Assembly (NCBI GenBank): GCA_902791035.1
Contig: CADAUA010000009.1
Coordinates: 1 to 64,000 of the forward strand
Length of the DNA stretch: 64,000 nucleotides
Direction: 5' to 3'
From: an uncultured Coriobacteriaceae bacterium
GTDB taxonomy: Bacteria > Actinomycetota > Coriobacteriia > Coriobacteriales > Atopobiaceae
Shown here in pieces: positions 1-64,000 of the stretch; position 1 is the first letter of the stretch, and the number at the start of each line of letters is the position of its first letter. The notes beneath the pieces are model-generated. The model was not told where the DNA came from. It saw only the letters and a list, made by a program, of their open reading frames with translations, and searched no databases. The translations under genes and the position numbers were made by a program.

Positions 1-248
1 TCTGCCGCAGCCCCGGGGGTGCCAGCGCTCCTACCTGCGGTTCTTCTCACTGGCCCGCCACACGGGCGGCAGACGATTGGCAGGCCTTGCGGTCAGAGGT
101 GGTGCAACCCCCTAGCGTCTGCCGCACGCCCGGGGGTGCCAGCCCTCCTACCTGCGGTTCTTCTCGCTGGCCCGCCACACGGGCGGCAGACGATTGGCAG
201 GCCTTGCGGTCAGAGGGGGTACCACCCCCTAGCGTCTGCCGCACGCCC
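1..248. repeat. 117-bp tandem repeat with alternating CGTCTGCCGC words
   Basis: Two consecutive copies of a 117-base unit (1-117 and 118-234) differ at only about eight positions, and the first 14 bases of a third copy follow (235-248). Each unit starts with (CG)TCTGCCGC and carries the inverse GCGGCAGACG about 65 bases later, so the word alternates in orientation along the array. The array lies just after the dnaE stop codon and may continue to the left of the window. The core CGTCTGC is the same as in the arrays at 4355-4587 and 5849-6200. Confidence 0.9.
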
Positions 249-261
249 AAACCCGCGCGCC

Positions 262-3200
262 CTACCCGGCCAGGCGTACCCTGCCCATGCGACCCACCAC
301 GTCGGAGAGCTCCGCCATCATCACCATGTTGTGGGAGTCGACCTTGTTTGCCAGCTCCATGCGCATCGTGTCGCCGTTGGCACCGCTCACGCGCAGCTCC
401 ACGCGGTCCAGGCCCGGATAGCGCGTGAGGATCCCCACCAGGTCCTCCATGCAGGGGCGCGTGAGCTGGCCTGCCGGGATGTTTATCTCCACCACGCGCG
501 GGCGGTTGGACTTGTCGTCCAGGTCCATGCCCTCGATGTCAGAGCAGATGATCTGGTCGCCGCGGTCGCCGCGCTCCAGCTTGCCCTCCACGCGGATGAA
601 GACGTCTCCCGAGGTCTCCCCCGTCTCCTCGTCCACGCGCGGCTCGAGTGCGCTCGAGCGCTTCTTGTAGAGCTTGGGGAAGACCACAAGGGTGGTCTCT
701 CCCTCCATGTCCTCGAGCGTGACGATGGCCATGGAGTCGCCGTTCTTGGTGGTCTTCTTCTGCACGGCCGTGACCATGCCCGCCAGGTGGATGCTCTTGC
801 CCTCGGGCACCTTGAAGCGCTCCTTGATGCCGCCGTCGGGCGTGCGATACTCCTCGGACTCCTCGATCTCGGCGATCGTGTAGTCGCGCGCCTTGGAGAG
901 CGCGTACTCGTAGGGCCGCAGCGGGTGGTCGGAGACGTAGAGGCCCAACACCTCGTGCTCCTGGGCCAGCTTGACGCGACGGTCCCACTCGATGCCGTCC
1001 GGGGCGGGCACGGAGTCCTCGAAGCCGGAGCCCGCCACGTCGCCAAAGAGGTCGAACATGCTGATCTGTCCCGAGGCGCGGGTCCTCTGGCGCTGTGCCG
1101 CCGAGTCGATGATGTTCTCGGGGTTGTTCTTGTCGACGAAGTGCATGAGCTGCTTGCGGGTGTAGCCCGTGGAGTCGAAGGCACCGGACTTGATGAGGGC
1201 CTCGACCACGCGACGGTTGGCCTGGCTTGCGTCCACGCGGTCCACGAAGTCGTGCAGGGTCTTGAAGGGCCCGCCCTTCTCGCGCTCGGCCATGATCGTC
1301 TCGCCCACGCCCTCGCCCACGCCGCGGATGCCCGCAAAGCCGAAGCGGATGCCGGCTGGCGTGGCCGTGAAGTCCTTGCCGGACTCGTTGATGTCGGGCG
1401 GCAGGACTTGGATGCCCTCGTGCTTGCAGGAGGTCACGTAGTGGACGATCTTGTCGGTCTTGCCCATGTAGCTCGTGAGGACCGAGGCCATGTACTCGCG
1501 GGGGAAGTAGGCCTTGAGCCAGGCCGTCTGCATGACGAGGATGGCATAGCCGGCCGAGTGGGACTTGTTGAAGGCGTAGGAGGCGAACTCCAGCACGTCG
1601 TCCCAGATCTTCTGAGCGGTCTCGCGCTTGTAGTCGTTTGCCACGGCGCCGTTCATCCAGTGGTCGTAGATGGTCTCGTCCTTGCCGTTCTCCCAGTGGA
1701 AGACCTGGTCGGTGAGCATCTTTATCTTCTTCTTTGCCACCGGCTTGCGGATGCGGGAGTCCGACTCGCCTGCGGAGAAGCCGCACATCTTCATGGAGAT
1801 CTGCATGACCTGCTCCTGGTAGACCATGGTGCCGTAGGTCTCGTCCAGGATGTCCGAGAGCCGATCGTCGTAGAAGGCAACCGGTTTGCGGCCGTTCATG
1901 CGATCGATGTAGTCCGTGACCATGCCCGCGCCCAGAGGGCCCGGGCGATAGAGGGCGATAAGGGCCACCACCTGCTTGTACTCGCGCGGGCGCATGCCCT
2001 TGATGGTGGACGTCATGCCGCCCGACTCGATCTGGAAGACGCCTGCCGTGCGGCCCTTGCCCATGAGCTCGAAGATCTTGGGGTCGTCGAAGGGGATCTT
2101 GTCCACGTCTATGTCCACGCAGGCGGCACCGGGCTTGACGCAGCGCCGCACGGCCTCGGGCATCTTGGGAATGTCTTCCGCGTGGGGGTAGGACTTGCGG
2201 ATGTTGGCCAGGGCCTTGGAGATGACCGTCAAGGTGCGCAGGCCCAGGAAGTCCATCTTGAGCAGGCCCATGTCTGCCACCGAGTGGCCCTCGAACTGGG
2301 TGATCTCCACACCGCCCTTGGTGTCGATCTTGGTGGGCACGTGGTCGTTCACGGGCGTGGGGGCGATGAGGACCGCACAGGCGTGCACGCCCTCGCCGCG
2401 GTGCAGGCCCTCGAGCGAGAGCGCCGCGTCGATTATGCGCTTGGCGTCCGGGTCCTTGGCATAGGCCTCGGCGAAGTCGGGCGAGAACTGGTCCTCCTTG
2501 CCCTCCTTCTTGGTCAGGGCGTTGCGCAGGGTGAGCTTGGGGTCGTTGGAGAGCATCTTGGACAGGCGCTGGCCCTGGTAGACGGCAAAGCCCAGCACGC
2601 GGGCGGCGTCGTTTATGGCCTGCTTGGCCTTGATGGTGGAGTAGGTGATGACGTGGCACACGCGCTCCGGGCCGTAGACCTCACGGACGTGCTGGACGAC
2701 CTCGAGGCGCCGCTCATCGTCGAAGTCCATGTCGATATCGGGCATCTCGGTACGCTGCGGGGAGAGGAAGCGCTCGAACATGAGGCCGTTCTCGAGCGGG
2801 TCGAAGGCTGTGATGTCCATGGCATAGGCCACGATGGCACCGGCCGCCGAGCCTCGGCCGGGGCCCACGCCTATGCCGTTCTCCTTGGCCCAGCGCACGT
2901 ACTCCTGCACGATGAGGAAGTAGTCCGCGAAGCCCTTGTCAACGATGATCTTGTACTCGTGCTCGAAGCGCTCCTTGATGGAGAGGCCGTTGATGGAGCG
3001 GGTCTCCCAGTCCGCGCCGTACTTGCGGGCCAGGCCATCCAGGCACTCCTGGCGGAAGCGCTGCTCCGAGGTCTCCCCCTCGCGAAGCCCAGGGAACTTG
3101 GGCAGGTACATGTGGGTCCAGTCGAGCTCGTAGTTGCACTTGGCCGCGACCTCGAGGGTGTTGTCCAGCACCTCCGGGCACCAGGAGAAGAGCTGGCGCA

Positions 3201-4164
3201 TCTCCTCCTCGCTCTTGAGGTAGAACTCCGTGCCCGTCATGTGCTTGCGGTTGACGTCGTCGAGCTTTGAGGCGGTGCCGATGCAGGAGGCCAGGTCCTG
3301 CACGGCGGCATCCTCGCGGCGCAGGTAGTGGTTGTCGTTCGTGGCTATGACCTTGATGCCCAGCTCGTGGCCCAGCTTGAGGATGGCCTCGGAGAGGGTG
3401 CGGTCCGTGAAGCCGTTCCAGGCGGGGTCGGCTAGGCCGTGGTCCTGGACCTCCAGATAGAAGTCGTCGCCGAAGATCTCCTGGAAGGTGAGGGCCCAGC
3501 GGCGCGCCTCGTCGGGACGCCCCGCGAAGAACATGCGCGGTATGATGCCCGAGACGCATGCCGAGGAGCAGATGATGCCCTCGTGGTAGCGGCGCAGCAT
3601 GTCCAGCGTGGTGCGCGGGTAGTAGTAGAACATCTCGCCCGAGGCCGCCTCGGACATCATCTTCATGAGGTTGACGTAGCCCGTCTCGTTCTTGGCCAGG
3701 AGCAGCAGGTGGTAGCGGTTCTGCTTGGTGCCCTTGGGGATCGAGTCGTCGGTGATGAAGTAGGCCTCGCAGCCAAAGATGGGCTTGATGAGAAGGGCGG
3801 GCCGGTTGGCGCGCACGGCGGCCAGGTCGTGGCCGGAGGACTCCCAGACGGCCACGTCGGAGGCCCACTGGTCATGGATGCGGTCATGGGGGCCGGCATC
3901 GGGGGCATCCGCGGCGGGCTCCTCCAGCTCCCAGCCCTTCTGGAAGCACTCCACGTCGTGGCGCCACTGCTTCATGTCCTTCTGGGCGTCGTTGTACTTG
4001 CGACAGGCCAGGTCGAAGTCCGGCACGCCGAACATGTAGCCGTGGTCCGTGAGGGCGAGGGCTGGCATGCCCAGCTCGACGGCACGCGCCACCATGTCGC
4101 TCACGCGGCTTACGGCGTCGAGGATCGAGAAGTCCGAGTGGTTGTGCAGGTGTACGAAGGCCAT
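262..4164 (-). CDS. dnaE: DNA polymerase III subunit alpha
   Basis: Catalytic subunit of the replicative DNA polymerase (C-family), about 1300 residues, full length. An N-terminal PHP domain starts with HLHNHSDFS and has TDHG near residue 40; residues about 58-125 form an unusual charged, Ala/Pro-rich insertion in the PHP domain. The polymerase core shows GPGRGSAAG near 436 and the metal-binding PDIDMDFDDER near 476-486. A C-terminal OB-fold segment (LAGMVTAVQKK) is present. I chose ATG at 4164 because GAGG lies 5 bases upstream; an in-frame GTG at 4170 lies inside that sequence. The gene stands alone, with word-repeat arrays on both sides (1-248 and 4355-4587). Identity is certain; dnaE1-type versus error-prone dnaE2-type is judged from length and the complete PHP/OB architecture. 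Confidence 0.97.
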   Translation of the reverse strand: MAFVHLHNHSDFSILDAVSRVSDMVARAVELGMPALALTDHGYMFGVPDFDLACRKYNDAQKDMKQWRHDVECFQKGWELEEPAADAPDAGPHDRIHDQWASDVAVWESSGHDLAAVRANRPALLIKPIFGCEAYFITDDSIPKGTKQNRYHLLLLAKNETGYVNLMKMMSEAASGEMFYYYPRTTLDMLRRYHEGIICSSACVSGIIPRMFFAGRPDEARRWALTFQEIFGDDFYLEVQDHGLADPAWNGFTDRTLSEAILKLGHELGIKVIATNDNHYLRREDAAVQDLASCIGTASKLDDVNRKHMTGTEFYLKSEEEMRQLFSWCPEVLDNTLEVAAKCNYELDWTHMYLPKFPGLREGETSEQRFRQECLDGLARKYGADWETRSINGLSIKERFEHEYKIIVDKGFADYFLIVQEYVRWAKENGIGVGPGRGSAAGAIVAYAMDITAFDPLENGLMFERFLSPQRTEMPDIDMDFDDERRLEVVQHVREVYGPERVCHVITYSTIKAKQAINDAARVLGFAVYQGQRLSKMLSNDPKLTLRNALTKKEGKEDQFSPDFAEAYAKDPDAKRIIDAALSLEGLHRGEGVHACAVLIAPTPVNDHVPTKIDTKGGVEITQFEGHSVADMGLLKMDFLGLRTLTVISKALANIRKSYPHAEDIPKMPEAVRRCVKPGAACVDIDVDKIPFDDPKIFELMGKGRTAGVFQIESGGMTSTIKGMRPREYKQVVALIALYRPGPLGAGMVTDYIDRMNGRKPVAFYDDRLSDILDETYGTMVYQEQVMQISMKMCGFSAGESDSRIRKPVAKKKIKMLTDQVFHWENGKDETIYDHWMNGAVANDYKRETAQKIWDDVLEFASYAFNKSHSAGYAILVMQTAWLKAYFPREYMASVLTSYMGKTDKIVHYVTSCKHEGIQVLPPDINESGKDFTATPAGIRFGFAGIRGVGEGVGETIMAEREKGGPFKTLHDFVDRVDASQANRRVVEALIKSGAFDSTGYTRKQLMHFVDKNNPENIIDSAAQRQRTRASGQISMFDLFGDVAGSGFEDSVPAPDGIEWDRRVKLAQEHEVLGLYVSDHPLRPYEYALSKARDYTIAEIEESEEYRTPDGGIKERFKVPEGKSIHLAGMVTAVQKKTTKNGDSMAIVTLEDMEGETTLVVFPKLYKKRSSALEPRVDEETGETSGDVFIRVEGKLERGDRGDQIICSDIEGMDLDDKSNRPRVVEINIPAGQLTRPCMEDLVGILTRYPGLDRVELRVSGANGDTMRMELANKVDSHNMVMMAELSDVVGRMGRVRLAG

Positions 4165-4289
4165 GGGCACCTCTGTTCGCAGATTGACTGCCCATTAGGA
4201 TAGCCCATGCCGGGTGGCTGGGGGGCGCGACGGGAGCGGGAGACCTTCTCTCCAGAGGCGGGGGGTGGCTATCGGGCGAGCGGCGGACG

Positions 4290-4319
4290 GGAGCCATCGC
4301 AGGCAGGAGCCATCGCAGG
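4290..4319. repeat. 16-bp-period direct repeat (GGAGCCATCGCAGG x2)
   Basis: Two identical 14-base copies (4290-4303 and 4306-4319) with a 2-base spacer, in the region upstream of dnaE and next to the CGAACGTCTGC array. No function is evident. Confidence 0.7.
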
Positions 4320-4354
4320 TATTCGGGCTGCCCTTCGGTCGGGGGGCTGGCATG

Positions 4355-4587
4355 CCCGAACGTCTGCGGTTCTGCGCAGAGGATCGGGTCCGTCTCCGGC
4401 CAGAGGGGTCATCGCCCCCGAGCGTCTGCGAGTCAAAGCGATGTTTGCGCAGGTAGTAGCCTTGGTGCCCTGCAGGCGCTAACTTTCCGCCCCGGTTAGG
4501 TGCGGTGCCATCCCCGAACGTCTGCAGGAAAGTGCAGACGCTCATCCTAATTCTCGGTCTGCAAGGGTACCGCCCCCGAACGTCTGC
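4355..4587. repeat. CGAACGTCTGC word array, downstream flank of nuclease-like gene
   Basis: The word C(G/C)GAACGTCTGC or a close variant occurs at 4357-4367, 4420-4429 (GAGCGTCTGC), 4514-4525 and 4577-4587, always after a C-run. At 4519-4540 it forms a perfect hairpin, CGTCTGCA / TGCAGACG with loop GGAAAG. The array ends 17 bases after the stop codon of the minus-strand nuclease-like gene at 4604. No gene is visible in the remaining gap back to dnaE at 4165. Confidence 0.85.
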
Positions 4588-4603
4588 ACCCACCGCTCGG
4601 AAC

Positions 4604-5584
4604 TCACATCCGTACCCTGTCGTGGCCCAAGAGCAGCTGTCGCAGATCTCCCCTGGCCTGTAACCAGTCATCCGTCCTCTCTGGAATCCTCCTGCCGAGC
4701 GCCCACGCCACCTGGCGCATCGTCACGTCGAAGGCCACCGGGTCGCTCACCTGCGAGGCATCGACTTGGAACGAGCGATAGCCCAGGGCAGTAACGAGAT
4801 TGTCCCGGCGACGGTCCTCCTCGATCTTGCAGTCGTGGTCGTGACCCAGATACTCCGCCCTGACGTTGGTCCCCGGCCACGAGATGTCTGGTCTCACGAC
4901 CTCCCTGTCAGGCCGATCAAGCAGGAATACCTCTTCGTCTTTAATCTTGATGCCCCTGTTGAAGAGAGCACCCCCGAGACCATATCCACCCATCCGCGCT
5001 GGCATGCAGCACAGCATGTAGAGGACGATCTCGCGTGGGGAGACAGCGCCATCGGCAAGAAGCGCAGCGGCCCGGCGGCACCTTTCGATTGCCGCCCGGC
5101 GACCGCTCCTCGCGATGAATTCCCGAATTCGGGTCACCGAGGTCAGTGCCTCCCTTCGCACGATGTCGCCATGCTCCGGCTCGAGCCAATACCCCGCGCA
5201 CAGGGAGAGTCCAAGGCGTACTAGGGCGGTCACGCCGAGGATGGGGGCCATCTGCACAAAGGCGAGTTCCGGCGTGCACATGTGAATTCCCGGCGCGACG
5301 ACCCGCACAGCCCCAGGAGGAATGTCCCCGCGCCAGCGGTGGAGGGAGAAGCCCTCGAGGTTGCGGCTCCCGACGTTGTCCCTCACCAAAACGTCAATAC
5401 CGGTAGCCCCGCTCGGGATGGGAAACGCCGGCATGGGCGCCGCGCAGATTCCCGCCGCATCAAAGTCGAACTTGTCCAGGCCCGACGGGCCGGCGACGCT
5501 CGCGTCCATCCTCTCGAGGGACGAAGGTGGGGAGGCCCGCAGGACTGTGGGTCCGTGGCTATACCAGTACCAGATGGCACTCAT
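4604..5584 (-). CDS. DUF559/AbiEi-like predicted PD-(D/E)XK protein, copy A
   Basis: Unnamed protein of about 326 residues, a diverged paralogue of the gene at 53586. Shared landmarks are an N-terminal HGPT-LRA-PP / CGPTALEWLRAVPP block, a central PG-H(L)-C-PEL-F-Q segment, and a C-terminal nuclease-like block PDI-W-V-EY-RRR-L-G-VD. This resembles the organisation of actinobacterial DUF559 proteins related to Vsr endonucleases and AbiEi antitoxins (family knowledge). Copy A reads AEYLGHDHD where copy B reads VEYDSDEWH, so the second acidic residue and the histidine are altered and catalysis may be lost. The start is uncertain: ATG 5584 aligns with the paralogue, ATG 5611 and TTG 5632 also lie in frame, and none has a good Shine-Dalgarno. 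Word arrays flank it on both sides. Confidence 0.75.
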   Translation of the reverse strand: MSAIWYWYSHGPTVLRASPPSSLERMDASVAGPSGLDKFDFDAAGICAAPMPAFPIPSGATGIDVLVRDNVGSRNLEGFSLHRWRGDIPPGAVRVVAPGIHMCTPELAFVQMAPILGVTALVRLGLSLCAGYWLEPEHGDIVRREALTSVTRIREFIARSGRRAAIERCRRAAALLADGAVSPREIVLYMLCCMPARMGGYGLGGALFNRGIKIKDEEVFLLDRPDREVVRPDISWPGTNVRAEYLGHDHDCKIEEDRRRDNLVTALGYRSFQVDASQVSDPVAFDVTMRQVAWALGRRIPERTDDWLQARGDLRQLLLGHDRVRM

Positions 5585-5848
5585 GTGGCTGCAGATGCAC
5601 TTCAACGTCATACCCCCAGGTCGCTCGCCCAAGACGGCGTCAGCCTAGGGGACGAACCTTCCACGAACCTTCCGCCGCGCTTACGGCAATCTTCCACCAG
5701 TCTTCCAGCCACCTTCCCAGCCGCAGGTGAGAGGGGGTGAAATCAAACAGGAAGGCCGGGATGCGACGTCCTGCAAAGACTGGCGTATTCACCAAACTGT
5801 CAACCGGACATGCCAGCGAGGACGCACGCATCAGGCGACCCAACGGCC

Positions 5849-6200
5849 CGCAGACGTTCGGTGGCAACAAGGACGCTAGGCGGAAGTGAGTCCCGACGGC
5901 TGCGCGGTCACCCACAGACATACTGGTTGCCCACTCCCTCCGGTCGGGAGCGAGGACGAACGTCTGCAACGCACCACAAGCCTCACCTGCAGAAACGTCG
6001 AAAGGGTCCGCAGACATACGGGATGCCCACTCTCTCTGACCGGAGATGGTATCAATCACCTGCGCCAGTACGCAAACGATTGGGCATTGAACCCCCTCTT
6101 ACCAAAGGTGACGTCCATCGCCTGCGCCAGCACGCGGAGTCAGCACGCAGGCATCGCACCCCGATACCCCGCACCGCCGGAGAGGACCCCGGACGTCTGC
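5849..6200. repeat. GCAGACGTTCG / GCAGACATAC word array, upstream flank of nuclease-like gene
   Basis: Inverse copies of the downstream word: GCAGACGTTCGG at 5850-5861, two longer related units of about 30 bases starting ACAGACATACTGG (5914) and GCAGACATACGGG (6010), both continuing into GCCCACTC, then forward copies CGAACGTCTGC (5957-5967) and CGGACGTCTGC (6190-6200). Two related CCTGCGCCAG-ACGC units lie at about 6060 and 6121. The array starts about 265 bases upstream of the nuclease-like gene. The stretch 5640-5848 holds CTTCC-rich sequence but no gene that I can support. Confidence 0.8.
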
Positions 6201-6277
6201 GCGCATCCGGCACCCTTCTCGATACCATGCCGTCTGTGACCTGTGGCCCGATCGATCCCGACCACAGCACTTCGCGC

Positions 6278-7441
6278 TTACAGGCCGCTGGCCGCGATGG
6301 CCTCGCAGGCCTCGCGCAACTGTTCGGGCGGGAGCACCAGGGCCATGCGCACGTAGCCCTCGCCGTGCGGGCCAAAGCTCGCGCCCGGCGTCACGATCAC
6401 GCCGGCCTTGTCCATGAGGTCGAGCACGAACTCCTGGGAGTCCTTGCGGCCATGGGGCATGCGACACCACACGAACATGCTGCCATGCGCGCTCGGACGG
6501 TCCCAGCCGGCAGCCGCCAGCCCGTCGCACAGGGCGTCGCGGCGCTCGCGGTACCTCTTGCCCTGCTCCACCACGGAGTCCAGCGGACCCGTGAGGGCCG
6601 CGATGGCCGCGTCCTGCTCGGGGTAGAACATGCCGAAGTCTATCTGGCTGCGGAGCTTGCGGAAGGCCCCCACCACGTCCGGCCGGCCCACGAGGAAGGA
6701 GAGGCGCGCGCCCGTGACGTCGAAGGATTTGGAGAGCGAGAAGAACTCGACGCCTACGTCGAGCGCGCCCGGCACGGCCAGGAAGCTCCCACAACGGCCC
6801 TCGCCCTCGTAGACGATGTCGGAGTAGGCGTTGTCGTGCACCACCAGGAGGTCGTGCTCCTTGGCAAAGGCGATTATCTCCTCGTAGAGACCGGGACGGG
6901 CGATGGAGCCCACGGGGTTGGCAGGCAGCGACACCAGGATGTACTTGGCGGCATCCGCCACCTCCGGGTCGATCTGGTCCATGCAGGGCAGGAAGTCGTG
7001 CTCGGCGTCCAGCGGGTAGTAGGCAGGCGTGCCGCCGCCCAGGAGGACCCCCGTGGCAAAGGCCGGGTAGCAGGGGTCGGGGATGAGCGCGACGTCGCCG
7101 GGGTCCAGGAGCACCATGCCCAGGTGCCCCATCCCCTCCTGCGAGCCATGGCAGGAGCACACCATGTCGGGCGTGATGCCACCCACGCCGTAGCGGCGCT
7201 CGTAGTAGTCGCACACGGCCTGGAGGAGCTCGTCCTTGTCGTGCAGCGAGTACTTCCAGCTGTTGGGGTCGTCCGCGGAGGCCTTGAGGGCCTCGACCAC
7301 ATGCGCGGGCGGGCGGAAGTCGGGCGTGCCGACCGAGAGGTCATAGATCCTGCGTCCTTGGGCCTCGAGCTCGCGGCGCTTCTCGTTGAGGGCGGCAAAG
7401 ACCTCGTTGCCAAAGAGGCCGAGCCGAGAAGAGAACTGCAT
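6278..7441 (-). CDS. PLP-dependent class I/II aminotransferase
   Basis: Fold-type I aminotransferase of 387 residues. SVGTPDF near residue 36, a PANPVGSI segment, HDNAYSDIVY, and the PLP-lysine motif SLSKSFDVTGAR near 233 are all present, so the enzyme should be active. The sequence style is that of the aspartate/LL-diaminopimelate aminotransferase group (DapL/AlaC-like); which amino acid it uses cannot be read from the sequence. AAGGAG lies 7 bases before the ATG. It follows addB-addA on the same strand but is separated from addA by a 33-base palindrome, so it is probably a separate transcription unit. dapA and dapB are 10 kb away, which gives only weak support for a role in lysine synthesis. 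Confidence 0.85.
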   Translation of the reverse strand: MQFSSRLGLFGNEVFAALNEKRRELEAQGRRIYDLSVGTPDFRPPAHVVEALKASADDPNSWKYSLHDKDELLQAVCDYYERRYGVGGITPDMVCSCHGSQEGMGHLGMVLLDPGDVALIPDPCYPAFATGVLLGGGTPAYYPLDAEHDFLPCMDQIDPEVADAAKYILVSLPANPVGSIARPGLYEEIIAFAKEHDLLVVHDNAYSDIVYEGEGRCGSFLAVPGALDVGVEFFSLSKSFDVTGARLSFLVGRPDVVGAFRKLRSQIDFGMFYPEQDAAIAALTGPLDSVVEQGKRYRERRDALCDGLAAAGWDRPSAHGSMFVWCRMPHGRKDSQEFVLDLMDKAGVIVTPGASFGPHGEGYVRMALVLPPEQLREACEAIAASGL

Positions 7442-7507
7442 GGGTCATCTCCTTGCCTTGTGTCACGTGGGCTCGATGGTAGCGCAACCAGCCCCTCTGG
7501 CGCACTC

Positions 7508-7540
7508 GTGTCACAGAAGTGTCTGACACTTCTGTGACAC
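7508..7540. repeat. 33-nt perfect palindrome abutting the addA stop codon
   Basis: GTGTCACAGAAGTGT (7508-7522) and its exact complement ACACTTCTGTGACAC (7526-7540) surround CTG, and the C and G flanking the central T also pair. The centre reads GTGTCTGACAC. It begins at the base next to the addA stop codon and has no T-tract on either strand, so it is not a standard intrinsic terminator. Two other gene ends in the window (30306-30340 and 59199-59242) carry hairpins with related GTC(A/T)G(A/G)C cores. Confidence 0.85.
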
Positions 7541-10500
7541 CTACATGACGGGCGGACGGGCGGCGTCGAAGGCGTAGCGTGCCACGTGGGGCTGGTCGGG
7601 CGAACCCGGCTCCGGGACCTCCACGCACACGAAGGCGCACTCGACCGAGGAGAAGCCCGCGCGCATGAGCACGCTCGCATAGAAGTTGGCCTGCATACGG
7701 TGGCGGGACTCGACCTGGGCCACCGTGAGGCCCTTGTCGCCCGTCTTGTAGTCCACGACCAGCGCACAGCCCCCGCGCTCGTCCCAGGCAAGAAGGTCGA
7801 TCGCCCCCTCGACCCAGGAGCCGAAGCCCGTGGGCGCAAGCTGGAAGAAGGGCACTTCGGCACTCACGTGCGCATGCGCCAGCGCCTCGCGCCGGACGTC
7901 GGATCCCGTCCAGAGCGCCAGCGCCGAGGACAGTCGGTCGTACTGGCGTCGCGAGAGGCCCCAAGTACGCGCCAGGGCACCCACGCGCCCCGCGTCCACC
8001 TCTCCCCCGCACTCCACCATGGCCTGAGCCAGCTCGTGGAAGGCCGAGCCCAGGTCGGTCGCGCGGTCCTCGTCTCCAAGCTCGCCAGGTGCCTCGGCGT
8101 CGTCCATGTCGTCTGCCTCGTGGATGAGGGCATGCGGCATGGTGCCCCAGGCATCCTGCAGGAACCGCGTCGCGGCATCGCCCGGATCCCCCGTGAGCAC
8201 CGGTCCTCCCTTGTCCCCGCACTCGTCCAGCCGCTCGCCATAGGCCTCCAGCATCTGCCTATGGGCCGAGGAGTAGCTGTAGATCCCCTCGCGCGGCATC
8301 CAGGGTGCCGCCATGTCCGCCACGGCGGCCAGACCGTCCCCAGGCGCCTCGTCGAAGAGCTCGACCATGCGGACATAGGGCTCGGAATCCCGCGGAGCTC
8401 CGCTATCCCCTCCATCCTGCGATCCGTCCGCACCCTCCGCCCGGTCGCCTCCGAGCTCAAGGCTCCCGCCGGAGTCCACGACGTAGTCCCCCGTGCCGCG
8501 CTCCTTGGTCACCAGCACGCAGCGCAGGGCCACTGGGGAGCCATATCCATAGTCCAGGAGCCGCTCGCCGGGCGCCGGCGTCCCATCGGCGAAGAGGTTG
8601 GCCCCCAGGCCCTGCATGAGGCGGGAGGAGAAGTTGCCGTCCTTGTCCACACCCGTCGCCATAGCGCACACGAGCGCCTCGCGGGCACGTGTGAGCGCCA
8701 CGTAGAGAAGGCGCACGCCCTCGGCATCGTCGGCGGCCACGCTGGCGTTGACCAGGTAGCCCGCCCAGTCGGTACGGCTGCCATGCGCGGGAGGATCCAG
8801 CGGCGGGTCGTCCAGGAGGTCCTTGGCTGCGACCTCGGGCGGCACCAGGGTGCAGCAGGTACGCCGGCCCATGTTCTCGCAGGTCACGCCCGCGCGCGCC
8901 GTGCCATCGCGGTCCCAGCACTCGCCTACGGCCACCACGGGGAACTCCAGGCCCTTGGAGGCATGGATGGTCATGACCTTGGCCACGTCTCCGGTGCCAC
9001 CGGCCAGGGACGCCGGCCCCTCCTTGGCCACCTGCAGCCAATGGTCGAACTCCACGGCCGCACGGGCTGGACCCAGGCCCGTCTGCTCCGCGAGGTCCGC
9101 AGCGAACCGCACGGCCGCCAGGGCGTTTGCCGCCTTGGCCTGGCCCGTGGCCCCCTCGCGCTCCAGGCGGGAGAGCCAACCTGACTCCCGCAGCACCGCC
9201 GTCATGACCGATCGCAGCGACCACGAGCCCATGCGCGAGAAGGCACGCGTGAGCACGTCGTGCGCCACCGCCATTCGGCGGCTCGGCACGTAACCGTCCA
9301 CGAAGTCCCAGTCCAGGAGTCCCCGGGCCACCGAGCGGTTGGCCGGCGCGGGCAACGTCTCCTGCCGGCATGTCGAGAGCGCCAGCAGGTCGTCCGCATC
9401 CAGCTCGAAGAGGCCTGACGAGAGCACCGGGTAGAGGCCTGCCTGGGTGTCCTGGGGGTTGGCCAGAACGTGCAGGAGCGCGGCCACCACACCCACCTCG
9501 CCCGCCTGGCTGAAGGTGGACCCGCCCGTGACCACGCACTCGATCCCCTGCTCGCGCAGGGCGTCGAGGTACACGTCCACGTGTGCGAGGCTGCCCAGGA
9601 GCACCGCCACGTCGCCTGCGACATGACCATGGTCCAGGTAGCTGCGCAGTGCCCCGGCCATCTGCCGCGCCGAGAGTAGGCGGCGCATGTCTGTCGTGCC
9701 CGTCTTGCCTAGCGTGGCCTCGATGCGGACACGCGGAAGGTCACGGGCCCTGTAGGTGTCCTTGCGAGTGGGGCAGGGCGCCAGGCTCATGAAGCCCGGC
9801 AAGTACCCGCCCGAGAAGCAGGTGTCCACGAAGGAGAGGATGTCCGCGTGGCTGCGGAAGTTCATGTCCATGCGGACGATGGACTCTCCGCCCCACGTCT
9901 GGTCCACCTCGCGCTCCCGATCGGTAAAGACCGTCACGTCGGCACCACGGAAGCGGTAGATGGACTGCTGGGCGTCGCCCACCGTTGCCAGGTGGCAGGC
10001 ACCCCTCCCCGAGAGCAGGCTCACCATCTCCACCTGCTGCTGGTTCGTGTCCTGGAACTCGTCGACCATCACCAGGCGGAATCGGTCGGAGTACTCGGCC
10101 GCTATCTCCGGGTGATCCCGGAAGGCCGCGAGGCACCGGGCGAGAAGGTCGTCGGAGTCCATCACGCCCGCCTCGTCCTTTGCCGCCCGGTAGCGCCCGT
10201 CCACCCGCTTGGCGATCTCCACGAGCTCGTCTGCGAAGGGGGCGCTCGCGGCGAAGGAGATGGCCTGGCCCGCGGACGCGTACGCCCGCGCGAGCTCCTC
10301 CTTGAGGGGCTTCATGTCGGCCTTGCGGTAGGCGTCCCCCGGCTTCTGCCTGAGCCTGCCCAAGAGCTCGCGTGCCGTCTGGGGGGTGTGCAAGCCGGGC
10401 CCCTGGGCGAGATAGCCTTCGATCAGGCCGACCTCCTGTTCCAGCGCGGCCTCCTCCGCCGTGCCCTTGGCACTCGCGAAGGCCTTGCATGACCGACCGG

Positions 10501-11158
10501 TGCCCAGGGCGCGCATCTGCACGTCCCTCAGGGCCCCGAGCTCGAAGTCCACGTCGGGCATCGTGCCCGGGAACTCCAGGGAGTCGAAGCCGGCCACGGA
10601 CTGGGCGGCGGCCCGACGCAGGGTCTCCACCATGCCAAAGACGCTCGTGTCGCTCTCGCCCAAGAAGCCCCGACGACGCAGGGGGAAGGCCTCCCGCAGG
10701 CCCGGGAACTCGCCCCCATCCTGGATCTCGCGCAGGGTTTCGTCGATGGCAGCCTCCTGCATCTGGTCCGCCACCGTGGACTCCACCATCTGGAAGCGCG
10801 GGTCCAAGCCCAAATCGTAGGCGTGGGCTCGCAGGATGCGGGAGCACATGCCGTGGATCGTGGAGATCCAAGCCGAGTCGACCTTGAGGGCCTCCTGGTC
10901 CAGTCCGCCCTCGCGCAGCCGGGCGCGGATCTTCTCGCGTATCTCCTCGGCCGCGGCATGGGTGAAGGTGATCACCAGCACCTGATCGAGCGAGGCCAGG
11001 AAGGGGGCACCATCGCCGCCCGTGCCGGGCTCAAAGGCATGCGCCACGCGCTCCGCGAGCGTGGTCGACTTGCCGGAGCCAGCCCCCGCCGCCACGAAGA
11101 GCGGCCGGTCGAGCGTGTCCACGATCCTCGCCTGGGCGGGGGTGAGCCTAGCGCACAT
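7541..11158 (-). CDS. addA: ATP-dependent helicase/nuclease subunit A (AddA)
   Basis: UvrD/Rep-family helicase fused to a RecB-type nuclease, about 1205 residues, the motor and 5'-strand nuclease of the AddAB double-strand break processing enzyme. Walker A AAGAGSGKST lies near residue 25, Walker B is VMVDEFQDTN, helicase motif V is MTIHASKGLEFPVV, and the C-terminal nuclease motif is VVDYKTGDKG. The start ATG at 11158 (MCARLTPAQ) has GGAGGGACGGAG just upstream and overlaps the last 11 bases of addB, which points to translational coupling. A longer open frame to 11326 runs inside addB and is not used. A palindrome follows the stop. Confidence 0.95.
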   Translation of the reverse strand: MCARLTPAQARIVDTLDRPLFVAAGAGSGKSTTLAERVAHAFEPGTGGDGAPFLASLDQVLVITFTHAAAEEIREKIRARLREGGLDQEALKVDSAWISTIHGMCSRILRAHAYDLGLDPRFQMVESTVADQMQEAAIDETLREIQDGGEFPGLREAFPLRRRGFLGESDTSVFGMVETLRRAAAQSVAGFDSLEFPGTMPDVDFELGALRDVQMRALGTGRSCKAFASAKGTAEEAALEQEVGLIEGYLAQGPGLHTPQTARELLGRLRQKPGDAYRKADMKPLKEELARAYASAGQAISFAASAPFADELVEIAKRVDGRYRAAKDEAGVMDSDDLLARCLAAFRDHPEIAAEYSDRFRLVMVDEFQDTNQQQVEMVSLLSGRGACHLATVGDAQQSIYRFRGADVTVFTDREREVDQTWGGESIVRMDMNFRSHADILSFVDTCFSGGYLPGFMSLAPCPTRKDTYRARDLPRVRIEATLGKTGTTDMRRLLSARQMAGALRSYLDHGHVAGDVAVLLGSLAHVDVYLDALREQGIECVVTGGSTFSQAGEVGVVAALLHVLANPQDTQAGLYPVLSSGLFELDADDLLALSTCRQETLPAPANRSVARGLLDWDFVDGYVPSRRMAVAHDVLTRAFSRMGSWSLRSVMTAVLRESGWLSRLEREGATGQAKAANALAAVRFAADLAEQTGLGPARAAVEFDHWLQVAKEGPASLAGGTGDVAKVMTIHASKGLEFPVVAVGECWDRDGTARAGVTCENMGRRTCCTLVPPEVAAKDLLDDPPLDPPAHGSRTDWAGYLVNASVAADDAEGVRLLYVALTRAREALVCAMATGVDKDGNFSSRLMQGLGANLFADGTPAPGERLLDYGYGSPVALRCVLVTKERGTGDYVVDSGGSLELGGDRAEGADGSQDGGDSGAPRDSEPYVRMVELFDEAPGDGLAAVADMAAPWMPREGIYSYSSAHRQMLEAYGERLDECGDKGGPVLTGDPGDAATRFLQDAWGTMPHALIHEADDMDDAEAPGELGDEDRATDLGSAFHELAQAMVECGGEVDAGRVGALARTWGLSRRQYDRLSSALALWTGSDVRREALAHAHVSAEVPFFQLAPTGFGSWVEGAIDLLAWDERGGCALVVDYKTGDKGLTVAQVESRHRMQANFYASVLMRAGFSSVECAFVCVEVPEPGSPDQPHVARYAFDAARPPVM

Positions 11159-14100
11159 CTCCGTCCCTCCTCTCACAGCGCTGCACCGGGCACCAGGAGC
11201 AGGCACCCTCATCGCAGGGTTCCGTGGGTATCCGGCCGGCAAGCAGCTGCGCCAGACGGTCCGCGACCTTCCGCTCCACCTCGTCAAGAAGGTCGGAGAA
11301 GCCCATCTGGCCGCCCACCGCCACATGCGTCAGGCGCCTCTCGCTCGTGGTTCCCATGACGCGGTCCGCCAGGTTCGCCTCCACGGTCCCCGCGATGGCG
11401 TGGTCCCTCACGCGCTGGCCCTGGGTGCAGAGGTAGACTGCCCCCACCACGTTGAGGTCGGGAAACATCCTGCGGACCACCTGGGCGTAGATCAGGGTCT
11501 GCACGCGCCGTGGCAGCACGAGGTCGCCTGGCGCAGGGCAGCCGTCGTCGCCAAAGGCGTCGTGCTCGCGGCAGAAGCTCTGGCCGCCCTTGTGCTTGTA
11601 GTCGATCACCACGGCGTTCCCGTGCGCGTCCACGTCGATTCGGTCCACGCGGCCGTTGAGGCTCACGCCCGCATACTCCATGTATTTGGCACCCCTACCC
11701 GACCCGCCGAAGCGCAGCTCCAGGTAGCGCGGCGAGAAGCCTTCGAGCACGCCCGTGGTCTCGAAGCCGAGCTCCACGAGAAGGTCCTGCTCCATGCGAG
11801 CGAGGCGGTACTCCTCGGTTGCGGTATGCGGGACGAGCGACTGGTCGCGCAGGCTGCGTCCGTGCTGGTATTGGTGGGCCATGTGCTCCCGGAAGTAGTA
11901 GTCGAGCACCTCTCGGGCGTGCGCCGGATCGGCATCCACGCGAGCGCCCGCCAGGTAGTCCGGGCCGAAGGAGAACTGGTCGAAGACAGGCGCGCCCTTC
12001 TCGCGAGGACCCAGGGGCGCGGGGGCAGGCGCCAACCCAGCAGCGGCCGCAGCCTCCTCTATGAGCCTGCCTCGAGTCTCCTCCAGCACACGGTGCACGA
12101 AGGTTCCCGCCTGGACCGCCGAGAAGTCCGCATCTAGGTCACTCAGGCCCAGTCGTCGTAGGGTGAACCACTTGTAGGGGCACTCCAGGTAGGACTCTAT
12201 CTGTGTAGCCGAGAGCTCCGGCACGCCTTGGGGAAAGCCGTCGTCCCCCATGCGAGGCACGAGCACGTAGGGCCGCGAGGCGTCTGCGAGCTCGCCGGCC
12301 GGGGGCACTTCCTCCGTGGCACAGGGCTCGGGAGCCACGCCAGCAGCAGAGAGGTTCTCGCCCACGAGGGCCTCCGAGCGGGCATGGGCGACGAGCGGCG
12401 CTAGCGACGGCCTAGCCTGGGCATCCACCTGGCCCTTGGGCCCCACGCCATAGCAGGCCAGGAGCTCCGTGGCCACCACGGCGGGATAGGTCTGTGCGGA
12501 CTCCGCGTCGCGGGCGGCCCACTCGAGCGAGAGCCAGCGTCGCGGCAACCCGCAGGCAGCCGAGAACTGCGCGCGGGCCCGATCGAGGGGATCGGCCGCC
12601 TGCGAGAGGTCGAGCTTGTCCAGGAGCGCCACAAGGGCGCCGTCGTCAGGCGCGAGCGGGTACTCCGCAGACGTGAGCCCGCAGCACACCACACCATCGG
12701 CGGAGCGGGCCGGCAGGTTGGTGGCCTCCCCGCGTGAGACGATGCGGACCTCGCAGGGGGCATCCTGGGGACCCAGCTCCATGCGGCGCGCCAGCCCCTC
12801 ACGGCCCATGACGTCCTCGAGGGCGTCCACGAGCGCCACGAGGTCGCAGGCATAGGACGCGTCGGGGTTGGAGTCCACGTACGAGATGCCCACGGAGCCC
12901 ATGTCGCGCCCAAGCTGCGTGATCATGGCCAGCACGTCCATGGCCTCCTGTCGGGCGACCGAGGGCGCCTTGCCCTGCGAGGCAGCCGCCAGGTCGCGCC
13001 GCAGGATGTCCGCGGCCGTGCCCACACGGCCCTTGAGGAGGGCGTCCATGGCACGGGCCACCCCCCTGGAGGTGCTCGACTCCCTCATGAGGGAGTCGAG
13101 GGCCTCGCTCGGTGTGAGCCGCCTGTCGCCACGCCACTTGGCATCGAGCGACCAGGCCCGCGTCACCGAGACCGTGGTCACGTCCGATATGAGGAAGTCC
13201 GTGAAGGCCCGCGGCGGCCACCAGGTCATGTCGCCCACGGGTTGGATGGGGCCGAACTCCGTCTCCTGCACGGGTGGCTCCTCCGTGGCCACGAGACGCG
13301 CCACGAGCTTGGCCCAGCCCAGGAAGGCATGGGCCGCGGGCATCCTGTCCAGTCGCACCTGTACCGAGGACCGCACGAGGAGCCCCTGTGCTACCAGCTT
13401 GGGCGCGAGCTCCGCCCAAGCACGGGAGGTGTCGGGCACCACGACCACCACCAAGCGGGCACCCCCGGCGACCATGCGAGCGACGTCAGCAGCCACGAGG
13501 CCCGCCTCAGCGAGGGGCCCCGCGGCCTCGAGCCTGCGCACGGCACCCATTGGATGGAGCGGTTCGGGGAACTCCCCCGCCCGGAAGACGCGCTCGGATA
13601 GTTGCAGGAGCTCCTGCTCGACCGGAGCGGCATCGGGCGGCGTCCGTCCGTCCAGCACATTCTGCGGCACGTCCTTGTCCCCGTGGGGCCCTCCCGTGCG
13701 CACGGCCTCGATCCTCAGCCGCGCAGCAGCTTCCTCGAGCTCCCCGAGGAGCGTTCTTGCAAGGGCGCCGGCAGGTCCTGGGGCCTCGCAGGCCACGACC
13801 GTGACCTGCGTCAGGCGCGACATCTCGGTCACGATCCATCGGTCGCGCGTCCCCATCGAGGAGAAGCCCGTCACGACCATGGGAGGGCAGGACGCGCCCT
13901 CCTGCTCCAGAACCTCCGGCAGCATCCTCGCCGCCCGGCAGGGTTCGACCATGCCGCGGCTCGAGAGCGCATGACCATAGCTAGCCGCAAGGCGCAGCAT
14001 GGAGCGTTCCCCCGGCGAAAGCCACATGGTCCGGGGATCGCTCTCGTCTGGCCCGGATCCCGAGAGCGGCAGCCATGCGAGGGCGTCACGGACCAGGTCG

Positions 14101-14450
14101 TAGAGGTCGCTCGAGGTACCCGCGGTCAGCGAGAGGCCCCCGCAGGTCCCTTCCGGTGCCGTCTGCACGACCATGTGGACAAGGGCCGCGCGCGCTGCGT
14201 CGCCCACCAGGGAGCGGCCGTCCCCCCAGACCTCCCAACGCTCGCGCACCCAGGCAGCCGGCGTCGTGACGGTGACCCCCAGAGAGAGGCCATCCGTTGC
14301 AGCAAGCTCGCGCTGGGCCTCCAGCCCAAGCTGGAAGCTGGGCACGAGCAGCACCGCCCTGCCAGCGGCGCGAACCGCAGCACCGAGCGCGGCTAGGGCG
14401 TCCGGCGACAGGACCTTATGGCTGCTTGTGGAGACGAGCTGGAGCGACAA
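11148..14450 (-). CDS. addB: ATP-dependent helicase/deoxyribonuclease subunit B (AddB)
   Basis: Partner of AddA, 1100 residues. The N-terminal helicase-like part (LLVPSFQLGLEAQREL) lacks a clear Walker A, which fits a degenerate motor. The C-terminal PD-(D/E)XK nuclease has SATQIESYLECPYKWF, VVIDYKHKG, and a terminal cysteine cluster CDEGACSWCPVQRC that with the ECPY cysteine would hold an iron-sulfur cluster, as in known AddB. Translation starts at TTG (14450), supported by GGAGGTG about 7 bases upstream. It is the first gene of the addB-addA operon. A CGCTACCATG sequence about 45 bases upstream could contain the -10 element. Confidence 0.93.
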   Translation of the reverse strand: MSLQLVSTSSHKVLSPDALAALGAAVRAAGRAVLLVPSFQLGLEAQRELAATDGLSLGVTVTTPAAWVRERWEVWGDGRSLVGDAARAALVHMVVQTAPEGTCGGLSLTAGTSSDLYDLVRDALAWLPLSGSGPDESDPRTMWLSPGERSMLRLAASYGHALSSRGMVEPCRAARMLPEVLEQEGASCPPMVVTGFSSMGTRDRWIVTEMSRLTQVTVVACEAPGPAGALARTLLGELEEAAARLRIEAVRTGGPHGDKDVPQNVLDGRTPPDAAPVEQELLQLSERVFRAGEFPEPLHPMGAVRRLEAAGPLAEAGLVAADVARMVAGGARLVVVVVPDTSRAWAELAPKLVAQGLLVRSSVQVRLDRMPAAHAFLGWAKLVARLVATEEPPVQETEFGPIQPVGDMTWWPPRAFTDFLISDVTTVSVTRAWSLDAKWRGDRRLTPSEALDSLMRESSTSRGVARAMDALLKGRVGTAADILRRDLAAASQGKAPSVARQEAMDVLAMITQLGRDMGSVGISYVDSNPDASYACDLVALVDALEDVMGREGLARRMELGPQDAPCEVRIVSRGEATNLPARSADGVVCCGLTSAEYPLAPDDGALVALLDKLDLSQAADPLDRARAQFSAACGLPRRWLSLEWAARDAESAQTYPAVVATELLACYGVGPKGQVDAQARPSLAPLVAHARSEALVGENLSAAGVAPEPCATEEVPPAGELADASRPYVLVPRMGDDGFPQGVPELSATQIESYLECPYKWFTLRRLGLSDLDADFSAVQAGTFVHRVLEETRGRLIEEAAAAAGLAPAPAPLGPREKGAPVFDQFSFGPDYLAGARVDADPAHAREVLDYYFREHMAHQYQHGRSLRDQSLVPHTATEEYRLARMEQDLLVELGFETTGVLEGFSPRYLELRFGGSGRGAKYMEYAGVSLNGRVDRIDVDAHGNAVVIDYKHKGGQSFCREHDAFGDDGCPAPGDLVLPRRVQTLIYAQVVRRMFPDLNVVGAVYLCTQGQRVRDHAIAGTVEANLADRVMGTTSERRLTHVAVGGQMGFSDLLDEVERKVADRLAQLLAGRIPTEPCDEGACSWCPVQRCERRDGDVR

Positions 14451-14633
14451 GGCACACCTCCGCGTGACTCTGGGGCGAAAGAACAGAACTCATGGTAGCG
14501 CGGCAACCGGACATTAATGCGGCGGCTCGCGTTCGGGGCCAGGCTGGGCCTCTCGCCAGCAGCCAATGGTCCTTCACCACGGCCGAGCGTCTACGCCGGG
14601 TAGGCAAGGGCCTCCCACTGCCTGCCACTGCTT

Positions 14634-14909
14634 CTAAAGCCTCTCCCCCAGACGCTCGAGCACAATCCTGTAGCCCCCGCGCTCGCCGTTGAGGCACTTG
14701 GACACCCGGCTCACGGTAGTCGAGGAGGCCCCGGTGGCCTCGCTCACCGCATGGTAGGACCTTCCCTCGGCAAGCAGGCGCGCGACCTCGAGCCGCTGTG
14801 AGAGGTCGTCTATCTCGCGCGTGGAGAGGAGGTCGGCCAGGAAGGCACGGGCCTCGTCGGGCGTCTTCAGCGTGCACATGGCGGCATAGAGCCGTGCCGT
14901 CTCATCCAT
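14634..14909 (-). CDS. TrpR-like regulator, YerC/YecD family
   Basis: Helix-turn-helix protein of 91 residues. The segment from LADLLSTREIDDLSQRL to ATGASSTTVSRVSKCL matches the all-helical TrpR/YerC fold with a canonical HTH (YHAVSEATGASSTTVSRV). In Gram-positives this family is usually annotated as a TrpR-like DNA-binding protein of unknown target. ATG 14909 is preferred because GGGGAG lies 6 bases upstream; an in-frame start at 14939 lacks one. It lies downstream of addB-addA in reverse orientation order (same strand, upstream of addB) with its own leader. Confidence 0.85.
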   Translation of the reverse strand: MDETARLYAAMCTLKTPDEARAFLADLLSTREIDDLSQRLEVARLLAEGRSYHAVSEATGASSTTVSRVSKCLNGERGGYRIVLERLGERL

Positions 14910-15045
14910 CCTGTCTCCCCTTCCACCTGGTCGCAGCACGAAACACTTTAGCGCAGTGGAGCGACTCTGGGGACGGAACGCACGGGAAGCGCCCCGGATG
15001 GGGAAGCATGCGATAGACTCGAAGCGCCTCGAGAAAGGAGCTCAC

Positions 15046-15411
15046 ATGGGAAACTTCATCGGAACCTGGCTGGCCACGGCAATCGCGGTTGCCGTGTCGG
15101 TGTGGCTCGTGCCGGGCATCACCGCCGTAGGTGGCAGCTGGGAGGCTCCGGCCTTCGCCGCGCTCGCGCTCGCCCTCGTCAACGCCTGCGTCAAACCGCT
15201 CGCAAGGGTCCTCTCGCTCCCCATCACGGTGCTCACGCTGGGGCTCTTCAGCCTGGTGATAAACGCCGTCATGCTCGAGCTCGCGAGCTACCTCTCGCTC
15301 AACGTCTTTGGCCGAGGCATCCAGATCTCGTCCTTCTGGTCGGCGCTCGTGGGCGCGGTCATCATCTCGATCGTCACGTCGATCGTCGGCGGCGTCATCG
15401 GGGTCGACTAG
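15046..15411 (+). CDS. Phage-holin-4 superfamily / YvlD-like membrane protein
   Basis: Small integral membrane protein of 121 residues with four predicted hydrophobic segments (residues about 3-22, 30-48, 58-80 and 93-118). The pattern LVNACVKPLARVLSLPITVLTLGLF is typical of the YvlD/PF04020 family: a loop rich in N, K and P between helices, ending in a conserved LPITVLTLG. No enzymatic function is known for the family; in Bacillus, YvlD sits in an envelope-stress operon. A good site AAAGGAG lies 7 bases before the ATG. Only one base separates its stop from the next start, so the two genes are probably coupled. Confidence 0.85.
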   Translation: MGNFIGTWLATAIAVAVSVWLVPGITAVGGSWEAPAFAALALALVNACVKPLARVLSLPITVLTLGLFSLVINAVMLELASYLSLNVFGRGIQISSFWSALVGAVIISIVTSIVGGVIGVD

Positions 15412-15412
15412 C

Positions 15413-16624
15413 ATGCCGGCAGCACACCTGGCGGGAGCTGCCACAGCCGCGCCCGCCACTGCGCCGGAGTCCACCACACCCGCAAGGCCCGGCGGGCGTC
15501 TCGCGTTCGTATACCTCCTCAACGTGGTCTCGAGCCTGGCCGTCGTCTACCTCCACGTGTCGCTCGAGGTGTTCGACCCCCAGCATGCAGGCCAGTGGCC
15601 GCTGGCCCTGGCGCTCCAGGCCGGCTGCATATTCGCCGTGCCGGTCTTCTTCATGGTGAGCGGCATGAACCTGATCGGCTACCGGGACCGCTACTCCACG
15701 GCCACCTTCGTCCGTAAACGGGTGGCCCGTGTGGGCGTGGCGCTCGTGGCCAGCAGCCTGGTCTGCTACCTGCTCTTTGCCCTCCTGCCAGACTACTTCT
15801 GGGGTGCGGAGAGGATTGCCACCACGGCAAGCCCGCTGGACTTCCTCTACCGCCTCCTGTCGAACCAGATAAACGACGTCTACTGGTTCCTCTACGCGAT
15901 CATCGCCCTCTACGTGCTCACGCCGCTCATATCCCTCGCGGCGCACAGGCGCCGCGTCCTGGAGTACATAATCGCGTGCTGCCTGGTGGTCTCCGTGACA
16001 CTGCCCCTGGCCAAGCGCCTCGGCGTACCTCCGGAGACGCTCGACAACCTGCTGGGCTGGCCGCTCTTCTCGGACGTATGGCTCCTCTACTACCTGCTGG
16101 GATACTACCTGGCCCAGTACGTGCTCCCCAACGTGCGGAGCAAGGGCCTCTTGGGCGCCGGAGCGCTCGTGGCCTACGTGGCCAGTGCGATCGGCATGTA
16201 CGAGCTCGGGCTCGTGACCAACGGCCTGCCGCCCATCCCGCCCGTGCCCGGTGCCAGCTCGCATCTGGTGGGCCTCCTCCCCCAGGCCTATGACTCCTAC
16301 GCCGCAAGCACCACCGACCCACTCTGCGTCGTGGAGGCGGTGAGCGTGTTCGTGCTGGGGGCTTCCCTGGAGGGCTGGCTCCAGCGCCATGCCGGACTCA
16401 CGAACAAGCTCCTCCGCACCATGAGTGGGGCGGCACTGGGGGTCTACCTCTTCCACATCCCCTTGATCTACTGGATCTCGCGCGCGGCGGAGAGGGGTAT
16501 CCGGGGCTTCGGCTGGCTTCAGCGGCACATGCTCGTACGGGGACTCGTGGTCTACGCCGTCACGATGGCATTGGTCGTGGCCGTGAGGGCCGTCCGCACG
16601 GCCATAGGGCGCGCCCGGCGATAA
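15413..16624 (+). CDS. Acyltransferase 3 family membrane protein
   Basis: Polytopic membrane protein of 403 residues with about ten hydrophobic segments, of the acyltransferase-3 (OafA/WecH-like) type that acetylates cell-surface glycans. After an Ala/Pro-rich cytoplasmic start, the first helix LAFVYLLNVVSSLAVVYLHVSLE and FFMVSGMNLIGYRD give the family pattern (an early His and the FxxSG motif). YWFLYAIIALYVLTPLISL and VYLFHIPLIYW (FHxP) near the end support this. The start at 15413 lies 2 bases after the upstream stop and lacks a strong ribosome site, so it is probably translationally coupled. The donor and target glycan are unknown. Confidence 0.85.
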   Translation: MPAAHLAGAATAAPATAPESTTPARPGGRLAFVYLLNVVSSLAVVYLHVSLEVFDPQHAGQWPLALALQAGCIFAVPVFFMVSGMNLIGYRDRYSTATFVRKRVARVGVALVASSLVCYLLFALLPDYFWGAERIATTASPLDFLYRLLSNQINDVYWFLYAIIALYVLTPLISLAAHRRRVLEYIIACCLVVSVTLPLAKRLGVPPETLDNLLGWPLFSDVWLLYYLLGYYLAQYVLPNVRSKGLLGAGALVAYVASAIGMYELGLVTNGLPPIPPVPGASSHLVGLLPQAYDSYAASTTDPLCVVEAVSVFVLGASLEGWLQRHAGLTNKLLRTMSGAALGVYLFHIPLIYWISRAAERGIRGFGWLQRHMLVRGLVVYAVTMALVVAVRAVRTAIGRARR

Positions 16625-16656
16625 GGGCCAGCGCGCCGCCTAGCTCGGTCAGAACG

Positions 16657-16820
16657 GCACGTTTGCCCGCCACCGGAGCACGTTTGTCCCCCGCAAACGG
16701 GCACGGGCGGCGGGAGCACGTTTGTCCCCCGCAAACGGGCACGGGCGGCGGGAGCACGTTTGTCCCCCGCAAACGGGCCGCAGCGGCGGGCAAACGTGCA
16801 GAACCTTCCCTCAAACGTGC
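16657..16820. repeat. 38-bp tandem repeat with GCACGTTTG / CAAACGTGC words
   Basis: A 38-base unit starting GGAGCACGTTTGTCCCCC is present as two exact copies (16675-16712, 16713-16750) and a third that diverges after 27 bases (16751). A single forward GCACGTTTGC lies before (16657-16666) and two inverse CAAACGTGC copies lie after (16791-16799, 16812-16820). Each unit also holds an internal GTTTG-N7-CAAAC inverted repeat. It fills the gap between the convergent acyltransferase and dapB genes. Confidence 0.9.
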
Positions 16821-16845
16821 AGGATCGCCCGCCAGCCACACAAGC

Positions 16846-17589
16846 CTAGCCGAACATCAGCCCGTCGAAGTCATAGCAGCCCGCGGGACGCCCCGCCAGG
16901 CGCTTTGCCGCTGCGAGCGCGCCCTGCACGAAGATCTGCCGGCTGGTGGCCCGGTGGGTCACGCAGACCTCCTCGTCGGTACCGAAGAAGTGCAACTCGT
17001 GGGTCCCCGCCACGGTACCGCCGCGCAGACTGTGCATGCCCACCTCGCGTGCCGGCCTGGCACCCACCATCCCCTCGCGCCCATAGGCCACCGGGCACTC
17101 ACCCGTGGGGTCAACCTCGGCGAGCAGCATCTTGGCCGTGCCAGAGGGGGCGTCGGCCTTCTTGTTGTGGTGGGTCTCCACGATCTCCACGTCCCAGCCG
17201 GGAAGCTCCTCCGCGGCCAGGCGCGCAAGGTGGCGCACCACGGCCACGCCCAGCGAGTAGTTGCCCGAGTGGATTACGGGGGCCACCTGGCCTAGCGCCA
17301 CGATCGCCGCCAGGTCCTCATCCGAGAGCCCAGTCGTGCCACTCACCAGGGCCGCGCCCGTCCGTCGAACATAGGCCACCACGTGCGGGAGTGCCGCAGG
17401 GGCCGAGAAGTCCACGACAACGCTCGCGGCAGGTGCCGCCTCGTCGAGCTCGGCCGCGTTGTCGGCATCATAGGCACCCGCGAGCGCAAGCGCGGGGTCT
17501 GCCTCCACAGCCTGGCACACGAGCGACCCCATGCGGCCGCGGGCTCCCACCACCACGACGTCCAGGACGCCCTTGTCCACGCTAGCCAA
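16846..17589 (-). CDS. dapB: 4-hydroxy-tetrahydrodipicolinate reductase
   Basis: NAD(P)H-dependent reductase of diaminopimelate/lysine synthesis, 247 residues, normal length. The dinucleotide-binding motif VVVGARGRMGS lies near residue 11, the catalytic/substrate motif ETHHNKKADAPSGTA near 140, and a Gly-Thr-His segment GGTVAGTHELHFFG follows. It overlaps the end of dapA by 8 bases. The longest frame starts at TTG 17589; GTG at 17580 is an alternative, and GGGGAG about 10 bases upstream of the TTG could serve either. Being directly after dapA it forms a two-gene pathway operon, and an array of 38-bp repeats follows its stop. Confidence 0.94.
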   Translation of the reverse strand: MASVDKGVLDVVVVGARGRMGSLVCQAVEADPALALAGAYDADNAAELDEAAPAASVVVDFSAPAALPHVVAYVRRTGAALVSGTTGLSDEDLAAIVALGQVAPVIHSGNYSLGVAVVRHLARLAAEELPGWDVEIVETHHNKKADAPSGTAKMLLAEVDPTGECPVAYGREGMVGARPAREVGMHSLRGGTVAGTHELHFFGTDEEVCVTHRATSRQIFVQGALAAAKRLAGRPAGCYDFDGLMFG

Positions 17590-18472
17590 GGAGACCCACT
17601 CCCCTCATGGCCGCCTCCAGCTGGGCCGCACCGGCCTCGCTGATGCGCGTGAGGGGCAGACGGTAGTTCTCCCCGATGAGCCCCATTCGGGCCAGCGCCG
17701 CCTTCACGGGGATGGGATTGACCTCGCAGAAGAGGGCGTGCACCAGGTCCAGCCCCTCGAGCTGGAGCCGCAGCGCCTCGTCGGGCCTGCCGTCGAACCA
17801 GGCCTGGCAGAGGTCGTGGGTCACCTGGGGCTGGACGTCTGCCCACACGCTCACCACGCCCGAGCCGCCCAGCGAGAGGATGGGGACGATCATGTCGTCG
17901 TTGCCGCTCATCATGTGGAAGTCGTCGCTCACGTAGCGAGCCACCTTGGCTGCGTAGCTGATGTTCCCGGAAGCCTCCTTGATGCCCCAGGCGTTTGGGT
18001 GGGAGGCCAGGCGCGCCACGTTGCCCTCGCTGATGGAGCAGCCGGTGCGACCAGGGATGTTGTAGAGGATGCTGGGCACCTCGGTGCGGTCCAGCACGTA
18101 CTTGAAGTGCTGGTAGATGCCCTCCTCGTTGGACTTGTTGTAGTAGGGCGTGATGAGAAGAAGCCCGTCCACCCCCACGGCCTCGAGCGCCTTGGCCTTG
18201 GCCATGGACTCCGCCGTGGAGTTGGAGCCTGCGCCGCCGATCACGGGCACCCGCCCTGCCACCCGCTCGACCACGGCACGCGTGACCTCGATGTCCTCCG
18301 CGTCAGTCATCGTGGACGACTCGCCCGTGGTGCCCAGCACCAGGAAGCCGTCCGTGCAGCCCGCCAGCTGAAAGTCCACCAGGCGCTCCAGCGCCTCGAA
18401 GTCCACCGACCCATCCCCGGCAAAGGGCGTCACGAGCGCCACCACCGAGCCGCGCATCCCCTGCATGTCCAT
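17582..18472 (-). CDS. dapA: 4-hydroxy-tetrahydrodipicolinate synthase
   Basis: Class I aldolase of 296 residues that condenses pyruvate with aspartate semialdehyde, the first committed step to diaminopimelate and lysine. Recognisable landmarks are VTPFAGDGSVD, LGTTGESSTMT, VIGGAGSNST, the proton-relay Tyr in ITPYYNKS, YNIPGRTG, and the Schiff-base lysine in WGIKEASGN. The start ATG at 18472 is preceded by AGGAGG with a 9-base spacer; the open frame continues upstream only by chance. It leads dapA-dapB. The 5' region is long and an intrinsic terminator on the same strand lies about 280 bases before the start (18751-18796). Confidence 0.95.
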   Translation of the reverse strand: MDMQGMRGSVVALVTPFAGDGSVDFEALERLVDFQLAGCTDGFLVLGTTGESSTMTDAEDIEVTRAVVERVAGRVPVIGGAGSNSTAESMAKAKALEAVGVDGLLLITPYYNKSNEEGIYQHFKYVLDRTEVPSILYNIPGRTGCSISEGNVARLASHPNAWGIKEASGNISYAAKVARYVSDDFHMMSGNDDMIVPILSLGGSGVVSVWADVQPQVTHDLCQAWFDGRPDEALRLQLEGLDLVHALFCEVNPIPVKAALARMGLIGENYRLPLTRISEAGAAQLEAAMRGVGLLG

Positions 18473-18750
18473 AAGAAGGTCCCTCCTGTATGCCGGCGTC
18501 GGAAGGCCAGCGGAGGGGCGCACCCCTGCGCGATAGCCCTCCCACGCACCGCGTGGACAGTCCCGCGGGTCTTGTCCCGCGAGCCCACCCCCATGCCGTG
18601 CCCGACGTGGGAATTCGGCGGCCATCGCCTCCCCCGGGGTCGCAGCCTGCCGGCTCGCCCGGGCTCTTCGTGCCCGCTCCTCTATCGTTGTGGGCTAGGC
18701 TAGCACGTCGCGCAACACCCGACAACGTCCTCGGGTCGCAGTCCCCGGCC

Positions 18751-18796
18751 ACACACAAAAGAAATGCGGGAGGGCCCGCTAGGGGGCCACTCCCGC
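18751..18796 (-). terminator. Intrinsic terminator upstream of dapA on the dapA strand
   Basis: Read on the minus strand: GCGGGAG-T-GGCCC, loop, GGGCC-CTCCCGC (stem 18766-18796, one bulged base), followed at once by ATTTCTTTTGTGT. It is a complete intrinsic terminator placed between two divergent genes and pointing toward dapA. Either a leader RNA starts between 18800 and 19010 and is attenuated here, or a short RNA ends here. I see no lysine-riboswitch core or T-box GGTGG-ACCGCG in the preceding bases. The interval 18473-18750 holds a hairpin (CGCGGG/CCCGCG near 18560) and no gene. Confidence 0.75.
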
Positions 18797-19023
18797 CGGA
18801 GGGTTGCGGACGGTGCGTAGGATGGGATGGGGAGGGGGGCACCGACCGCCGTGTTTGTCTGCGACAAAGTATGCCGTCCGGATGTGGCCAGAAGGTAAAC
18901 GGCACGTGCCTAACATGTAATGTCCCCGCGACAGACACACTTCCTCCATGGCAGAGCGCGCGCCCGCGGACCTACCATAGTAAGCTGAAGCCAACATACC
19001 CCTTCAGTCCCATGGAGGACCGC

Positions 19024-20241
19024 GTGGACCAGAGGATCATCCAGGAGGCACGGCGCTACGCCGCCTCGTGCCGCACCGAGGAGGTCGAGCTCCTGAGGAG
19101 GCTCGCCTCCATACCCTCGCCCACCAGGCATGAGGGCTTGAGGGCCCGCTTCGTCCGGGACTGGTTCGTCCGTCAGGGGGCGGACCCTGAGTCCGTGCGC
19201 ATAGACGACGCGGGCAACGTGGTGCTCCACATCGCCGACGACGGGGTCTCGGACCTCGCGGTGTTCGCGGCCCACACAGACGTGGTCTTCCCCGACACCC
19301 AACCCATCCCGGTGACGGAGCACGACGGCCGCATGGAGGCCCCGGGGGTGGGGGACGACACGGCCAACCTCGTGGGCCTCATGCTGGCCACCCGCCAGAT
19401 GCTGCGCCACCGCGACCACCTGCGACGCGGCGTCCTCGTGGTGGCCGACACCTGCGAGGAGGGCTTGGGGAACCTCCGCGGAACCAAGGAGCTCTTCCAA
19501 CGCTACGCCTCGCGCGTGCACACCTTCGTGTCGTTCGACCTCTACCTGGGCGAGTGCGTGGTGCATGCGGTGGGATCGCACCGCTGGAAGCTCCGCGTGA
19601 CCACCCAGGGCGGCCACTCCTGGGAGGACTTCGGCCGCGCCAACGCCCTCGAGGTGGCCTGCAGGATCGTGGAGGGGCTCTACGCCCTCCCCAGACCCGA
19701 CGACGCCCGTACCAGCGTGAACGTGGGCAGGATGGAGGGCGGCACCACGGTCAACGCCATCGCTGCAGCCGCCGAGGTCGTGCTCGAGTACCGGAGCACC
19801 TCCGACGAGGCACTCGCCCAGATGCGCTCGGGGCTCGAGGCCCTCATCGACTCCTGCCGTTCCGACGAGGTTGCCATAGAGCTTGAGCTCCTGGGAGTGC
19901 GGCCGGCCTCGGGCGACGTGGACGGCTCCCTGGAGGGACGCCTGGTCGCGGCGGCCGACGAGGCGATCTCCGCCGTGGCAGGCGAGAAGGTCCGCCACAC
20001 CGCAAGCTCCACGGACGCGAATGTCCCGCTCTCGCTCGGCATCCCCGCCATAACGGTGGGTGCCGTGGCGGGTGGCCTCCTCCACACCCGCGACGAGTGG
20101 GTGGACGAGTCCAGCCTCCCGCGCGGGCTCGCCATGACCTATGCCCTCATGGCGCACCTCTCGGGCCTGCATGCCGAGCAAGACGCAGACGTGGCCAAGA
20201 CGGACGCGCCCGAGGCCGAAGGTAACAAGGACGTGGCCTAA
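19024..20241 (+). CDS. M20 family metallopeptidase
   Basis: Zinc-dependent exopeptidase/deacylase of the M20 (PepT/ArgE/CPG2-like) family, about 405 residues, cytoplasmic. Metal and catalytic motifs are FAAHTDVVFPD, GVGDDTANLVG and DTCEEGLGN (general-base Glu), and a dimerisation domain of GGHSWEDFGRANALEVACRI type follows. The C-terminal metal His lies in GGLLHTRDEWV. An in-frame ATG lies at 19012, but its GGAGG is exactly placed (5-base spacer) for GTG 19024, which I prefer. The final 25 residues are a charged tail (ADVAKTDAPEAEGNKDVA). It is divergent from dapA and ends in a hairpin terminator. Substrate unknown. Confidence 0.88.
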   Translation: MDQRIIQEARRYAASCRTEEVELLRRLASIPSPTRHEGLRARFVRDWFVRQGADPESVRIDDAGNVVLHIADDGVSDLAVFAAHTDVVFPDTQPIPVTEHDGRMEAPGVGDDTANLVGLMLATRQMLRHRDHLRRGVLVVADTCEEGLGNLRGTKELFQRYASRVHTFVSFDLYLGECVVHAVGSHRWKLRVTTQGGHSWEDFGRANALEVACRIVEGLYALPRPDDARTSVNVGRMEGGTTVNAIAAAAEVVLEYRSTSDEALAQMRSGLEALIDSCRSDEVAIELELLGVRPASGDVDGSLEGRLVAAADEAISAVAGEKVRHTASSTDANVPLSLGIPAITVGAVAGGLLHTRDEWVDESSLPRGLAMTYALMAHLSGLHAEQDADVAKTDAPEAEGNKDVA

Positions 20242-20319
20242 CGGGCGGCCCGGGCCTGTGGCCGGGCATGAAGAAGGCCCGGCACCGGTCGCGCACTCGC
20301 GATTCCAGGTCCCGGGCCT

Positions 20320-20347
20320 GCCGGCATGCTGCCGGCGCTTGTCTTTG
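20320..20347 (+). terminator. Terminator after the M20 peptidase gene
   Basis: GCCGGCA (20320-20326), loop TGC, TGCCGGC (20330-20336), followed by GCTTGTCTTTG. The T-rich tail and position 79 bases after the stop fit a Rho-independent terminator. Confidence 0.6.
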
Positions 20348-20402
20348 TCGGCTGGTTGGGGACGGGACGGGCGAACGTGCGCCATCACGCCCCGGTGACG
20401 CG

Positions 20403-20627
20403 TTAGGCCGCCTTCACGCACTTGACGAGCAGGTGCGAGTCGCCATGGTTTGCCTCGTGCGAGGCATACCAACGGTCAACATCCTTGAAGAGGATGACCG
20501 GGCTGTCGGCACTGAAGTGACGCTCGTGGTCGTCGAAGATGGCGCGATACTCGCCGCTCATGAACCAGCCGTCGAAGCACGCATCCAGCACCTTACGTTG
20601 ACGCTCGTTGAGATTCTTGACCTTCAT
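20403..20627 (-). CDS. Small hypothetical protein (74 aa)
   Basis: Unrecognised protein of 74 residues beginning MKVKNLNERQRKVLDACFDG. The gene is supported by a textbook AGGAGG with suitable spacing to ATG 20627. The sequence is soluble, with an HxE/HxxxxH-rich middle (DDHERHFSADSP, YASHEANHGDSH) and no membrane segment. The opening NERQRKVLDAC could be a short helix-turn-helix start, but that is a guess. It is a single-gene unit between the M20 peptidase (convergent) and the divergent lysR. Confidence 0.6.
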   Translation of the reverse strand: MKVKNLNERQRKVLDACFDGWFMSGEYRAIFDDHERHFSADSPVILFKDVDRWYASHEANHGDSHLLVKCVKAA

Positions 20628-20785
20628 GTCCACAACCTCCTTCTCAGTTGTCCATAGCAAGTCGGTAAACGGTTCCGACTTGTCGGTGAATAGCATACCC
20701 CCATCGGACAAAACGATTCCCGGCAAACCCATCCGGACGCTCAAACGCCGCGGATCGGCAACATTCCCTCCACGGTATCGTCATC

Positions 20786-20814
20786 TTGTATAGACAACCT
20801 TTAAGCCATATGAT
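20786..20814 (+). promoter_or_regulatory. lysR promoter with TTGTATAGACAA inverted repeat
   Basis: TTGTAT (20786-20791), 17-base spacer, TATGAT (20809-20814) is a near-consensus vegetative promoter 30 bases before the LysR start. The -35 element is part of a small inverted repeat TTGT-ATA-GACAA. Its half TATAGACAA recurs, inverted, as TTGTCTATA at 22318-22326 between tatA and deoD. Confidence 0.6.
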
Positions 20815-20843
20815 GCGCTTGTGAACAGGTACGGGAGGATGGC

Positions 20844-21713
20844 ATGAACCTCAAGCAGCTGCGCTACTTCGTGGCCATCGCGGAGGAGCGCCAGATCACT
20901 GCGGCGGCACGCAGGCTCAACATCTCGCAGCCGCCGCTCTCCTACGAGCTTGCCCAGCTGGAGCGCGAGTTGGGCGTCCGGCTCGTGGACCGGGGGCCGC
21001 GTGGCGTCACGCTCACGGACGCGGGACGCCTGCTCTACGGACGCGCGCAGCAGATCCTATCGCTCACGAGCGCCACCGAGCTCGAGGTGGCGAGCGCGGG
21101 CAAGGGCCTGGCCGGCACGCTGCCGGTGGGCGTGGACCCGTCGTGCGCGGGGCTGGTGCCCCAGGAGCGCCTGCTCGACCTGCGCTCACGCTATCCCCAG
21201 GTGGCATTCGAGCTCAGGGAGGATGCCACCCATGCGGTGCTCGACATGCTGGAGACCGGGGTCGTGGAGGTCGGCGTGGTGCGCACGCCCTTCAAGAGCG
21301 AGCACCTGCGGTGCCGCTTCGGCCGCACCGAGCGGGCCGTGTGCGTGATGCCCTGCGACCTGGACGTGGGTGGCGAGGCCAGCTGCACGGTGGAGGACCT
21401 GGCGGCGTCTCCGCTCGTGCTCGCACGTCGCATGGAGCCGCTGGTACGACAGGCCTTCTCTGCGCGGGGGCTCGACGCCCACGTGGCCTGCCTCACCGAC
21501 GACGCGCGGACGGCCGTCGTGTGGGCGCGTGCCGGCATGGGCGTCGCGCTGGCGCCAGAGTCCCTCATCCGCGTGACCGACACCGGAGATCAGTTCATCA
21601 AGGTCCTGGAGTGCGACGAGCTGTCGTCACGCGCAGCGGTGGTGTGGAGGGCCGACCGCAGGCTCTCGCCCCTGGCCGACCGCTTCGTGGCTCTTCTCGG
21701 CGAGCTCGCCTGA
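20844..21713 (+). CDS. LysR family transcriptional regulator
   Basis: LysR-type regulator, 289 residues. The N-terminal winged helix-turn-helix is complete (MNLKQLRYFVAIAEERQITAAARRLN, then SQPPLSYELAQLERELGVRL). An effector-binding domain follows from about residue 90 (GTLPVGVDPSCAG). GGGAGG lies 5 bases before the ATG. The target is not given by the context: the nearest neighbours are the convergent tatA-like gene and then deoD. A shared TTGTCTATA word in its own promoter and in the tatA-deoD intergenic region could be its operator (inference). The effector is unknown. Confidence 0.93.
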   Translation: MNLKQLRYFVAIAEERQITAAARRLNISQPPLSYELAQLERELGVRLVDRGPRGVTLTDAGRLLYGRAQQILSLTSATELEVASAGKGLAGTLPVGVDPSCAGLVPQERLLDLRSRYPQVAFELREDATHAVLDMLETGVVEVGVVRTPFKSEHLRCRFGRTERAVCVMPCDLDVGGEASCTVEDLAASPLVLARRMEPLVRQAFSARGLDAHVACLTDDARTAVVWARAGMGVALAPESLIRVTDTGDQFIKVLECDELSSRAAVVWRADRRLSPLADRFVALLGELA

Positions 21714-21728
21714 TTGCGGCCGCGGGTA

Positions 21729-21785
21729 CGAACTTCAGGTTGGTAGAGCCCGCCCGGCCGCCTCGCCCAACTAACCTGAAGTTCG
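21729..21785. repeat. Inverted repeat CGAACTTCAGGTT ... AACCTGAAGTTCG
   Basis: Perfect 13-base arms (21729-21741 and 21773-21785) around a 31-base, GC-rich spacer. It lies 15 bases after the lysR stop between convergent genes. The arms are AT-richer than the surroundings and no T-tract follows, so it looks like another locus-specific word pair rather than a normal terminator. Confidence 0.8.
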
Positions 21786-21825
21786 CGACCATGCCGGACG
21801 GGCCAGGACGTCCGACTCTGGGGGC

Positions 21826-21861
21826 AGACAAGAACGGACCCCACCGGATGGCGGGGCCCGT
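21826..21861 (-). terminator. Terminator of the tatA-like gene
   Basis: On the minus strand ACGGGCCCCGCC (21861-21850), loop ATCC, GGTGGGGTCCGT (21845-21834) pairs along 12 positions including two G-U pairs, then TCTTGTCT. It lies about 90 bases after the tatA-like stop. Confidence 0.65.
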
Positions 21862-21952
21862 CTGGAAGGAAGGGCTTATCTCTGCGCCAGCTCAAGCGTG
21901 TGCGTACGGCCCATAGGCTCAGCATTGGCGAGGCCATCCGGCCGAGGCCGTC

Positions 21953-22210
21953 CTACGCCGCGTCCTCGTCGGCGTCGTCCGGGTCCTCGACTGCGTCGGG
22001 CTCGGCCGCCTGGGACTTGGACTTCTTGGCAGATGCGGCCTTGGGGGTGTCGTCATCCTCGCCGTCGTCACCCTCCTCCATGCCCTCGCGGACGCTCTTG
22101 ATCGTCTTGCCCATGGCCGTGCCCAGCTTGGGCAGGTTCTTGGGCCCGAAGATGACCAGCGCGACGAGGAGGATTATGAGAAGCTCGGGAACACCCATAC
22201 CAAGGATCAT
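21953..22210 (-). CDS. tatA: Sec-independent translocase TatA/TatB-like protein
   Basis: Twin-arginine translocase pore or adaptor subunit, 85 residues. An N-terminal membrane helix (GVPELLIILLVALVIFGPKNLPKLG) has the family glutamate near residue 8 and the FGPxxLPxLG hinge, followed by an amphipathic helix (GTAMGKTIKSVREGM). The last 45 residues are very acidic and Ala/Lys-rich (EEGDDGEDDD, AEPDAVEDPDDADEDAA). GGAG with a 6-base spacer supports ATG 22210. No tatC is nearby. Two proteins in this window (27184 and 60565 genes) have twin-arginine signal sequences that could use it. Confidence 0.85.
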   Translation of the reverse strand: MILGMGVPELLIILLVALVIFGPKNLPKLGTAMGKTIKSVREGMEEGDDGEDDDTPKAASAKKSKSQAAEPDAVEDPDDADEDAA

Positions 22211-22279
22211 GAGAGACTCCAATCGGACTTGCGGCAGCCTGCGTGCCGTTCTTCGCAAACGATGGTAAGGCTCGAGCAA

Positions 22280-22330
22280 CCATATGAAAAATACCAATAG
22301 TATTACCATGCCATATATTGTCTATATGTG
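22280..22330. promoter_or_regulatory. AT-rich tatA-deoD divergent control region with TTGTCTATA
   Basis: The only markedly AT-rich stretch nearby. On the minus strand TAGACA (22325-22320) is followed after 16 bases by TACTAT, a plausible tatA promoter. The sequence CATATATTGTCTATATG is an imperfect inverted repeat around TTGTC, and TTGTCTATA (22318-22326) is the inverse of TATAGACAA in the lysR promoter. CATATG occurs in both regions too. Confidence 0.45.
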
Positions 22331-22349
22331 TGACGCGCATGTCTCCGCT

Positions 22350-22379
22350 GTGACCCCATGCCCCCTCGACGGGTAGAAT
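22350..22379 (+). promoter_or_regulatory. Candidate deoD promoter
   Basis: GTGACC (22350-22355), 18-base spacer, TAGAAT (22374-22379), about 35 bases before the deoD start. This would give a 5' leader of roughly 27 bases holding the ribosome site AAAGGA. Confidence 0.45.
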
Positions 22380-22413
22380 GGCCTCGTCTGCAGCATCGAC
22401 CGAAAGGAACCCC

Positions 22414-23139
22414 ATGTTCGAGACCGCTTCCGCCTGCATCAGGTGCAACAAGGAGGACGTCGCCAAGGTCGTCCTCATGCCTGGCGACCCCCTGCGCGCC
22501 AAGTTCATTGCCGAGAACTACCTCGAGGACCCCATCCTCTTCAACGACGTGCGTAACATGCTGGGCTACACCGGCACCTACAAGGGCAAGCGCATCTCCG
22601 TCATGGGCTCCGGCATGGGCATCCCCAGCATGTGCCTCTACGCCCACGAGCTCTTCACCCAGGTGGGCGTGGATGCCATCATCCGCGTGGGCACCACGGG
22701 CGGCCTGCAGGACGGCCTGCATGCCGGCGACCTCGTGATCGCCATGAGCGCGGCCACCAACTCCGACATCGCCGGCCTCTACGACTCCCCCGTCAAGCTC
22801 GCCCCCACGGCAGACTGGGGCATGCTCAGAGCCGCCGTGCAGTCCTGCGACGAGCTTGGGTACGACTACAAGGTCGGCCAGGTCGTGAGCTCGGACGTCT
22901 TCTACAACCCGCGTCAGGACGCCCCCCTGCGCTACAAGGACCTCGGCCTTCTCTGCGTGGAGATGGAGACCGCCGGTCTCTACATCGAGGCCCAGGCGTC
23001 GCACAAGAAGGCCGTCTCCATCCTCTCCGTGAGCGACACCTTCTTCACCGGCGAGTCCCTCTCCGCCGACGAGCGCGAGAAGAGCTTCACCAACATGATG
23101 GAGGCCTCGCTCGAGACCGCCTGGAAGACGATCGACTAG
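22414..23139 (+). CDS. deoD: Purine-nucleoside phosphorylase, DeoD type
   Basis: Hexameric nucleoside phosphorylase of the DeoD/Udp family, 241 residues, which splits purine nucleosides with phosphate to base plus ribose-1-phosphate. Landmarks are the phosphate-binding PGDPLRAKFIAENYL near residue 21, GMGIPSMCLYAHELF, RVGTTGGLQ, and the substrate-binding VEMETAGLY near 180, followed by SVSDTFFTGE. GDPLRAKFIAE and the ME-A/T-AGLY context favour DeoD over uridine phosphorylase. AAAGGA lies 5 bases before ATG 22414. The gene stands alone, with a perfect 28-bp-arm hairpin directly after it. Confidence 0.92.
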   Translation: MFETASACIRCNKEDVAKVVLMPGDPLRAKFIAENYLEDPILFNDVRNMLGYTGTYKGKRISVMGSGMGIPSMCLYAHELFTQVGVDAIIRVGTTGGLQDGLHAGDLVIAMSAATNSDIAGLYDSPVKLAPTADWGMLRAAVQSCDELGYDYKVGQVVSSDVFYNPRQDAPLRYKDLGLLCVEMETAGLYIEAQASHKKAVSILSVSDTFFTGESLSADEREKSFTNMMEASLETAWKTID

Positions 23140-23152
23140 CCGCGCGCACATG

Positions 23153-23212
23153 AAACGTAGGGGGTACTCCCCCGTGTTTGCTGACAAACACGGGGGAGTA
23201 CCCCCTACGTTT
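23153..23212. repeat. Perfect 28-bp-arm inverted repeat after deoD
   Basis: Bases 23153-23180 and 23185-23212 are exact reverse complements (28 pairs) around the loop CTGA. The arm starts AAACGTAGGGGGTAC and ends CCGTGTTTG. It starts 14 bases after the deoD stop and ends 13 bases before the convergent ACT-domain gene. There is no T-tract. The innermost part, GTTTGCTGACAAAC, resembles GTTTG/CAAAC pairs at 16684-16700 and GTTTGTCTGCGACAAA at 18853-18868. Confidence 0.95.
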
Positions 23213-23224
23213 GCCCATCCGCGA

Positions 23225-23653
23225 CTAGGCGATCTCGTCCTGGTCGAGGACGTGGAAGCCCGCCTGCTCGAGCGCATACGCCGCCCGCGTGGCCAGCGCG
23301 TCTCCCGCCACCTTGAGCACCACCACTGCCCTGTTGTCATCCATGCTGAAGCAGTAGCCGTAGTCCACGGCGATGTCCAGGTCGTCGAAGACGGCCAGGA
23401 GCTCCGCCAGGCCGCCCGGCCGGTTGGGCACGGCCACGGCCGAGACCCGCGTGACCATGGCGCGGTAGCCGCGCTCGGCGAGGGCCGCCTTGGCGGAGCG
23501 GGCGTCGTCGCAGATGATGCGCACCACGCCGTACTCGGCGGTGTCCGCAATGGTCAGGGCCTTCATGTTGACCCCCACCTCGCCCATGGCGCGGCAGAGC
23601 TTGGCGAGGCGCCCCTCCTCGTTCTCGAGGAAGACGGTTAGCTGGTCGACCAT
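23225..23653 (-). CDS. Tandem ACT-domain protein
   Basis: Protein of 142 residues made of two ACT ligand-binding domains: MVDQLTVFLENEEGRLAKLCRAMGEVGVN (domain 1, residues 1-65) and VSAVAVPNRPGGLAELLAVFDDLDI (domain 2, from about 72). Such proteins sense small molecules, usually amino acids. Its ATG is the base directly after the paaK stop codon, so the two genes form an operon; in many anaerobes an ACT protein accompanies phenylacetate-CoA ligase, often with indolepyruvate oxidoreductase (family knowledge). A regulatory role on the ligase or on aryl-acid metabolism is likely but not shown. Confidence 0.88.
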   Translation of the reverse strand: MVDQLTVFLENEEGRLAKLCRAMGEVGVNMKALTIADTAEYGVVRIICDDARSAKAALAERGYRAMVTRVSAVAVPNRPGGLAELLAVFDDLDIAVDYGYCFSMDDNRAVVVLKVAGDALATRAAYALEQAGFHVLDQDEIA

Positions 23654-24958
23654 CTACTTCTCCTCTCGCTTGTCGATGACGCGCTTGGCCTTGCCCTCGC
23701 TGCGCGGGATGGACTGCGGCTCCACGAGCTTGACCTTGATGCCCACGGAGAGGGCAGTCTTGAGACGGGCCTGGATCTGGTTCTGGAGCCTCTCGATGGC
23801 GCTGATGGCGTCGAAGTCGAAGTCCGGGTTGACCTCGGCCTTGAGGGTGACCACGTCCAGGTGGTTCCTGCGCGTGAGCTCGATCTGGTACCAGGAGGAG
23901 ACCTCGTCGAAGGTCTTCATGACGTCCTCGATCTGGCTGGGGAAGACGTTGACACCGCGGATGATCAGCATGTCGTCCGTGCGGCCGTGCAGGCGGTCGA
24001 TGCGGCGGTGGGTGCAGCCGCAGGGGCACTCGCCAGGCAGGATGCGGGTGATGTCGCGCGTGCGGTAGCGCACCACGGGCGAGGCCTCGCGGTCAACCGT
24101 GGTGAGCACGAGCTCGCCCCACTCGCCGTCGGGCAGGACCTTGCCGGTGGCAGGGTCGATGATCTCCGCATAGAAGTGGTCCTCGGCCAGGTGTAGGCCG
24201 TCCTGCTCCATACACTCCACGGCCACGCCCGGGCCCATGGTCTCGGTGAGGCCGTAGATGTCCAGGACCTTGTAGTTGAGCTTGCGCTCCAGCTCGCGAC
24301 GGAAGTTGTCGGAGAAGGCCTCCGCGCCGTGGATGCCTGCCTTGAGGTGGAAGTCGCGCGCAGGGTCCACCCCCATGGCAAGGGCGGTGTCCGCTATGTG
24401 CATGGCATAGGAGGGCGTGCAGGCGATCACCGTGGTGCCCATCTCGCGCAGGATGCGGATCTGGCGCTCGGTGTTGCCGGCGCTCGTGGGGATGACCGTG
24501 GCACCGGAGGCCAGGCCGCCGTAGTGGGCGCCCAGGCCGCCCGTGAAGAGCCCGTAGCCGTAGCACACCTGCACCACGTCGTTGGCCCCACAGCCCGCAA
24601 AGCGGATGCCGCGGGCAAAGCAGTCGGCCCAGAACTCCAGGTCGTGCTGGGTGTAGGCGCCCACCGTGGCCACGCCCGTGGTGCCGCTCGACATGTGGAT
24701 CTCGCGCACCTTGGAGAGTGGCACGGCCAGCATGCCGTAGGGGGCGTTGTCGCGCAGGTCCTGCTTGGTCACGAAGGGGGCACGCTCCAGGTCGTCCAGG
24801 CTGGTCATGGAGTAGGGGTCGAAGCCGGCCTCGTCGAAGGACCTCTTGTAGAAGGGGATGTTCTCATAACAGCTGACCACGGTCTTCTTGATGCCCTCGA
24901 GCTGGATCTCCTCCAGTCGCTCGTGGGGCAGGGTCATGACGTCCTTGTCATCCGCCAT
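23654..24958 (-). CDS. paaK: Phenylacetate-CoA ligase family protein
   Basis: Acyl-adenylate-forming ligase of 434 residues that makes aryl-CoA thioesters from aryl acetates, ATP and CoA. The ATP-binding P-loop SSGTTGVATVG lies near residue 92, YGLTETMGPGVAVEC near 235, and EWGELVLTTVDREASPVVRYRTRDI near 300; a zinc-like CPCGCTHRR follows, as in PaaK. ATG 24958 has GGGAGG 7 bases upstream; six extra in-frame codons exist. The ACT-domain gene follows without a gap. In fermenting anaerobes such enzymes are thought to act on products of aromatic amino acid catabolism; the true substrate is unknown. Confidence 0.9.
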   Translation of the reverse strand: MADDKDVMTLPHERLEEIQLEGIKKTVVSCYENIPFYKRSFDEAGFDPYSMTSLDDLERAPFVTKQDLRDNAPYGMLAVPLSKVREIHMSSGTTGVATVGAYTQHDLEFWADCFARGIRFAGCGANDVVQVCYGYGLFTGGLGAHYGGLASGATVIPTSAGNTERQIRILREMGTTVIACTPSYAMHIADTALAMGVDPARDFHLKAGIHGAEAFSDNFRRELERKLNYKVLDIYGLTETMGPGVAVECMEQDGLHLAEDHFYAEIIDPATGKVLPDGEWGELVLTTVDREASPVVRYRTRDITRILPGECPCGCTHRRIDRLHGRTDDMLIIRGVNVFPSQIEDVMKTFDEVSSWYQIELTRRNHLDVVTLKAEVNPDFDFDAISAIERLQNQIQARLKTALSVGIKVKLVEPQSIPRSEGKAKRVIDKREEK

Positions 24959-25121
24959 GCGCGTCCTCCCAGTCACTCGCCTACAGACCTGTCAGATTCT
25001 ATCGCTTGGCCGCGGCCGCCCGTCCCACAAGCCTCCCCAATCCCGCCGACGGAACCCGTCGGCGCCCGTGTGTGGCAAGGGGAAGGCGGCCCGCGCACGG
25101 CAAGGGCCGGAGCCACCCGCG

Positions 25122-25292
25122 CGTAACACCTGTACGCGCCACCTGCGCGCGGCACTTGGAAGTGACATGTCATCTGCAGGTGTCGGAACCAAACACCGCT
25201 ACTTGCATAAGCGCAGGTAGAAAGCCCGTTGCCCTTCTTATCCGCTTCCACACCCCACCTGCAAGTGACATGTCATCTGCAGGTGGCGACAA
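25122..25292. repeat. CCACCTGC / GCAGGTGG word locus with duplicated 23-mer
   Basis: A 23-base sequence starting AAGTGACATGTCATC is repeated exactly at 25160-25182 and 25263-25285. Around the second copy, 25257-25288 forms a 32-base palindrome (CCACCTGCA ... TGCAGGTGG) with 14 of 16 positions paired and a central TGACATGTCA. Shorter CCACCTGC and GCGCAGGT words lie at 25139-25146 and 25211-25218. It fills the 388-base gap between paaK and the gene at 25347, where I see no coding sequence. Confidence 0.85.
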
Positions 25293-25346
25293 AGGCAAGG
25301 CCCGTGGCGGACGGAGCCTACCATGGCCGCCCCTGCACCGCCCGCC

Positions 25347-25766
25347 CTACCGCATGGCGCGGAGCTGCCGCAGGGCGTCCTCCACCTGTGCGGTGGCCCG
25401 CTCCACCTGCCCGCGGGCGTCCTCTATGCGCTGCTGCACCAGCACGTCCGCGACCGCCCCGTCGAAGAAGAAGTCCGCGAAGGTGAGGAGGTTGCCGCAG
25501 TCCACCCTGAGCCCGCGGGCCTCCACGTCGGAGGCCTCCTTGGCAAAGCGCGAGAGCGCCCGCTTGGCCTCGTTGATGGAGTCCTGGGCCTCGCCCATGC
25601 GCGCGTGCTTGGCCATGCCCGAGATGAGCCCGCCGCCAAAGATGTCCAGCAGGCCCCAGCCACTCGCGCTCTTGAGGCTGTCGGCCGCGTCCTCCAGGCA
25701 CTGCAACGCGTACTCCCCCGCCTGGATCGCCTCGTCTATCTCGCGCCTCTGACCGGCATCCGCCAT
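25347..25766 (-). CDS. Conserved hypothetical protein (139 aa)
   Basis: Soluble, mostly helical protein of 139 residues. It opens with a charged helix (GQRREIDEAIQAGEYALQCLEDAADSL), then the distinctive glycine segment SGWGLLDIFGGGLISGMAKHARM, then two further amphipathic helices ending in a coiled-coil-like tail (IEDARGQVERATAQVEDALRQL). I know similar WGxxDxFGGG-xSxxxKHxK proteins from Firmicutes, of unknown function. GAGGGG precedes ATG 25766; the frame continues upstream without a better start. It is a single-gene unit, divergent from the phosphofructokinase gene. Confidence 0.75.
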   Translation of the reverse strand: MADAGQRREIDEAIQAGEYALQCLEDAADSLKSASGWGLLDIFGGGLISGMAKHARMGEAQDSINEAKRALSRFAKEASDVEARGLRVDCGNLLTFADFFFDGAVADVLVQQRIEDARGQVERATAQVEDALRQLRAMR

Positions 25767-25957
25767 GGCCCCTCCCCTCTCCCTGGTGCCCACCATCATA
25801 TCCGACCGGTCGCCACATGCCCCCCGGCGCATCCGCGGGACGCCCGTCTGGGGCGTATGGGTTACCGCCGGCACATCGACTGGGGCAAACCCTTACATTT
25901 GTGCCAAACTTGGGGAGCATAGGGTCGCGGGACCACAGATTCAAGGAGAGGATTCAC

Positions 25958-27037
25958 ATGCTGAGGATCGGCCTTCTCACGAGCGGCGGCGACTGCCAGG
26001 CGCTCAACGCCACCATGCGCGGCATCGTAAAGACGGTCATGCACAACACCAAGGAGGACGTGGAGATCTACGGCTTCCTGGATGGCTACCAGGGCCTCAT
26101 CTACAAGCGCTACATCCAGCTTACGCCGGGCGACTTCTCCGGCCTCCTCTCCCAGGGCGGCACCATCCTGGGCACCAGCCGCACGCCCTTCAAGATGCTC
26201 GACACCCCCGAGGCCGACGGCGTGGCCAAGGTCCCTGCCATGAAGAAGACCTACAAGGACCTCAAGCTCGACTGCCTCTTCATGCTGGGCGGCAACGGCT
26301 CCACCAAGACCGCCAACCGCCTCTCGCAGGAGGGCCTCAACGTCATCGCCCTGCCCAAGACCATCGACAACGACACCTGGGGCACCGACCTCACCTTCGG
26401 CTTCACCAGCGCCGTCGAGGTGGCCACCGACTACATCAACGACATCCACACCACCGCCAGCTCCCACGGCCGCGTCTTCGTGATCGAGATCATGGGCCAC
26501 AAGGTGGGTTGGATCCCGCTGTATGCGGGCGTGGCCGGCGGCGCCGACGTCATCCTCATCCCCGAGATCCCCTACGACATGAAGAACGTGATCAAGGCCA
26601 TCGAGAAGCGCGACGAGGAGGGCGGCCGCTTCGCGATCATCGTGGTGGCCGAGGGCGCCATCTCCAAGGAGGAGGCGGCCATGCCCAAGAAGGAGTACAA
26701 GAAGAAGGTCGCGGAGCGCGTGAAGCCCTCCGTCGCCTACGACATAGCCGAGGAGATCGCCCAGCGTACCGGCCGCGAGGTCCGCGTGGCCGTGCCCGGC
26801 CACGCCCAGCGCGGCGGCGCCCCCGACGCCCAGGACCGCGTCTTTGCCACCCAGTGCGGCGTCGAGGCCGGCAAGGCCTTCCTGGACGGGCGCTTTGGCA
26901 TCATGATCGCCCAGAAGGGCGGCCACATGACCTCCACCCCGCTCTCCGACGTGGCCGGCAAGCTCAAGTACGTCGACCCCCAGAGCGACCTCGTGCGCGA
27001 GGCCAAGCTGCTGGGCATCAGCTTCGGCGACGAGTAG
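25958..27037 (+). CDS. 6-phosphofructokinase (group with mixed ATP/PPi signature)
   Basis: Phosphofructokinase of 359 residues that phosphorylates fructose-6-phosphate in glycolysis. The phosphoryl-donor signature is unusual: GGNGS at 111-115 (Asn113 where most enzymes have Asp, Gly114 as in ATP enzymes) together with PKTIDND (Lys134, as in pyrophosphate enzymes) and the catalytic Asp137. The substrate motif reads EIMGHKVGW with His181 where MGR is usual, then GGADVILIPEIPYD. Donor choice (ATP or PPi) therefore cannot be decided from sequence. AAGGAG lies 10 bases before the ATG, and a strong hairpin terminator follows. Confidence 0.9.
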   Translation: MLRIGLLTSGGDCQALNATMRGIVKTVMHNTKEDVEIYGFLDGYQGLIYKRYIQLTPGDFSGLLSQGGTILGTSRTPFKMLDTPEADGVAKVPAMKKTYKDLKLDCLFMLGGNGSTKTANRLSQEGLNVIALPKTIDNDTWGTDLTFGFTSAVEVATDYINDIHTTASSHGRVFVIEIMGHKVGWIPLYAGVAGGADVILIPEIPYDMKNVIKAIEKRDEEGGRFAIIVVAEGAISKEEAAMPKKEYKKKVAERVKPSVAYDIAEEIAQRTGREVRVAVPGHAQRGGAPDAQDRVFATQCGVEAGKAFLDGRFGIMIAQKGGHMTSTPLSDVAGKLKYVDPQSDLVREAKLLGISFGDE

Positions 27038-27072
27038 GGCCCGTAACCGGCAAGCGCCGAGACGCCACACGA

Positions 27073-27108
27073 GGGGCGCCCGTGGGATGGTTCCGCGGGC
27101 GCCCCTTT
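27073..27108 (+). terminator. Terminator of the phosphofructokinase gene
   Basis: GGGGCGCCCG (27073-27082) pairs with CGGGCGCCCC (27096-27105) around a 13-base loop and is followed by TTT. The -35 element of the next promoter (TTGCGG at 27107) begins inside the tail. Confidence 0.75.
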
Positions 27109-27136
27109 GCGGTATGGGGTGGGTCTCCGCTATAAT
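27107..27136 (+). promoter_or_regulatory. Promoter of the lipoprotein gene (perfect TATAAT)
   Basis: TTGCGG (27107-27112), 18-base spacer, TATAAT (27131-27136). Transcription would start about 40 bases before ATG 27184. Confidence 0.65.
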
Positions 27137-27183
27137 TGCTCGAATCTAATCACAGATGTTGGGCCAAGGAGAGGGGAGGGCGC

Positions 27184-28326
27184 ATGCTCGAGGAGGATGC
27201 CACCTCGCAGGACGGGTACGGACCTAGCCGTGCGCTCACGCGCCGCGCCCTGCTCGCCATCCTTGGCACCACGGCCCTGGCGGCCATGGCCCCACTGTCC
27301 GCCTGCTCCGAGGACGCGCCGGGCAACGAGCTCGACCAGTCCGACAGTGGGCCCCAGGAGCCCGCAGGCATCTCGGCGTCCCAAGCGGTATGCACGGATG
27401 ACGAGAGGAGCTACAGGGTGCGCTTCTCCACCGGCTCCATCGTGTCCGCCGCCCTCGACGGCACCGGCGAGCCGACCGAGCTCTACACCAACGGCTATCC
27501 CCGTCTCACCGGCATCCGCTACCTCCTCGTCCAGGACGGGACGGTCTTCTTTGGCGACGTGCCCTCGGGCGAGGTGCGCTCCGTCCCCGTGGACGGCGGG
27601 GAGGCCGCCACGGTCTTTGCCCCCAACTCCACAGCTTCGCAGGGGGCCACGCCACGCGCCCTCGAGGACGGCCGCCTCTACGTGGCCAGCACCGACACCC
27701 AGACGAACCAGTGCGCCCTCTACTCGGTGTCGCCCGCGGGAGGCGAGCTCCAGCTGCACCTCACCCTGCCCGCGGGCTACACCCTGCGGGGCCTCGACGC
27801 CCCACGCGGCCACGTGTGGTACGCCGGCCCCAATGCCGACGACCACCGTGAGCTGCACTTCTGCAACCTGGATGGCTCCGGGGACGTCGTGGCCCACGTG
27901 ATGGACGGGTCCCCCAGCGCCGATGCCTCCATCGCCTGCCTCCAGAGGGGCGAGAGGGTCTACGCCTATCTGGAGTGCGCCTCGACCCCCTCCTCCCAGC
28001 TCTACTCCTACGCACTCGACGGCTCGGACGAGCGTCTCGAGCGGGACTTCGCCTCCCAGTGCTTCGCCGCCGGCTCCGACGGGGCCACGCTCTACCTGGT
28101 GGACCGCGCGTCCTTCTCGCTGGTCTCCGCCAGCCTCGACGACCCGCAGGCGCTGGCCTCGGTGGCCCAGATCCCCCAGCTCACGACCCAGACCAAGGTC
28201 AGCTTCGTGGAGTGCGCTGGCGGTGCCGTGTGGGTCACCACCTATACGGCAGACGCGGACGACGCAACGGCCCTCCTCACCTACCGCGTGGACGTAGCCA
28301 CGGGAGAGGTGACGGTAATCTCCTAA
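27184..28326 (+). CDS. Twin-arginine-type lipoprotein, beta-propeller-like
   Basis: Exported lipoprotein of 380 residues. The signal ALTRRALLAILGTTALAAMAPLSAC has a double arginine (residues 20-21) and a lipobox LSAC (lipid-modified Cys41), which suggests Tat export and membrane anchoring. The mature part has repeated short units such as LYTNGYPRLTGIRYLLVQDG, GEVRSVPVDGGEA, ALYSVSPAGGELQ and LYSYALDGSDE, a pattern of DUF5050-like or WD-like propeller blades. GGGAGG lies 4 bases before the ATG. Role unknown; a surface binding protein is plausible. Confidence 0.8.
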   Translation: MLEEDATSQDGYGPSRALTRRALLAILGTTALAAMAPLSACSEDAPGNELDQSDSGPQEPAGISASQAVCTDDERSYRVRFSTGSIVSAALDGTGEPTELYTNGYPRLTGIRYLLVQDGTVFFGDVPSGEVRSVPVDGGEAATVFAPNSTASQGATPRALEDGRLYVASTDTQTNQCALYSVSPAGGELQLHLTLPAGYTLRGLDAPRGHVWYAGPNADDHRELHFCNLDGSGDVVAHVMDGSPSADASIACLQRGERVYAYLECASTPSSQLYSYALDGSDERLERDFASQCFAAGSDGATLYLVDRASFSLVSASLDDPQALASVAQIPQLTTQTKVSFVECAGGAVWVTTYTADADDATALLTYRVDVATGEVTVIS

Positions 28327-28449
28327 ACCCGCGAGATGGCGCGCCCGGCTCGGCATCGCCCATCCCCTCGTGGCATCCGCGTTAATTCCCACCCCATCAC
28401 AGGCATTCGCGCTACCATGGTGCGCAACCAAGCGTCGTGAGGATCCGCC

Positions 28450-29262
28450 ATGTGCGAGCTCTTTGCCGTAAACTCCGCGACCCCGGTCGCCGTCAACTCT
28501 TACCTGCGGGAGTTCTTCTCCCACAGTCACGAGCATCCCGACGGCTGGGGAATCTCGTGGCGCACGGGCGACTCGGAGGCCCCCGTCTTCCTCCACCGCG
28601 AGCCAGTGCCGGCCTACACCTCGCCCTACATCCCCCAGCTCCTCTCACAGCCCCTTGCCGCCAGGCGCCTGGAGGCCCACATCCGCCGCTCCACCTGCGG
28701 GACCCTCTGCGAGGAGAACTGCCATCCCTTCCGCGGCACGGACATGTGGGGCAACGACTGGACCCTCATCCACAACGGCATCCTCTTCAACGAGGAGCTC
28801 CTGCAGGGCTACGACCTCAGGGAGGCGGGCCAGACGGACTCCGAGCGCGCCATGCTCTTCCTACTGGACGTGCTCGACGAGGCCTCACTCAGGGCCGGCC
28901 GCCAGCTGACCTTCGACGAAAGGTTCGACGCCCTGGCCTCGGGCATCATGCAGATAAGCAACCTCAACCGCCTGAACCTCATTATCGACGACGGCGACTA
29001 CACCTACGTGCACACGAACACCTCCGAGGACACCCTCTACTTCCGCCAGGTGAGCGCGGAGGGCGTGGTCTTCTCGACCCACCCGCTCGGTGGCGAGGGG
29101 GAGGCGCCGCTCTGGAGGCCCGTGCCGCGCAACCGCCTGATCGCCTACCGCGACGGCAGGCTGATCCGCACGAGCGTCCCCCATGGCTACGTGTTCTGCG
29201 AGGCCATCCTGGAGCTCCGCCGCATCTTTGGCGACGACTGGCAGCAGGCCGTGGTGGCGTAG
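28450..29262 (+). CDS. Class II glutamine amidotransferase-like protein
   Basis: Ntn-hydrolase-fold protein of 270 residues, of the YafJ/EgtC-like class II amidotransferase group. The nucleophile Cys2 directly follows the initiator Met (MCELFAVNS), and HPDGWGISW, the substrate-Arg region AHIRRSTCG and the oxyanion segment IHNGILFNEE are present, so glutaminase or related amidohydrolase activity is likely. The C-terminal part is partly unusual. A GTGAGGATCC sequence precedes the ATG. The next gene, a DEDDh exonuclease, is 63 bases downstream on the same strand. Substrate unknown. Confidence 0.87.
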   Translation: MCELFAVNSATPVAVNSYLREFFSHSHEHPDGWGISWRTGDSEAPVFLHREPVPAYTSPYIPQLLSQPLAARRLEAHIRRSTCGTLCEENCHPFRGTDMWGNDWTLIHNGILFNEELLQGYDLREAGQTDSERAMLFLLDVLDEASLRAGRQLTFDERFDALASGIMQISNLNRLNLIIDDGDYTYVHTNTSEDTLYFRQVSAEGVVFSTHPLGGEGEAPLWRPVPRNRLIAYRDGRLIRTSVPHGYVFCEAILELRRIFGDDWQQAVVA

Positions 29263-29325
29263 GGACGCACGGCCGCCGCGCTTGCGCTAGGATGTGGGAC
29301 ACCCCACCCACGGAGGCCAAACCAC

Positions 29326-30297
29326 ATGAACCTGACCCAGGCCATAGACCACGCGAGCGCGCTCGCCTTCCCGGGATTCCTCTCCGGAGACGCCGAGCTC
29401 ACCGCCGAGCGCGCCAAGAACGAGGAGGCCATCTTCCTCATCATGGCGGCATGGCGCGAGGCCGCCCCCGGCCAGGAGCCCTGCTCCTTCGACCTCGTGC
29501 GCAACCTCGCCGACCAGAACCGCACCATCTGCGACAGCTTCGGCATCGAGCGCCTGCGCGACGTACCCGCCTCCACGCTCCAGCGCAAGCTCCCGGACGC
29601 CGACCTCCTGCGTGGGGTGGCCGCCCTCCAGCACCGCAGCGTGGCCGAGGTGGCCAAGACCGCGGGCCCCGACCTCGACGCCCTGAACATCGCCTACACC
29701 GAGGCGCCCGTGTCCGGCACCGTGGTGGGCATCGACCTCGAGACGACCGACCGCGACCCCGCCCGCGGCTACATCGTGAACGTGGGCCTGGCCTTCATGG
29801 ACCTCACCCCCACGGCCCGGCCGCGCTCGGCCTTCGCAGGCTACTGCGGCCTGCCGGCGATCTACGAGGACAAGGGCGTACCCCTCGCGGACATCCACCA
29901 CATCACGTGGGACGACGTGCGCGACCGCAGCCCCTTCCGCTTTGACGACAAGGTCCAGCGGGCCCTCCTGGCCGCCCTCACGGCCTACCCCTACATGGCC
30001 CACAACGCGGCCTTCGAGGACTCCTGGCTCATGCTCAACCTGGACGGCTACGCGGAGGCCCGCCGCGCGGGCCGCGTGACCGTCATAGACACGCGCGACA
30101 TCTGCCGCCGCGTGGACCCCGAGACCAAGACCCTCCCCCACGACCAGCGTCCAGCCTCGCTGGAGAGCTGGGCGCGCCGTCGCGGTACCCTCAAGCCGCA
30201 CGAGAGGGAGGTTCACCTGGGCATAGACGACGTGGACCTCATGCTGCGCACGGTGCAGGCGGAGTTCGCCGCACGCGGGATGTTCGACCCCAGATAG
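29326..30297 (+). CDS. DEDDh 3'-5' exonuclease domain protein (DnaQ-like)
   Basis: Protein of 323 residues with an N-terminal helical region (about 1-135) that I do not recognise and a C-terminal RNase T/DnaQ-type exonuclease. Exo I is VVGIDLETTDRDP near 140, Exo II is AHNAAFEDSWLM near 225, and Exo III is the HLGIDDVDLM segment near 305 with the DEDDh histidine. It could act in DNA repair or RNA turnover; it is not the usual polymerase proofreading subunit arrangement. The gene ends in a perfect 15-bp-arm hairpin shared with the convergent small gene. Confidence 0.87.
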   Translation: MNLTQAIDHASALAFPGFLSGDAELTAERAKNEEAIFLIMAAWREAAPGQEPCSFDLVRNLADQNRTICDSFGIERLRDVPASTLQRKLPDADLLRGVAALQHRSVAEVAKTAGPDLDALNIAYTEAPVSGTVVGIDLETTDRDPARGYIVNVGLAFMDLTPTARPRSAFAGYCGLPAIYEDKGVPLADIHHITWDDVRDRSPFRFDDKVQRALLAALTAYPYMAHNAAFEDSWLMLNLDGYAEARRAGRVTVIDTRDICRRVDPETKTLPHDQRPASLESWARRRGTLKPHEREVHLGIDDVDLMLRTVQAEFAARGMFDPR

Positions 30298-30305
30298 AGA
30301 CAGAA

Positions 30306-30340
30306 GGCGTGCCAAGAGTGTCAGGCACTCTTGGCACGCC
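30306..30340. terminator. Perfect 15-bp-arm hairpin between convergent genes
   Basis: GGCGTGCCAAGAGTG (30306-30320), loop TCAGG, CACTCTTGGCACGCC (30326-30340), then TCGTT on the plus strand. The centre reads GTGTCAGGCAC. It begins 8 bases after the exonuclease stop and lies 25 bases from the end of the convergent gene. It may work as a bidirectional terminator, though it lacks a proper T-tract. Confidence 0.7.
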
Positions 30341-30364
30341 TCGTTCCAGCCTGTCCTCGGGCCC

Positions 30365-30610
30365 TTAGGCCTGGGCCAGCCACTCCTCGGCCTCGGCATC
30401 GCTCAGCGGCTTGATGTCCGCGCCGTCGGCATAGGGCGACTCGGTGCCACCCTGGCCCACCACGAAGTAGAGGCCGCCCTTGGTCTTGTACAGCGCCTCC
30501 TCGTAGCCCGCGGGATCGCCGTAGTAGCTGAACTCGCGCTTGCCCAGTGCCTCGGCCTTCTCTGAGTCGTAGGTGTGCCTCTTGCCCCCGAACGTCTTGA
30601 CCTTGCGCAT
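30365..30610 (-). CDS. Small conserved protein (81 aa)
   Basis: Soluble protein of 81 residues starting MRKVKTFGGKRHTYDSEKAEALG. The pattern TYDSEKAE, YEEALYKTKGGLYFVVGQGG, and IKPLSDAEAEEWL matches a widespread small family seen on Firmicute and actinobacterial chromosomes and phages (YDTxTA / YEExLYrTkkGxyFl.GeGG / lt.eeA..W). It has no known function; a fold that wraps DNA or a partner protein has been suggested only by its abundance in mobile DNA. GGGAG lies 6 bases before ATG 30610. It is transcribed alone, convergent with the exonuclease gene. Confidence 0.75.
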   Translation of the reverse strand: MRKVKTFGGKRHTYDSEKAEALGKREFSYYGDPAGYEEALYKTKGGLYFVVGQGGTESPYADGADIKPLSDAEAEEWLAQA

Positions 30611-30889
30611 GACTGCTCCCAACCTCAGATCTGAGTTTTGTGCCAGGTCACGGGGCACCGCTCCCTGACATGCCGTAGGGTATCGCATTTTGCCCCTTCC
30701 TGCAGAGATGACAAAACGAATGCAACCTTCTCTTCATCGTGGCCCGTGACGAATTCACGCCATGCATATATCAGACATGCTATGCAAGCCGTGCCGGCGG
30801 GGCGCTTTCACCACAAGGGCCGGCTGCGGTATGCTTGTTCCCCAGTCTCTTCTTCCCCAAGGGATGGCCCCACGACCAGGGAGGCACGG

Positions 30890-32998
30890 ATGGACAAGGT
30901 CTTCGAGGAGGAGCAGGCCCACCTCTCGCAGGTCTACGCACAGCTGCTGGCGTTGCGCAACTCCATAACGGCGAAGCTCACCGAGGGCGAGCGCAGCGCC
31001 GCCCGCGACCTCGTGGAGATGAGCGAGGAGATCCGCCCCGACTTCGCGGGAGACGACGAGACGATGGAGACCCTCGCCGCCATCGAGACCCTCAACTCCG
31101 TGATCGACGTCTACAACCAGACGCACGACATGAACGTGGAGAAGCTCCGTCGCCTGCTCGTCCTTCTCCGCCAGCCCTACTTTGCCAAGGTGAGGCTCGA
31201 GATGCGGCCCGGCAGGCCGGCGCGCGACGTCTACATCGGCTCCGTGGGCATGACGGACGACCGCAGCCGTCCCCTCATCGTGGACTGGCGCAGTCCCGTG
31301 GCCTCCACATACTACAGCCAGGACCTGGGCCCCACGAGTTTCGAGGTGGACGGGCGCCGCCGCGACGTCAACCTGCTCCTGCGCCGGCAGTTCGACATCA
31401 CGGGCTCCAGGCTCAACATGTACTTCGACACCACCGTTGCCATCCAGGACTCGCTCCTCCTCCAGGCCATAACCAAGCACCACTCCGAGAAGCTCCAGGC
31501 CATCACGGCCACGATCCAGCGGGAGCAGAACGAGGTGATCCGCCACGAGGACGTGCCCGTGCTGCTGGTGAACGGCATTGCCGGCTCCGGCAAGACCTCG
31601 GTGCTCCTGCAGCGCGTGGCCTATCTCTTCTACCAGGAACGCGACCGCCTGGACCCCAGGCAGGTCTACCTCTTTACGCCGAACGACGTCTTCGGCCACT
31701 ACATCGACACGGTCCTCCCCTCCCTGGGCGAGTCCAACCCCCAGACCTTCACCTGGCGGTCCTTCGTTGCCAGCCTGGGGATGGGCGACCGCGACAGCGG
31801 ACGCGACTGCGACCCGGCGACCCTGCGCCGGCTGGAGGCTGAGCTCCCCAAGGTGCGCCTGGAGCCCCAGGACCTGCGCGAGCTCCGCGTGGGCGACACC
31901 GTGGTCCTCAAGGCCTCGCAGGTGCAGAGTGCGGTGGAGAAGTTCGACCGCTTCCCCCTGGGCCCCAGGTTCCTTGCCCTCGTGAAAGACGAGCTCCACG
32001 AGCGCCTGCGGCGTCGCGTGGGACAGATGGCCCACGACGAGGACCTGCAGGAGGCCATGCTGGGCATGGACATGGACGAGCAGGTGGAGGTCTTCGGCGA
32101 GACCATCGCCCCCTCCACCGAGGAGGAGACGGCGGAGCTCACGCGGCGCTACGCCGAGAGGCTCGTGGAGCCCGCCCACGACGACATCGAGTCCCTGGCA
32201 TGGCTGCGCTTCGACCGCATCGGCATGCGTGCCCTCGAAACGACCGACACACTGAGCGCCGCTCAGCTCCTCTACCTGCGCGTGCTCGTGACGGGCACTG
32301 GCGACCGCAACGCCCGCTACGTGATGATCGACGAGGTGCAGGACTACACGGTGGCGCAGCTCATGATCCTGCCCAGGTACTTCTCCCGTGCCCACTTCAT
32401 GCTCCTGGGCGACGAGAACCAGGCGATCCGCCAGGGGACCGCGACCTTCTCGCAGATACGCGAGGTCTTCGCACCCACGCACGGCCAGGTGGACCAGTGC
32501 GAGCTCATGACCTCCTACCGGTCCAGCCCCGAGATCACAGCGCTCTTCTGCAGCCTCATGCCACCGGACGAGCGGGTGCGCACGAGCTCGGTGCAGAGGG
32601 CCGGCACGGAGCCCGACATACGCAGCTTCGACGCCACGGACGTGGACGCGTACGTGGGCTACCTGCGCCAGGTGGCTGAGGCGGCCAAGGGAGGCGAGGG
32701 GCTCTGCGCCATAGTCTGCGACTCCCGCGACCGCGTGCGGTGGCTGGCCAGGCAGATGGGGGACCTCGCCCGCCCCATGGGCAAGAACGACATCCTGCCA
32801 CTCTCCGGGGTGGTCCTCATCGACCTGGACCTGGCCAAAGGGCTGGAGTTCGACCACGTGGTCATCCCCGACGCCCAGGAGTCCGTGTACCCGCAGACCC
32901 CGCTGGCCCGCAGGCGACTCTACACGGCGGTCTCCCGCGCCATGCACGAGGTCACGATCGTTAGCCAGGGACCGCTCACGCCCCTGCTGGCACGCTAG
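30890..32998 (+). CDS. HelD-like superfamily 1 helicase
   Basis: UvrD-like ATPase of 702 residues of the HelD type, which releases stalled RNA polymerase in Gram-positives. The N-terminal part (1-200) is a long charged helical arm followed by VYIGSVGMTDDRSRPLIVDWRSPVA, a HelD hallmark. Walker A is NGIAGSGKTSVLLQR near residue 230, Walker B is MIDEVQDYTVAQ near 480, and the helicase 2 lobe has VVLIDLDLAKGLEFDHV and YTAVSRAMHE. ATG 30890 with GGGAGG upstream is chosen; the longer frame starts in non-coding sequence. Subclass (class I or II HelD) is not decided. Confidence 0.88.
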   Translation: MDKVFEEEQAHLSQVYAQLLALRNSITAKLTEGERSAARDLVEMSEEIRPDFAGDDETMETLAAIETLNSVIDVYNQTHDMNVEKLRRLLVLLRQPYFAKVRLEMRPGRPARDVYIGSVGMTDDRSRPLIVDWRSPVASTYYSQDLGPTSFEVDGRRRDVNLLLRRQFDITGSRLNMYFDTTVAIQDSLLLQAITKHHSEKLQAITATIQREQNEVIRHEDVPVLLVNGIAGSGKTSVLLQRVAYLFYQERDRLDPRQVYLFTPNDVFGHYIDTVLPSLGESNPQTFTWRSFVASLGMGDRDSGRDCDPATLRRLEAELPKVRLEPQDLRELRVGDTVVLKASQVQSAVEKFDRFPLGPRFLALVKDELHERLRRRVGQMAHDEDLQEAMLGMDMDEQVEVFGETIAPSTEEETAELTRRYAERLVEPAHDDIESLAWLRFDRIGMRALETTDTLSAAQLLYLRVLVTGTGDRNARYVMIDEVQDYTVAQLMILPRYFSRAHFMLLGDENQAIRQGTATFSQIREVFAPTHGQVDQCELMTSYRSSPEITALFCSLMPPDERVRTSSVQRAGTEPDIRSFDATDVDAYVGYLRQVAEAAKGGEGLCAIVCDSRDRVRWLARQMGDLARPMGKNDILPLSGVVLIDLDLAKGLEFDHVVIPDAQESVYPQTPLARRRLYTAVSRAMHEVTIVSQGPLTPLLAR

Positions 32999-33228
32999 GA
33001 CGGACCCAACCTAGGCCTGTCGACGGGTGCGCACGCTCCTTCGCTCGCGAATAAGCTCCTCCACGTCCATGTCTCCCCCATTCGTCGCTTTGCACATGGG
33101 ACGGTTGTACCCATCGACGGCCACCTCGTGCTTCCAGCCCGCAAGATCGCACGCAGGGAGCCCCCGCCTGATGGACGCGCCCCCAGGCAGATGCCCAGGG
33201 GCGCGACCCTCTTACCTGTGACGGCCTG

Positions 33229-35040
33229 CTAGATGAGCCCGTCCAGCTCGTCCACCATGCGAGCGAACTCCTCGAGGGCCTGGTCCACGGCCTCGCCGGA
33301 GGCCATGTCGACCCCGGCCCCGCGAAGGAGCTCGATCGGGGTCTTGGAGCAGCCGCCCGAGAGGAAGGCCAGGTAGTCGTCCACCGCGGGCTGGCCCTCG
33401 CGGACCATGCGGTCGGAGAGGGCCACCGCGGCGGCGAAGCTCGTGGCGTAGATGTAGATGTAGAAGTTCATGTAGTAGTGGGGGATGCGCTCCCACTCAC
33501 GGGAGATCTCGTCGTCCACCACCAGGTCGGGCCCGTAGTAGAGGGCGTTGAGGTCACCATAGCGCTTGCAGAGGGCGTCCGCCCCCATCCCCTCGCCACG
33601 CGCGCAGGCGGCGTTGGCATCACGCTCGAACTCGGCGAAGAGGGTCTGGCGGTAGAGGGTGCTCCGGAACTGCTCGCAGAAGCGGTCCACCAGGAAGGCG
33701 CGCTCCTCCTGCGTCTTGGCCTTGCCCATGAGGTAGTGGGTGAGCAGGCACTCGTTCGTGGTGGAGGCCACCTCTGCCACGAACATGGCGTACTCCTGGT
33801 AGCGCGGGGGCTGGTGGGTGTTGGAGAGGTAGGTCTGCATGGAGTGACCCATCTCATGGACCAGGGTGTAGACGTCGTTGAGGGTGCCGTCGTGGTTGAG
33901 CAGGATGTTGGGCTCCATGCCGTGGCCGTCCATGGAGTAGGCACCGCTCGCCTTGCCCGGCGTGGGATAGACGTCTATCCAGCGCTTGGCCACGCCACGA
34001 CGCACCTGCGCCACGTAGTCCTCGCCCAAGGGGGCCAGCGCCGCATACATGAGCTCGCATGCCTCCTCGAAGGTGTAGACGTGCTCCGGCTGCTGCACAA
34101 TGGGCACGTAGACGTCCCAGTAGCCCATCGTGTCCAGGCCGAGGGCGCGCTTGCGGATGGCGGCGTACTTGTGCAGGGGTGCCAAGTGGCGGTGGCAGGA
34201 CTCGATGAGGTTGTGGTAGACCTCCACGGGCACCTCCGTGGGCACGAGCGAGGCCTCGAGCGAGCTGGCGTAGCCGCGCGACTGAGCAAAGAATCGCAGC
34301 ATGCGGAACTGCGAGGCAAGGAGGGCCGCCTCGGTGTGCTCCACCTTGCGGTAGCCGGCGTAGAGGCTGCGATAGGCGCTCTCGCGCAGGCCACGGTCCT
34401 TGGAGTAGAGCATGTTGGAGTAGGTGGCCACGGTCACGGAATGGCGCTCGCCCCGGGAGTCCACCGCGTCATCGAAGGTCAGGTCCGCGTTGTCCAGCTG
34501 AGAGAAGACCAGCGCGGGCTGCTCGGCCAGCTCGGACGCCCGTGCCAGGATGGCCTCGCCCTCGGGCGAGAGCGTGTGATCGCGCAGGGCCCGCATGCGG
34601 TCGATGGCCAGACGGTAGAGGTCGAGGCCCGGCGTCGTGGCGTACCAGCCCTCCAAAGTCTGGTCGGACACGGCGAGGAGGGCAGGCTGGAACCAGGCGT
34701 TGGCCGTCTGGACGCGGCCCTCGAACTCGATCATCTTGCTCTTGAGGTCCTGGTGGTAGCCGTCGCGCAGGTCCTCGTCGGCCCGCATGTAGGTGTAGTT
34801 GAAGAGCCGCTGGAAGCGCATGGTGGCCTCGTCGTCAAAGCGCAGGTAGCCCAGGAGCCCCTCGCCCGACTCCAGGGCCCTGCCCTCCCATGCCGCGTAC
34901 TCGTCCGGCATGGACTGCGCCTCCGCCAGCGCTGCCTCGAAGGCATCGTCGTCCGAGAACAGGTGGGTGTAGTCCCACTTGTACCTCTCGGGGACCTCGT
35001 CCCTGCTCTGATAGGTGGGAGGCTTCTGCTCGTCGGCCAT
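33229..35040 (-). CDS. pepF: Oligoendopeptidase F
   Basis: M3-family zinc metallopeptidase of 603 residues that cleaves oligopeptides of roughly 7-17 residues in the cytoplasm. The zinc site HEMGHSM starts at His395, with the third ligand in ASTTNECLLTHYL. The N-terminal helical lobe (KWDYTHLFSDDDAFE) and a C-terminal YIYATSFAAAVAL segment are typical of PepF. GGAG with an 8-base spacer supports ATG 35040. It is divergent from an aminotransferase gene. The 230 bases after its stop contain an imperfect hairpin (33177-33203) and no gene I can defend. Confidence 0.94.
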   Translation of the reverse strand: MADEQKPPTYQSRDEVPERYKWDYTHLFSDDDAFEAALAEAQSMPDEYAAWEGRALESGEGLLGYLRFDDEATMRFQRLFNYTYMRADEDLRDGYHQDLKSKMIEFEGRVQTANAWFQPALLAVSDQTLEGWYATTPGLDLYRLAIDRMRALRDHTLSPEGEAILARASELAEQPALVFSQLDNADLTFDDAVDSRGERHSVTVATYSNMLYSKDRGLRESAYRSLYAGYRKVEHTEAALLASQFRMLRFFAQSRGYASSLEASLVPTEVPVEVYHNLIESCHRHLAPLHKYAAIRKRALGLDTMGYWDVYVPIVQQPEHVYTFEEACELMYAALAPLGEDYVAQVRRGVAKRWIDVYPTPGKASGAYSMDGHGMEPNILLNHDGTLNDVYTLVHEMGHSMQTYLSNTHQPPRYQEYAMFVAEVASTTNECLLTHYLMGKAKTQEERAFLVDRFCEQFRSTLYRQTLFAEFERDANAACARGEGMGADALCKRYGDLNALYYGPDLVVDDEISREWERIPHYYMNFYIYIYATSFAAAVALSDRMVREGQPAVDDYLAFLSGGCSKTPIELLRGAGVDMASGEAVDQALEEFARMVDELDGLI

Positions 35041-35264
35041 GTGCACGCTCCAATCTAGAGACGCCGATAATCCATCGGTCATTGTATACAAGCCGCAGCC
35101 GCAGGGCGCATGGCAGGGGGAGGACGGCCACCGGGCCATCTGGGCCGAGGAATAACACCACTGCTTCGCGTTCATTACAAATTGTTGCCGCGATTATTCA
35201 TGGTTCTCCAAGAAGGACCAGCGCCGCTACCATGTGGGAGTCACAGAGACCGACGGGAGGACCC

Positions 35265-36464
35265 ATGTCAGACGGCATCAACTCCATCATGTACGAGTTC
35301 GGCGCAGGCAAGTCGGCGATCCGCACGGTCTTCGAGGAGACGACCAAGCTGCGCAAGCAGGGCCGCACCGACTTCTGGGACTTCTCGATAGGCAACCCAG
35401 AGGTGCCGGCCCCGCCCGAGGTCAACGAGGCCATCGTGGATTGCGTGAACACCTACGCGCAGCTGGACATGCATGGATACCCCCCGAACAACGGATGGGA
35501 CGAGACAAGGGCAAAGGTCGCCTCCTGCCTCAACCGCGACTTCGGCACCGGCGCCACGGCAGAGAGCGTGATCATGACGGGCGGCGCCGCCGGAGCCCTC
35601 ACCGCCACCATCGCCTCGCTCACCACGCCGGGCGAGGAGGTCATCGTCATCACCCCCTACTTTGCCGAGTACCGCATGTACATCCAGTCCTGGCACTGCC
35701 GCTGCGTGGAGGTACCCTCCATACCCGACACCTTCCAGCTGGACGTCGACGCCATCGAGCGGGCCATCACGCCGGCCACCCGCATGGTCATCGTCAACTC
35801 CCCCTGCAACCCCACGGGCGCCGTCTACTCCCCGGGCTCCCTCCTGGCGCTGGGCGACGTCCTACGCCGCAAGAGCGCCGAGTACGACCGCACGATCTAC
35901 CTGCTCTCCGACGAGCCCTACCGGCAGATCTGCTACGACGGGGTAGTGAACCCCTGGGTAGCCGGCTACTACGAGAACACCATCGTGGTCTACTCCTTCT
36001 CCAAGGCCCTGAGCATCCCCGGCGAGCGCATCGGCTACGCCTACGTCCCTCCCACGGTCAAGGACCAGGAGCGCGTGATCGCTGCCATCATGGGCGGTCA
36101 GCGGGCCTGCAACACCATCACGAACGGGCTCTTCCAACGCGTGATCGAGCGGTGCGTGGACCTGCCCGCCCCGGTGGAGGAGTACGCGCGCAAGCGTCGC
36201 ATCATCCATGGTGGGCTGGGACGCATCGGCTACCGGACCACGCGGCCGGACGGTGCCTTCTACCTGTGGATCCGTGCGCTGGAGCCCGACGACCACGCCT
36301 TCTGCCGCAGGGCCGCCAAGTTCGGCCTCTACCTCGTGGAGTCCACGGACTTCGGCACGAGCGGCTACGCGCGCCTCTCCTACGCCGTGGACGACTGGGT
36401 GCTCACGAGCTCCCTCCCCGCCTTCAAGGCCCTGTGGGAGGACTACGGCGGCTACACCTGGTAG
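35265..36464 (+). CDS. PLP-dependent class I aminotransferase
   Basis: Fold-type I aminotransferase of 399 residues, aspartate-aminotransferase-like. Landmarks: DFSIGNPEVPAP near residue 43, YPPNNGWDETR, TGGAAGAL, the VNSPCNPTGAVYSPG motif near 180, SDEPYRQICYDG, the PLP lysine in YSFSKALSIPGERIGY near 247, and the substrate-binding Arg in GYARLSYA. GGGAGG lies 4 bases before the ATG. It is divergent from pepF. The substrate cannot be read from sequence; it is clearly different from the aminotransferase at 6278. Confidence 0.88.
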   Translation: MSDGINSIMYEFGAGKSAIRTVFEETTKLRKQGRTDFWDFSIGNPEVPAPPEVNEAIVDCVNTYAQLDMHGYPPNNGWDETRAKVASCLNRDFGTGATAESVIMTGGAAGALTATIASLTTPGEEVIVITPYFAEYRMYIQSWHCRCVEVPSIPDTFQLDVDAIERAITPATRMVIVNSPCNPTGAVYSPGSLLALGDVLRRKSAEYDRTIYLLSDEPYRQICYDGVVNPWVAGYYENTIVVYSFSKALSIPGERIGYAYVPPTVKDQERVIAAIMGGQRACNTITNGLFQRVIERCVDLPAPVEEYARKRRIIHGGLGRIGYRTTRPDGAFYLWIRALEPDDHAFCRRAAKFGLYLVESTDFGTSGYARLSYAVDDWVLTSSLPAFKALWEDYGGYTW

Positions 36465-36495
36465 CGCGGCGCCATTCCCCGCGCGGCGGAAGGTG

Positions 36496-36603
36496 TCAGA
36501 TGAGGGCGAGCTGCTCCTCGGCGAAGTCCGCCGCGGCCTTGAGGTCCGCGTCCTTGGCATGTTCATGGCCCGACCTGCTGTGATAGCACACCTGAACCGT
36601 CAT
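36496..36603 (-). CDS. 35-codon microprotein at the end of the Y-polymerase operon
   Basis: Tiny gene encoding MTVQVCYHSRSGHEHAK followed by DADLKAAADFAEEQLALI. Support comes from a perfect AGGAGG 6 bases before the ATG and from the ATGA overlap with the stop of the YolD-like gene, which implies coupled translation. It has one Cys and three His near the N-terminus (CYHSRSGHEH) and then an acidic amphipathic helix. I do not know a family. It could be a third partner of the polymerase/YolD module. Confidence 0.6.
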   Translation of the reverse strand: MTVQVCYHSRSGHEHAKDADLKAAADFAEEQLALI

Positions 36604-36755
36604 GGTTCCCCTCCTAGACTGGCATCCGTGCCGTCTTCCGCCCGCAGGCCGCCCACGCCCTCGTCCCAGGCCGCCTCGCGCTCGCGGGCGCGCAGAAGCT
36701 CACGATAGCCCTTGAGCGGGTCGAAGGGCACGAAGATCTTCGCCCGCTCCGACAT
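36600..36755 (-). CDS. YolD-like small protein
   Basis: Protein of 51 residues: MSERAKIFVPFDPLKGYRELLR then a charged tail. The ERAKIF-PFD-LKG-RE core is the hallmark of YolD-like proteins, which in Firmicutes accompany UvrX/UmuC-type Y-family polymerases and are thought to act like UmuD. It lies 61 bases after the Y-polymerase gene on the same strand, and GAGG precedes the ATG at 36755. Its stop overlaps the next ATG. Confidence 0.8.
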   Translation of the reverse strand: MSERAKIFVPFDPLKGYRELLRAREREAAWDEGVGGLRAEDGTDASLGGEP

Positions 36756-36816
36756 GGGCATCCTCTGTCTCGGCGTGGCGGCCCCGCCGCTGCTTGGGGT
36801 GCGGCCGACCTCTCGC

Positions 36817-38169
36817 TCACTCCCCACTCCTGTGCCCCCCGATCTGCCCGTTGCGCTCCCGGGCCGTGGCCCCCGGCATGAGGTCGGTCCCCATGAGGAG
36901 GGCGTTCCTGCCAAAGCGCTGCTTGACCGCGTTCACCGTCTCGAGGCGGCTCCGCTCCCGCGCGAGCTCCTCCGGGTCGCGGAAGAGCTCCCCCTGCAGG
37001 CCCGCCTCGCCCTTGTCGTGCACGTCGGTGAGAGACACGCCCAACCTGTGGATGGGCCTCTCGCGGTTGGCATGCGCGTCGAAGAGCGAGAGGGCAGTGT
37101 CGATCAGCTGCCGCCGGGAGTCGCTGGGAGCCCCCAGGCGCACGACGCCTCCGGCGTGGCTGGTCTCCCGACGCCAGGCGCGTACGTCCCCTCCCGCCCG
37201 CGCCCGCGAGCGCTCCTCATCAGTCATCGCATACCCCACGAAGACCCCCACGCTCCCGGCCACGAGAGCTCGGTCCACAAGCTCGAGCGAGAGCGCATCC
37301 GCCATCTCGCGCACGATCAGGCGGGCTCCCCCGAAGTCCCTGTCGCAACCCAGGACCTGCGCGGAATCCAAGCAGTGGGTCCTGGGCTGGTAGGCCTTGA
37401 TGTCCGCGATCGTGACTGGCTCTATGCCCCACGCATGGTCGATGAGTATCTCCGCGTCCACGCCCAGGAGGCGGTAGAGCGGCTCCTGGGGATAGGCGGC
37501 CACCTGTCCCATCGTGTGGATTCCCAGGGTGGCCAGCCGCTCGGCCGTGCCGGGCCCCACCCGCCAGAAGTCCGTGATCGGCCGGTGGTTCCAGAGCGTC
37601 ATCCGGTAGGTCTCCTCGTCGAGCTCACCGAAGAAGCCCGGGCTGTGCTTGGCCGTGATGTCCAGCGCCACCTTGGCAAGGTAGAGGTTGGTACCGAGCC
37701 CGCAGGTGGCGGGGATCCCGGTGGTACGCACCACATCCTCCCTGATGCGCTCCCCCAGCTCGCGAGCGCTACAGCCATAGAGCGAGAGGTAGCCCGTCAC
37801 GTCGATGAAGGCCTCATCGATGGAGTAGACGTGGATGTCGTCCGGCGAGACCCATCGCAGGTAGACCGAGTACACATCCGCAGACCGCTCCATGTAGAGC
37901 CGCATGCGGGGCGGAGCCACCACGTAGTCGATCCCCGCGGGGATCTCGAACACGCGACAGCGGTTACGCACCCCAAGCGCCTTCATGGCCGGGGACACTG
38001 CCAGGCAGATGGTCTTCTCGGTACGCGAGAGGTCCGCCACCACGAGGCGCGCCGTCATGGGGTCGAGCCCGCGCTCCACGCACTCGACCGAGGCATAGAA
38101 GCTCTTGAGGTCTATGACGAGGTACTGGCGCTGGCGGGTCGTCGCAGCCGCTCCAGCTGAGCTGGACAC
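36817..38169 (-). CDS. Y-family DNA polymerase (UmuC/UvrX-like)
   Basis: Translesion DNA polymerase of 450 residues. The catalytic acids are in YLVIDLKSFYASVE (Asp20) and VYSIDEAFIDV (Asp118, Glu119); TGIPATCGLGTNLYLAKVA, FWRVGPGTAERLATLGIHTMG (helix-hairpin-helix) and a little-finger domain follow. This is the UmuC/UvrX branch rather than DinB, judging by SFYASVECVERGLDP and the YolD-like partner. Translation starts at GTG 38169, only 3 bases after the DJ-1 gene stop, so it is co-transcribed and probably coupled with it. The C-terminal tail is Arg/Gly-rich. Confidence 0.92.
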   Translation of the reverse strand: MSSSAGAAATTRQRQYLVIDLKSFYASVECVERGLDPMTARLVVADLSRTEKTICLAVSPAMKALGVRNRCRVFEIPAGIDYVVAPPRMRLYMERSADVYSVYLRWVSPDDIHVYSIDEAFIDVTGYLSLYGCSARELGERIREDVVRTTGIPATCGLGTNLYLAKVALDITAKHSPGFFGELDEETYRMTLWNHRPITDFWRVGPGTAERLATLGIHTMGQVAAYPQEPLYRLLGVDAEILIDHAWGIEPVTIADIKAYQPRTHCLDSAQVLGCDRDFGGARLIVREMADALSLELVDRALVAGSVGVFVGYAMTDEERSRARAGGDVRAWRRETSHAGGVVRLGAPSDSRRQLIDTALSLFDAHANRERPIHRLGVSLTDVHDKGEAGLQGELFRDPEELARERSRLETVNAVKQRFGRNALLMGTDLMPGATARERNGQIGGHRSGE

Positions 38170-38172
38170 AGG

Positions 38173-38754
38173 CTAGGCCCGGTACACTATCTTGGCGGCC
38201 AGGGCCCTGGCAGGCTCCTCACCCAGATAATGCCCGACGATGCGCAGGCCGAAGTCTATGGCCGTGCCCATGCCGCGGCTGGTGGTCACGTTCCCGTCCA
38301 CCACGACCGCACCCGCGGTCAGCTTGGCCCCATGCTCGACGAGCGCGTCCTCCATGCCCGGGAAGCAGGTGGCACGCCTGCCCTCGAGGATGCCCAGCTT
38401 GGCGAGGACGGTCGGAGCGGCGCATATGGCCGCCACCTGCCGTCCCTCCGCGGCAAACCGCTTGAGGGCGCCACAGAGCGGCTCGCAGGCCCCCAGGTTG
38501 AGCGTGCCCGGCATGCCTCCCGGCAGGACCAGCATGTCGTAGTCGTCGAAGGAGAAGCCCTCGTCGTAGATGGACCGGTCGCAGGTAATGCGCACCTGGT
38601 GCGAGGACGTCACGCCATGGTCCTCCACGATCGAGACCGTGTCGCACGGGATCCCGGCCCGGAAGAGAAGGTCGACGACCGTGAGCCCCTCAATCTCCTC
38701 GAGGCCCTCCGCCACGAACACCGCGACGCGCTTGTCGGTAGACTGCCTGAACAT
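38173..38754 (-). CDS. DJ-1/PfpI family protein
   Basis: Class I glutamine-amidotransferase-like fold protein of 193 residues, of the DJ-1/YajL group. The nucleophilic cysteine lies in the elbow AAICAAPTVLA near residue 106 and the acidic partner near VAEGLEEIEGLTVVDLL. Such proteins act as chaperone, deglycase or stress-protective enzymes. AGAGGAG is 7 bases before ATG 38754. It is the first gene of the operon that continues to the Y-polymerase, the YolD-like protein and the microprotein, which suggests a DNA- or oxidative-damage role. Confidence 0.9.
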   Translation of the reverse strand: MFRQSTDKRVAVFVAEGLEEIEGLTVVDLLFRAGIPCDTVSIVEDHGVTSSHQVRITCDRSIYDEGFSFDDYDMLVLPGGMPGTLNLGACEPLCGALKRFAAEGRQVAAICAAPTVLAKLGILEGRRATCFPGMEDALVEHGAKLTAGAVVVDGNVTTSRGMGTAIDFGLRIVGHYLGEEPARALAAKIVYRA

Positions 38755-38804
38755 GGCCGCTCCTCTCGACGTGCCCGCATGCGCGGGCGTGCTTGTTCCA
38801 AACA

Positions 38805-38833
38805 AATGTACTGTTCAGATGCCGGGCTGTCAA
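38805..38833 (-). promoter_or_regulatory. Strong promoter of the DJ-1/Y-polymerase operon
   Basis: On the minus strand TTGACA (38833-38828), 17-base spacer, TACATT (38810-38805), the best-matching promoter in the window. GAAC and GTT half-sites surround the -10 (TGAACAG, TTGTTTGGAAC), which loosely recalls a LexA box without matching GAAC-N4-GTTC. Confidence 0.7.
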
Positions 38834-38840
38834 GCCCGGA

Positions 38841-38884
38841 CGCAAACAAGAGGCGGGGCCGGAACCTGCGTCCCGACCCCGCCT
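38841..38884 (-). terminator. Terminator of the PTS EIIA gene
   Basis: On the minus strand AGGCGGGGTCGG (38884-38873) pairs with CCGGCCCCGCCT (38862-38851, one mismatch) and is followed by CTTGTTTGCG. It lies 26 bases after the EIIA stop. Confidence 0.75.
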
Positions 38885-38909
38885 GCGCATGCCATAGGAA
38901 TGACGGAGG

Positions 38910-39368
38910 CTACTCCTCGTCGATACCCGCGTTGATGGCGTCGGCGATGGCCTGGGGGTCATCGGTGCCGCGGACGAGCGCCTTGAACTGATCCCTCATG
39001 AGCAGGACAGCGGTCTTGGACAGGAGCTTGATGTGCGTGGTGCCGGCCTCGCCATCGGGGACGAGCAGGGAGATGGCCACGTCGACGGGCTTGCCGTCGA
39101 AGGACGGCCAGTCAAGCGGAGTGGAGTTCTTGTACACGATGACGGCAGCCTGGTCGATGACAGAGCTCTTGGCGTGCGGCACGGCAAAGCCGTCGGTCAT
39201 GCCGGTCTCGCCCATCTTCTCGCGCGCCATGAAGGCGTCGTAGGTGGCGTCGGCGTCCTTGGTGACGCCCAGCTCCACGGCCTTCTGGCTGATGGCCCGC
39301 AGGACCTCCTCACGGCTGGAAGCGTTCTGGTTGACGAGGACATCCTCTGCCTTGACGAAATCGCTCAC
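38910..39368 (-). CDS. PTS EIIA component, fructose/mannitol family, orphan
   Basis: Phosphotransferase EIIA-type domain protein of 152 residues. The phospho-accepting histidine is in GFAVPHAKSS, with REKMGETGMTDG before it and SLLVPDGEAGTTHIKLLSKTA after, all typical of EIIA-Fru/Ntr. It stands alone, without EIIB, EIIC or a transcription antiterminator nearby, so it could be a soluble donor for distant permeases or a regulatory EIIA-Ntr-like protein. Translation starts at GTG 39368, decided by AAGGAG with a 6-base spacer; an in-frame ATG at 39416 has no site. A TATCAT -10 element lies about 60 bases upstream. Confidence 0.9.
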   Translation of the reverse strand: MSDFVKAEDVLVNQNASSREEVLRAISQKAVELGVTKDADATYDAFMAREKMGETGMTDGFAVPHAKSSVIDQAAVIVYKNSTPLDWPSFDGKPVDVAISLLVPDGEAGTTHIKLLSKTAVLLMRDQFKALVRGTDDPQAIADAINAGIDEE

Positions 39369-39525
39369 TTCGGTCTCCTTTGCGGTGAGATGGCTTGCCG
39401 GTGCCAAGGGCACCAACTTCGTTCTAATGATACGCGTACCCGAATCCCCGTGGCACGCAAATCCGCGGTATCGGTCTCATGCGGTCTGTGGGGCCACGCG
39501 AGCGGCAACCACGACGCCCGCCACC

Positions 39526-42500
39526 CTACTCGCTCCTGAGCGCCTCCACGGGATCGGACCTCGATGCCTTGGCGGAGGGGATGAGGCCCGCCACGAAGTT
39601 GAGGACCACCGCGATGCCGATGAGGATGGCTGCATCACGCGGAGAGAGGGCCATGAGGTTGGGAACGGCGAACTGCGACTCTATGAGGGCGTTCACGGGA
39701 ATCGAGACCAGGAGGGTTATGAGGACGCCCATCGTGCCCGATATGAGGCCCTCTATGACCGTTTCGGCATTGAAGACCTGGCTCACGTTGCCCTTGGAGG
39801 CACCGAGCGCGCGCAGGATGCCAATCTCCTTCTTGCGCTCCAGGACGCTGATGTAGGTGATCACGGCGATCATGATGGAGGAGACCACGAGCGAGATGGA
39901 CACGAAGGCCACGAGCAGGGTGGTTATCATGTCGACCGCCTTGGTCACCGAGGAGAGGATCGTCCCCACGAGGTCGGTGTAGGAGATGACCTTGGCGTCC
40001 TCGCCAGCCTCCTCCATCTGGCGGTTGTAGTCGTCGAGAACGTCGATGACCCCGGCCTTGGCATCGAAGTCCGTCGAGTAGAGGTCTATCTCGCTCGGCG
40101 AGTCGAGGTCGGCCGCCCCCAGCTTCTGGAGGTTGTCCTCGTAGGTGGCCACCCGCGCCGTCATGACCTGCGAGAGGATCTCCTTGAGCTGGGTCTCGTC
40201 CATGTTGAACTGGAAGGCCTCCGAGAGCGCCGCCGTGTCCACGCTGAAGGCGCCGGCCAGACTCTGAGAGACCTTGGCCATGGAACTCCGCATGGCCTGG
40301 GTCAGCTGGTCCTGCACCTGGGTCATGGTCTGGGTCATGGCAGCGGTGAGGGCCTGCTCGAGATAGGTCCCCACGGCAGAGGCGACGGTCGAGGCGAGGG
40401 ATGCCGCGAGCTTCTGCTCGTAGGCCTCGAGCAGCGGGCCCAGCGCGTCCTGTGCCAGCCCCTGCGCCGTCGTGGCGTCGGAGCCCAGGACCTCCGCCAG
40501 GGCCGAAACCAGCTGCTGCTCCAGGTCCTCGGTGTCTATGGCGGCGGTCACACCGGCAGAGACCTTCTCGCGCACCTCGGCGGTGGCCATGTAGTCCACG
40601 ACGTTCTTGTCGGGGTTCTCCTGGGACCAGGGACCCCAGCCGGCAGCCACGTCGCCCAGCATGGCCTGGAGCGTCTCCTGACCCCCATCGCGCAGGTGTA
40701 CCTGGACCTTGGAGAGGACCTGTGCCAGCTGCTCGGGCGACACGTCGGGCAGGGCCGCCTGGAGCTCCTCCTGGGAGAGCTCGGGTATCTGGACGTCGGA
40801 GAAGTCCAGCGAGCTCGGGTCCATCTGGGGCATCTGGATGCCCGATACGTCGATGCCCGAGAGGTCCAGGCCCGAGAGGTCCATGTTCGAGAGGGCCGAG
40901 CTGTCGAACTTGAAGGCGGACTGGATCTTCGCCCCGTCCACGGTTATGAGCGACTGCAGGTCGAAGCCGGAGGAGGTGTCGTTGGCCTCGTCGTCGAAGG
41001 CCCTTCCCGTAAAGACGTCGAGCTCGGGGTTGGCGCGCTGCTCCCGGACGACCTCGGAGGAGTCGGCCTCGTCGATCAGGTGCAGCGTGAGGTCACGCGT
41101 GTAGTAGAGGCCGGACGAGAGGCTCGTGGCCTCCAGGTCCGCCTTGGGCTGCACAATGCCCACCACATGCAGGGGCTCGCCTGCCTCCACCAGGCCTGCC
41201 ATGTAGGCGTCGTCGTCCGACTTGTCTACCCAGACCCCGGCCTCCCGGGAGTACTGGTAGGTGTCGCAGAGGTTGACCAGGCGGAACTCCGGGGCCATGA
41301 GCTGGTCGTAGGTGTAATGGCGCGGGTCGTCGGACTCGGTGGCCACCCCCTCCGAGAAGTTCTTGACCATCTGGGCCAGCTTGGACTGGTCCTGGAGGCC
41401 CATCTCGTACTCCATGAGCTCGGGGAGCCTGCCGTCGCGCGTGAGCACGAGCACGAGCTCGTCCGCCTGCCGGGGCCAGCCGCCAGCCAGCACGTCGTAC
41501 TGGTCCTCGTAGATGGAGGAGTTCACGGGAAGCTCGGAGAAGACGTCCGTCGACATTGAGTACATGGACGACATGGGGGATGCACCCGACGAGCCGCCCA
41601 CCCCAAGCGACGCGAAGGACGTGTCGGGATTGACCTGCTGCACGCCCTTCGAGGTGTCGGCCAGGAAGATGTGGGGCGTCACGTCGTACTGGTACTCGAT
41701 CGCGCTCGCATAGTCATTTATGTTGCCTCCGTTGGAGTCGAGGTAGGCCTTGAGCGACACCAGGTCGTTGTTGCCCACGCGGGAGGCCATCCGGGAGAGG
41801 GTGGGGGCCGACTCCACGACCCTCTCGGAGGAGCCGTCCGCATCCTCGCCCGAGGAGGCCCCACGTGCCTTCTCCGACTCGGACTGGCCCTCGCTCATGA
41901 GGGACGTCATGTCGATGCTCGAGGTGGTTATATGCAGCGGGTAGGCGGCAAGGGTCTTGGCCTCGGTGTCATAGATGTAGTTGTTCAGGCCGTTGGAGAG
42001 GGCCAGGATGGCCGCCACCCCGATGATGCCGATGCTGCCAGCAAAGGCAGTGAGGAAGGTGCGGCCCTTCTTGGTCATGAGGTTGCGGAAGGAGAGGCCG
42101 AAGGCCGTGGGCAAAGACATCCGCGCCCTGCGCGTGGCCTTGGCCTCGCGCCGGGTGGCCTCCGAGGGGTCGAAGGGGTCCGTGTCCGACGTGATACGCC
42201 CGTCTGCCAGCTCCACGATGCGCGTCGCGTAGCGGTGCGCCAGATCGGGGTTGTGGGTCACCATGACCACGAGGCGATCCTTGGCGACCTCCTTGAGCAG
42301 GTCCATCACCTGCACCGACGTAACGGAGTCGAGGGCGCCCGTGGGCTCATCGGCCAGGAGGATCTCGGGGTCGTTGATAAGGGCGCGGGCTATGGCCACG
42401 CGCTGCATCTGACCGCCCGAGAGCTGGCTGGGGAGCTTCCTGGCGTGCTTGCCCAGCCCCACGCGCTCGAGCACCTCCATGGCCCGGCGATGGCGCTCCT

Positions 42501-42846
42501 CGGCACCCACCCCCGAGAGCGTGAGCGCCAGCTCGACGTTGGCCAGGACGTTCTGGTGCGCTATGAGGTTGTAGCTCTGGAAGACGAAGCCCACCCGGTT
42601 GTTGCGGTAGGTGTCCCAGTCGCGGTCCCTGTAGTCCTTGGTCGAGACGCCGTCTATGACCAGGTCGCCGGAGTCGAAGTGATCCAGGCCACCGATCACG
42701 TTGAGCATGGTGGACTTGCCGGAGCCCGAGGGGCCCAGGATGGCCACGAACTCGTTGTCGCGGAAGGCCACCGAGACGTCATCGAGCGCCACCTGCGTGA
42801 ACGACTCGGTCCTGTACTGCTTCTTTATGTGCTTGAGCTCGAGCAT
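39526..42846 (-). CDS. MacB-like ABC transporter, fused ATPase and permease
   Basis: Single-chain ABC transporter half of 1106 residues. The N-terminal ATPase (1-230) is complete: GPSGSGKST, LSGGQMQRVAIARAL, LLADEPTGALD, VTHNPDLAHRYA. A first membrane helix follows near 275 (TFLTAFAGSIGIIGVAAILAL), then about 600 residues outside the membrane rich in coiled-coil-forming repeats (SGLDLSGIDVSGIQMPQMD; AALTAAMTQTMTQVQDQL), and finally three FtsX-type helices from about 965 with YISVLERKKEIGILRALGAS. This is the MacB/FtsX mechanotransmission type, which exports peptides, antibiotics or lipids, or resists antimicrobial peptides. GGGAG lies 5 bases before the ATG. It lies downstream of the kinase genes, separated by 138 bases. 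Confidence 0.92.
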   Translation of the reverse strand: MLELKHIKKQYRTESFTQVALDDVSVAFRDNEFVAILGPSGSGKSTMLNVIGGLDHFDSGDLVIDGVSTKDYRDRDWDTYRNNRVGFVFQSYNLIAHQNVLANVELALTLSGVGAEERHRRAMEVLERVGLGKHARKLPSQLSGGQMQRVAIARALINDPEILLADEPTGALDSVTSVQVMDLLKEVAKDRLVVMVTHNPDLAHRYATRIVELADGRITSDTDPFDPSEATRREAKATRRARMSLPTAFGLSFRNLMTKKGRTFLTAFAGSIGIIGVAAILALSNGLNNYIYDTEAKTLAAYPLHITTSSIDMTSLMSEGQSESEKARGASSGEDADGSSERVVESAPTLSRMASRVGNNDLVSLKAYLDSNGGNINDYASAIEYQYDVTPHIFLADTSKGVQQVNPDTSFASLGVGGSSGASPMSSMYSMSTDVFSELPVNSSIYEDQYDVLAGGWPRQADELVLVLTRDGRLPELMEYEMGLQDQSKLAQMVKNFSEGVATESDDPRHYTYDQLMAPEFRLVNLCDTYQYSREAGVWVDKSDDDAYMAGLVEAGEPLHVVGIVQPKADLEATSLSSGLYYTRDLTLHLIDEADSSEVVREQRANPELDVFTGRAFDDEANDTSSGFDLQSLITVDGAKIQSAFKFDSSALSNMDLSGLDLSGIDVSGIQMPQMDPSSLDFSDVQIPELSQEELQAALPDVSPEQLAQVLSKVQVHLRDGGQETLQAMLGDVAAGWGPWSQENPDKNVVDYMATAEVREKVSAGVTAAIDTEDLEQQLVSALAEVLGSDATTAQGLAQDALGPLLEAYEQKLAASLASTVASAVGTYLEQALTAAMTQTMTQVQDQLTQAMRSSMAKVSQSLAGAFSVDTAALSEAFQFNMDETQLKEILSQVMTARVATYEDNLQKLGAADLDSPSEIDLYSTDFDAKAGVIDVLDDYNRQMEEAGEDAKVISYTDLVGTILSSVTKAVDMITTLLVAFVSISLVVSSIMIAVITYISVLERKKEIGILRALGASKGNVSQVFNAETVIEGLISGTMGVLITLLVSIPVNALIESQFAVPNLMALSPRDAAILIGIAVVLNFVAGLIPSAKASRSDPVEALRSE

Positions 42847-42984
42847 GATGCTCCCTGAGGACTGCCGGGCACCAAGGGGTACCCCCCTGCCCGTCCTGCG
42901 TACCCGTCTATTCTCCCCGATGGGTGCCCACGTCTTGCACAGGTCTTCGTTTCCCCATCAATCCCCTAGCCGCGCCTCGGGCCC

Positions 42985-44304
42985 TCACTCGCCCGGCACG
43001 GGCACCAGCACGTCCAGATGGAAGACGTCGCCATCGGCGGAGAAAGTCGCGGAGCCGCCATAGCGCTCCGCTATGGCCCTGATGGAGCGCGTACCGTAGC
43101 CATGGTTGGCCCGGTCCGGGTGGGTGGTCACCGGCAGGCCGTCCACGAAGTCCACGCTCCCGTCAAAGTAGTTGTCGACCGAGAGGGACACCATGGCGCC
43201 GGTCCTCCGTAGCGTGAGGCCTATCGCGCGCAACTCCGGCTCCTCGAGCTGGCCCACGGCCTCCAGGGCGTTGTCCACGGCGTTGCCCACCAGGGAGTAG
43301 GCGTCGGACTCGGCCACGAAGGAGAGGGCAGATCCGTCGGCGATGCAGGTGAGCGTGACCCCCTCGCGCTCGCAGAGGAGGCGCTTCTCGTTGAGGATGG
43401 CGTCGAGCACGGCGCTGCCCGTGCGCACGCGCGCCACGGATGCGTTGGCATCACGTGTCAGCTGCGCCAGGACCCCCTCGTCGGAGCCCAGGCGCTCCAG
43501 GCTGCGGATCTGGTGCCTCAGGTCGTGGACCTGCATGTTGAGGTCGCCCACGCCCTCGCGTGCCAGGCGGTAGCGACGCTCGGCGTCCACCCGCATGCGC
43601 CCCAGCTGGGCCAGGTCCTCCTCGAGCCTGCGGGAATAGAGCATCTCGAACTCCATCACGAGCATGAAGACGCAGACCACGTCGTGGATCCCGCGCAGCA
43701 GAAGCACATAGGTGAAGGGCACGCGACCCGCGGCCAGGAGCTTGTTTGCCATGTCGAAGACGATGGCCACGAGGACCACCAGCACCATGACGAGCACCAT
43801 GCCCGGGTCGTCCTGACCCACGATGCCATCGCGCTCCACACGCCTCAGGAGGAGTCGCTGGCAGAGCCAGTAGACCAGGGCCACCCCCAGGGCACCCGTG
43901 ATGTAGAAGGAGGGCAGGCCGATGTCGGCTACGTGGCCCGAGGATGGCAGGTCCAGGTAGTAGCCCACGGCACTCGCCAGGTTCTGCATGAGATAGGCCG
44001 AGCTGCCGCAGAAGATGGCGGTCCACATGGAGACGTCCCGCGTGACGTACACAACTGCGACCATGAGGGCCAGGACCGAGGAGTAGGTGACCACCTGCCC
44101 CGCAAAGGCCATCCACGCAGGCACGCTGGTAGGGACCCAGACGCCCCCGCGCAGGACGAGTGCGGCCGCCACCACGAAGGCCGCCACGCCCAAGGCCGTG
44201 CGCCTGCCCGTCCCGCGCGGGGGCAGCAGCCGCATGAAGAGCCATACGGCAAGGAGTTCCTGCGCCACGATGGACCCCACGAGGAGCCACTGGATCAGTC
44301 TCAT
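42985..44304 (-). CDS. GHKL sensor histidine kinase (AgrC-like), with acceptor His
   Basis: Membrane sensor kinase of 439 residues. Six or seven hydrophobic helices occupy residues 1-200, with very little outside the membrane, as in peptide-sensing AgrC-type kinases. The dimerisation helix has the phospho-acceptor motif VHDLRHQIRSL (His260), and the GHKL ATPase follows: NAVDNALEAV (N box) and HGYGTRSIRAIAERYGG (G box). It is the third gene of the regulator-kinase-kinase operon and its ATG overlaps the previous stop by ATGA. Confidence 0.92.
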   Translation of the reverse strand: MRLIQWLLVGSIVAQELLAVWLFMRLLPPRGTGRRTALGVAAFVVAAALVLRGGVWVPTSVPAWMAFAGQVVTYSSVLALMVAVVYVTRDVSMWTAIFCGSSAYLMQNLASAVGYYLDLPSSGHVADIGLPSFYITGALGVALVYWLCQRLLLRRVERDGIVGQDDPGMVLVMVLVVLVAIVFDMANKLLAAGRVPFTYVLLLRGIHDVVCVFMLVMEFEMLYSRRLEEDLAQLGRMRVDAERRYRLAREGVGDLNMQVHDLRHQIRSLERLGSDEGVLAQLTRDANASVARVRTGSAVLDAILNEKRLLCEREGVTLTCIADGSALSFVAESDAYSLVGNAVDNALEAVGQLEEPELRAIGLTLRRTGAMVSLSVDNYFDGSVDFVDGLPVTTHPDRANHGYGTRSIRAIAERYGGSATFSADGDVFHLDVLVPVPGE

Positions 44305-45665
44305 GCCCCCCTCCCCTCGGGCAGGGGCAGGAGCACGTCCGCGCGGAAGGTGTCGCCCTCAAGCGAGAAGGTCGCCGACCCGCCATACGAGGCCGCCACC
44401 TGCGTCACCGCCCTGGCACCGAGCCCGTAGGCATGCGAGCCACCCCCCACGGGCCGGCCGTCCACGATGCGGACCCCGCCGCCGAAGTAGTTCTCCACGT
44501 GGCACTGCGCCATGTCGCCCACGCGACGGACCGTGAGGTCTATCGTGCGCTTGTCTTCCTCGCCCGCCCCGCGCGCGGCTTCCATGGCATTCTCCAGGAG
44601 GCTGTCGAAGAGCCAGTAGAGGTCGGCCGGATCCATGAAGGAGACCGCCGAGCCGTCCGCCACGCATCCCAGGCGGATGCCCTCCGCCTCGCAGGCCAGG
44701 CTCTTCTCGGTGAGGATGGTGTCCAGCGCGTCGTTGCCGGTACGCACCGCGGCATCGTAGACCGCCACCTCGCGCGAGAGCTCCGCAAGGGCAGCACGGT
44801 CCAGCGTCCCCGAGGCGGCCGAGTCTAGCACCCGACGCCTGAGGTCGTCCAGGACCCCCTCCAGGAAACGCGTCTGGTTCCTGGCGAGCTCGAACTGCTG
44901 GCGCTCGTCCTCCCCCATGCGCCGCATGGCTGCCACATCGAAGCGCAGCCAGCGGTTGTAGAGGAGCTCGTATCCCATGGCAAGCATGAACACGCACACG
45001 AAGCCATGGACGAACCGGAGCGTGACCACGAGCGAGACGGGCGCCCTGAGCCCGGGGAGGCGCATGTTCACGATGTCGAAGGCGGCCACCACGAGCATGG
45101 TGATGGCAGCCAGCACAGCCACCGACGGCCCGCCGGCGTCCAGCATCCTCCCCCGCCTGACCCTCCGGACGAAGAGCAGGTAGAAGACCGAGAAGACCAC
45201 CGCGGCCACAAGCAGCCGGGGCCAGACCCCAGCCAGCACGGGGGTCTCCGCAAGGCCGCAGGACCATTCCGACAGGCCCCAGAGCCCCTCGATGCCGCTC
45301 ACCAGGCTCTGCAGGGTGCAGCCCAGCGCCACGCAGGTGAGGGCGGTCCAGAGCGACGCGTCGAAGAGCCAGAGGGTGAGCGGTACCGACACGGCCACGC
45401 TCACCAGGAGCATGCAGATCATGGTCCTGTAGTAGAGGGATCCCATGAGCTCCGGCACCGTCACGCGGCCGACCCAGGTGGCAAGGGTGGTCCCCGCGAC
45501 CGTCACTGCAGCCACGAGGGCCATCCTGGCCCCGAACCGGCTCCTATGCGGGAGCCTCCAGGCCACGAGCAGCATGGCCACCGTCTCCTGCAGCATGGTC
45601 ACGAGCCCGGCCAGGAGGTAGTGGGACACGCCGGGCAGGGCGAGCCAACCCACAGGCTCCCCCAT
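44301..45665 (-). CDS. GHKL kinase-like protein lacking the acceptor histidine
   Basis: Paralogue of the next gene (454 residues) with the same multi-helix membrane half and GHKL-type domain. At the place of HDLRHQ in the neighbour it reads LDDLRRRVL: the acceptor His is Asp273 and the second conserved His is Arg277. The N box (LLENAMEAA) and G box (AYGLGARAVTQVAASYGGSA) remain, so ATP may still bind. It is probably a pseudokinase that pairs with the active kinase or senses a second signal. Both its ends overlap neighbours by ATGA, so the three genes are translationally coupled. Confidence 0.88.
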   Translation of the reverse strand: MGEPVGWLALPGVSHYLLAGLVTMLQETVAMLLVAWRLPHRSRFGARMALVAAVTVAGTTLATWVGRVTVPELMGSLYYRTMICMLLVSVAVSVPLTLWLFDASLWTALTCVALGCTLQSLVSGIEGLWGLSEWSCGLAETPVLAGVWPRLLVAAVVFSVFYLLFVRRVRRGRMLDAGGPSVAVLAAITMLVVAAFDIVNMRLPGLRAPVSLVVTLRFVHGFVCVFMLAMGYELLYNRWLRFDVAAMRRMGEDERQQFELARNQTRFLEGVLDDLRRRVLDSAASGTLDRAALAELSREVAVYDAAVRTGNDALDTILTEKSLACEAEGIRLGCVADGSAVSFMDPADLYWLFDSLLENAMEAARGAGEEDKRTIDLTVRRVGDMAQCHVENYFGGGVRIVDGRPVGGGSHAYGLGARAVTQVAASYGGSATFSLEGDTFRADVLLPLPEGRGA

Positions 45666-46378
45666 CAGATGCTCCCGCCCATGAACTGCGCTATGCGGTC
45701 CACCGCCTCGCGTCGCCGCGACCGGCTGAGGGCGAAGGTCTGGCCAGTTGTCGTCGCGACCTCGGAGCCATGGACGCTCCGCACGTAGGCCATGTTCACG
45801 AGGCAGCTGTTCGAGACACGCACGAACTGGCCGGCAGGGAGGGCCTTCTCGGCACTGCCCAGGGTGCCACGGACCCCCAGGGGCTCCTCCTGCCGTGAGA
45901 GGATGTAGGAGAGGTCGTGGTTGCGCACCTCCACGGCCACCACATCGGCCACCGGCACCACCCGCATGCCGTCGCGGGTCGTGATGGTCACGTTGGCTCC
46001 CGTGGAGCGGCGCATCACCCGGAGGGCCTTGTCCATCCGCATGCGGAAGTTGTAGTAGGTCACGGGCTTGAGCACGAAGTCCAGCGCGTCCACCTCATAG
46101 CCGCGCACGGCGTACTGGGCCAGGTTGGTCACGAATATGAGGGGCGTCCGCTTGTCGTAGGTACGCAGCAGGGCAGCTGCCTCCATGCCGTTTATGCCCG
46201 GCAGGCCTATGTCCATGAATATGAGGTCGTAGCGGGACTCGTCCCGCGTGATGCCCACCGCCGTGCGCAGCCAGGTGACGCGCAGCTCCACGTCGCGCTC
46301 CACCGAATAGCGCGAGATGCAGGCACGCAGGTTCTCGGCCTCCGCCTCGTCGTCCTCGACCATAAGGATCCTGTACAC
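45665..46378 (-). CDS. LytTR-type response regulator (AgrA/ComE-like)
   Basis: Response regulator of 237 residues. The receiver domain has MVEDDEAEAENL near the start, the phospho-acceptor Asp56 in DLIFMDIGLPGING, FVTNLAQYAVRGYEVDALDFVLKP (Thr and Lys switch residues). The LytTR DNA-binding domain runs from about 130 (GANVTITTRDGMRVV) to the end. GTG 46378 is chosen because GGGAGG lies 6 bases upstream; further in-frame codons lead into the intergenic region. It starts the regulator-kinase-kinase operon and diverges from the beta-glucosidase operon, which is the most likely target. Confidence 0.93.
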   Translation of the reverse strand: MYRILMVEDDEAEAENLRACISRYSVERDVELRVTWLRTAVGITRDESRYDLIFMDIGLPGINGMEAAALLRTYDKRTPLIFVTNLAQYAVRGYEVDALDFVLKPVTYYNFRMRMDKALRVMRRSTGANVTITTRDGMRVVPVADVVAVEVRNHDLSYILSRQEEPLGVRGTLGSAEKALPAGQFVRVSNSCLVNMAYVRSVHGSEVATTTGQTFALSRSRRREAVDRIAQFMGGSI

Positions 46379-46442
46379 GCCCCACCTCCCGTAGCCGCCG
46401 GGCAGCCGGACCGCATGCCAATCGCGACCGGTCTTGGACACC

Positions 46443-46488
46443 TTACGACAACCTTAACAGTTGCCGACCTCAGTATGTAGGTTATGTG
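46443..46488 (+). promoter_or_regulatory. GH3 operon promoter with LytTR-like site
   Basis: CTTAACAGT (46453-46461; ACTGTTAAG on the other strand) differs by one base from the AgrA-type half-site ACAGTTAAG. A second CCTTA sits 10-11 bases upstream (ACACCTTACGACAACCTTAAC), so a direct repeat may exist. The half-site abuts the -35-like TTGCCG (46461-46466), with TATGTG after 16 bases. This is the position expected for activation of the GH3 operon by the divergent LytTR regulator. Confidence 0.4.
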
Positions 46489-46572
46489 TGCAGGATGCCG
46501 GGACGGTGGGCTGGCGGCCGTGAGAGACCCGGGGGAGCAGCCAGCGCAAGGAAGACGAGGGAAGAGGGAGCA

Positions 46573-49488
46573 ATGGCAGAAGCAAAGCAAAAGCCAAAGA
46601 AGCAAAAGAAGCCGCTGACCAAGGCAAAGTGGCAGCGCAAGGCCATCATCACCGCAGTGATCGCCGCTGTCGTGATTGTGGCCCTCAACGTCGTGGCCGG
46701 CAACTTCAAGGCCGTCCTCGACAAGTACGTCGGCGCTGCCGAGTCCACGGTCAACGTGCCCGCGGAGGCAGCCAACTGGGACACCACCTACTACGAGAGC
46801 AAGTACCGCGGCCGCAACCAGGCCACCCAGGCCGGCAACGAGATCGTCAAGCAGGTCGAGGGCGAGGGCATCGTCCTTCTCAAGAACGACAACGGCACCC
46901 TGCCGCTCGACACCTCCAAGACCGTGAGCCTGATCGGCCGCTACGCGGCTGACCCCGTCTATGGCGGCGCGGGCTCCGGTACCGTGGACCCCAGCTCCTG
47001 CATCAACCTCTACCAGGGCCTGGCCGACGCCGGCTTCACCATCAACGACACGGCCTACGGCTGGATCAACGACAACTACGACAACTACGACAAGGCCGCC
47101 ATCACCATGGACGACCCCACGACGGCCTCCTACTACATCGGCGAGATCCCCTTCGCGGACTACTCCGCCGACGCCCAGGCCTCCCTTGACGGCACCACCG
47201 CCGTCGTCGTGCTCGGCCGTGGCGGCGGCGAGGGCGGCGACCTCTCGCGCGACCTCAAGGCCACCCTGGACTCCGGCGTGTCCTCCAAGTTCACCGCGAA
47301 CAACGAGACCGCCAACTACGAGGACGGCCAGCATGAGCTCGAGCTGACCAAGGAGGAGAAGGACCTCCTGGCTGCCGCCAAGGAGCACTGCGACAAGGTC
47401 GTCGTGGTCCTCAACATGTCCACCACCATGGAGCTCGGTCCCCTGGTGGACCCCTCCAGCCCCTACGCGGCTGACGCCATCATCGAGGTCGGCTCGCTGG
47501 GCGCCACCGGCGCCGACGCCGTGGGCCAGGTGCTCGCGGGTGCCGTGAACCCCTCCGGCAAGACCACCGACCTCTGGGCCGCGGACTTCACCGCCGACCC
47601 CACCTTCCACAACTTCGGCTCCTACCAGTACACCGACATCTCCGGCTACTACACCCAAACCGGCGACAAGGCCTACTTCGTGGAGTACGAGGAGGGCATC
47701 TACTACGGCTACCGCTACTACGAGACGGCCGCCGTGGAGGCTGCCAACGGCAACTATGACGGCTTTGACTATGACACCGCCGTCGTGTACCCGTTCGGCT
47801 ACGGCCTGTCCTACACCACCTTCAACAAGTCCCTGGACTCCGTGACCGTGGACGGCGAGGACGTCGTTGCCAACGTCACCATCACCAACACCGGCTCCGT
47901 GGCCGGCAAGGACGTGGCCGAGGTCTACTACAGCGCCCCCTACACCCCGGGTGGCCTTGAGAAGTCCGCGGTCGTGCTGGGCGGCTTCGAGAAGACCAAG
48001 CTCCTTGAGCCCGGCGAGTCCCAGACCCTGACCGTGACCTTCCCCGTGCGCAGCATGGCCTCCTACAGCTCCGACGAGCAGGCCTACGTGCTCGACGCCG
48101 GCGACTACGTGGTGAGCCTGCGCTCCGACTCGCACACCGTGCTCGCCGAGCAGACCCTGACGCTTGACGCCGACAAGTACACCACCGACTCCGCGACCGG
48201 CAACGAGATCTCCAACAAGTTCGACGACACCACCCAGTACATGGAGAAGAACTGCAAGACCTTCTCGCGCGCGGACTTCGCAGGCACCTTCCCCGACGGC
48301 GCCCAGGACAAGACCACCGCTGACGCCGGCATCACCATCGAGAAGTACGACTACAAGGCCGCCGTGGACGACTCCGCCACCATGCCCACCACCGGTGCGG
48401 ACAACGGTGTCTCCCTGATCGACCTGCGTGGCAAGGACTACGACGACCCCATGTGGGACCAGCTGCTCGACCAACTGACCGCCGACGACATGGTCTCCAT
48501 GTTCAACGAGGACGCCTACAACACCCCGGCCCTGGGCAAGATCGCCAAGCCCGAGACCAAGGAGCCCGACGGCCCTGCCGGCTTCACCTCCCTCATGGGC
48601 CCCACCGGCAACACCTCCTACTGCTCCGAGGTCGTCATGGCACAGACCTGGAACAAGGAGCTCATGCGCCTGCTGGGCCAGACCGTAGGTGACGAGGCCC
48701 TGGCCTCCGGCTACAACGGCTGGTACGCGCCTGCAATGAACACGCACCGCTCGCCCTTCGCCGGCCGTAACTTCGAGTACTACTCCGAGGACCCCGTCCT
48801 CGCCGGCGAGCTCGCCTCCCAGGTCGTTGCCGGTTGTGCTGAGAAGGGCTGCTACGCCATGATCAAGCACTTCGCCCTCAACGACCAGGAGACCAACCGC
48901 AACGCCCACATCATGACCTGGGCCACCGAGCAGACCATCCGCGAGATCTACCTCAAGCCCTTCGAGTACTGCGTCAAGGGCCCCAAGATCGAGATGAAGT
49001 ACCTCGCCGATGAGAACGGCACCGTGGCCACCAAGGAGATGCCCCCCTGCACGGCCGTCATGAGCTCCTTCAACTACATCGGCACCGAGTGGGCCGGCGG
49101 CCGCAAGAGCCTGCTCACCGGGATCCTCCGCGACGAGTGGGGATTCCAGGGCGTGGTGATCACCGACTTCAACCTCTACGACTACATGGACAAGATGCAG
49201 TCCGTCTACGCCGGTGGCGACATCCAGCTGACCTACTCCGCCATGACCGGTCCCTTCGCGGACACCACCAGCGCCTCCGCCGTCACCGCGCTGCGCACCG
49301 CGGCCCACAACCTGCTCTTCACCGTGGCCAACTCCAACGCCATGAACGGCTTCGCGCCCGGCACCACCATCACCTACGGCATCGCGCCGTGGCAGCTGAT
49401 GATCTGGGGCGTCAGCGCCGTGGTGGGCCTGATAGCCCTTCTCGTGATCCTGCTGAGCCACAAGCGCGTGCCCAAGGACGCCAAGTAG
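46573..49488 (+). CDS. Domain-permuted, membrane-anchored GH3 beta-glucosidase
   Basis: Glycoside hydrolase family 3 protein of 971 residues with reversed domain order. After a Lys-rich start and a membrane helix (23-43) come the GH3 C-terminal alpha/beta domain (EGIVLLKNDNGTLPL, near 100), an FnIII-like domain (VTNTGSVAGKDVAEVY, near 440), and then the TIM-barrel (GPAGFTSLMGPTG; SPFAGRNFEYYSEDP; IKHFALNDQETNR) with the nucleophile Asp865 in VVITDFN. A second membrane helix (about 938-960) closes the protein. Reversed GH3s are known from rumen Clostridia (family knowledge), but two anchors are unusual. The expected substrate is a beta-glucoside; the orientation relative to the membrane is unknown. 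Confidence 0.92.
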   Translation: MAEAKQKPKKQKKPLTKAKWQRKAIITAVIAAVVIVALNVVAGNFKAVLDKYVGAAESTVNVPAEAANWDTTYYESKYRGRNQATQAGNEIVKQVEGEGIVLLKNDNGTLPLDTSKTVSLIGRYAADPVYGGAGSGTVDPSSCINLYQGLADAGFTINDTAYGWINDNYDNYDKAAITMDDPTTASYYIGEIPFADYSADAQASLDGTTAVVVLGRGGGEGGDLSRDLKATLDSGVSSKFTANNETANYEDGQHELELTKEEKDLLAAAKEHCDKVVVVLNMSTTMELGPLVDPSSPYAADAIIEVGSLGATGADAVGQVLAGAVNPSGKTTDLWAADFTADPTFHNFGSYQYTDISGYYTQTGDKAYFVEYEEGIYYGYRYYETAAVEAANGNYDGFDYDTAVVYPFGYGLSYTTFNKSLDSVTVDGEDVVANVTITNTGSVAGKDVAEVYYSAPYTPGGLEKSAVVLGGFEKTKLLEPGESQTLTVTFPVRSMASYSSDEQAYVLDAGDYVVSLRSDSHTVLAEQTLTLDADKYTTDSATGNEISNKFDDTTQYMEKNCKTFSRADFAGTFPDGAQDKTTADAGITIEKYDYKAAVDDSATMPTTGADNGVSLIDLRGKDYDDPMWDQLLDQLTADDMVSMFNEDAYNTPALGKIAKPETKEPDGPAGFTSLMGPTGNTSYCSEVVMAQTWNKELMRLLGQTVGDEALASGYNGWYAPAMNTHRSPFAGRNFEYYSEDPVLAGELASQVVAGCAEKGCYAMIKHFALNDQETNRNAHIMTWATEQTIREIYLKPFEYCVKGPKIEMKYLADENGTVATKEMPPCTAVMSSFNYIGTEWAGGRKSLLTGILRDEWGFQGVVITDFNLYDYMDKMQSVYAGGDIQLTYSAMTGPFADTTSASAVTALRTAAHNLLFTVANSNAMNGFAPGTTITYGIAPWQLMIWGVSAVVGLIALLVILLSHKRVPKDAK

Positions 49489-49530
49489 GCTAGCGCCCGC
49501 GGGTGTGCGAGCACCCAGGGAAAGCACCAC

Positions 49531-49602
49531 GCGGCGGGGATGCTCCCTTCCCCGCCGCACCCTTCCCGGGGCCGGCACCCATCCGCGGTGCCGGCCCCCT
49601 TT
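49531..49602 (+). terminator. Two hairpins after the first GH3 gene
   Basis: GCGGCGGGG / CCCCGCCGC (49531-49539, 49550-49558) is followed by GGGGCCGGCAC / GTGCCGGCCCC (49568-49578, 49588-49598) with CTTTGTG. The second is a usable intrinsic terminator and would partly insulate the two GH3 genes. The rest of the gap up to 49793 holds no gene. Confidence 0.75.
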
Positions 49603-49793
49603 GTGCAGGTAGGTCATGGTATGGGACCACTCCCGCGCACGAACGACGTCCACCGCGCCATGACCGGCTCGGCCCTACCAAACACGTCCGCCAGGCGACC
49701 GAATATGTCCCAAACGGCGCGCGGGGGCCGCAGGCTCGTATCATCTTCCCCGATGGGATGGAATGGAATTCCTCTAAGCAAAGGAGAGCGCAC

Positions 49794-52289
49794 ATGACTA
49801 TCGACGAGCTCATCTCGTCCCTGTCGCTCGAGGAGAAGTGCGCCCTGCTCCAGGGCGCCACCACCTTCGGCAGCAGGGGCAACGAGCGACTCGGCATCCC
49901 CGAGATGCTCTTCTCGGACGGCCCCAACGGCCTGCGTCACCAGGCCGGCGCCGCCGACCATCTGGGCCTCAATGGCTCCGAGCCGGCGACCTGCTTCCCC
50001 ACGGCGGTTACCGTGGCAAACACCTGGGACCCCGAGCTGGCCGAGGAGGAGGGCAAGGCGCTGGGCGAGGAGGCTGCCGTGCAGGGCGTGGGCACGCTCC
50101 TGGGCCCCGGCCTCTGCATCAAGCGCAGCCCGCTCTGCGGCCGCAACTTCGAGTACTTCTCGGAGGACCCCTACCTGGCAGGCAAGATGGCTGCCGCCTA
50201 CGTGCGCGGCGTCCAGTCCAAGGGCGTGGCCGCCTGCCCCAAGCACTTTGCCGTGAACTCCCAGGAGACCCGCCGCCAGGCCTCCGACTCCGTGATCGAC
50301 GAGCGCACGATGCGCGAGATCTACCTCACCGGCTTCGAGATCGTGGTGCGCGAGGCCAAGCCTTGGTCGATCATGAGCTCCTACAACCTGATCAACGGCA
50401 CCTATGCCAACGAGGACAAGCACCTGCTCAAGGACATCCTGCGCGACGAGTGGGGCTTCGACGGCGCCGTCGTGACCGACTGGGGCGGCTCCAACGACCA
50501 CACCGAGGGCGTCCGTGCCGGCTCCACCTTCGAGATGCCCGCCCCCGGCATGAACTCCGTGCGTGAGCTCGTGGATGCCGTGCATGCCGGCAGGATCTCC
50601 GAGGACGTGGTGAACGACCGGGTACGCGAGGCCCTGGAGCTCGTGCTCAGGACCCGCGAGGCCGTGGAGGAGGCTCCCCAGCAGTTCGACCTGGAGGGCC
50701 ACCACGCCCTTGCCCGCAGGATCGCCACCGAAGGTTGCGTGCTTCTCAAGAACGAGGGCATCCTGCCGCTCGCCCAGGGCACCAAGGTGGCCCTGGTGGG
50801 CGACTTCGCCCAGACCCCGCGCTACCAGGGCGCCGGCTCCTCCATGGTCAACTCCACCAAGGTGGACTCCGTGCTCGACAAGATCGGCGAGTCCGGTCTG
50901 CAGATGGTGGGCTTCGAGCCGGGCTTCGAGCGCCTGGGCGGCGAGAACGATGCCAAGAAGAAGGCCGCCCTCGACCTTGCCGGCAAGGCGGACGTCGTCC
51001 TTCTCTGCATGGCCCTCGACGAGGTGGCCGAGTCCGAGGGTGCCGACCGTCGCAGCATGAAGGTCAACCAGAACCAGGTCGAGCTCCTCGCCGAGCTGCG
51101 TGCCGTCAACCCCAACGTCGTGGTCCTTCTCTCCGCCGGCTCCTGCGTCGAGTCCGCCTGGATGGAGGACGCCAAGGCAGTGGTCTACCAGGCCCTGGGT
51201 GGCCAGGCCGGTGCCGGCGCCGTGCTCGACGTCGTGACTGGCAAGGCCTGCCCCTCCGGCAAGCTCACCGAGACCTGGCCCGAGAGCCTCGAGGACACCC
51301 CCACCGCGGATCGCTTCCCCTCCGAGGCCAAGTCCGCCGAGTACCGCGAGGGCCTCTACGTGGGCTATCGCTACTACCAGACGGCCGGTGTGGATGTGGC
51401 CTTCCCCTTTGGCTACGGACTTTCCTACACGACCTTCGAGTACTCCGACCTGGAGCTCGGCGAATGGGACGTGAGCTTTACCGTAAAGAACACCGGCCTC
51501 GTCCCGGGCGCCGAGGTTGCCCAGGTCTACGTGGCCAAGCCCGAGCATGAGGTCTTCCGTCCCGCGCAGGAGCTCAAAGGCTTCCAGCGCGTGGAGCTCG
51601 CACCCGGCGAGTCCAAGCGCGTGACCATCGAGCTGGGCGACAAGGCCTTCCGCTACTTCAACGTGGAGACCAACGCCTGGGAGGTCGAGGGTGGCACCTA
51701 CGAGGTCCGCGTGGCGGCCTCCAGCGAGGACGTACGCCTGACCGGCACCGTGGAGATCTCCGGCTCCGGCGCCAAGAACCCCTACGAGGGCCTCGACATG
51801 GCGCCCTACGAGACAGGTTCCGTGCAGCACGTGGACGACGCCCACTTCGCCGCCCTCCTTGGCCACGACGTCCCCGCCAACGAGGCCAAGATCGACCGCA
51901 ACATGTGCTTCCGCGACCTCAACCACGGCCGCTCGCCGCTCTTCTGGATCGTGTGGCTGGTCCTCAAGCTCATGAAGGATGCCGCCGACAAGTCCGGCAC
52001 CCCCAACCTCAACGTCCTCTTCATCTGGAACATGCCCCTGCGCGCCCTCGCCAAGATGACGAGCGGCATGCTGGACATGGGCGTGGTGGACGCGCTCGTA
52101 CGCGAGATCAGCTGGTGGGGCCTTACCGCCGGTGCCATCGCCCTCATGTGCAAGCTGGCGCTGGGCTGGGGCTTCATCGCCACCTGGCTCCTGCTCGCCC
52201 TGATCCCGCTGCTCTTCGCCCTTGTCGTCAACCTCGTAAAGAACGCCGGCATGTCCAGCAAGCTGGCCAAGCTCGAGGCAAAGAACTAG
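49794..52289 (+). CDS. GH3 beta-glucosidase with C-terminal membrane domain
   Basis: Family 3 glycoside hydrolase of 831 residues in the usual order: TIM barrel (LFSDGPNGLR; SPLCGRNFEYFSEDP; PKHFAVNSQETRR; nucleophile Asp229 in AVVTDWGGS), alpha/beta domain (EGCVLLKNEGILPL near 310), FnIII domain (VKNTGLVPGAEVAQVYV near 563). The last ~125 residues are additional: an Asn/Arg segment, then hydrophobic helices (SPLFWIVWLVLKLM; WGFIATWLLLALIPLLFALVV), so it is tail-anchored. AAGGAG precedes the ATG. It has no secretion signal, so the catalytic part may be cytoplasmic. It stands between a differently built GH3 and a GtrA-like gene. Confidence 0.94.
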   Translation: MTIDELISSLSLEEKCALLQGATTFGSRGNERLGIPEMLFSDGPNGLRHQAGAADHLGLNGSEPATCFPTAVTVANTWDPELAEEEGKALGEEAAVQGVGTLLGPGLCIKRSPLCGRNFEYFSEDPYLAGKMAAAYVRGVQSKGVAACPKHFAVNSQETRRQASDSVIDERTMREIYLTGFEIVVREAKPWSIMSSYNLINGTYANEDKHLLKDILRDEWGFDGAVVTDWGGSNDHTEGVRAGSTFEMPAPGMNSVRELVDAVHAGRISEDVVNDRVREALELVLRTREAVEEAPQQFDLEGHHALARRIATEGCVLLKNEGILPLAQGTKVALVGDFAQTPRYQGAGSSMVNSTKVDSVLDKIGESGLQMVGFEPGFERLGGENDAKKKAALDLAGKADVVLLCMALDEVAESEGADRRSMKVNQNQVELLAELRAVNPNVVVLLSAGSCVESAWMEDAKAVVYQALGGQAGAGAVLDVVTGKACPSGKLTETWPESLEDTPTADRFPSEAKSAEYREGLYVGYRYYQTAGVDVAFPFGYGLSYTTFEYSDLELGEWDVSFTVKNTGLVPGAEVAQVYVAKPEHEVFRPAQELKGFQRVELAPGESKRVTIELGDKAFRYFNVETNAWEVEGGTYEVRVAASSEDVRLTGTVEISGSGAKNPYEGLDMAPYETGSVQHVDDAHFAALLGHDVPANEAKIDRNMCFRDLNHGRSPLFWIVWLVLKLMKDAADKSGTPNLNVLFIWNMPLRALAKMTSGMLDMGVVDALVREISWWGLTAGAIALMCKLALGWGFIATWLLLALIPLLFALVVNLVKNAGMSSKLAKLEAKN

Positions 52290-52334
52290 CACTCACCCGC
52301 GACCGAACCCCAACGACCAAGAAAGGAACCGTCC

Positions 52335-52895
52335 ATGAGCGATAAGACCGAGAAGACCGGCTTTGCCAAGTGGAAGGACGAGCACAACGACCTCTGGGAG
52401 TTCATCCTCTTCAACATCCTGTCCAACATCTCCACCATCACGCGCTTCGTGTGCACCTGGGTGGGCACCGCCATCTTCATCAACGCCATGCAGATGACCC
52501 AGCCCTTCCAGTTCCTGATCTTCAACTACACCACCCCTGGATCCAACGGCCTGGGTGGCTTCATCACCTTCCTCATCGCCGAGGTCCTGGCGCAGGTCGT
52601 GAACTTCTTCGTGCAGATGAAGTGGGTCTTCAAGTCCGATGCCTCCTTCTCCGAGGCTGCCCCCAAGTACGCCGCCCTTGCCGTGCTCATCGTGGTCGTA
52701 AACCTGATCCTGCCGGGCTACGTGACCAACCTCTGCCAGAACTCCTTCGGCATGAGTGCGGAGCTCGCCGGCACCATCGCCTCCGTGGTCAACACCCTGC
52801 TGGCCGTGATCGTGAGCTTCCCGCTCCTCAAGTTCTGGATCATGCCCGACGAGAAGACCGTGGCCAAGCGCGAGGCCAAGAAGGCCGCCAAGTAG
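52335..52895 (+). CDS. GtrA-like small membrane protein
   Basis: Four-helix membrane protein of 186 residues. Hydrophobic segments lie near residues 30-52, 70-95, 112-130 and 145-165; QVVNFFVQMKWVFKSD near the second loop is the typical GtrA motif (N-F-x-x-x-K-x-W-V-F). GtrA proteins take part in moving lipid-linked sugars or in cell-wall polysaccharide synthesis. A ribosome site AAGGAA lies 6 bases before the ATG, 45 bases after the second GH3. Its presence in a GH3 operon suggests that the GH3 enzymes work on membrane-linked or surface glycans (inference). Confidence 0.85.
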   Translation: MSDKTEKTGFAKWKDEHNDLWEFILFNILSNISTITRFVCTWVGTAIFINAMQMTQPFQFLIFNYTTPGSNGLGGFITFLIAEVLAQVVNFFVQMKWVFKSDASFSEAAPKYAALAVLIVVVNLILPGYVTNLCQNSFGMSAELAGTIASVVNTLLAVIVSFPLLKFWIMPDEKTVAKREAKKAAK

Positions 52896-52938
52896 GTCGC
52901 TCGAGCCAGGTCGGAACCATCAGCTCGCCCCCTTCCCC

Positions 52939-52979
52939 AGGGCGCCGCAACCACTGGCTGCGGCGCCCTTCTCTGTGTC
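52939..52979 (+). terminator. Terminator of the GH3-GtrA operon
   Basis: AGGGCGCCGCA (52939-52949) pairs with TGCGGCGCCCT (52959-52969) and is followed by TCTCTGTGTC. It ends the plus-strand operon. Confidence 0.75.
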
Positions 52980-52983
52980 ACGG

Positions 52984-53041
52984 TGTCACGGCACCTCGGT
53001 CCTGCCTGTCACGGCACCTCGGTCCTGCCTGTCACGGCACC
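52984..53041. repeat. 23-bp tandem repeat (TGTCACGGCACCTCGG...)
   Basis: Two exact 23-base copies (52984-53006, 53007-53029) and 12 bases of a third (53030-53041), with further TGTCACGG copies at 52977 and 53045. It lies directly after the GH3 operon terminator and before the GTTGCC word array. No gene is visible from 52896 to 53585. Confidence 0.85.
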
Positions 53042-53056
53042 TGCTGTCACGGCCAT

Positions 53057-53306
53057 GTAGGCAACTCTGACCTGATACGTCCAAATCGGCTCTACCCGCC
53101 AGTTGCCCACGCCCCCGTCCGTAGGTGACTCCGGCTCAAGACGCCACAGTCGACTGCGACGCCCATTTACCCACATGTCGACCCGTGGGTAACTCTCAGA
53201 TCGACCATCGCGGTCGACTCCTGTGCCGGATCACCCACGTCTTTATATGGAGGGAACTCGGGTCTTGAGCATCCCGGTCACCCGCGGCACCAAGTTGCCT
53301 ACGTCC
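53057..53306. repeat. GTTGCCYACG word array, upstream flank of nuclease gene B
   Basis: Both orientations of a degenerate word: GTAGGCAACT (53058), AGTTGCCCACG (53101), CGTAGGTGACT (53120), TTTACCCACA (53166), GTGGGTAACT (53185), TCACCCACGT (53231), GTTGCCTACGTCC (53294). Adjacent copies form imperfect inverted pairs. The array ends about 280 bases before ATG 53586, and no words occur in between. Confidence 0.75.
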
Positions 53307-53585
53307 CCATCCGACGGGAACTTCATCCCTAGCCGTACCAACCCCACCTTACCCTCTCCACCATTCCTCCACAGGAAGCGCCACACACCTCGGACGAACC
53401 CGCAGACCATACCGCCCGTTGCCCCAAGGATGCACCGTGCTCGAAAAACGCCGTACGAGACGATATGTCCTCGCGAAATTGGGTAGCGTCACAAGCACGA
53501 CCAGACTCCCCACGCTGCAAGCAAACAAGGGCGTCCATAAGGACAGTCCTGTACGAACCTGCCCGCCAGCGTCGAAGGGAGCACC

Positions 53586-54602
53586 ATGTCCGTCATCATC
53601 TGTGGACCCACCGCCCTCGAGTGGCTCCGCGCCGTCCCGCCCAACGTCTGGGACATCCAGCCGCTGGACCGCGAAGTCGACCTCGAGCGGGAGCACACCG
53701 ACTTCCGCGAGGCGGCTCGTCTGGACCTCGCACGCGTGGGCGTAGAGCGCCGACCCCTCCACGTCCTCGTACCCAAGGGACACCGTCGCAGCGAGTCCGC
53801 CCTTGTCCACTCCCACGAGACGTCCCTGGCCACCCTACCGGCTGGGCTCGTCTTCGAGCCCAGTCCGGGAATCCTGGTCTGCGGACCTGAGCTGACCTTC
53901 TGCCAGCTGGCCCGCAAGCAGTCGCTCGTGGGGGCCACAGTGCTGGGATGCGAGCTCACCGCCCGCTACTCCCACTTCTCGAAGCTGGTTTCCGGCTACT
54001 ATGAGCGGCCCGCGCTCACCTCCCCAAAAAGGCTGCGGGAAGCCATGGACGAGCTCCGCGGCCTCTACGGACTGGCCGCAGCCCGCCGGGCACTCGCGCT
54101 GGTGCTCGAGGGGTCGCGCTCGCCCATGGAAACCGCCCTCGCCTGCGAGCTGAGCTTCCCCGTTGCCATGGGAGGGTGCGGCTTCGACCGCCCGCAGCTC
54201 AACTACGAGGTCAAACTCGATGACGTGGCGGCCCGTATTCTGGGCCAGCGCCACTGCTACCCAGACATCGCTTGGACTGACCAGCAGGTGGGCGTGGAGT
54301 ACGACAGCGACGAGTGGCACACCGACAAGGACCACGACCGTCGACGGGCAGAGGCGCTCTCCCACACGGGCTGGTCCACATACACGGTCGACCTCGACCA
54401 GATCCACAAGCCGAGCGAGCTCGCCAAGACCGTCGACTTCCTGGACGGCCTCCTACCCCGCCACGGTACGCCCGACCACGCCCAACAGCTGGAGCTGCAC
54501 GAGAGGCTACTCAAGGCCACGCGATTCGGGCTGGGTCTTGAGGCTGCGCTCTTCCCCTTTGCCCCACCGGCGAGCAGGGTCAAGATCCACTGCCATTCGT
54601 GA
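53586..54602 (+). CDS. DUF559/AbiEi-like predicted PD-(D/E)XK nuclease, copy B
   Basis: Protein of 338 residues, diverged paralogue of the gene at 4604. The N-terminal part (CGPTALEWLRAVPP; SPGILVCGPELTFCQLA near 98) and a helical middle (SPMETALACELSFP) lead to a C-terminal nuclease block HCYPDIAWTDQQVGVEYDSDEWH followed by DHDRRRAEALSHTGW and VDLDQI. The E-Y-D, Asp-x and WH residues match the DUF559/Vsr-like active-site pattern, so this copy looks catalytically intact. AGGGAG lies 6 bases before the ATG. Word arrays of GTTGCC(T/C)ACG flank it on both sides. Target and role are unknown; see findings. Confidence 0.8.
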   Translation: MSVIICGPTALEWLRAVPPNVWDIQPLDREVDLEREHTDFREAARLDLARVGVERRPLHVLVPKGHRRSESALVHSHETSLATLPAGLVFEPSPGILVCGPELTFCQLARKQSLVGATVLGCELTARYSHFSKLVSGYYERPALTSPKRLREAMDELRGLYGLAAARRALALVLEGSRSPMETALACELSFPVAMGGCGFDRPQLNYEVKLDDVAARILGQRHCYPDIAWTDQQVGVEYDSDEWHTDKDHDRRRAEALSHTGWSTYTVDLDQIHKPSELAKTVDFLDGLLPRHGTPDHAQQLELHERLLKATRFGLGLEAALFPFAPPASRVKIHCHS

Positions 54603-54658
54603 GTGACGCCGGCCCTCACCAGAGGCGTCGGTCTTCGTGGGGGACGCCCACAGGGGGA

Positions 54659-54881
54659 GTTGCCTACGGGAGCAGACGGGGGCAACTGGGGTGGCGAGGC
54701 TTTGGGGAGCGTCGAAGCCGGGGTTGCCTACGGGTGCGGACGTAGGCAACCCCGGCCTAGTTTCCCGCGAGGACCCGGGAGGTACAGTTGCCTACGCGTC
54801 CGGATGGGGGCAACTCGGTGGCGAGGCCATAAAGGCGCTCCAAACACGGACTCACCCACGGCTGGAACCGTGGGTGAGTCC
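54659..54881. repeat. GTTGCCTACG / CGTAGGCAAC hairpin array, downstream flank of nuclease gene B
   Basis: Four hairpins in a row: AGTTGCC / GGCAACT (54659-54688), a perfect GGGGTTGCCTACG / CGTAGGCAACCCC (54720-54732, 54741-54753), AGTTGCC / GGCAACT again (54786-54815), and a perfect GGACTCACCCACGG / CCGTGGGTGAGTCC (54848-54861, 54868-54881). The array begins 57 bases after the nuclease-like stop. Some hairpins are joined by GGTGGCGAGGC, which occurs twice. No gene is visible between 54603 and 54962. Confidence 0.9.
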
Positions 54882-54962
54882 GGATTCGATTGGGTTTCGT
54901 GCAGACAAGGACCGCGCAAGGACCCGCACCGACAAGTATCCGCGAGCCGGGAACGCCCGGCC

Positions 54963-55991
54963 CTACAGGCGCTCGGCCATCCTCAGCACCAGGTCCTCGG
55001 TCTTCTCCCAGCCCAGGCAGGCATCGGTGATTGACTTGCCGTACACGCCACCACCCACGGGCTGGTTGCCGTCCTCGATGTAGGACTCCACCATGAAGCC
55101 GCGGACGAGCCCGTGGATGGCCTCCGAGCGGCCCATGGAGTCGAGGACCTCGTTGACGATGCGAAGCTGCTCGAGCGGCCGCTTGCCGGAGTTGTCGTGG
55201 TTGCAGTCCACGACCACGGCCGGGTTCTCGTAGCGCTCGGGGGTGTACTTCTCGGCCAGGCGCTCCAGGTACTCGTAGTGGTAGTTGGGGTAGTTGATGC
55301 CGTCGAGCCCCACGTAGCCACGCAGCACCGCATGCGCGAGCGGGTTGCCCGTGGTCTCGACCTCCCAGTTGCGGTAGATGAAGGTCTGCTTGGCCTGGGC
55401 CGCCGTGATGGAGTTGAGCATGACGGCAGTCGAACCGCCGGTGGGGTTCTTGAGGCCCACGGGCACGGGGATGCCCGACGCCACCAGGCGGTGCTCCTGA
55501 TTCTCCACGGAACGGGCACCCACCGCCACGTAGGCCAGAAGGTCGATCAGGTACTGGTAGTTGGCCGGATAGAGCATCTCGTCGGCCGTGAACATCCCCG
55601 TCTCCTCCACCACGCGCAGGTGCATGTGGCGGATGGCCTTCACACCCTCCAGCAGGTCGGGCGCGCCGGTGGGGTCGGGGTTATGGAGAAGGCCCTTGTA
55701 GCCCGTGCCCTTGGTACGGGGTTTGTTCGTGTACACGCGAGGCACGATGACGACCTTCTCGGCCACGCGGTCGCGCAGGGCGGCCAGGCGGGTCATGTAG
55801 TCGAGGACGGCGTCCTCGTTGTCGGCCGAGCAGGGGCCCACGAGGAGGAGTCGCTTGTCCGAGCGGCCGCAGATGACGTCGGCAACCTGGGCATCGAAGG
55901 CGGGCTTGCGGGCGGCCATCTCGGGTGAGAGGGCCATCTCCTCGCGGATCTCCTTGGGGATGGGCAGGCGGCGCTTGAAGTTCATGGTCAT
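54963..55991 (-). CDS. DAHP synthase, type I (3-deoxy-7-phosphoheptulonate synthase)
   Basis: First enzyme of the shikimate pathway, 342 residues, joining phosphoenolpyruvate and erythrose-4-phosphate. Landmarks: LLLVGPCSADNEDAVLDY near 50, PRVYTNKPRTKGTGYKGLLHNP, GARSVENQEHR, GLKNPTGGS, VVDCNHDNSGKRP and VYGKSITDACLGW. This is the E. coli AroF/G/H type. AAGGTGG 5 bases before ATG 55991 decides the start; a GTG at 56000 and an ATG at 55985 are alternatives. It is divergent from the C69 dipeptidase gene across a small palindrome. Confidence 0.94.
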   Translation of the reverse strand: MTMNFKRRLPIPKEIREEMALSPEMAARKPAFDAQVADVICGRSDKRLLLVGPCSADNEDAVLDYMTRLAALRDRVAEKVVIVPRVYTNKPRTKGTGYKGLLHNPDPTGAPDLLEGVKAIRHMHLRVVEETGMFTADEMLYPANYQYLIDLLAYVAVGARSVENQEHRLVASGIPVPVGLKNPTGGSTAVMLNSITAAQAKQTFIYRNWEVETTGNPLAHAVLRGYVGLDGINYPNYHYEYLERLAEKYTPERYENPAVVVDCNHDNSGKRPLEQLRIVNEVLDSMGRSEAIHGLVRGFMVESYIEDGNQPVGGGVYGKSITDACLGWEKTEDLVLRMAERL

Positions 55992-56018
55992 GGTGACCAC
56001 CTTTCGTCGGCGTGAATG

Positions 56019-56040
56019 GTGCCGATTATGTCATCGGCAC
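56019..56040. promoter_or_regulatory. Operator-like palindrome between aro and C69 genes
   Basis: GTGCCGAT-TATGTC-ATCGGCAC, perfect 8-base arms, in the 103-base divergent region. On the minus strand it covers CATAAT, a likely -10 of the DAHP synthase gene. On the plus strand TACAAT (56046-56051) follows. It is a candidate repressor site for one or both genes. Confidence 0.5.
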
Positions 56041-56094
56041 GCGCTTACAATGCATTTGGACACAAACCCATAACCAACGAGCAATGGAGGCACC

Positions 56095-57642
56095 ATGCCC
56101 TGCACCACCATACTGGTAGGCAAGCTGGCAAGCTACGACGGGTCCACCATCATCGCACGCAACGAGGACTCACCCAACGGGGTCTTCACACCCAAGCGCT
56201 TCTGTGCGGTGGACCTGACCGGCAGGACCGAGTACCGCTCCGTCCTTGGCCACCTGACGGTGCCGCTCGACGAGCCCCAGGGCGTCCCCTACACCGCCAT
56301 GCCCAACGTCGACCTCTCCGAGGGCCTTTGGGAGGAGGCCGGCTTCAGCCGCCGCAACGTATGCATGAGCGCCACCGAGACGATCACCACGAACGAGCGG
56401 GTGCTGGGTGCGGATCCCCTCGTGGAGTACCAGCCCGCCCAGGGCACGCCCGGCACCGAAGGCTACCAGCCCGAGCGTCCCGGCGGGATCGGCGAGGAGG
56501 ACATGGTCACCCTCGTGCTCCCCTACATGACCTCCGCCCGCGACGGGGTGCGCCGCATGGGCGAGCTCCTGGAGCGCTACGGCACCTACGAGAACAACGG
56601 CATCGCCTTTGGCGACAAGGACGAGATCTGGTGGCTCGAGACCATTGGCGGCCACCACTGGATCGCCCGCCGCGTGCCGGACGACTGCTACGTGACCATG
56701 CCCAACCAGCTGGGCATAGACCGCTTCGACCTGGCGGACGCCCTTGGCGACCGGCGGGAGTTCATGTGCTCGGCAGACCTGGCGGACTGGATGGAGGCCA
56801 ACCATCTGGACCTCACATTGCACGGGGACGGCGCACCTGCCAGCGTCTTCAACCCGCGCGAGGCCTTTGGGTCCCACTCCGACTCCGACCACGTGTACAA
56901 CACGCCGCGCGCCTGGGCCATGCAGCGCGCGCTGAACCCGCACGCACCGGAGCTCGCGGATGCGGTGGGAACGCCTGCGGGCACTGCAGCCGGACGGCTG
57001 ACCCCGGAGTCCGACGACCTGCCCTGGGCCCGCCGCCCCGAGCGCAAGGTGACCATCGAGGACGTCAAGTACGTCCTCTCGCTCCACTACCAGGGCACGC
57101 CCTACGACCCCTACGGCCCGCTCGGGACCCCCGCCACGAGGCACCTCTACCGTCCCATCGGCATCAACCGCAACGGTCAGCTGGCCGTGCTCCACACCCG
57201 TGGCAGCGAGCCCGAGGCCACCTGCGCCCTCCAGTGGGTGAGCTTGGGCTCCAACCCCTTCAACGCCCTCGTGCCCTTCTTCGCCAACGTGTCGGACGTT
57301 CCCGCCTACCTGCGCGACACCACCATGCGCGTGTCCACCGACAGCCTCTACTGGGCGGACCGGCTGGTGGCTGCCCTGGCGGACGGCATCTACGGCGAGG
57401 CAGTGCCCGAGCTGGAGCGCTACCAGCAGGCCGTGGGGGCCGCCGCGCGCGAGGTCGTGCTCGAGGCCGAGCGCCGCGTGACGCGCGAGGGCCTGGACGC
57501 GGATGCCGCCCGACCCGTCCTCGAGGAGGCCAACGAGCGCATAGCCGCCATGGTGCGCGAGAGGACCGACGCCCTTCTCGATAAGGTCCTCCACCTGCGC
57601 TCCCTCCGCATGGCAAACGCCTACTCCAGGAGCGACAACTAG
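56095..57642 (+). CDS. C69 family dipeptidase
   Basis: Ntn-hydrolase dipeptidase (PepD-type) of 515 residues. The nucleophile Cys3 is at the very start (MPCTTILVGK), so no long propeptide is removed; the following GSTIIARNEDSPN is the family signature. DEIWWLETIGGHHWIARRVPDDCYV, and a C-terminal coiled segment are typical of the family. It hydrolyses a broad range of dipeptides. GGAGG with a 5-base spacer sets the start. An M20 dipeptidase gene follows on the same strand but has its own promoter; both serve peptide use. Confidence 0.92.
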   Translation: MPCTTILVGKLASYDGSTIIARNEDSPNGVFTPKRFCAVDLTGRTEYRSVLGHLTVPLDEPQGVPYTAMPNVDLSEGLWEEAGFSRRNVCMSATETITTNERVLGADPLVEYQPAQGTPGTEGYQPERPGGIGEEDMVTLVLPYMTSARDGVRRMGELLERYGTYENNGIAFGDKDEIWWLETIGGHHWIARRVPDDCYVTMPNQLGIDRFDLADALGDRREFMCSADLADWMEANHLDLTLHGDGAPASVFNPREAFGSHSDSDHVYNTPRAWAMQRALNPHAPELADAVGTPAGTAAGRLTPESDDLPWARRPERKVTIEDVKYVLSLHYQGTPYDPYGPLGTPATRHLYRPIGINRNGQLAVLHTRGSEPEATCALQWVSLGSNPFNALVPFFANVSDVPAYLRDTTMRVSTDSLYWADRLVAALADGIYGEAVPELERYQQAVGAAAREVVLEAERRVTREGLDADAARPVLEEANERIAAMVRERTDALLDKVLHLRSLRMANAYSRSDN

Positions 57643-57676
57643 CCTCGTTCTCGAACGTAACAACTAACGGACGCCT

Positions 57677-57705
57677 TTGTCCCCACGGACACACGCGCCT
57701 AATAT
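57677..57705 (+). promoter_or_regulatory. Promoter of the M20 dipeptidase gene
   Basis: TTGTCC (57677-57682), 17-base spacer, TAATAT (57700-57705). The start site would be about 28 bases before ATG 57740. Confidence 0.65.
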
Positions 57706-57739
57706 GGGATGGTCACATACCCACGAGGAAGGAAAGCAC

Positions 57740-59179
57740 ATGGCAGAGGACACACAGCCCACGACGGACGACGCGGAACTCAAGGCCCGCGTAGACGCGT
57801 ACGTCGACGAGGTCTGGGACGACGTGGTGGAGGACATCCGCACGCTCGTGCAGGTGGAGTCGGTGGAGGACCTGGAGCACGCCGAGCCCGGCAAGCCCTT
57901 TGGCCCGGCACCGGCGGAGGCCCTGCGCCGCGCGCTGGCCATCGCCGACCGCCTGGGCCTCAAGACCACCAATTGCGAGGGCTATCTGGGATTTGGCGAC
58001 GTGCCGGGCGCCGACGGCAAGTACGTGGCCACCATCTGCCACTCCGACATCGTGCCCCTGGGCCTGGGCTGGACCGTGGACCCGCTCGACGTAACGCGCC
58101 GCGAGGGCTACCTGCTGGGCCGCGGCACGCAGGACGACAAGGGCCCGCTCGTGGTGTCCCTCTACGCGGCGGCATTCTTTGCCCGTGAGGTCGAGCGCTC
58201 CGGCAAGCCTCTCCCCCACACCCTGCGCGCCATGATCGGCGCCAACGAGGAGACGGGCATGGCCGACGTCGAGTACTACCTGGAGCACTACCCCGAGCCC
58301 GACTTCCTCTTCTCGCCCGATGCCGATTTCCCGCTCATCTGCGGCGAGAAGGGCGTCTACCACGGGAAGTTCACCTCCGCCGCCGTGGCCGGCGAGAGGA
58401 TCGTGGAGCTCGATGGCGGCACCGTGCCGAACGCCATCCCCGGCCTGGCCACGGCCCTCGTGCGGGCGGACGCCGCGAGCCTCCCCGCTGCCGAAGGCAT
58501 CGCTGTGGAGGATGCGGGCGACGGCCTGGCCCGCATCAAGGCCACGGGCAAGGGCGGCCATGCCTCCATGCCGGCCGGCACTGTGAATGCCATCGGCGTC
58601 CTGGTACGCTACCTCCTCGACCAGGGCATCTGCGGCGAGGGCGAGCGGACCTTCCTGGAGCTCGAGCGCACCCTCACCGCCAGCACCGACGGCTCCACCA
58701 TGGGCATCGCCTCCGCGGACGACAAGTTCGGCCCGCTCACCTGCATCGCAGGCACCGTGCGCACCCGCGACGGCCGCTTCGAGCAGACGGTGGACTCCCG
58801 CTACCCCACCTCGACCACCGGCAGCCGCATCTCGTCCTGCCTGCGCCAGCTGGCCCAGCGCCACGACGCCACCTACGACGTCCTGGCCGACGCCGTACCC
58901 TTCTACATCGAGCCCACCAGCCCCGAGATCCACGCGCTCCTGGCCACCTACTCTGAGTACGCAGGCGTGGACGCGCATGCCTTCACGATCGGTGGCGGCA
59001 CCTACGCACGCCACTTCAAGCGCGCCTGTGCCTTTGGTCCGCACGAGGACAAGCCCACGCCCGAGTGGGTGGGCATCGAGCACGGCCCCGACGAGGGAGT
59101 GAACGAGGAGGACCTCAAGCGCGCGCTCAAGGTCTACATCGTCTCTATCGCGCGCCTCATGCGCCTGCCGCTCGAGTAG
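57740..59179 (+). CDS. pepV: Dipeptidase PepV/Sapep-like (M20 family)
   Basis: Zinc dipeptidase of 479 residues. Metal and catalytic residues: ICHSDIVPLG near 95 (His, Asp), LGRGTQDDKGPLV near 130, GANEETGMADVEYY near 170 (general-base Glu), FSPDADFPLICGEKG, and a C-terminal GGGTYARHF segment; a lid domain with GGHASMPAGTVNAI lies between. All fit the PepV/Sapep subfamily, which releases single amino acids from dipeptides. AAGGAAAG precedes the ATG at 57740. The gene has its own promoter and is followed by a 20-bp-arm hairpin. Confidence 0.92.
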   Translation: MAEDTQPTTDDAELKARVDAYVDEVWDDVVEDIRTLVQVESVEDLEHAEPGKPFGPAPAEALRRALAIADRLGLKTTNCEGYLGFGDVPGADGKYVATICHSDIVPLGLGWTVDPLDVTRREGYLLGRGTQDDKGPLVVSLYAAAFFAREVERSGKPLPHTLRAMIGANEETGMADVEYYLEHYPEPDFLFSPDADFPLICGEKGVYHGKFTSAAVAGERIVELDGGTVPNAIPGLATALVRADAASLPAAEGIAVEDAGDGLARIKATGKGGHASMPAGTVNAIGVLVRYLLDQGICGEGERTFLELERTLTASTDGSTMGIASADDKFGPLTCIAGTVRTRDGRFEQTVDSRYPTSTTGSRISSCLRQLAQRHDATYDVLADAVPFYIEPTSPEIHALLATYSEYAGVDAHAFTIGGGTYARHFKRACAFGPHEDKPTPEWVGIEHGPDEGVNEEDLKRALKVYIVSIARLMRLPLE

Positions 59180-59198
59180 GGCAGGGGCCTTATGACAG

Positions 59199-59271
59199 GG
59201 GGTCTGACCTTATGTCACCAACGTGACATAAGGTCAGACCCCTATGACTTGGTGACAAAAGCTCAGACCCC
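59199..59271. repeat. 20-bp-arm hairpin with GGTCTGACC words, running into the next gene
   Basis: GGGGTCTGACCTTATGTCAC (59199-59218), loop CAAC, and the exact complement (59223-59242) form a perfect 20-bp stem between convergent genes. A third, degenerate copy (GTGACAAAAGCTCAGACCCC, 59252-59271) reaches into the aldo/keto reductase gene and supplies its stop codon. No T-tract. Confidence 0.9.
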
Positions 59272-60387
59272 AGCGGTGGCGAGCCTCTCGGACATCTCGG
59301 CCATGACGGCAGGGGTGTCTATGCCTTGGGGGCAGTGCTCGGTGCACTGGGCGCAACCCACGCAGTTCTCGGGCTGGCCGCCTTCCACCTTGCGGATGTC
59401 GCGCAGGGCGCCCTGTGATCCCATGCGGACCTTGTTTGCCAAGGCCAGCACCTGGGGGATGTCTATCCCGGCCGGGCAGGTGTCCGTGCAGTAGCGGCAG
59501 GCAGTACAGGGTATGGAAAGCTCGTCGTGGAAGGTCTCGCACGCCCGCTCCAAGAGACCCTTGTCGCGCTCGCTCAGCGACTCCTCGTCCGAGAAGGTGG
59601 CTACGTTGTTCTGGATCTGCCCCAAGGTGGACATGCCGGAGAGGACCGTCTGCACCTGCGGCAGCGATCTCACCCACCTGAGCGCCCACGACGCGGGCGT
59701 CCAGTCCGGGTGAGCCGCTCGCAGCGGGCGCTCGGCCCCGGGGGTGAGCTGGGCCAGCCGCCCGCCACGCACCGGCTCCATCACCATTATGGGGATGCCT
59801 CGGTCGCGCAGGATCTCGTACTCCTCGCGCGTGGTGGAGTAGCGCCAGTCATAGTAGTTGCACTGGATCTGCACGAAGTCCCAGGGGCGGCCGTAGGAGT
59901 CCGCGAAGATCCGCAGGACCTGCGGGGTGGCATGGGATGAGAAGCCAAGGTAGCGGATGCGTCCTGCCGCCCGCTGCTCGAGCAGGTAGTCGATGCAGCC
60001 GCAGTCCAGGTAGTCCTTGTACACGTTGTCCATCACGGCATGGCAGAGGTAGAAGTCTATGTGGTCCGTGCCCAGCCGCCGCAGCTGCTCGTTGAAGACG
60101 TACTTGTAGTCGTGATTGGACTGGTAGTGGAACTTGGTGGCCACATAGAAGCTGTCACGCGGATAGCGCGCCACGAGCGCGCGGCCCAGGAACTCCTCGG
60201 ACTTGCCCCCGTGGTACATCCAGGCGGTGTCGTAGTAGTTGATCCCCGAGGCCATGGCATAGTCGATGATGGCCTCGGCACGCCCGTAGTCGATCTCCCC
60301 GTCGGGCGCATCCCCCACACGAGGCAGCCTCATGTTGCCCATGCCCAGACGCGACAGCTCGATACCCCTGAAGGACTTGCGCTCCAT
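59263..60387 (-). CDS. Aldo/keto reductase with C-terminal 4Fe-4S ferredoxin domain
   Basis: Protein of 374 residues: an NADPH-dependent aldo/keto reductase barrel (SRLGMGNMRLPRV; SGINYYDTAWMYHGGKSEEF; IDFYLCHAVMDN; YLGFSSHA; PIMVMEPVRGG) followed by two cysteine clusters, CTACRYCTDTCPAGIDIP and NCVGCAQCTEHCPQGID, each able to hold a 4Fe-4S centre. This fusion is common in strict anaerobes and may link ferredoxin to reduction of carbonyl compounds. GGGAGG lies 5 bases before the ATG. The last residues and the stop codon are made by the repeat at 59252-59271. Substrate unknown. Confidence 0.92.
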   Translation of the reverse strand: MERKSFRGIELSRLGMGNMRLPRVGDAPDGEIDYGRAEAIIDYAMASGINYYDTAWMYHGGKSEEFLGRALVARYPRDSFYVATKFHYQSNHDYKYVFNEQLRRLGTDHIDFYLCHAVMDNVYKDYLDCGCIDYLLEQRAAGRIRYLGFSSHATPQVLRIFADSYGRPWDFVQIQCNYYDWRYSTTREEYEILRDRGIPIMVMEPVRGGRLAQLTPGAERPLRAAHPDWTPASWALRWVRSLPQVQTVLSGMSTLGQIQNNVATFSDEESLSERDKGLLERACETFHDELSIPCTACRYCTDTCPAGIDIPQVLALANKVRMGSQGALRDIRKVEGGQPENCVGCAQCTEHCPQGIDTPAVMAEMSERLATAGV

Positions 60388-60490
60388 GATGCCTCCCCTG
60401 TTTGGGATGCCTTTGGGGCATCATAGCATCTTGGCACACCATAGGCCACTACCTGCGGATTCGCATGCGGAGCCCACTCCCGCAGACGCA

Positions 60491-60524
60491 CGAAACAGGC
60501 CCCCGGGCGGCGCCTGGGGGCCTG
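60491..60524 (-). terminator. Terminator of the cell-wall hydrolase gene
   Basis: On the minus strand CAGGCCCCC (60524-60516) pairs with GGGGGCCTG (60504-60496), followed by TTTCGTG. It lies about 40 bases after the stop at 60565. Confidence 0.7.
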
Positions 60525-60564
60525 GGACCTGCAAGACCGCGATTACGTACCCGCAACCCGCGGG

Positions 60565-61860
60565 CTACGAGAGGACCACGCCTCCCAGCCAACCCCAGCG
60601 TGGGGTTGACGTGACGCCGAACTGGCTGACCCACGACGAGAGGCTCTGCGACCGCACGACGCCGGAGAGGCTGTGCATCACGATGCCGCTGCCGATGTAG
60701 ATGCCCACGTGGCCGTAGATCCTGGCTGCGGCGGAGTAGGGCTCCGTGGGCACGGCCACGATCATGCCCGGCTTGATGGCGGAGGTGCTCGAGCTGTAGC
60801 AGTAGGCGTAGTACATGTCGCAGGCGTTGCCACCAAAGTGCCCGATACCCGCGTTGATAAAGACGTTGCTCACCCAGGCGGCGCAGTAGCCGGCCCCGGC
60901 GCTGGGGGTGCGGTAGCAGGCGGTGGCCACGGCCGCGGCAGAGCCCGTGGCAGGCGAGTAGGACCCGCCACCGTTGTTGGAGCTGCCACCGTTGCTTGAC
61001 CCGCCATTGCTCGAGTTCTTCTTCGCCGCTGCGGCGGCAGCAGCCGCGGCTGCGGCGGCCTTCTCGGCAGCGATGCGTTCGGCCTCGCGCTGGGCCGCCA
61101 GGAGCTCCTCGTTGCGCTGGGAGATAAGGTCCTGCACCTCGGAGTCCAGCTGCGACACCAGGTCGATGGCCTCCTGCTGCTTGGCCTGGAGGGCGTCCAG
61201 CTGCGACTGCTGGGCCTCCTTGAGGGACTGGAGGTTGGCCTGCTGGGTCTCCAGGTCCGCCTTCTGGGTCTCGAGCTCGGCCTTCTCCTGCTCCAGCTGG
61301 GCCTTGTCCTGCTCCAGCTGGGCCTTGAGGGCCTTCACGTCGTCGATCATGGCACGGTCGGACTGGGAGATCTTGTCGAGGTAGTAGATGTTGCTCGTGA
61401 GCTCCTCGAAGGAGGTGGAGGCCAGGATCAGGTCCAGGGCGCTCTGCGTGCCCGACTTGTAGGCACTGGCCATGCGGTCGCCCAGCTTGGCCTGCTTCTC
61501 CTCGACCTCCTTCTGGCGCTCGTCGATCTCGCCCTGCTTGGTGTCTATCTCGGACTGCTTGGACTCGATGTCGGCCTGCTTCTGCGTGATCTGGTTGTCC
61601 ACGTCCTCGATCTGGGACATGGTGGAGCTCATCTGCTCGTTGAGCGATGCCACCTGGTCGGCGATGGCATCGAGCTGTGTCTGGGCCTCGTCGGCCTTCT
61701 TCTGCGCGGCGTCGATCTCCTCCTGGGTCACGGCAGCGGCGTGCAGGGGGTGCGCCAGCACGGCCAGGCCCGCGACGCCGGCTCCCATGAGCAGCCTCAG
61801 GGCGTCGCGGCGCGTGACGGTCCTGGGCTCGGCGACCTTCTCCTCGTGCTTGCTTCGCAT
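60565..61860 (-). CDS. Tat-exported coiled-coil NlpC/CHAP-like peptidoglycan hydrolase
   Basis: Exported protein of 431 residues. The signal TVTRRDALRLLMGAGVAGLAVLA carries a twin arginine (Tat-type) and ends at HAAAV near residue 43. A long Gln/Glu/Lys/Ala-rich coiled coil (45-265, PcsB/CwlO-like) follows, then an Ala run of about 11 and a Ser/Asn/Gly linker, and then a catalytic domain with Cys326 (GYCAAWVSNVF) and His384 (YGHVGIYIG), typical of NlpC/P60 or CHAP amidases. It probably cleaves peptidoglycan at division. GAGGAG lies about 11 bases before the ATG. Tat export rather than Sec is unusual for this class. Confidence 0.88.
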   Translation of the reverse strand: MRSKHEEKVAEPRTVTRRDALRLLMGAGVAGLAVLAHPLHAAAVTQEEIDAAQKKADEAQTQLDAIADQVASLNEQMSSTMSQIEDVDNQITQKQADIESKQSEIDTKQGEIDERQKEVEEKQAKLGDRMASAYKSGTQSALDLILASTSFEELTSNIYYLDKISQSDRAMIDDVKALKAQLEQDKAQLEQEKAELETQKADLETQQANLQSLKEAQQSQLDALQAKQQEAIDLVSQLDSEVQDLISQRNEELLAAQREAERIAAEKAAAAAAAAAAAAKKNSSNGGSSNGGSSNNGGGSYSPATGSAAAVATACYRTPSAGAGYCAAWVSNVFINAGIGHFGGNACDMYYAYCYSSSTSAIKPGMIVAVPTEPYSAAARIYGHVGIYIGSGIVMHSLSGVVRSQSLSSWVSQFGVTSTPRWGWLGGVVLS

Positions 61861-61969
61861 CGTAACAACTCCTCAGGCGCACAACATCCGCGCGTAGGGT
61901 ACGTTCAGTCGTCCTTTCATTCTAGCGAGAAACCCGCGTCCTCTTCAAACCCACATGCCTCTGGGTCAC

Positions 61970-63022
61970 TCAGCGGTTCTCGATGGAGGCCACGTTGCTT
62001 ATGGTTATGCGGATGTGGCCGTCCTGGTCGCGAGAGAAGTCCAGGTAGCCGGGCTTGTCGGCAAGGTCCGAGGGAAAGCTGATCTCTATCCCGGTGTCCG
62101 TGCGGATGCGGTGCTTGCCCGCCAGACGGTTTGCCACGCCACGGCGCACGGGCACCTCCTCGGGAAGCCTGCGCTCCTGGGCCTCGCGCTCGAAGCGCTC
62201 CGCCACCTCCGGCCTGTCCTCGAAGACTGCCCGCCCCACGGCAGCTGGCTCCACGGTCTCCTCCAGGTCCGCATGACGCGCCACCGCCGCCTTGGCCCGC
62301 GAGACCTCGACGGCCGGCGTGAGGCCGTACTCCTCGGCCAGGTCCTGCACGATCACGGTGACCTCGTCTATGACCTCGTGGCTCGAGGGGGTCTCCCGGC
62401 ATCTGAGGAGCTTCCCTGGCACGAGCTGGACCGTCTCGCCCGCCACGGAGCGGTCCTTGTCGTGGTAGTCGATTCCCAGGGTCTGCGCGTCTATGAGGAC
62501 GTAGGTGTCCACCTTCTGGCTGGGGTTGGGCAGGGCGGAGTCCTGGCGCAGGATCTCGTTCGAGGCGCCCACCTCGTGGATGAAGGCCTTCTTGCGTGGG
62601 AGGAGCAGGATGGCGAAGTAGCGGCGCCCCTCCCCCTCGAAGGCCTCGTCGACCGCTGCCTGTGGCGCGTCGGGCGCAGCCTTGAGGGCCTCGCCCGTGT
62701 CGGTGAAGTCGGCCACCAGGAGGTCGCACTCCTCGAGGTTGTCCGACCGACGGAGCTCCTCCCAGAACCACTGGGCTATCTGCAGCGAGAAGGGCACGAA
62801 GTCCACCTCGCCCGCCAGGTACTCGCGCAGGCCCCCAGCAAAGTCCGATTCCTCCGGGAACTCCCCGTGGCGGCTCTCCGCGTTTGCCAGGGTCTTCCTC
62901 AGGTGGCGCTGCACATAGCTCTTGGCCTGGCGGTTGTCCAGGTCGAGCGGAGCGTCCGAGAAGTACGTGGAGCCCGACTCGAAGTCGAACACGTGCAGGA
63001 TCGCGCGGGTAACCCGGAGCAT
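61970..63022 (-). CDS. Nucleoid-associated protein, NdpA/YejK-like
   Basis: Protein of 350 residues related to YejK/NdpA (PF04245). It starts MLRVTRAILHVFDFESG, typical of the family opening (I-x-x-x-I-x-H-x-x-D), and has DLLVADFTDTGEAL, RRYFAILLLPRKKAFIHEV, LIDAQTLGIDYHDKD, and a terminal IRTDTGIEISFPSDLADKPGYLDFSRDQDGHI. The family binds the nucleoid or phage proteins; function in Actinobacteria is not known. AAAGG precedes ATG 63022; a much longer frame lacks a ribosome site. It lies downstream of corA with a word-repeat locus between. Confidence 0.85.
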   Translation of the reverse strand: MLRVTRAILHVFDFESGSTYFSDAPLDLDNRQAKSYVQRHLRKTLANAESRHGEFPEESDFAGGLREYLAGEVDFVPFSLQIAQWFWEELRRSDNLEECDLLVADFTDTGEALKAAPDAPQAAVDEAFEGEGRRYFAILLLPRKKAFIHEVGASNEILRQDSALPNPSQKVDTYVLIDAQTLGIDYHDKDRSVAGETVQLVPGKLLRCRETPSSHEVIDEVTVIVQDLAEEYGLTPAVEVSRAKAAVARHADLEETVEPAAVGRAVFEDRPEVAERFEREAQERRLPEEVPVRRGVANRLAGKHRIRTDTGIEISFPSDLADKPGYLDFSRDQDGHIRITISNVASIENR

Positions 63023-63130
63023 GGAGCCAGCCTTTCCCGATGGTTGCATGGCCTGCCGGTTGCAGGGCCATCCATTGTACCCCGCGCAGCCCCATTGCCG
63101 GCGCGGGCGCGGCGCCCGACGCACCGACCG

Positions 63131-63262
63131 ACCATAGCGCGCTCGTTGCGCCGGTCGGCAGACCATAGCGCGCTCCTTGCACCATGAACCTATCATCGGG
63201 AGGCCCTTCTTGGTGCAGATGGCGCGCTATCTCCGCGGGCGTGGTGCAGATGGCACGCTATC
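63131..63262. repeat. GACCATAGCGCGC / GCGCGCTAT word locus
   Basis: Two forward units starting GACCATAGCGCGCTC (63131-63153, 63162-63184) ending TTGC(G/A)CC, and two inverse units GGTGCAGATGGC(G/A)CGCTAT (63213-63231, 63244-63262). The inner part AT-AGCGCGC and the outer GCACC are shared by all four. It lies between two minus-strand genes. No gene is visible from 63023 to 63295. Confidence 0.85.
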
Positions 63263-63295
63263 CTCGCGAGCAAGGGCAAGCCCGTCAGCGAGCCC

Positions 63296-64000
63296 CTAGA
63301 ACCAGCGCCGCCACTTGAAGTAGGCCACCTCCGCGGTAACGAGCGCCGCTGCCATGGCTATGAGGGTGAAGTAGCCGAAGGGGTTATGCAGCTCCGGCAT
63401 GTACTCCCAGTTCATGCCATACCAACCCGTGATCAGGGTGAGCGGCATGAAGATGGAGGTGATCACCGTGAGGAGCGAGACCACTGCGTTCTGTCGCACG
63501 TCTATCTGGTCTTGGTAGCTGGAGCGGACCTGCTGGCAGTAGTCCCGCAGGACGCGCGCGTCGTCCGCCAGGCGCCTCAGGCGAGCCACCAGCTGGCGAT
63601 AGAGCTGGCGTGTGCGCTTGGGCATGCCCGTGGCGGGAGCCTCCTGCAGGTCGTCCACCGCCTCGGCCAGCTGGCGGTAGAAGCGCTGCCGCACCGAGAG
63701 GTCACCGCGCACGGAGTTGATGTAGCTCACGAAGCCGCCAGGCAGCTTGCGCATCTCCTCGCCGATGTTCGCCTCCAGCTGGTCCAGGTGGGTCTCCAGC
63801 TGCACGAGCTGCTCGGCGTCGTCGCGCACCAGCACGTCGATGAGCTCGGCCAGGACCGTGGACACGTTCTGCTTTCGCAGCATCTGGCGGTCAAGGTAGC
63901 GGTCCACGAGTGCGGCGCCCTCCTCGGTGCCCACCACGAGCCAGAGGGTGCCCCCGCGGATGAGGAAGGCCAGCTGGATGTCCGCCACACGGCCCCTGTC
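63296..64000 (-). CDS. corA: CorA-type magnesium/divalent metal transporter (5'-truncated)
   Basis: C-terminal part (234 codons) of a CorA channel; the frame stays open to the window edge, so the start lies outside. A long charged helix (LETHLDQLEANIGEEMRKLP) precedes the two membrane helices (NAVVSLLTVITSIFMPLTLITGWYGMNW and FGYFTLIAMAAALVTAEVAYF), and the selectivity motif GMN follows helix 1. It carries Mg2+ or Co2+/Ni2+ across the membrane. GTG at 63988 is an internal codon or an alternative start; the usual protein is about 310-350 residues, so about 80-100 are missing. Confidence 0.9.
   Translation of the reverse strand, partial: DRGRVADIQLAFLIRGGTLWLVVGTEEGAALVDRYLDRQMLRKQNVSTVLAELIDVLVRDDAEQLVQLETHLDQLEANIGEEMRKLPGGFVSYINSVRGDLSVRQRFYRQLAEAVDDLQEAPATGMPKRTRQLYRQLVARLRRLADDARVLRDYCQQVRSSYQDQIDVRQNAVVSLLTVITSIFMPLTLITGWYGMNWEYMPELHNPFGYFTLIAMAAALVTAEVAYFKWRRWF

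Follow-up and report, generated by a model that had tools for sequence, protein, structure and literature searches.

The window analyzed here, a 64,000-nucleotide stretch of a contig from an uncultured Coriobacteriaceae bacterium, harbors a gene (gene B, encoding the protein P0001) that is enclosed by two arrays of the word GTTGCC[T/C]ACG (Table 1). On both flanks the step between successive palindromes is exactly 64 bp, and the half-sites within a palindrome lie 18 bp apart. The exact word occurs at 53102, 53294, 54659, 54723, 54741 (minus strand), and 54787. With up to one mismatch, 40 matches were counted in the window compared to 9.1 expected, a number reached by 0 of 100 shuffles. Autocorrelation was maximal at a lag of 64 in the upstream array (z = 6.7) and at lags of 64 and 128 in the downstream array. 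A sequence-only reading of this DNA had placed arrays of the B word on both sides of the gene, and they lie where it put them. Its distances required small corrections, from 57 to 56 bases between the stop (54602) and the first downstream word (54659) and from about 280 to about 265 bases between the end of the last upstream palindrome (~53323) and the start of the gene. It included neither the exact 64-bp phasing nor the copies in trans.

Table 1. Genes, arrays, and word elements in the 64,000-nucleotide window
Feature	Position	Strand	Description
Gene B (P0001)	53586..54602	+	338 aa
Lone half-site	53057-53066		Beside the upstream array
Upstream array	53101..53323		Four imperfect AGTTGCCYACG palindromes, at 53101, 53165, 53229, 53293
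Downstream array	54658..54880		Four palindromes, at 54658, 54722, 54786, 54850
Copy A (paralogue L005)	~4604-5632	-	342 aa; GCAGACGTTCGG words on both flanks
Second copy-A-word site	69..239		Two head-to-tail GCAGACG...CGTCTGC pairs; CTACCTGCGG (~148-157) and TTCTTCTCGC in between
Dispersed element of paralogue L011	25153..25285		Two 30-bp GTCACTTGCAGGTG palindromes 103 bp apart; core GCAGGTAG between them, 25213-25220

The open reading frames adjoining gene B encode a GtrA-like membrane protein and a DAHP-synthase-like protein, as judged by inspection without a domain search. Just before the upstream array, and separate from it, lies a 23-bp direct repeat (TGTCACGGCACCTCGGTCCTGCC, 52984-53042) with two full copies and a partial third. 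A defence-system reading of the locus was rejected, with PADLOC and NCBIfam matches at chance level only. Copy A, described earlier as a paralogue with another word, proved to be just that: its own word was found on its two flanks, and its product is 29% identical to that of gene B (alignment A1). A placement of copy A at 41 to 44 kb was discarded, the exact words there being chance matches in coding DNA.

The AF2 model of P0001 has a mean pLDDT of 86. Since Foldseek with this model returned nothing at an E value of 0.001, the domain assignment rests on a second-look structural alignment together with weak profile and Pfam matches. In that alignment, residues 1 to 174 are AbiEi-antitoxin-like, resembling residues 67 to 195 of AbiEi (6y8q; Z = 6.6) and also Rv2827c, while residues 179 to 291 resemble a Vsr/EDxHD-type nuclease, with Z scores of 8.8 to 3r3p (root mean square deviation of 2.0 over 92 residues) and 6.4 to 1vsr. 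The 3r3p match is the EDxHD homing endonuclease I-Bth0305I, to whose PDB entry P0001 also gave a weak profile match (E = 0.22). The Pfam family MTES_1575 REase (PF18741) was matched weakly by 15 of 15 B-like members (best E = 9.9e-06); P0001 itself scored 20.4 bits, under the gathering threshold of 38.2. No match to Y1_Tnp (PF01797) was found in P0001 or the 15 B-like members (Pfam, E = 0.1), the genome's other proteins being outside the scope of this search. Five residues, inferred to be the EDxHD active-site positions, are highly conserved among 159 family members: E182 and D227 (159/159 each), H245 (158/159), E238 (155/159), and D251 (144/159). Near-invariance of such catalytic-type residues implies a working nuclease, for which no cleavage data exist. 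The paralogues L009 and L010 carry N at the otherwise conserved E238 (alignment A1) and may have lost activity.

The genome containing the window (2.69 Mb, 37 contigs) yielded 14 matches to P0001, corresponding to about 13 genes, with 27 to 55% identity over the matched stretches. In the Atopobiaceae, family members were detected in 132 of 140 genomes, with 1 to 16 copies each; relatives with family genes include Olsenella, Thermophilibacter, and uncultured Atopobiaceae. The scan of named genomes was made with an alignment of B-like members, as the alignment of 13 paralogues was too diverse for scanning; queried with P0001 alone, the named genomes gave no matches. Searches of 50,697 phage records and of viral contigs gave no match; one distant match was located on a 900-kb Collinsella record.

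A locus-specific word, defined as a 10-mer present at least three times on each flank, was found on both flanks at 57 of 143 family loci, compared to 3 of 572 shuffles and 9 of 250 cross-locus pairings. About 40% of the loci thus pass this strict two-sided test and 60% fail; at the failing loci, such as the syntenic L015-L020 group, arrays are weaker or absent. For the clearest cases in the genome of gene B, upstream and downstream flanks of the same locus scored 219 (L003), 209 (L007), 108 (L012), and 60 (L009) against each other, while the highest cross-pair scored 38. The array period differs between paralogues, with 31 bp for L003, 64 bp for B, 95 bp for L007, 115 bp for L002, and 42 bp for L012. 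The closest paralogue of B, L002, has an additional 19-bp tandem array upstream of the gene (TTGTCCCAGCTCGTTCTCT, 6.6 copies, 880-1005). In the flanks of L011 and L012, and at L182-L197, two paralogues with different words have a common element interior, TCTACCTGC..TTATAT..GCAA; this stretch, AT-rich against the GC-rich genome, is possibly the site of a bending protein.

Co-evolution of word and protein within a family had been proposed in the sequence-only reading, and the correlation between protein clade and word by which it could be checked was found. Across the 73 loci with a motif, similarity of words followed similarity of proteins (Mantel r = 0.30, 0/2000 permutations); mean word similarity fell from 0.83 to 0.55, 0.39, and 0.30 as the protein bit-ratio dropped from >0.8 to <0.3. 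In a tree of 28 L003-like proteins, sister pairs have common words, namely GGGTACGTACAC in L040/L249 and L158/L248 and GTGTACAC in L043/L255. The gene flanks of a neighboring clade (L250, L251, L254, and L256) carry GGGTATGTACAC, a one-base variant of GGGTACGTACAC. The genome-wide presence of GGGTATGTACAC in four genomes was predicted beforehand from these flanks, and the counts were 116 copies in G104, 58 in G099, 69 in G100, and 80 in G094, all of them without GGGTACGTACAC. In G089, G090, G095, G097, G103, and G112, by contrast, GGGTACGTACAC is present in 12 to 115 copies and GGGTATGTACAC in 0 to 4; the GGGTACGTACAC count of G112 stands without its matching gene, which was outside the gene set. 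The one-base shift between sister clades is thus mirrored genome-wide, which together with the Mantel result supports the proposed co-evolution. Across the genus, separation of the two words is imperfect: G083, G086, G091, and G107 have 11 to 27 copies of GGGTATGTACAC and no gene assigned to this variant here, and G087 has 8 copies of GGGTACGTACAC, with its examined gene (L042) lacking that word. An initially guessed word, GTGTACGTACAC, had no matches in 31 genomes and was replaced by GGGTACGTACAC.

Genome-wide counts, which rest on searches, revealed word copies well beyond the genes. In the genome of gene B, the L003 word has 46 sites, several at loci without a family gene (reversed-word control, 0), and the L011 word has 103 (control, 3), largely arranged in pairs of 30-bp palindromes that are separated by about 103 bp and whose outer flanks are unrelated. 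A model of the B unit gave 137 matches on both strands of this genome, forming about 21 arrays besides those of gene B, nearly all with 64-bp steps. While there are at least 50 matches to the B-unit model in this genome, no more than 3 were found in any of 139 relatives. None of 59 trans loci examined contained a recognizable family gene or remnant. The idea of self-contained elements in the earlier reading was incomplete: the gene is indeed flanked by its own word, but it belongs to a population of word copies that extends through the genome and is otherwise without genes. Word elements are mostly intergenic; 18 of 20 B arrays overlap no predicted gene according to simple GC3-based gene calls, and the 16 with both neighbors called include 8 flanked by convergent genes and 1 by divergent genes.

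Between B units of different loci, identity is 0.77 in the word columns and 0.33 in the spacers; the former value is inflated, as matches were selected by similarity to the model or word, whereas the phasing is not. In the genome G089, the innermost opposed words are exactly 92 bp apart in 15 of 19 elements, and words on the same strand are 21/22, 32, or 43 bp apart, equal to two, three, or four helical turns. L011 elements have an interior of 72 or 73 bp in 17 of 20 cases. At a fixed offset, the sequence CTASCTGC occurs in 13 of 19 G089 elements and 18 of 20 L011 elements (shuffle means of 0.05 and 0.19, respectively), and it is also found in the copy-A-type site at window positions 69 to 239. 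It is absent from the B arrays, so this core is not universal. Enrichment of CTASCTGC and TTCTCGCC in flanks across the family was not trusted alone, as control stretches 700 to 1,500 bp away were similar, likely due to codon usage; the core is therefore claimed solely from its fixed position inside elements.

Among the neighborhoods compared, no clean pair of a filled and an empty site with target duplication was obtained. Word-free orthologous neighborhoods exist, but with wider rearrangement alongside, and L266/L269 and L241/L271 were not counted as empty sites because the words are absent but the neighborhoods differ. Some elements keep one position in several species, which indicates that turnover is slow, if movement occurs. 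In G090, two word elements enclose a 3.9-kb segment that carries a TetR-like and a GH3-like gene (L298, G090:C3:1753300-1757300). It is missing in G097, where the outer flank at the matching place is joined to the gene's downstream element. This difference suits element-mediated rearrangement, and homologous recombination between repeats would explain it too. A weak alignment of L264 and L283 suggests that one element has its interior in opposite orientations in G090 and G112, as recombination between the inverted arms would produce. At L179 (955-1778), two L003-type arrays with 31-bp units surround an unrelated, cargo-like gene, apparently for a transcriptional regulator.

We lean towards the explanation that every nuclease is paired with its own cognate set of dispersed non-autonomous elements, the two functioning in the manner of REPIN-RAYT although the enzyme is unrelated. 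It draws on what was observed, i.e., words in cis and in trans, their geometry, genome specificity, and intergenic siting, their codivergence with the protein, and the conserved catalytic-type residues. Word binding and cutting by the protein, and the copying or mobility of elements, are inferences, with neither binding nor cleavage data available. In such a pair, the word would be recognized by cooperating, helically phased dimers of its nuclease. It would mark short non-autonomous elements spread over intergenic DNA, with the gene itself surrounded by further copies of it. The nuclease might nick or cut at or near word-bound elements, plausibly at the CTASCTGC core in two families, and repair from another copy could let elements spread, expand, and homogenize, in outline as proposed for REPINs with RAYTs. 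Inherited together, word and protein would drift jointly, and several mutually distinct pairs could coexist per genome. Points against this explanation are the lack of a clean filled/empty pair, the elements that stay in place across species, the 60% of loci failing the two-sided test, and the missing core in B. It seems fairly probable to us that these loci constitute a new class of intragenomic repeat-enzyme systems in Coriobacteriia, with AbiEi-Vsr nucleases, private phased dispersed elements, an origin independent of REPIN-RAYT, and up to about ten orthogonal protein-word pairs per genome.

For REPIN-RAYT, co-evolution of enzyme and repeat has been proposed (PMC3116915). The Coriobacteriia loci are similar in that a nuclease gene has its own palindromic word in flanking non-coding DNA (both sides at the 57 loci mentioned above), that the word is dispersed between genes as inverted doublets with a less conserved middle, and that several separate word classes exist per genome. 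They differ in the enzyme, which is AbiEi-like plus Vsr/EDxHD and not an HUH/Y1 transposase as in RAYT (TnpA-REP), so that the defining enzyme test failed, and also in arrays phased by helical turns (21, 31, 64, and 92 to 103 bp) and the central core in two element families. I-Bth0305I, the best structural match of the C-terminal domain, forms dimers on a nearly 60-bp target (PMC3943268), a length close to that of the 64-bp unit. Unlike this enzyme, the B family is free-standing, chromosomal, and multi-paralogue, was not found in an intron or phage, is fused to an AbiEi-like domain, and has recognition-like words beside the gene and in trans. The N-terminal half resembles AbiEi and Rv2827c, and AbiEi-type proteins bind multiple inverted repeats (PMC7319586), but the match is partial, covering only the AbiEi C-terminal domain and beginning after its first 66 residues; moreover, the B family differs from both in its fused nuclease domain and in arrays on both sides and in trans. 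The MTES_1575 domain, matched weakly by B-like members, is a Vsr-family REase described in fusions to HEPN and transglutaminase domains and, unlike the B family, without associated repeats (PMC3710099). In the literature searched, which covered few subscription journals, we found no system that couples a Vsr/EDxHD or AbiEi-like protein to dispersed repeats, although this is not proof of absence.

If the explanation holds, dedicated enzyme-repeat populations arose at least twice in bacteria with unrelated enzymes, and REPIN-RAYT exemplifies a general strategy. The family would provide a natural series of proteins with diversified DNA specificity, and its many protein-word pairs, including sister clades that differ by one base, would open the protein-DNA specificity code and the evolution of that code to direct tests. 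It would also account for the abundant intergenic repeats in Atopobiaceae, which are common gut bacteria.

The main rival, which is not excluded though we consider it unlikely, is a domesticated chromosome-organizing or regulatory system, in which genome-wide binding of the protein to its phased arrays bends, loops, or insulates DNA or shapes the ends of transcripts. On this view, the elements are immobile sites that are useful to the host and maintained by selection. Words that are conserved while spacers and interiors diverge to background, helical-turn spacings suggestive of a fixed nucleoprotein assembly, the mostly intergenic siting away from divergent promoters, and elements that stay put across species all agree with it. 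However, genomes hold several independent word systems that occur in some species and not in close relatives, which fits a parasite-like population better than a core role in the host. Moreover, the trans elements are mostly confined to genomes with the matching gene, and mere binding does not need almost invariant nuclease residues.

It appears improbable that an unrelated transposase, such as a RAYT, moves the words as ordinary REPs or MITEs and that the nuclease genes merely lie beside or among them. The repeats do resemble REP or REPIN doublets in their inverted pairs, variable middle, and intergenic position, and the RAYT (PF01797) content of the genome of gene B was not covered by our searches. 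Yet paralogues of a single genome are flanked on both sides by their own respective words, and word divergence tracks the nuclease phylogeny down to the genome-wide one-base switch, a pattern that would be absent if the gene were a bystander.

Autoregulation only, i.e., repression of the gene's own promoter via inverted repeats as in AbiEi and Rv2827c, is suggested by the AbiEi-like N-terminal half and by the binding of AbiEi-type proteins to multiple 23-bp inverted repeats at their own promoters (PMC7319586). We regard it as very improbable, since arrays also lie downstream, about 265 bp separate the start codon from the end of the upstream array of B, and the majority of copies belong to unrelated loci. 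Given the trans arrays it is inadequate as a complete account, but it may still contribute to the function.

Ordinary terminators of neighboring genes, which the earlier reading had named as a possible refutation, are hardly credible, and so are chance tandem repeats of such genes: B units do form imperfect palindromes, often located downstream of genes, but none of the array units was predicted to be an intrinsic terminator (one call elsewhere in the region versus 1.2 in shuffles), and the exact 64-bp phasing, a word common to about 21 other loci, and codivergence with the protein would be left unexplained. A reading of the arrays as RNA genes was dropped as well, as Rfam detected no RNA family in them. 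Elsewhere in the window, a lysine riboswitch was identified on the minus strand at 18526-18692 (Rfam RF00168, 58.3 bits).
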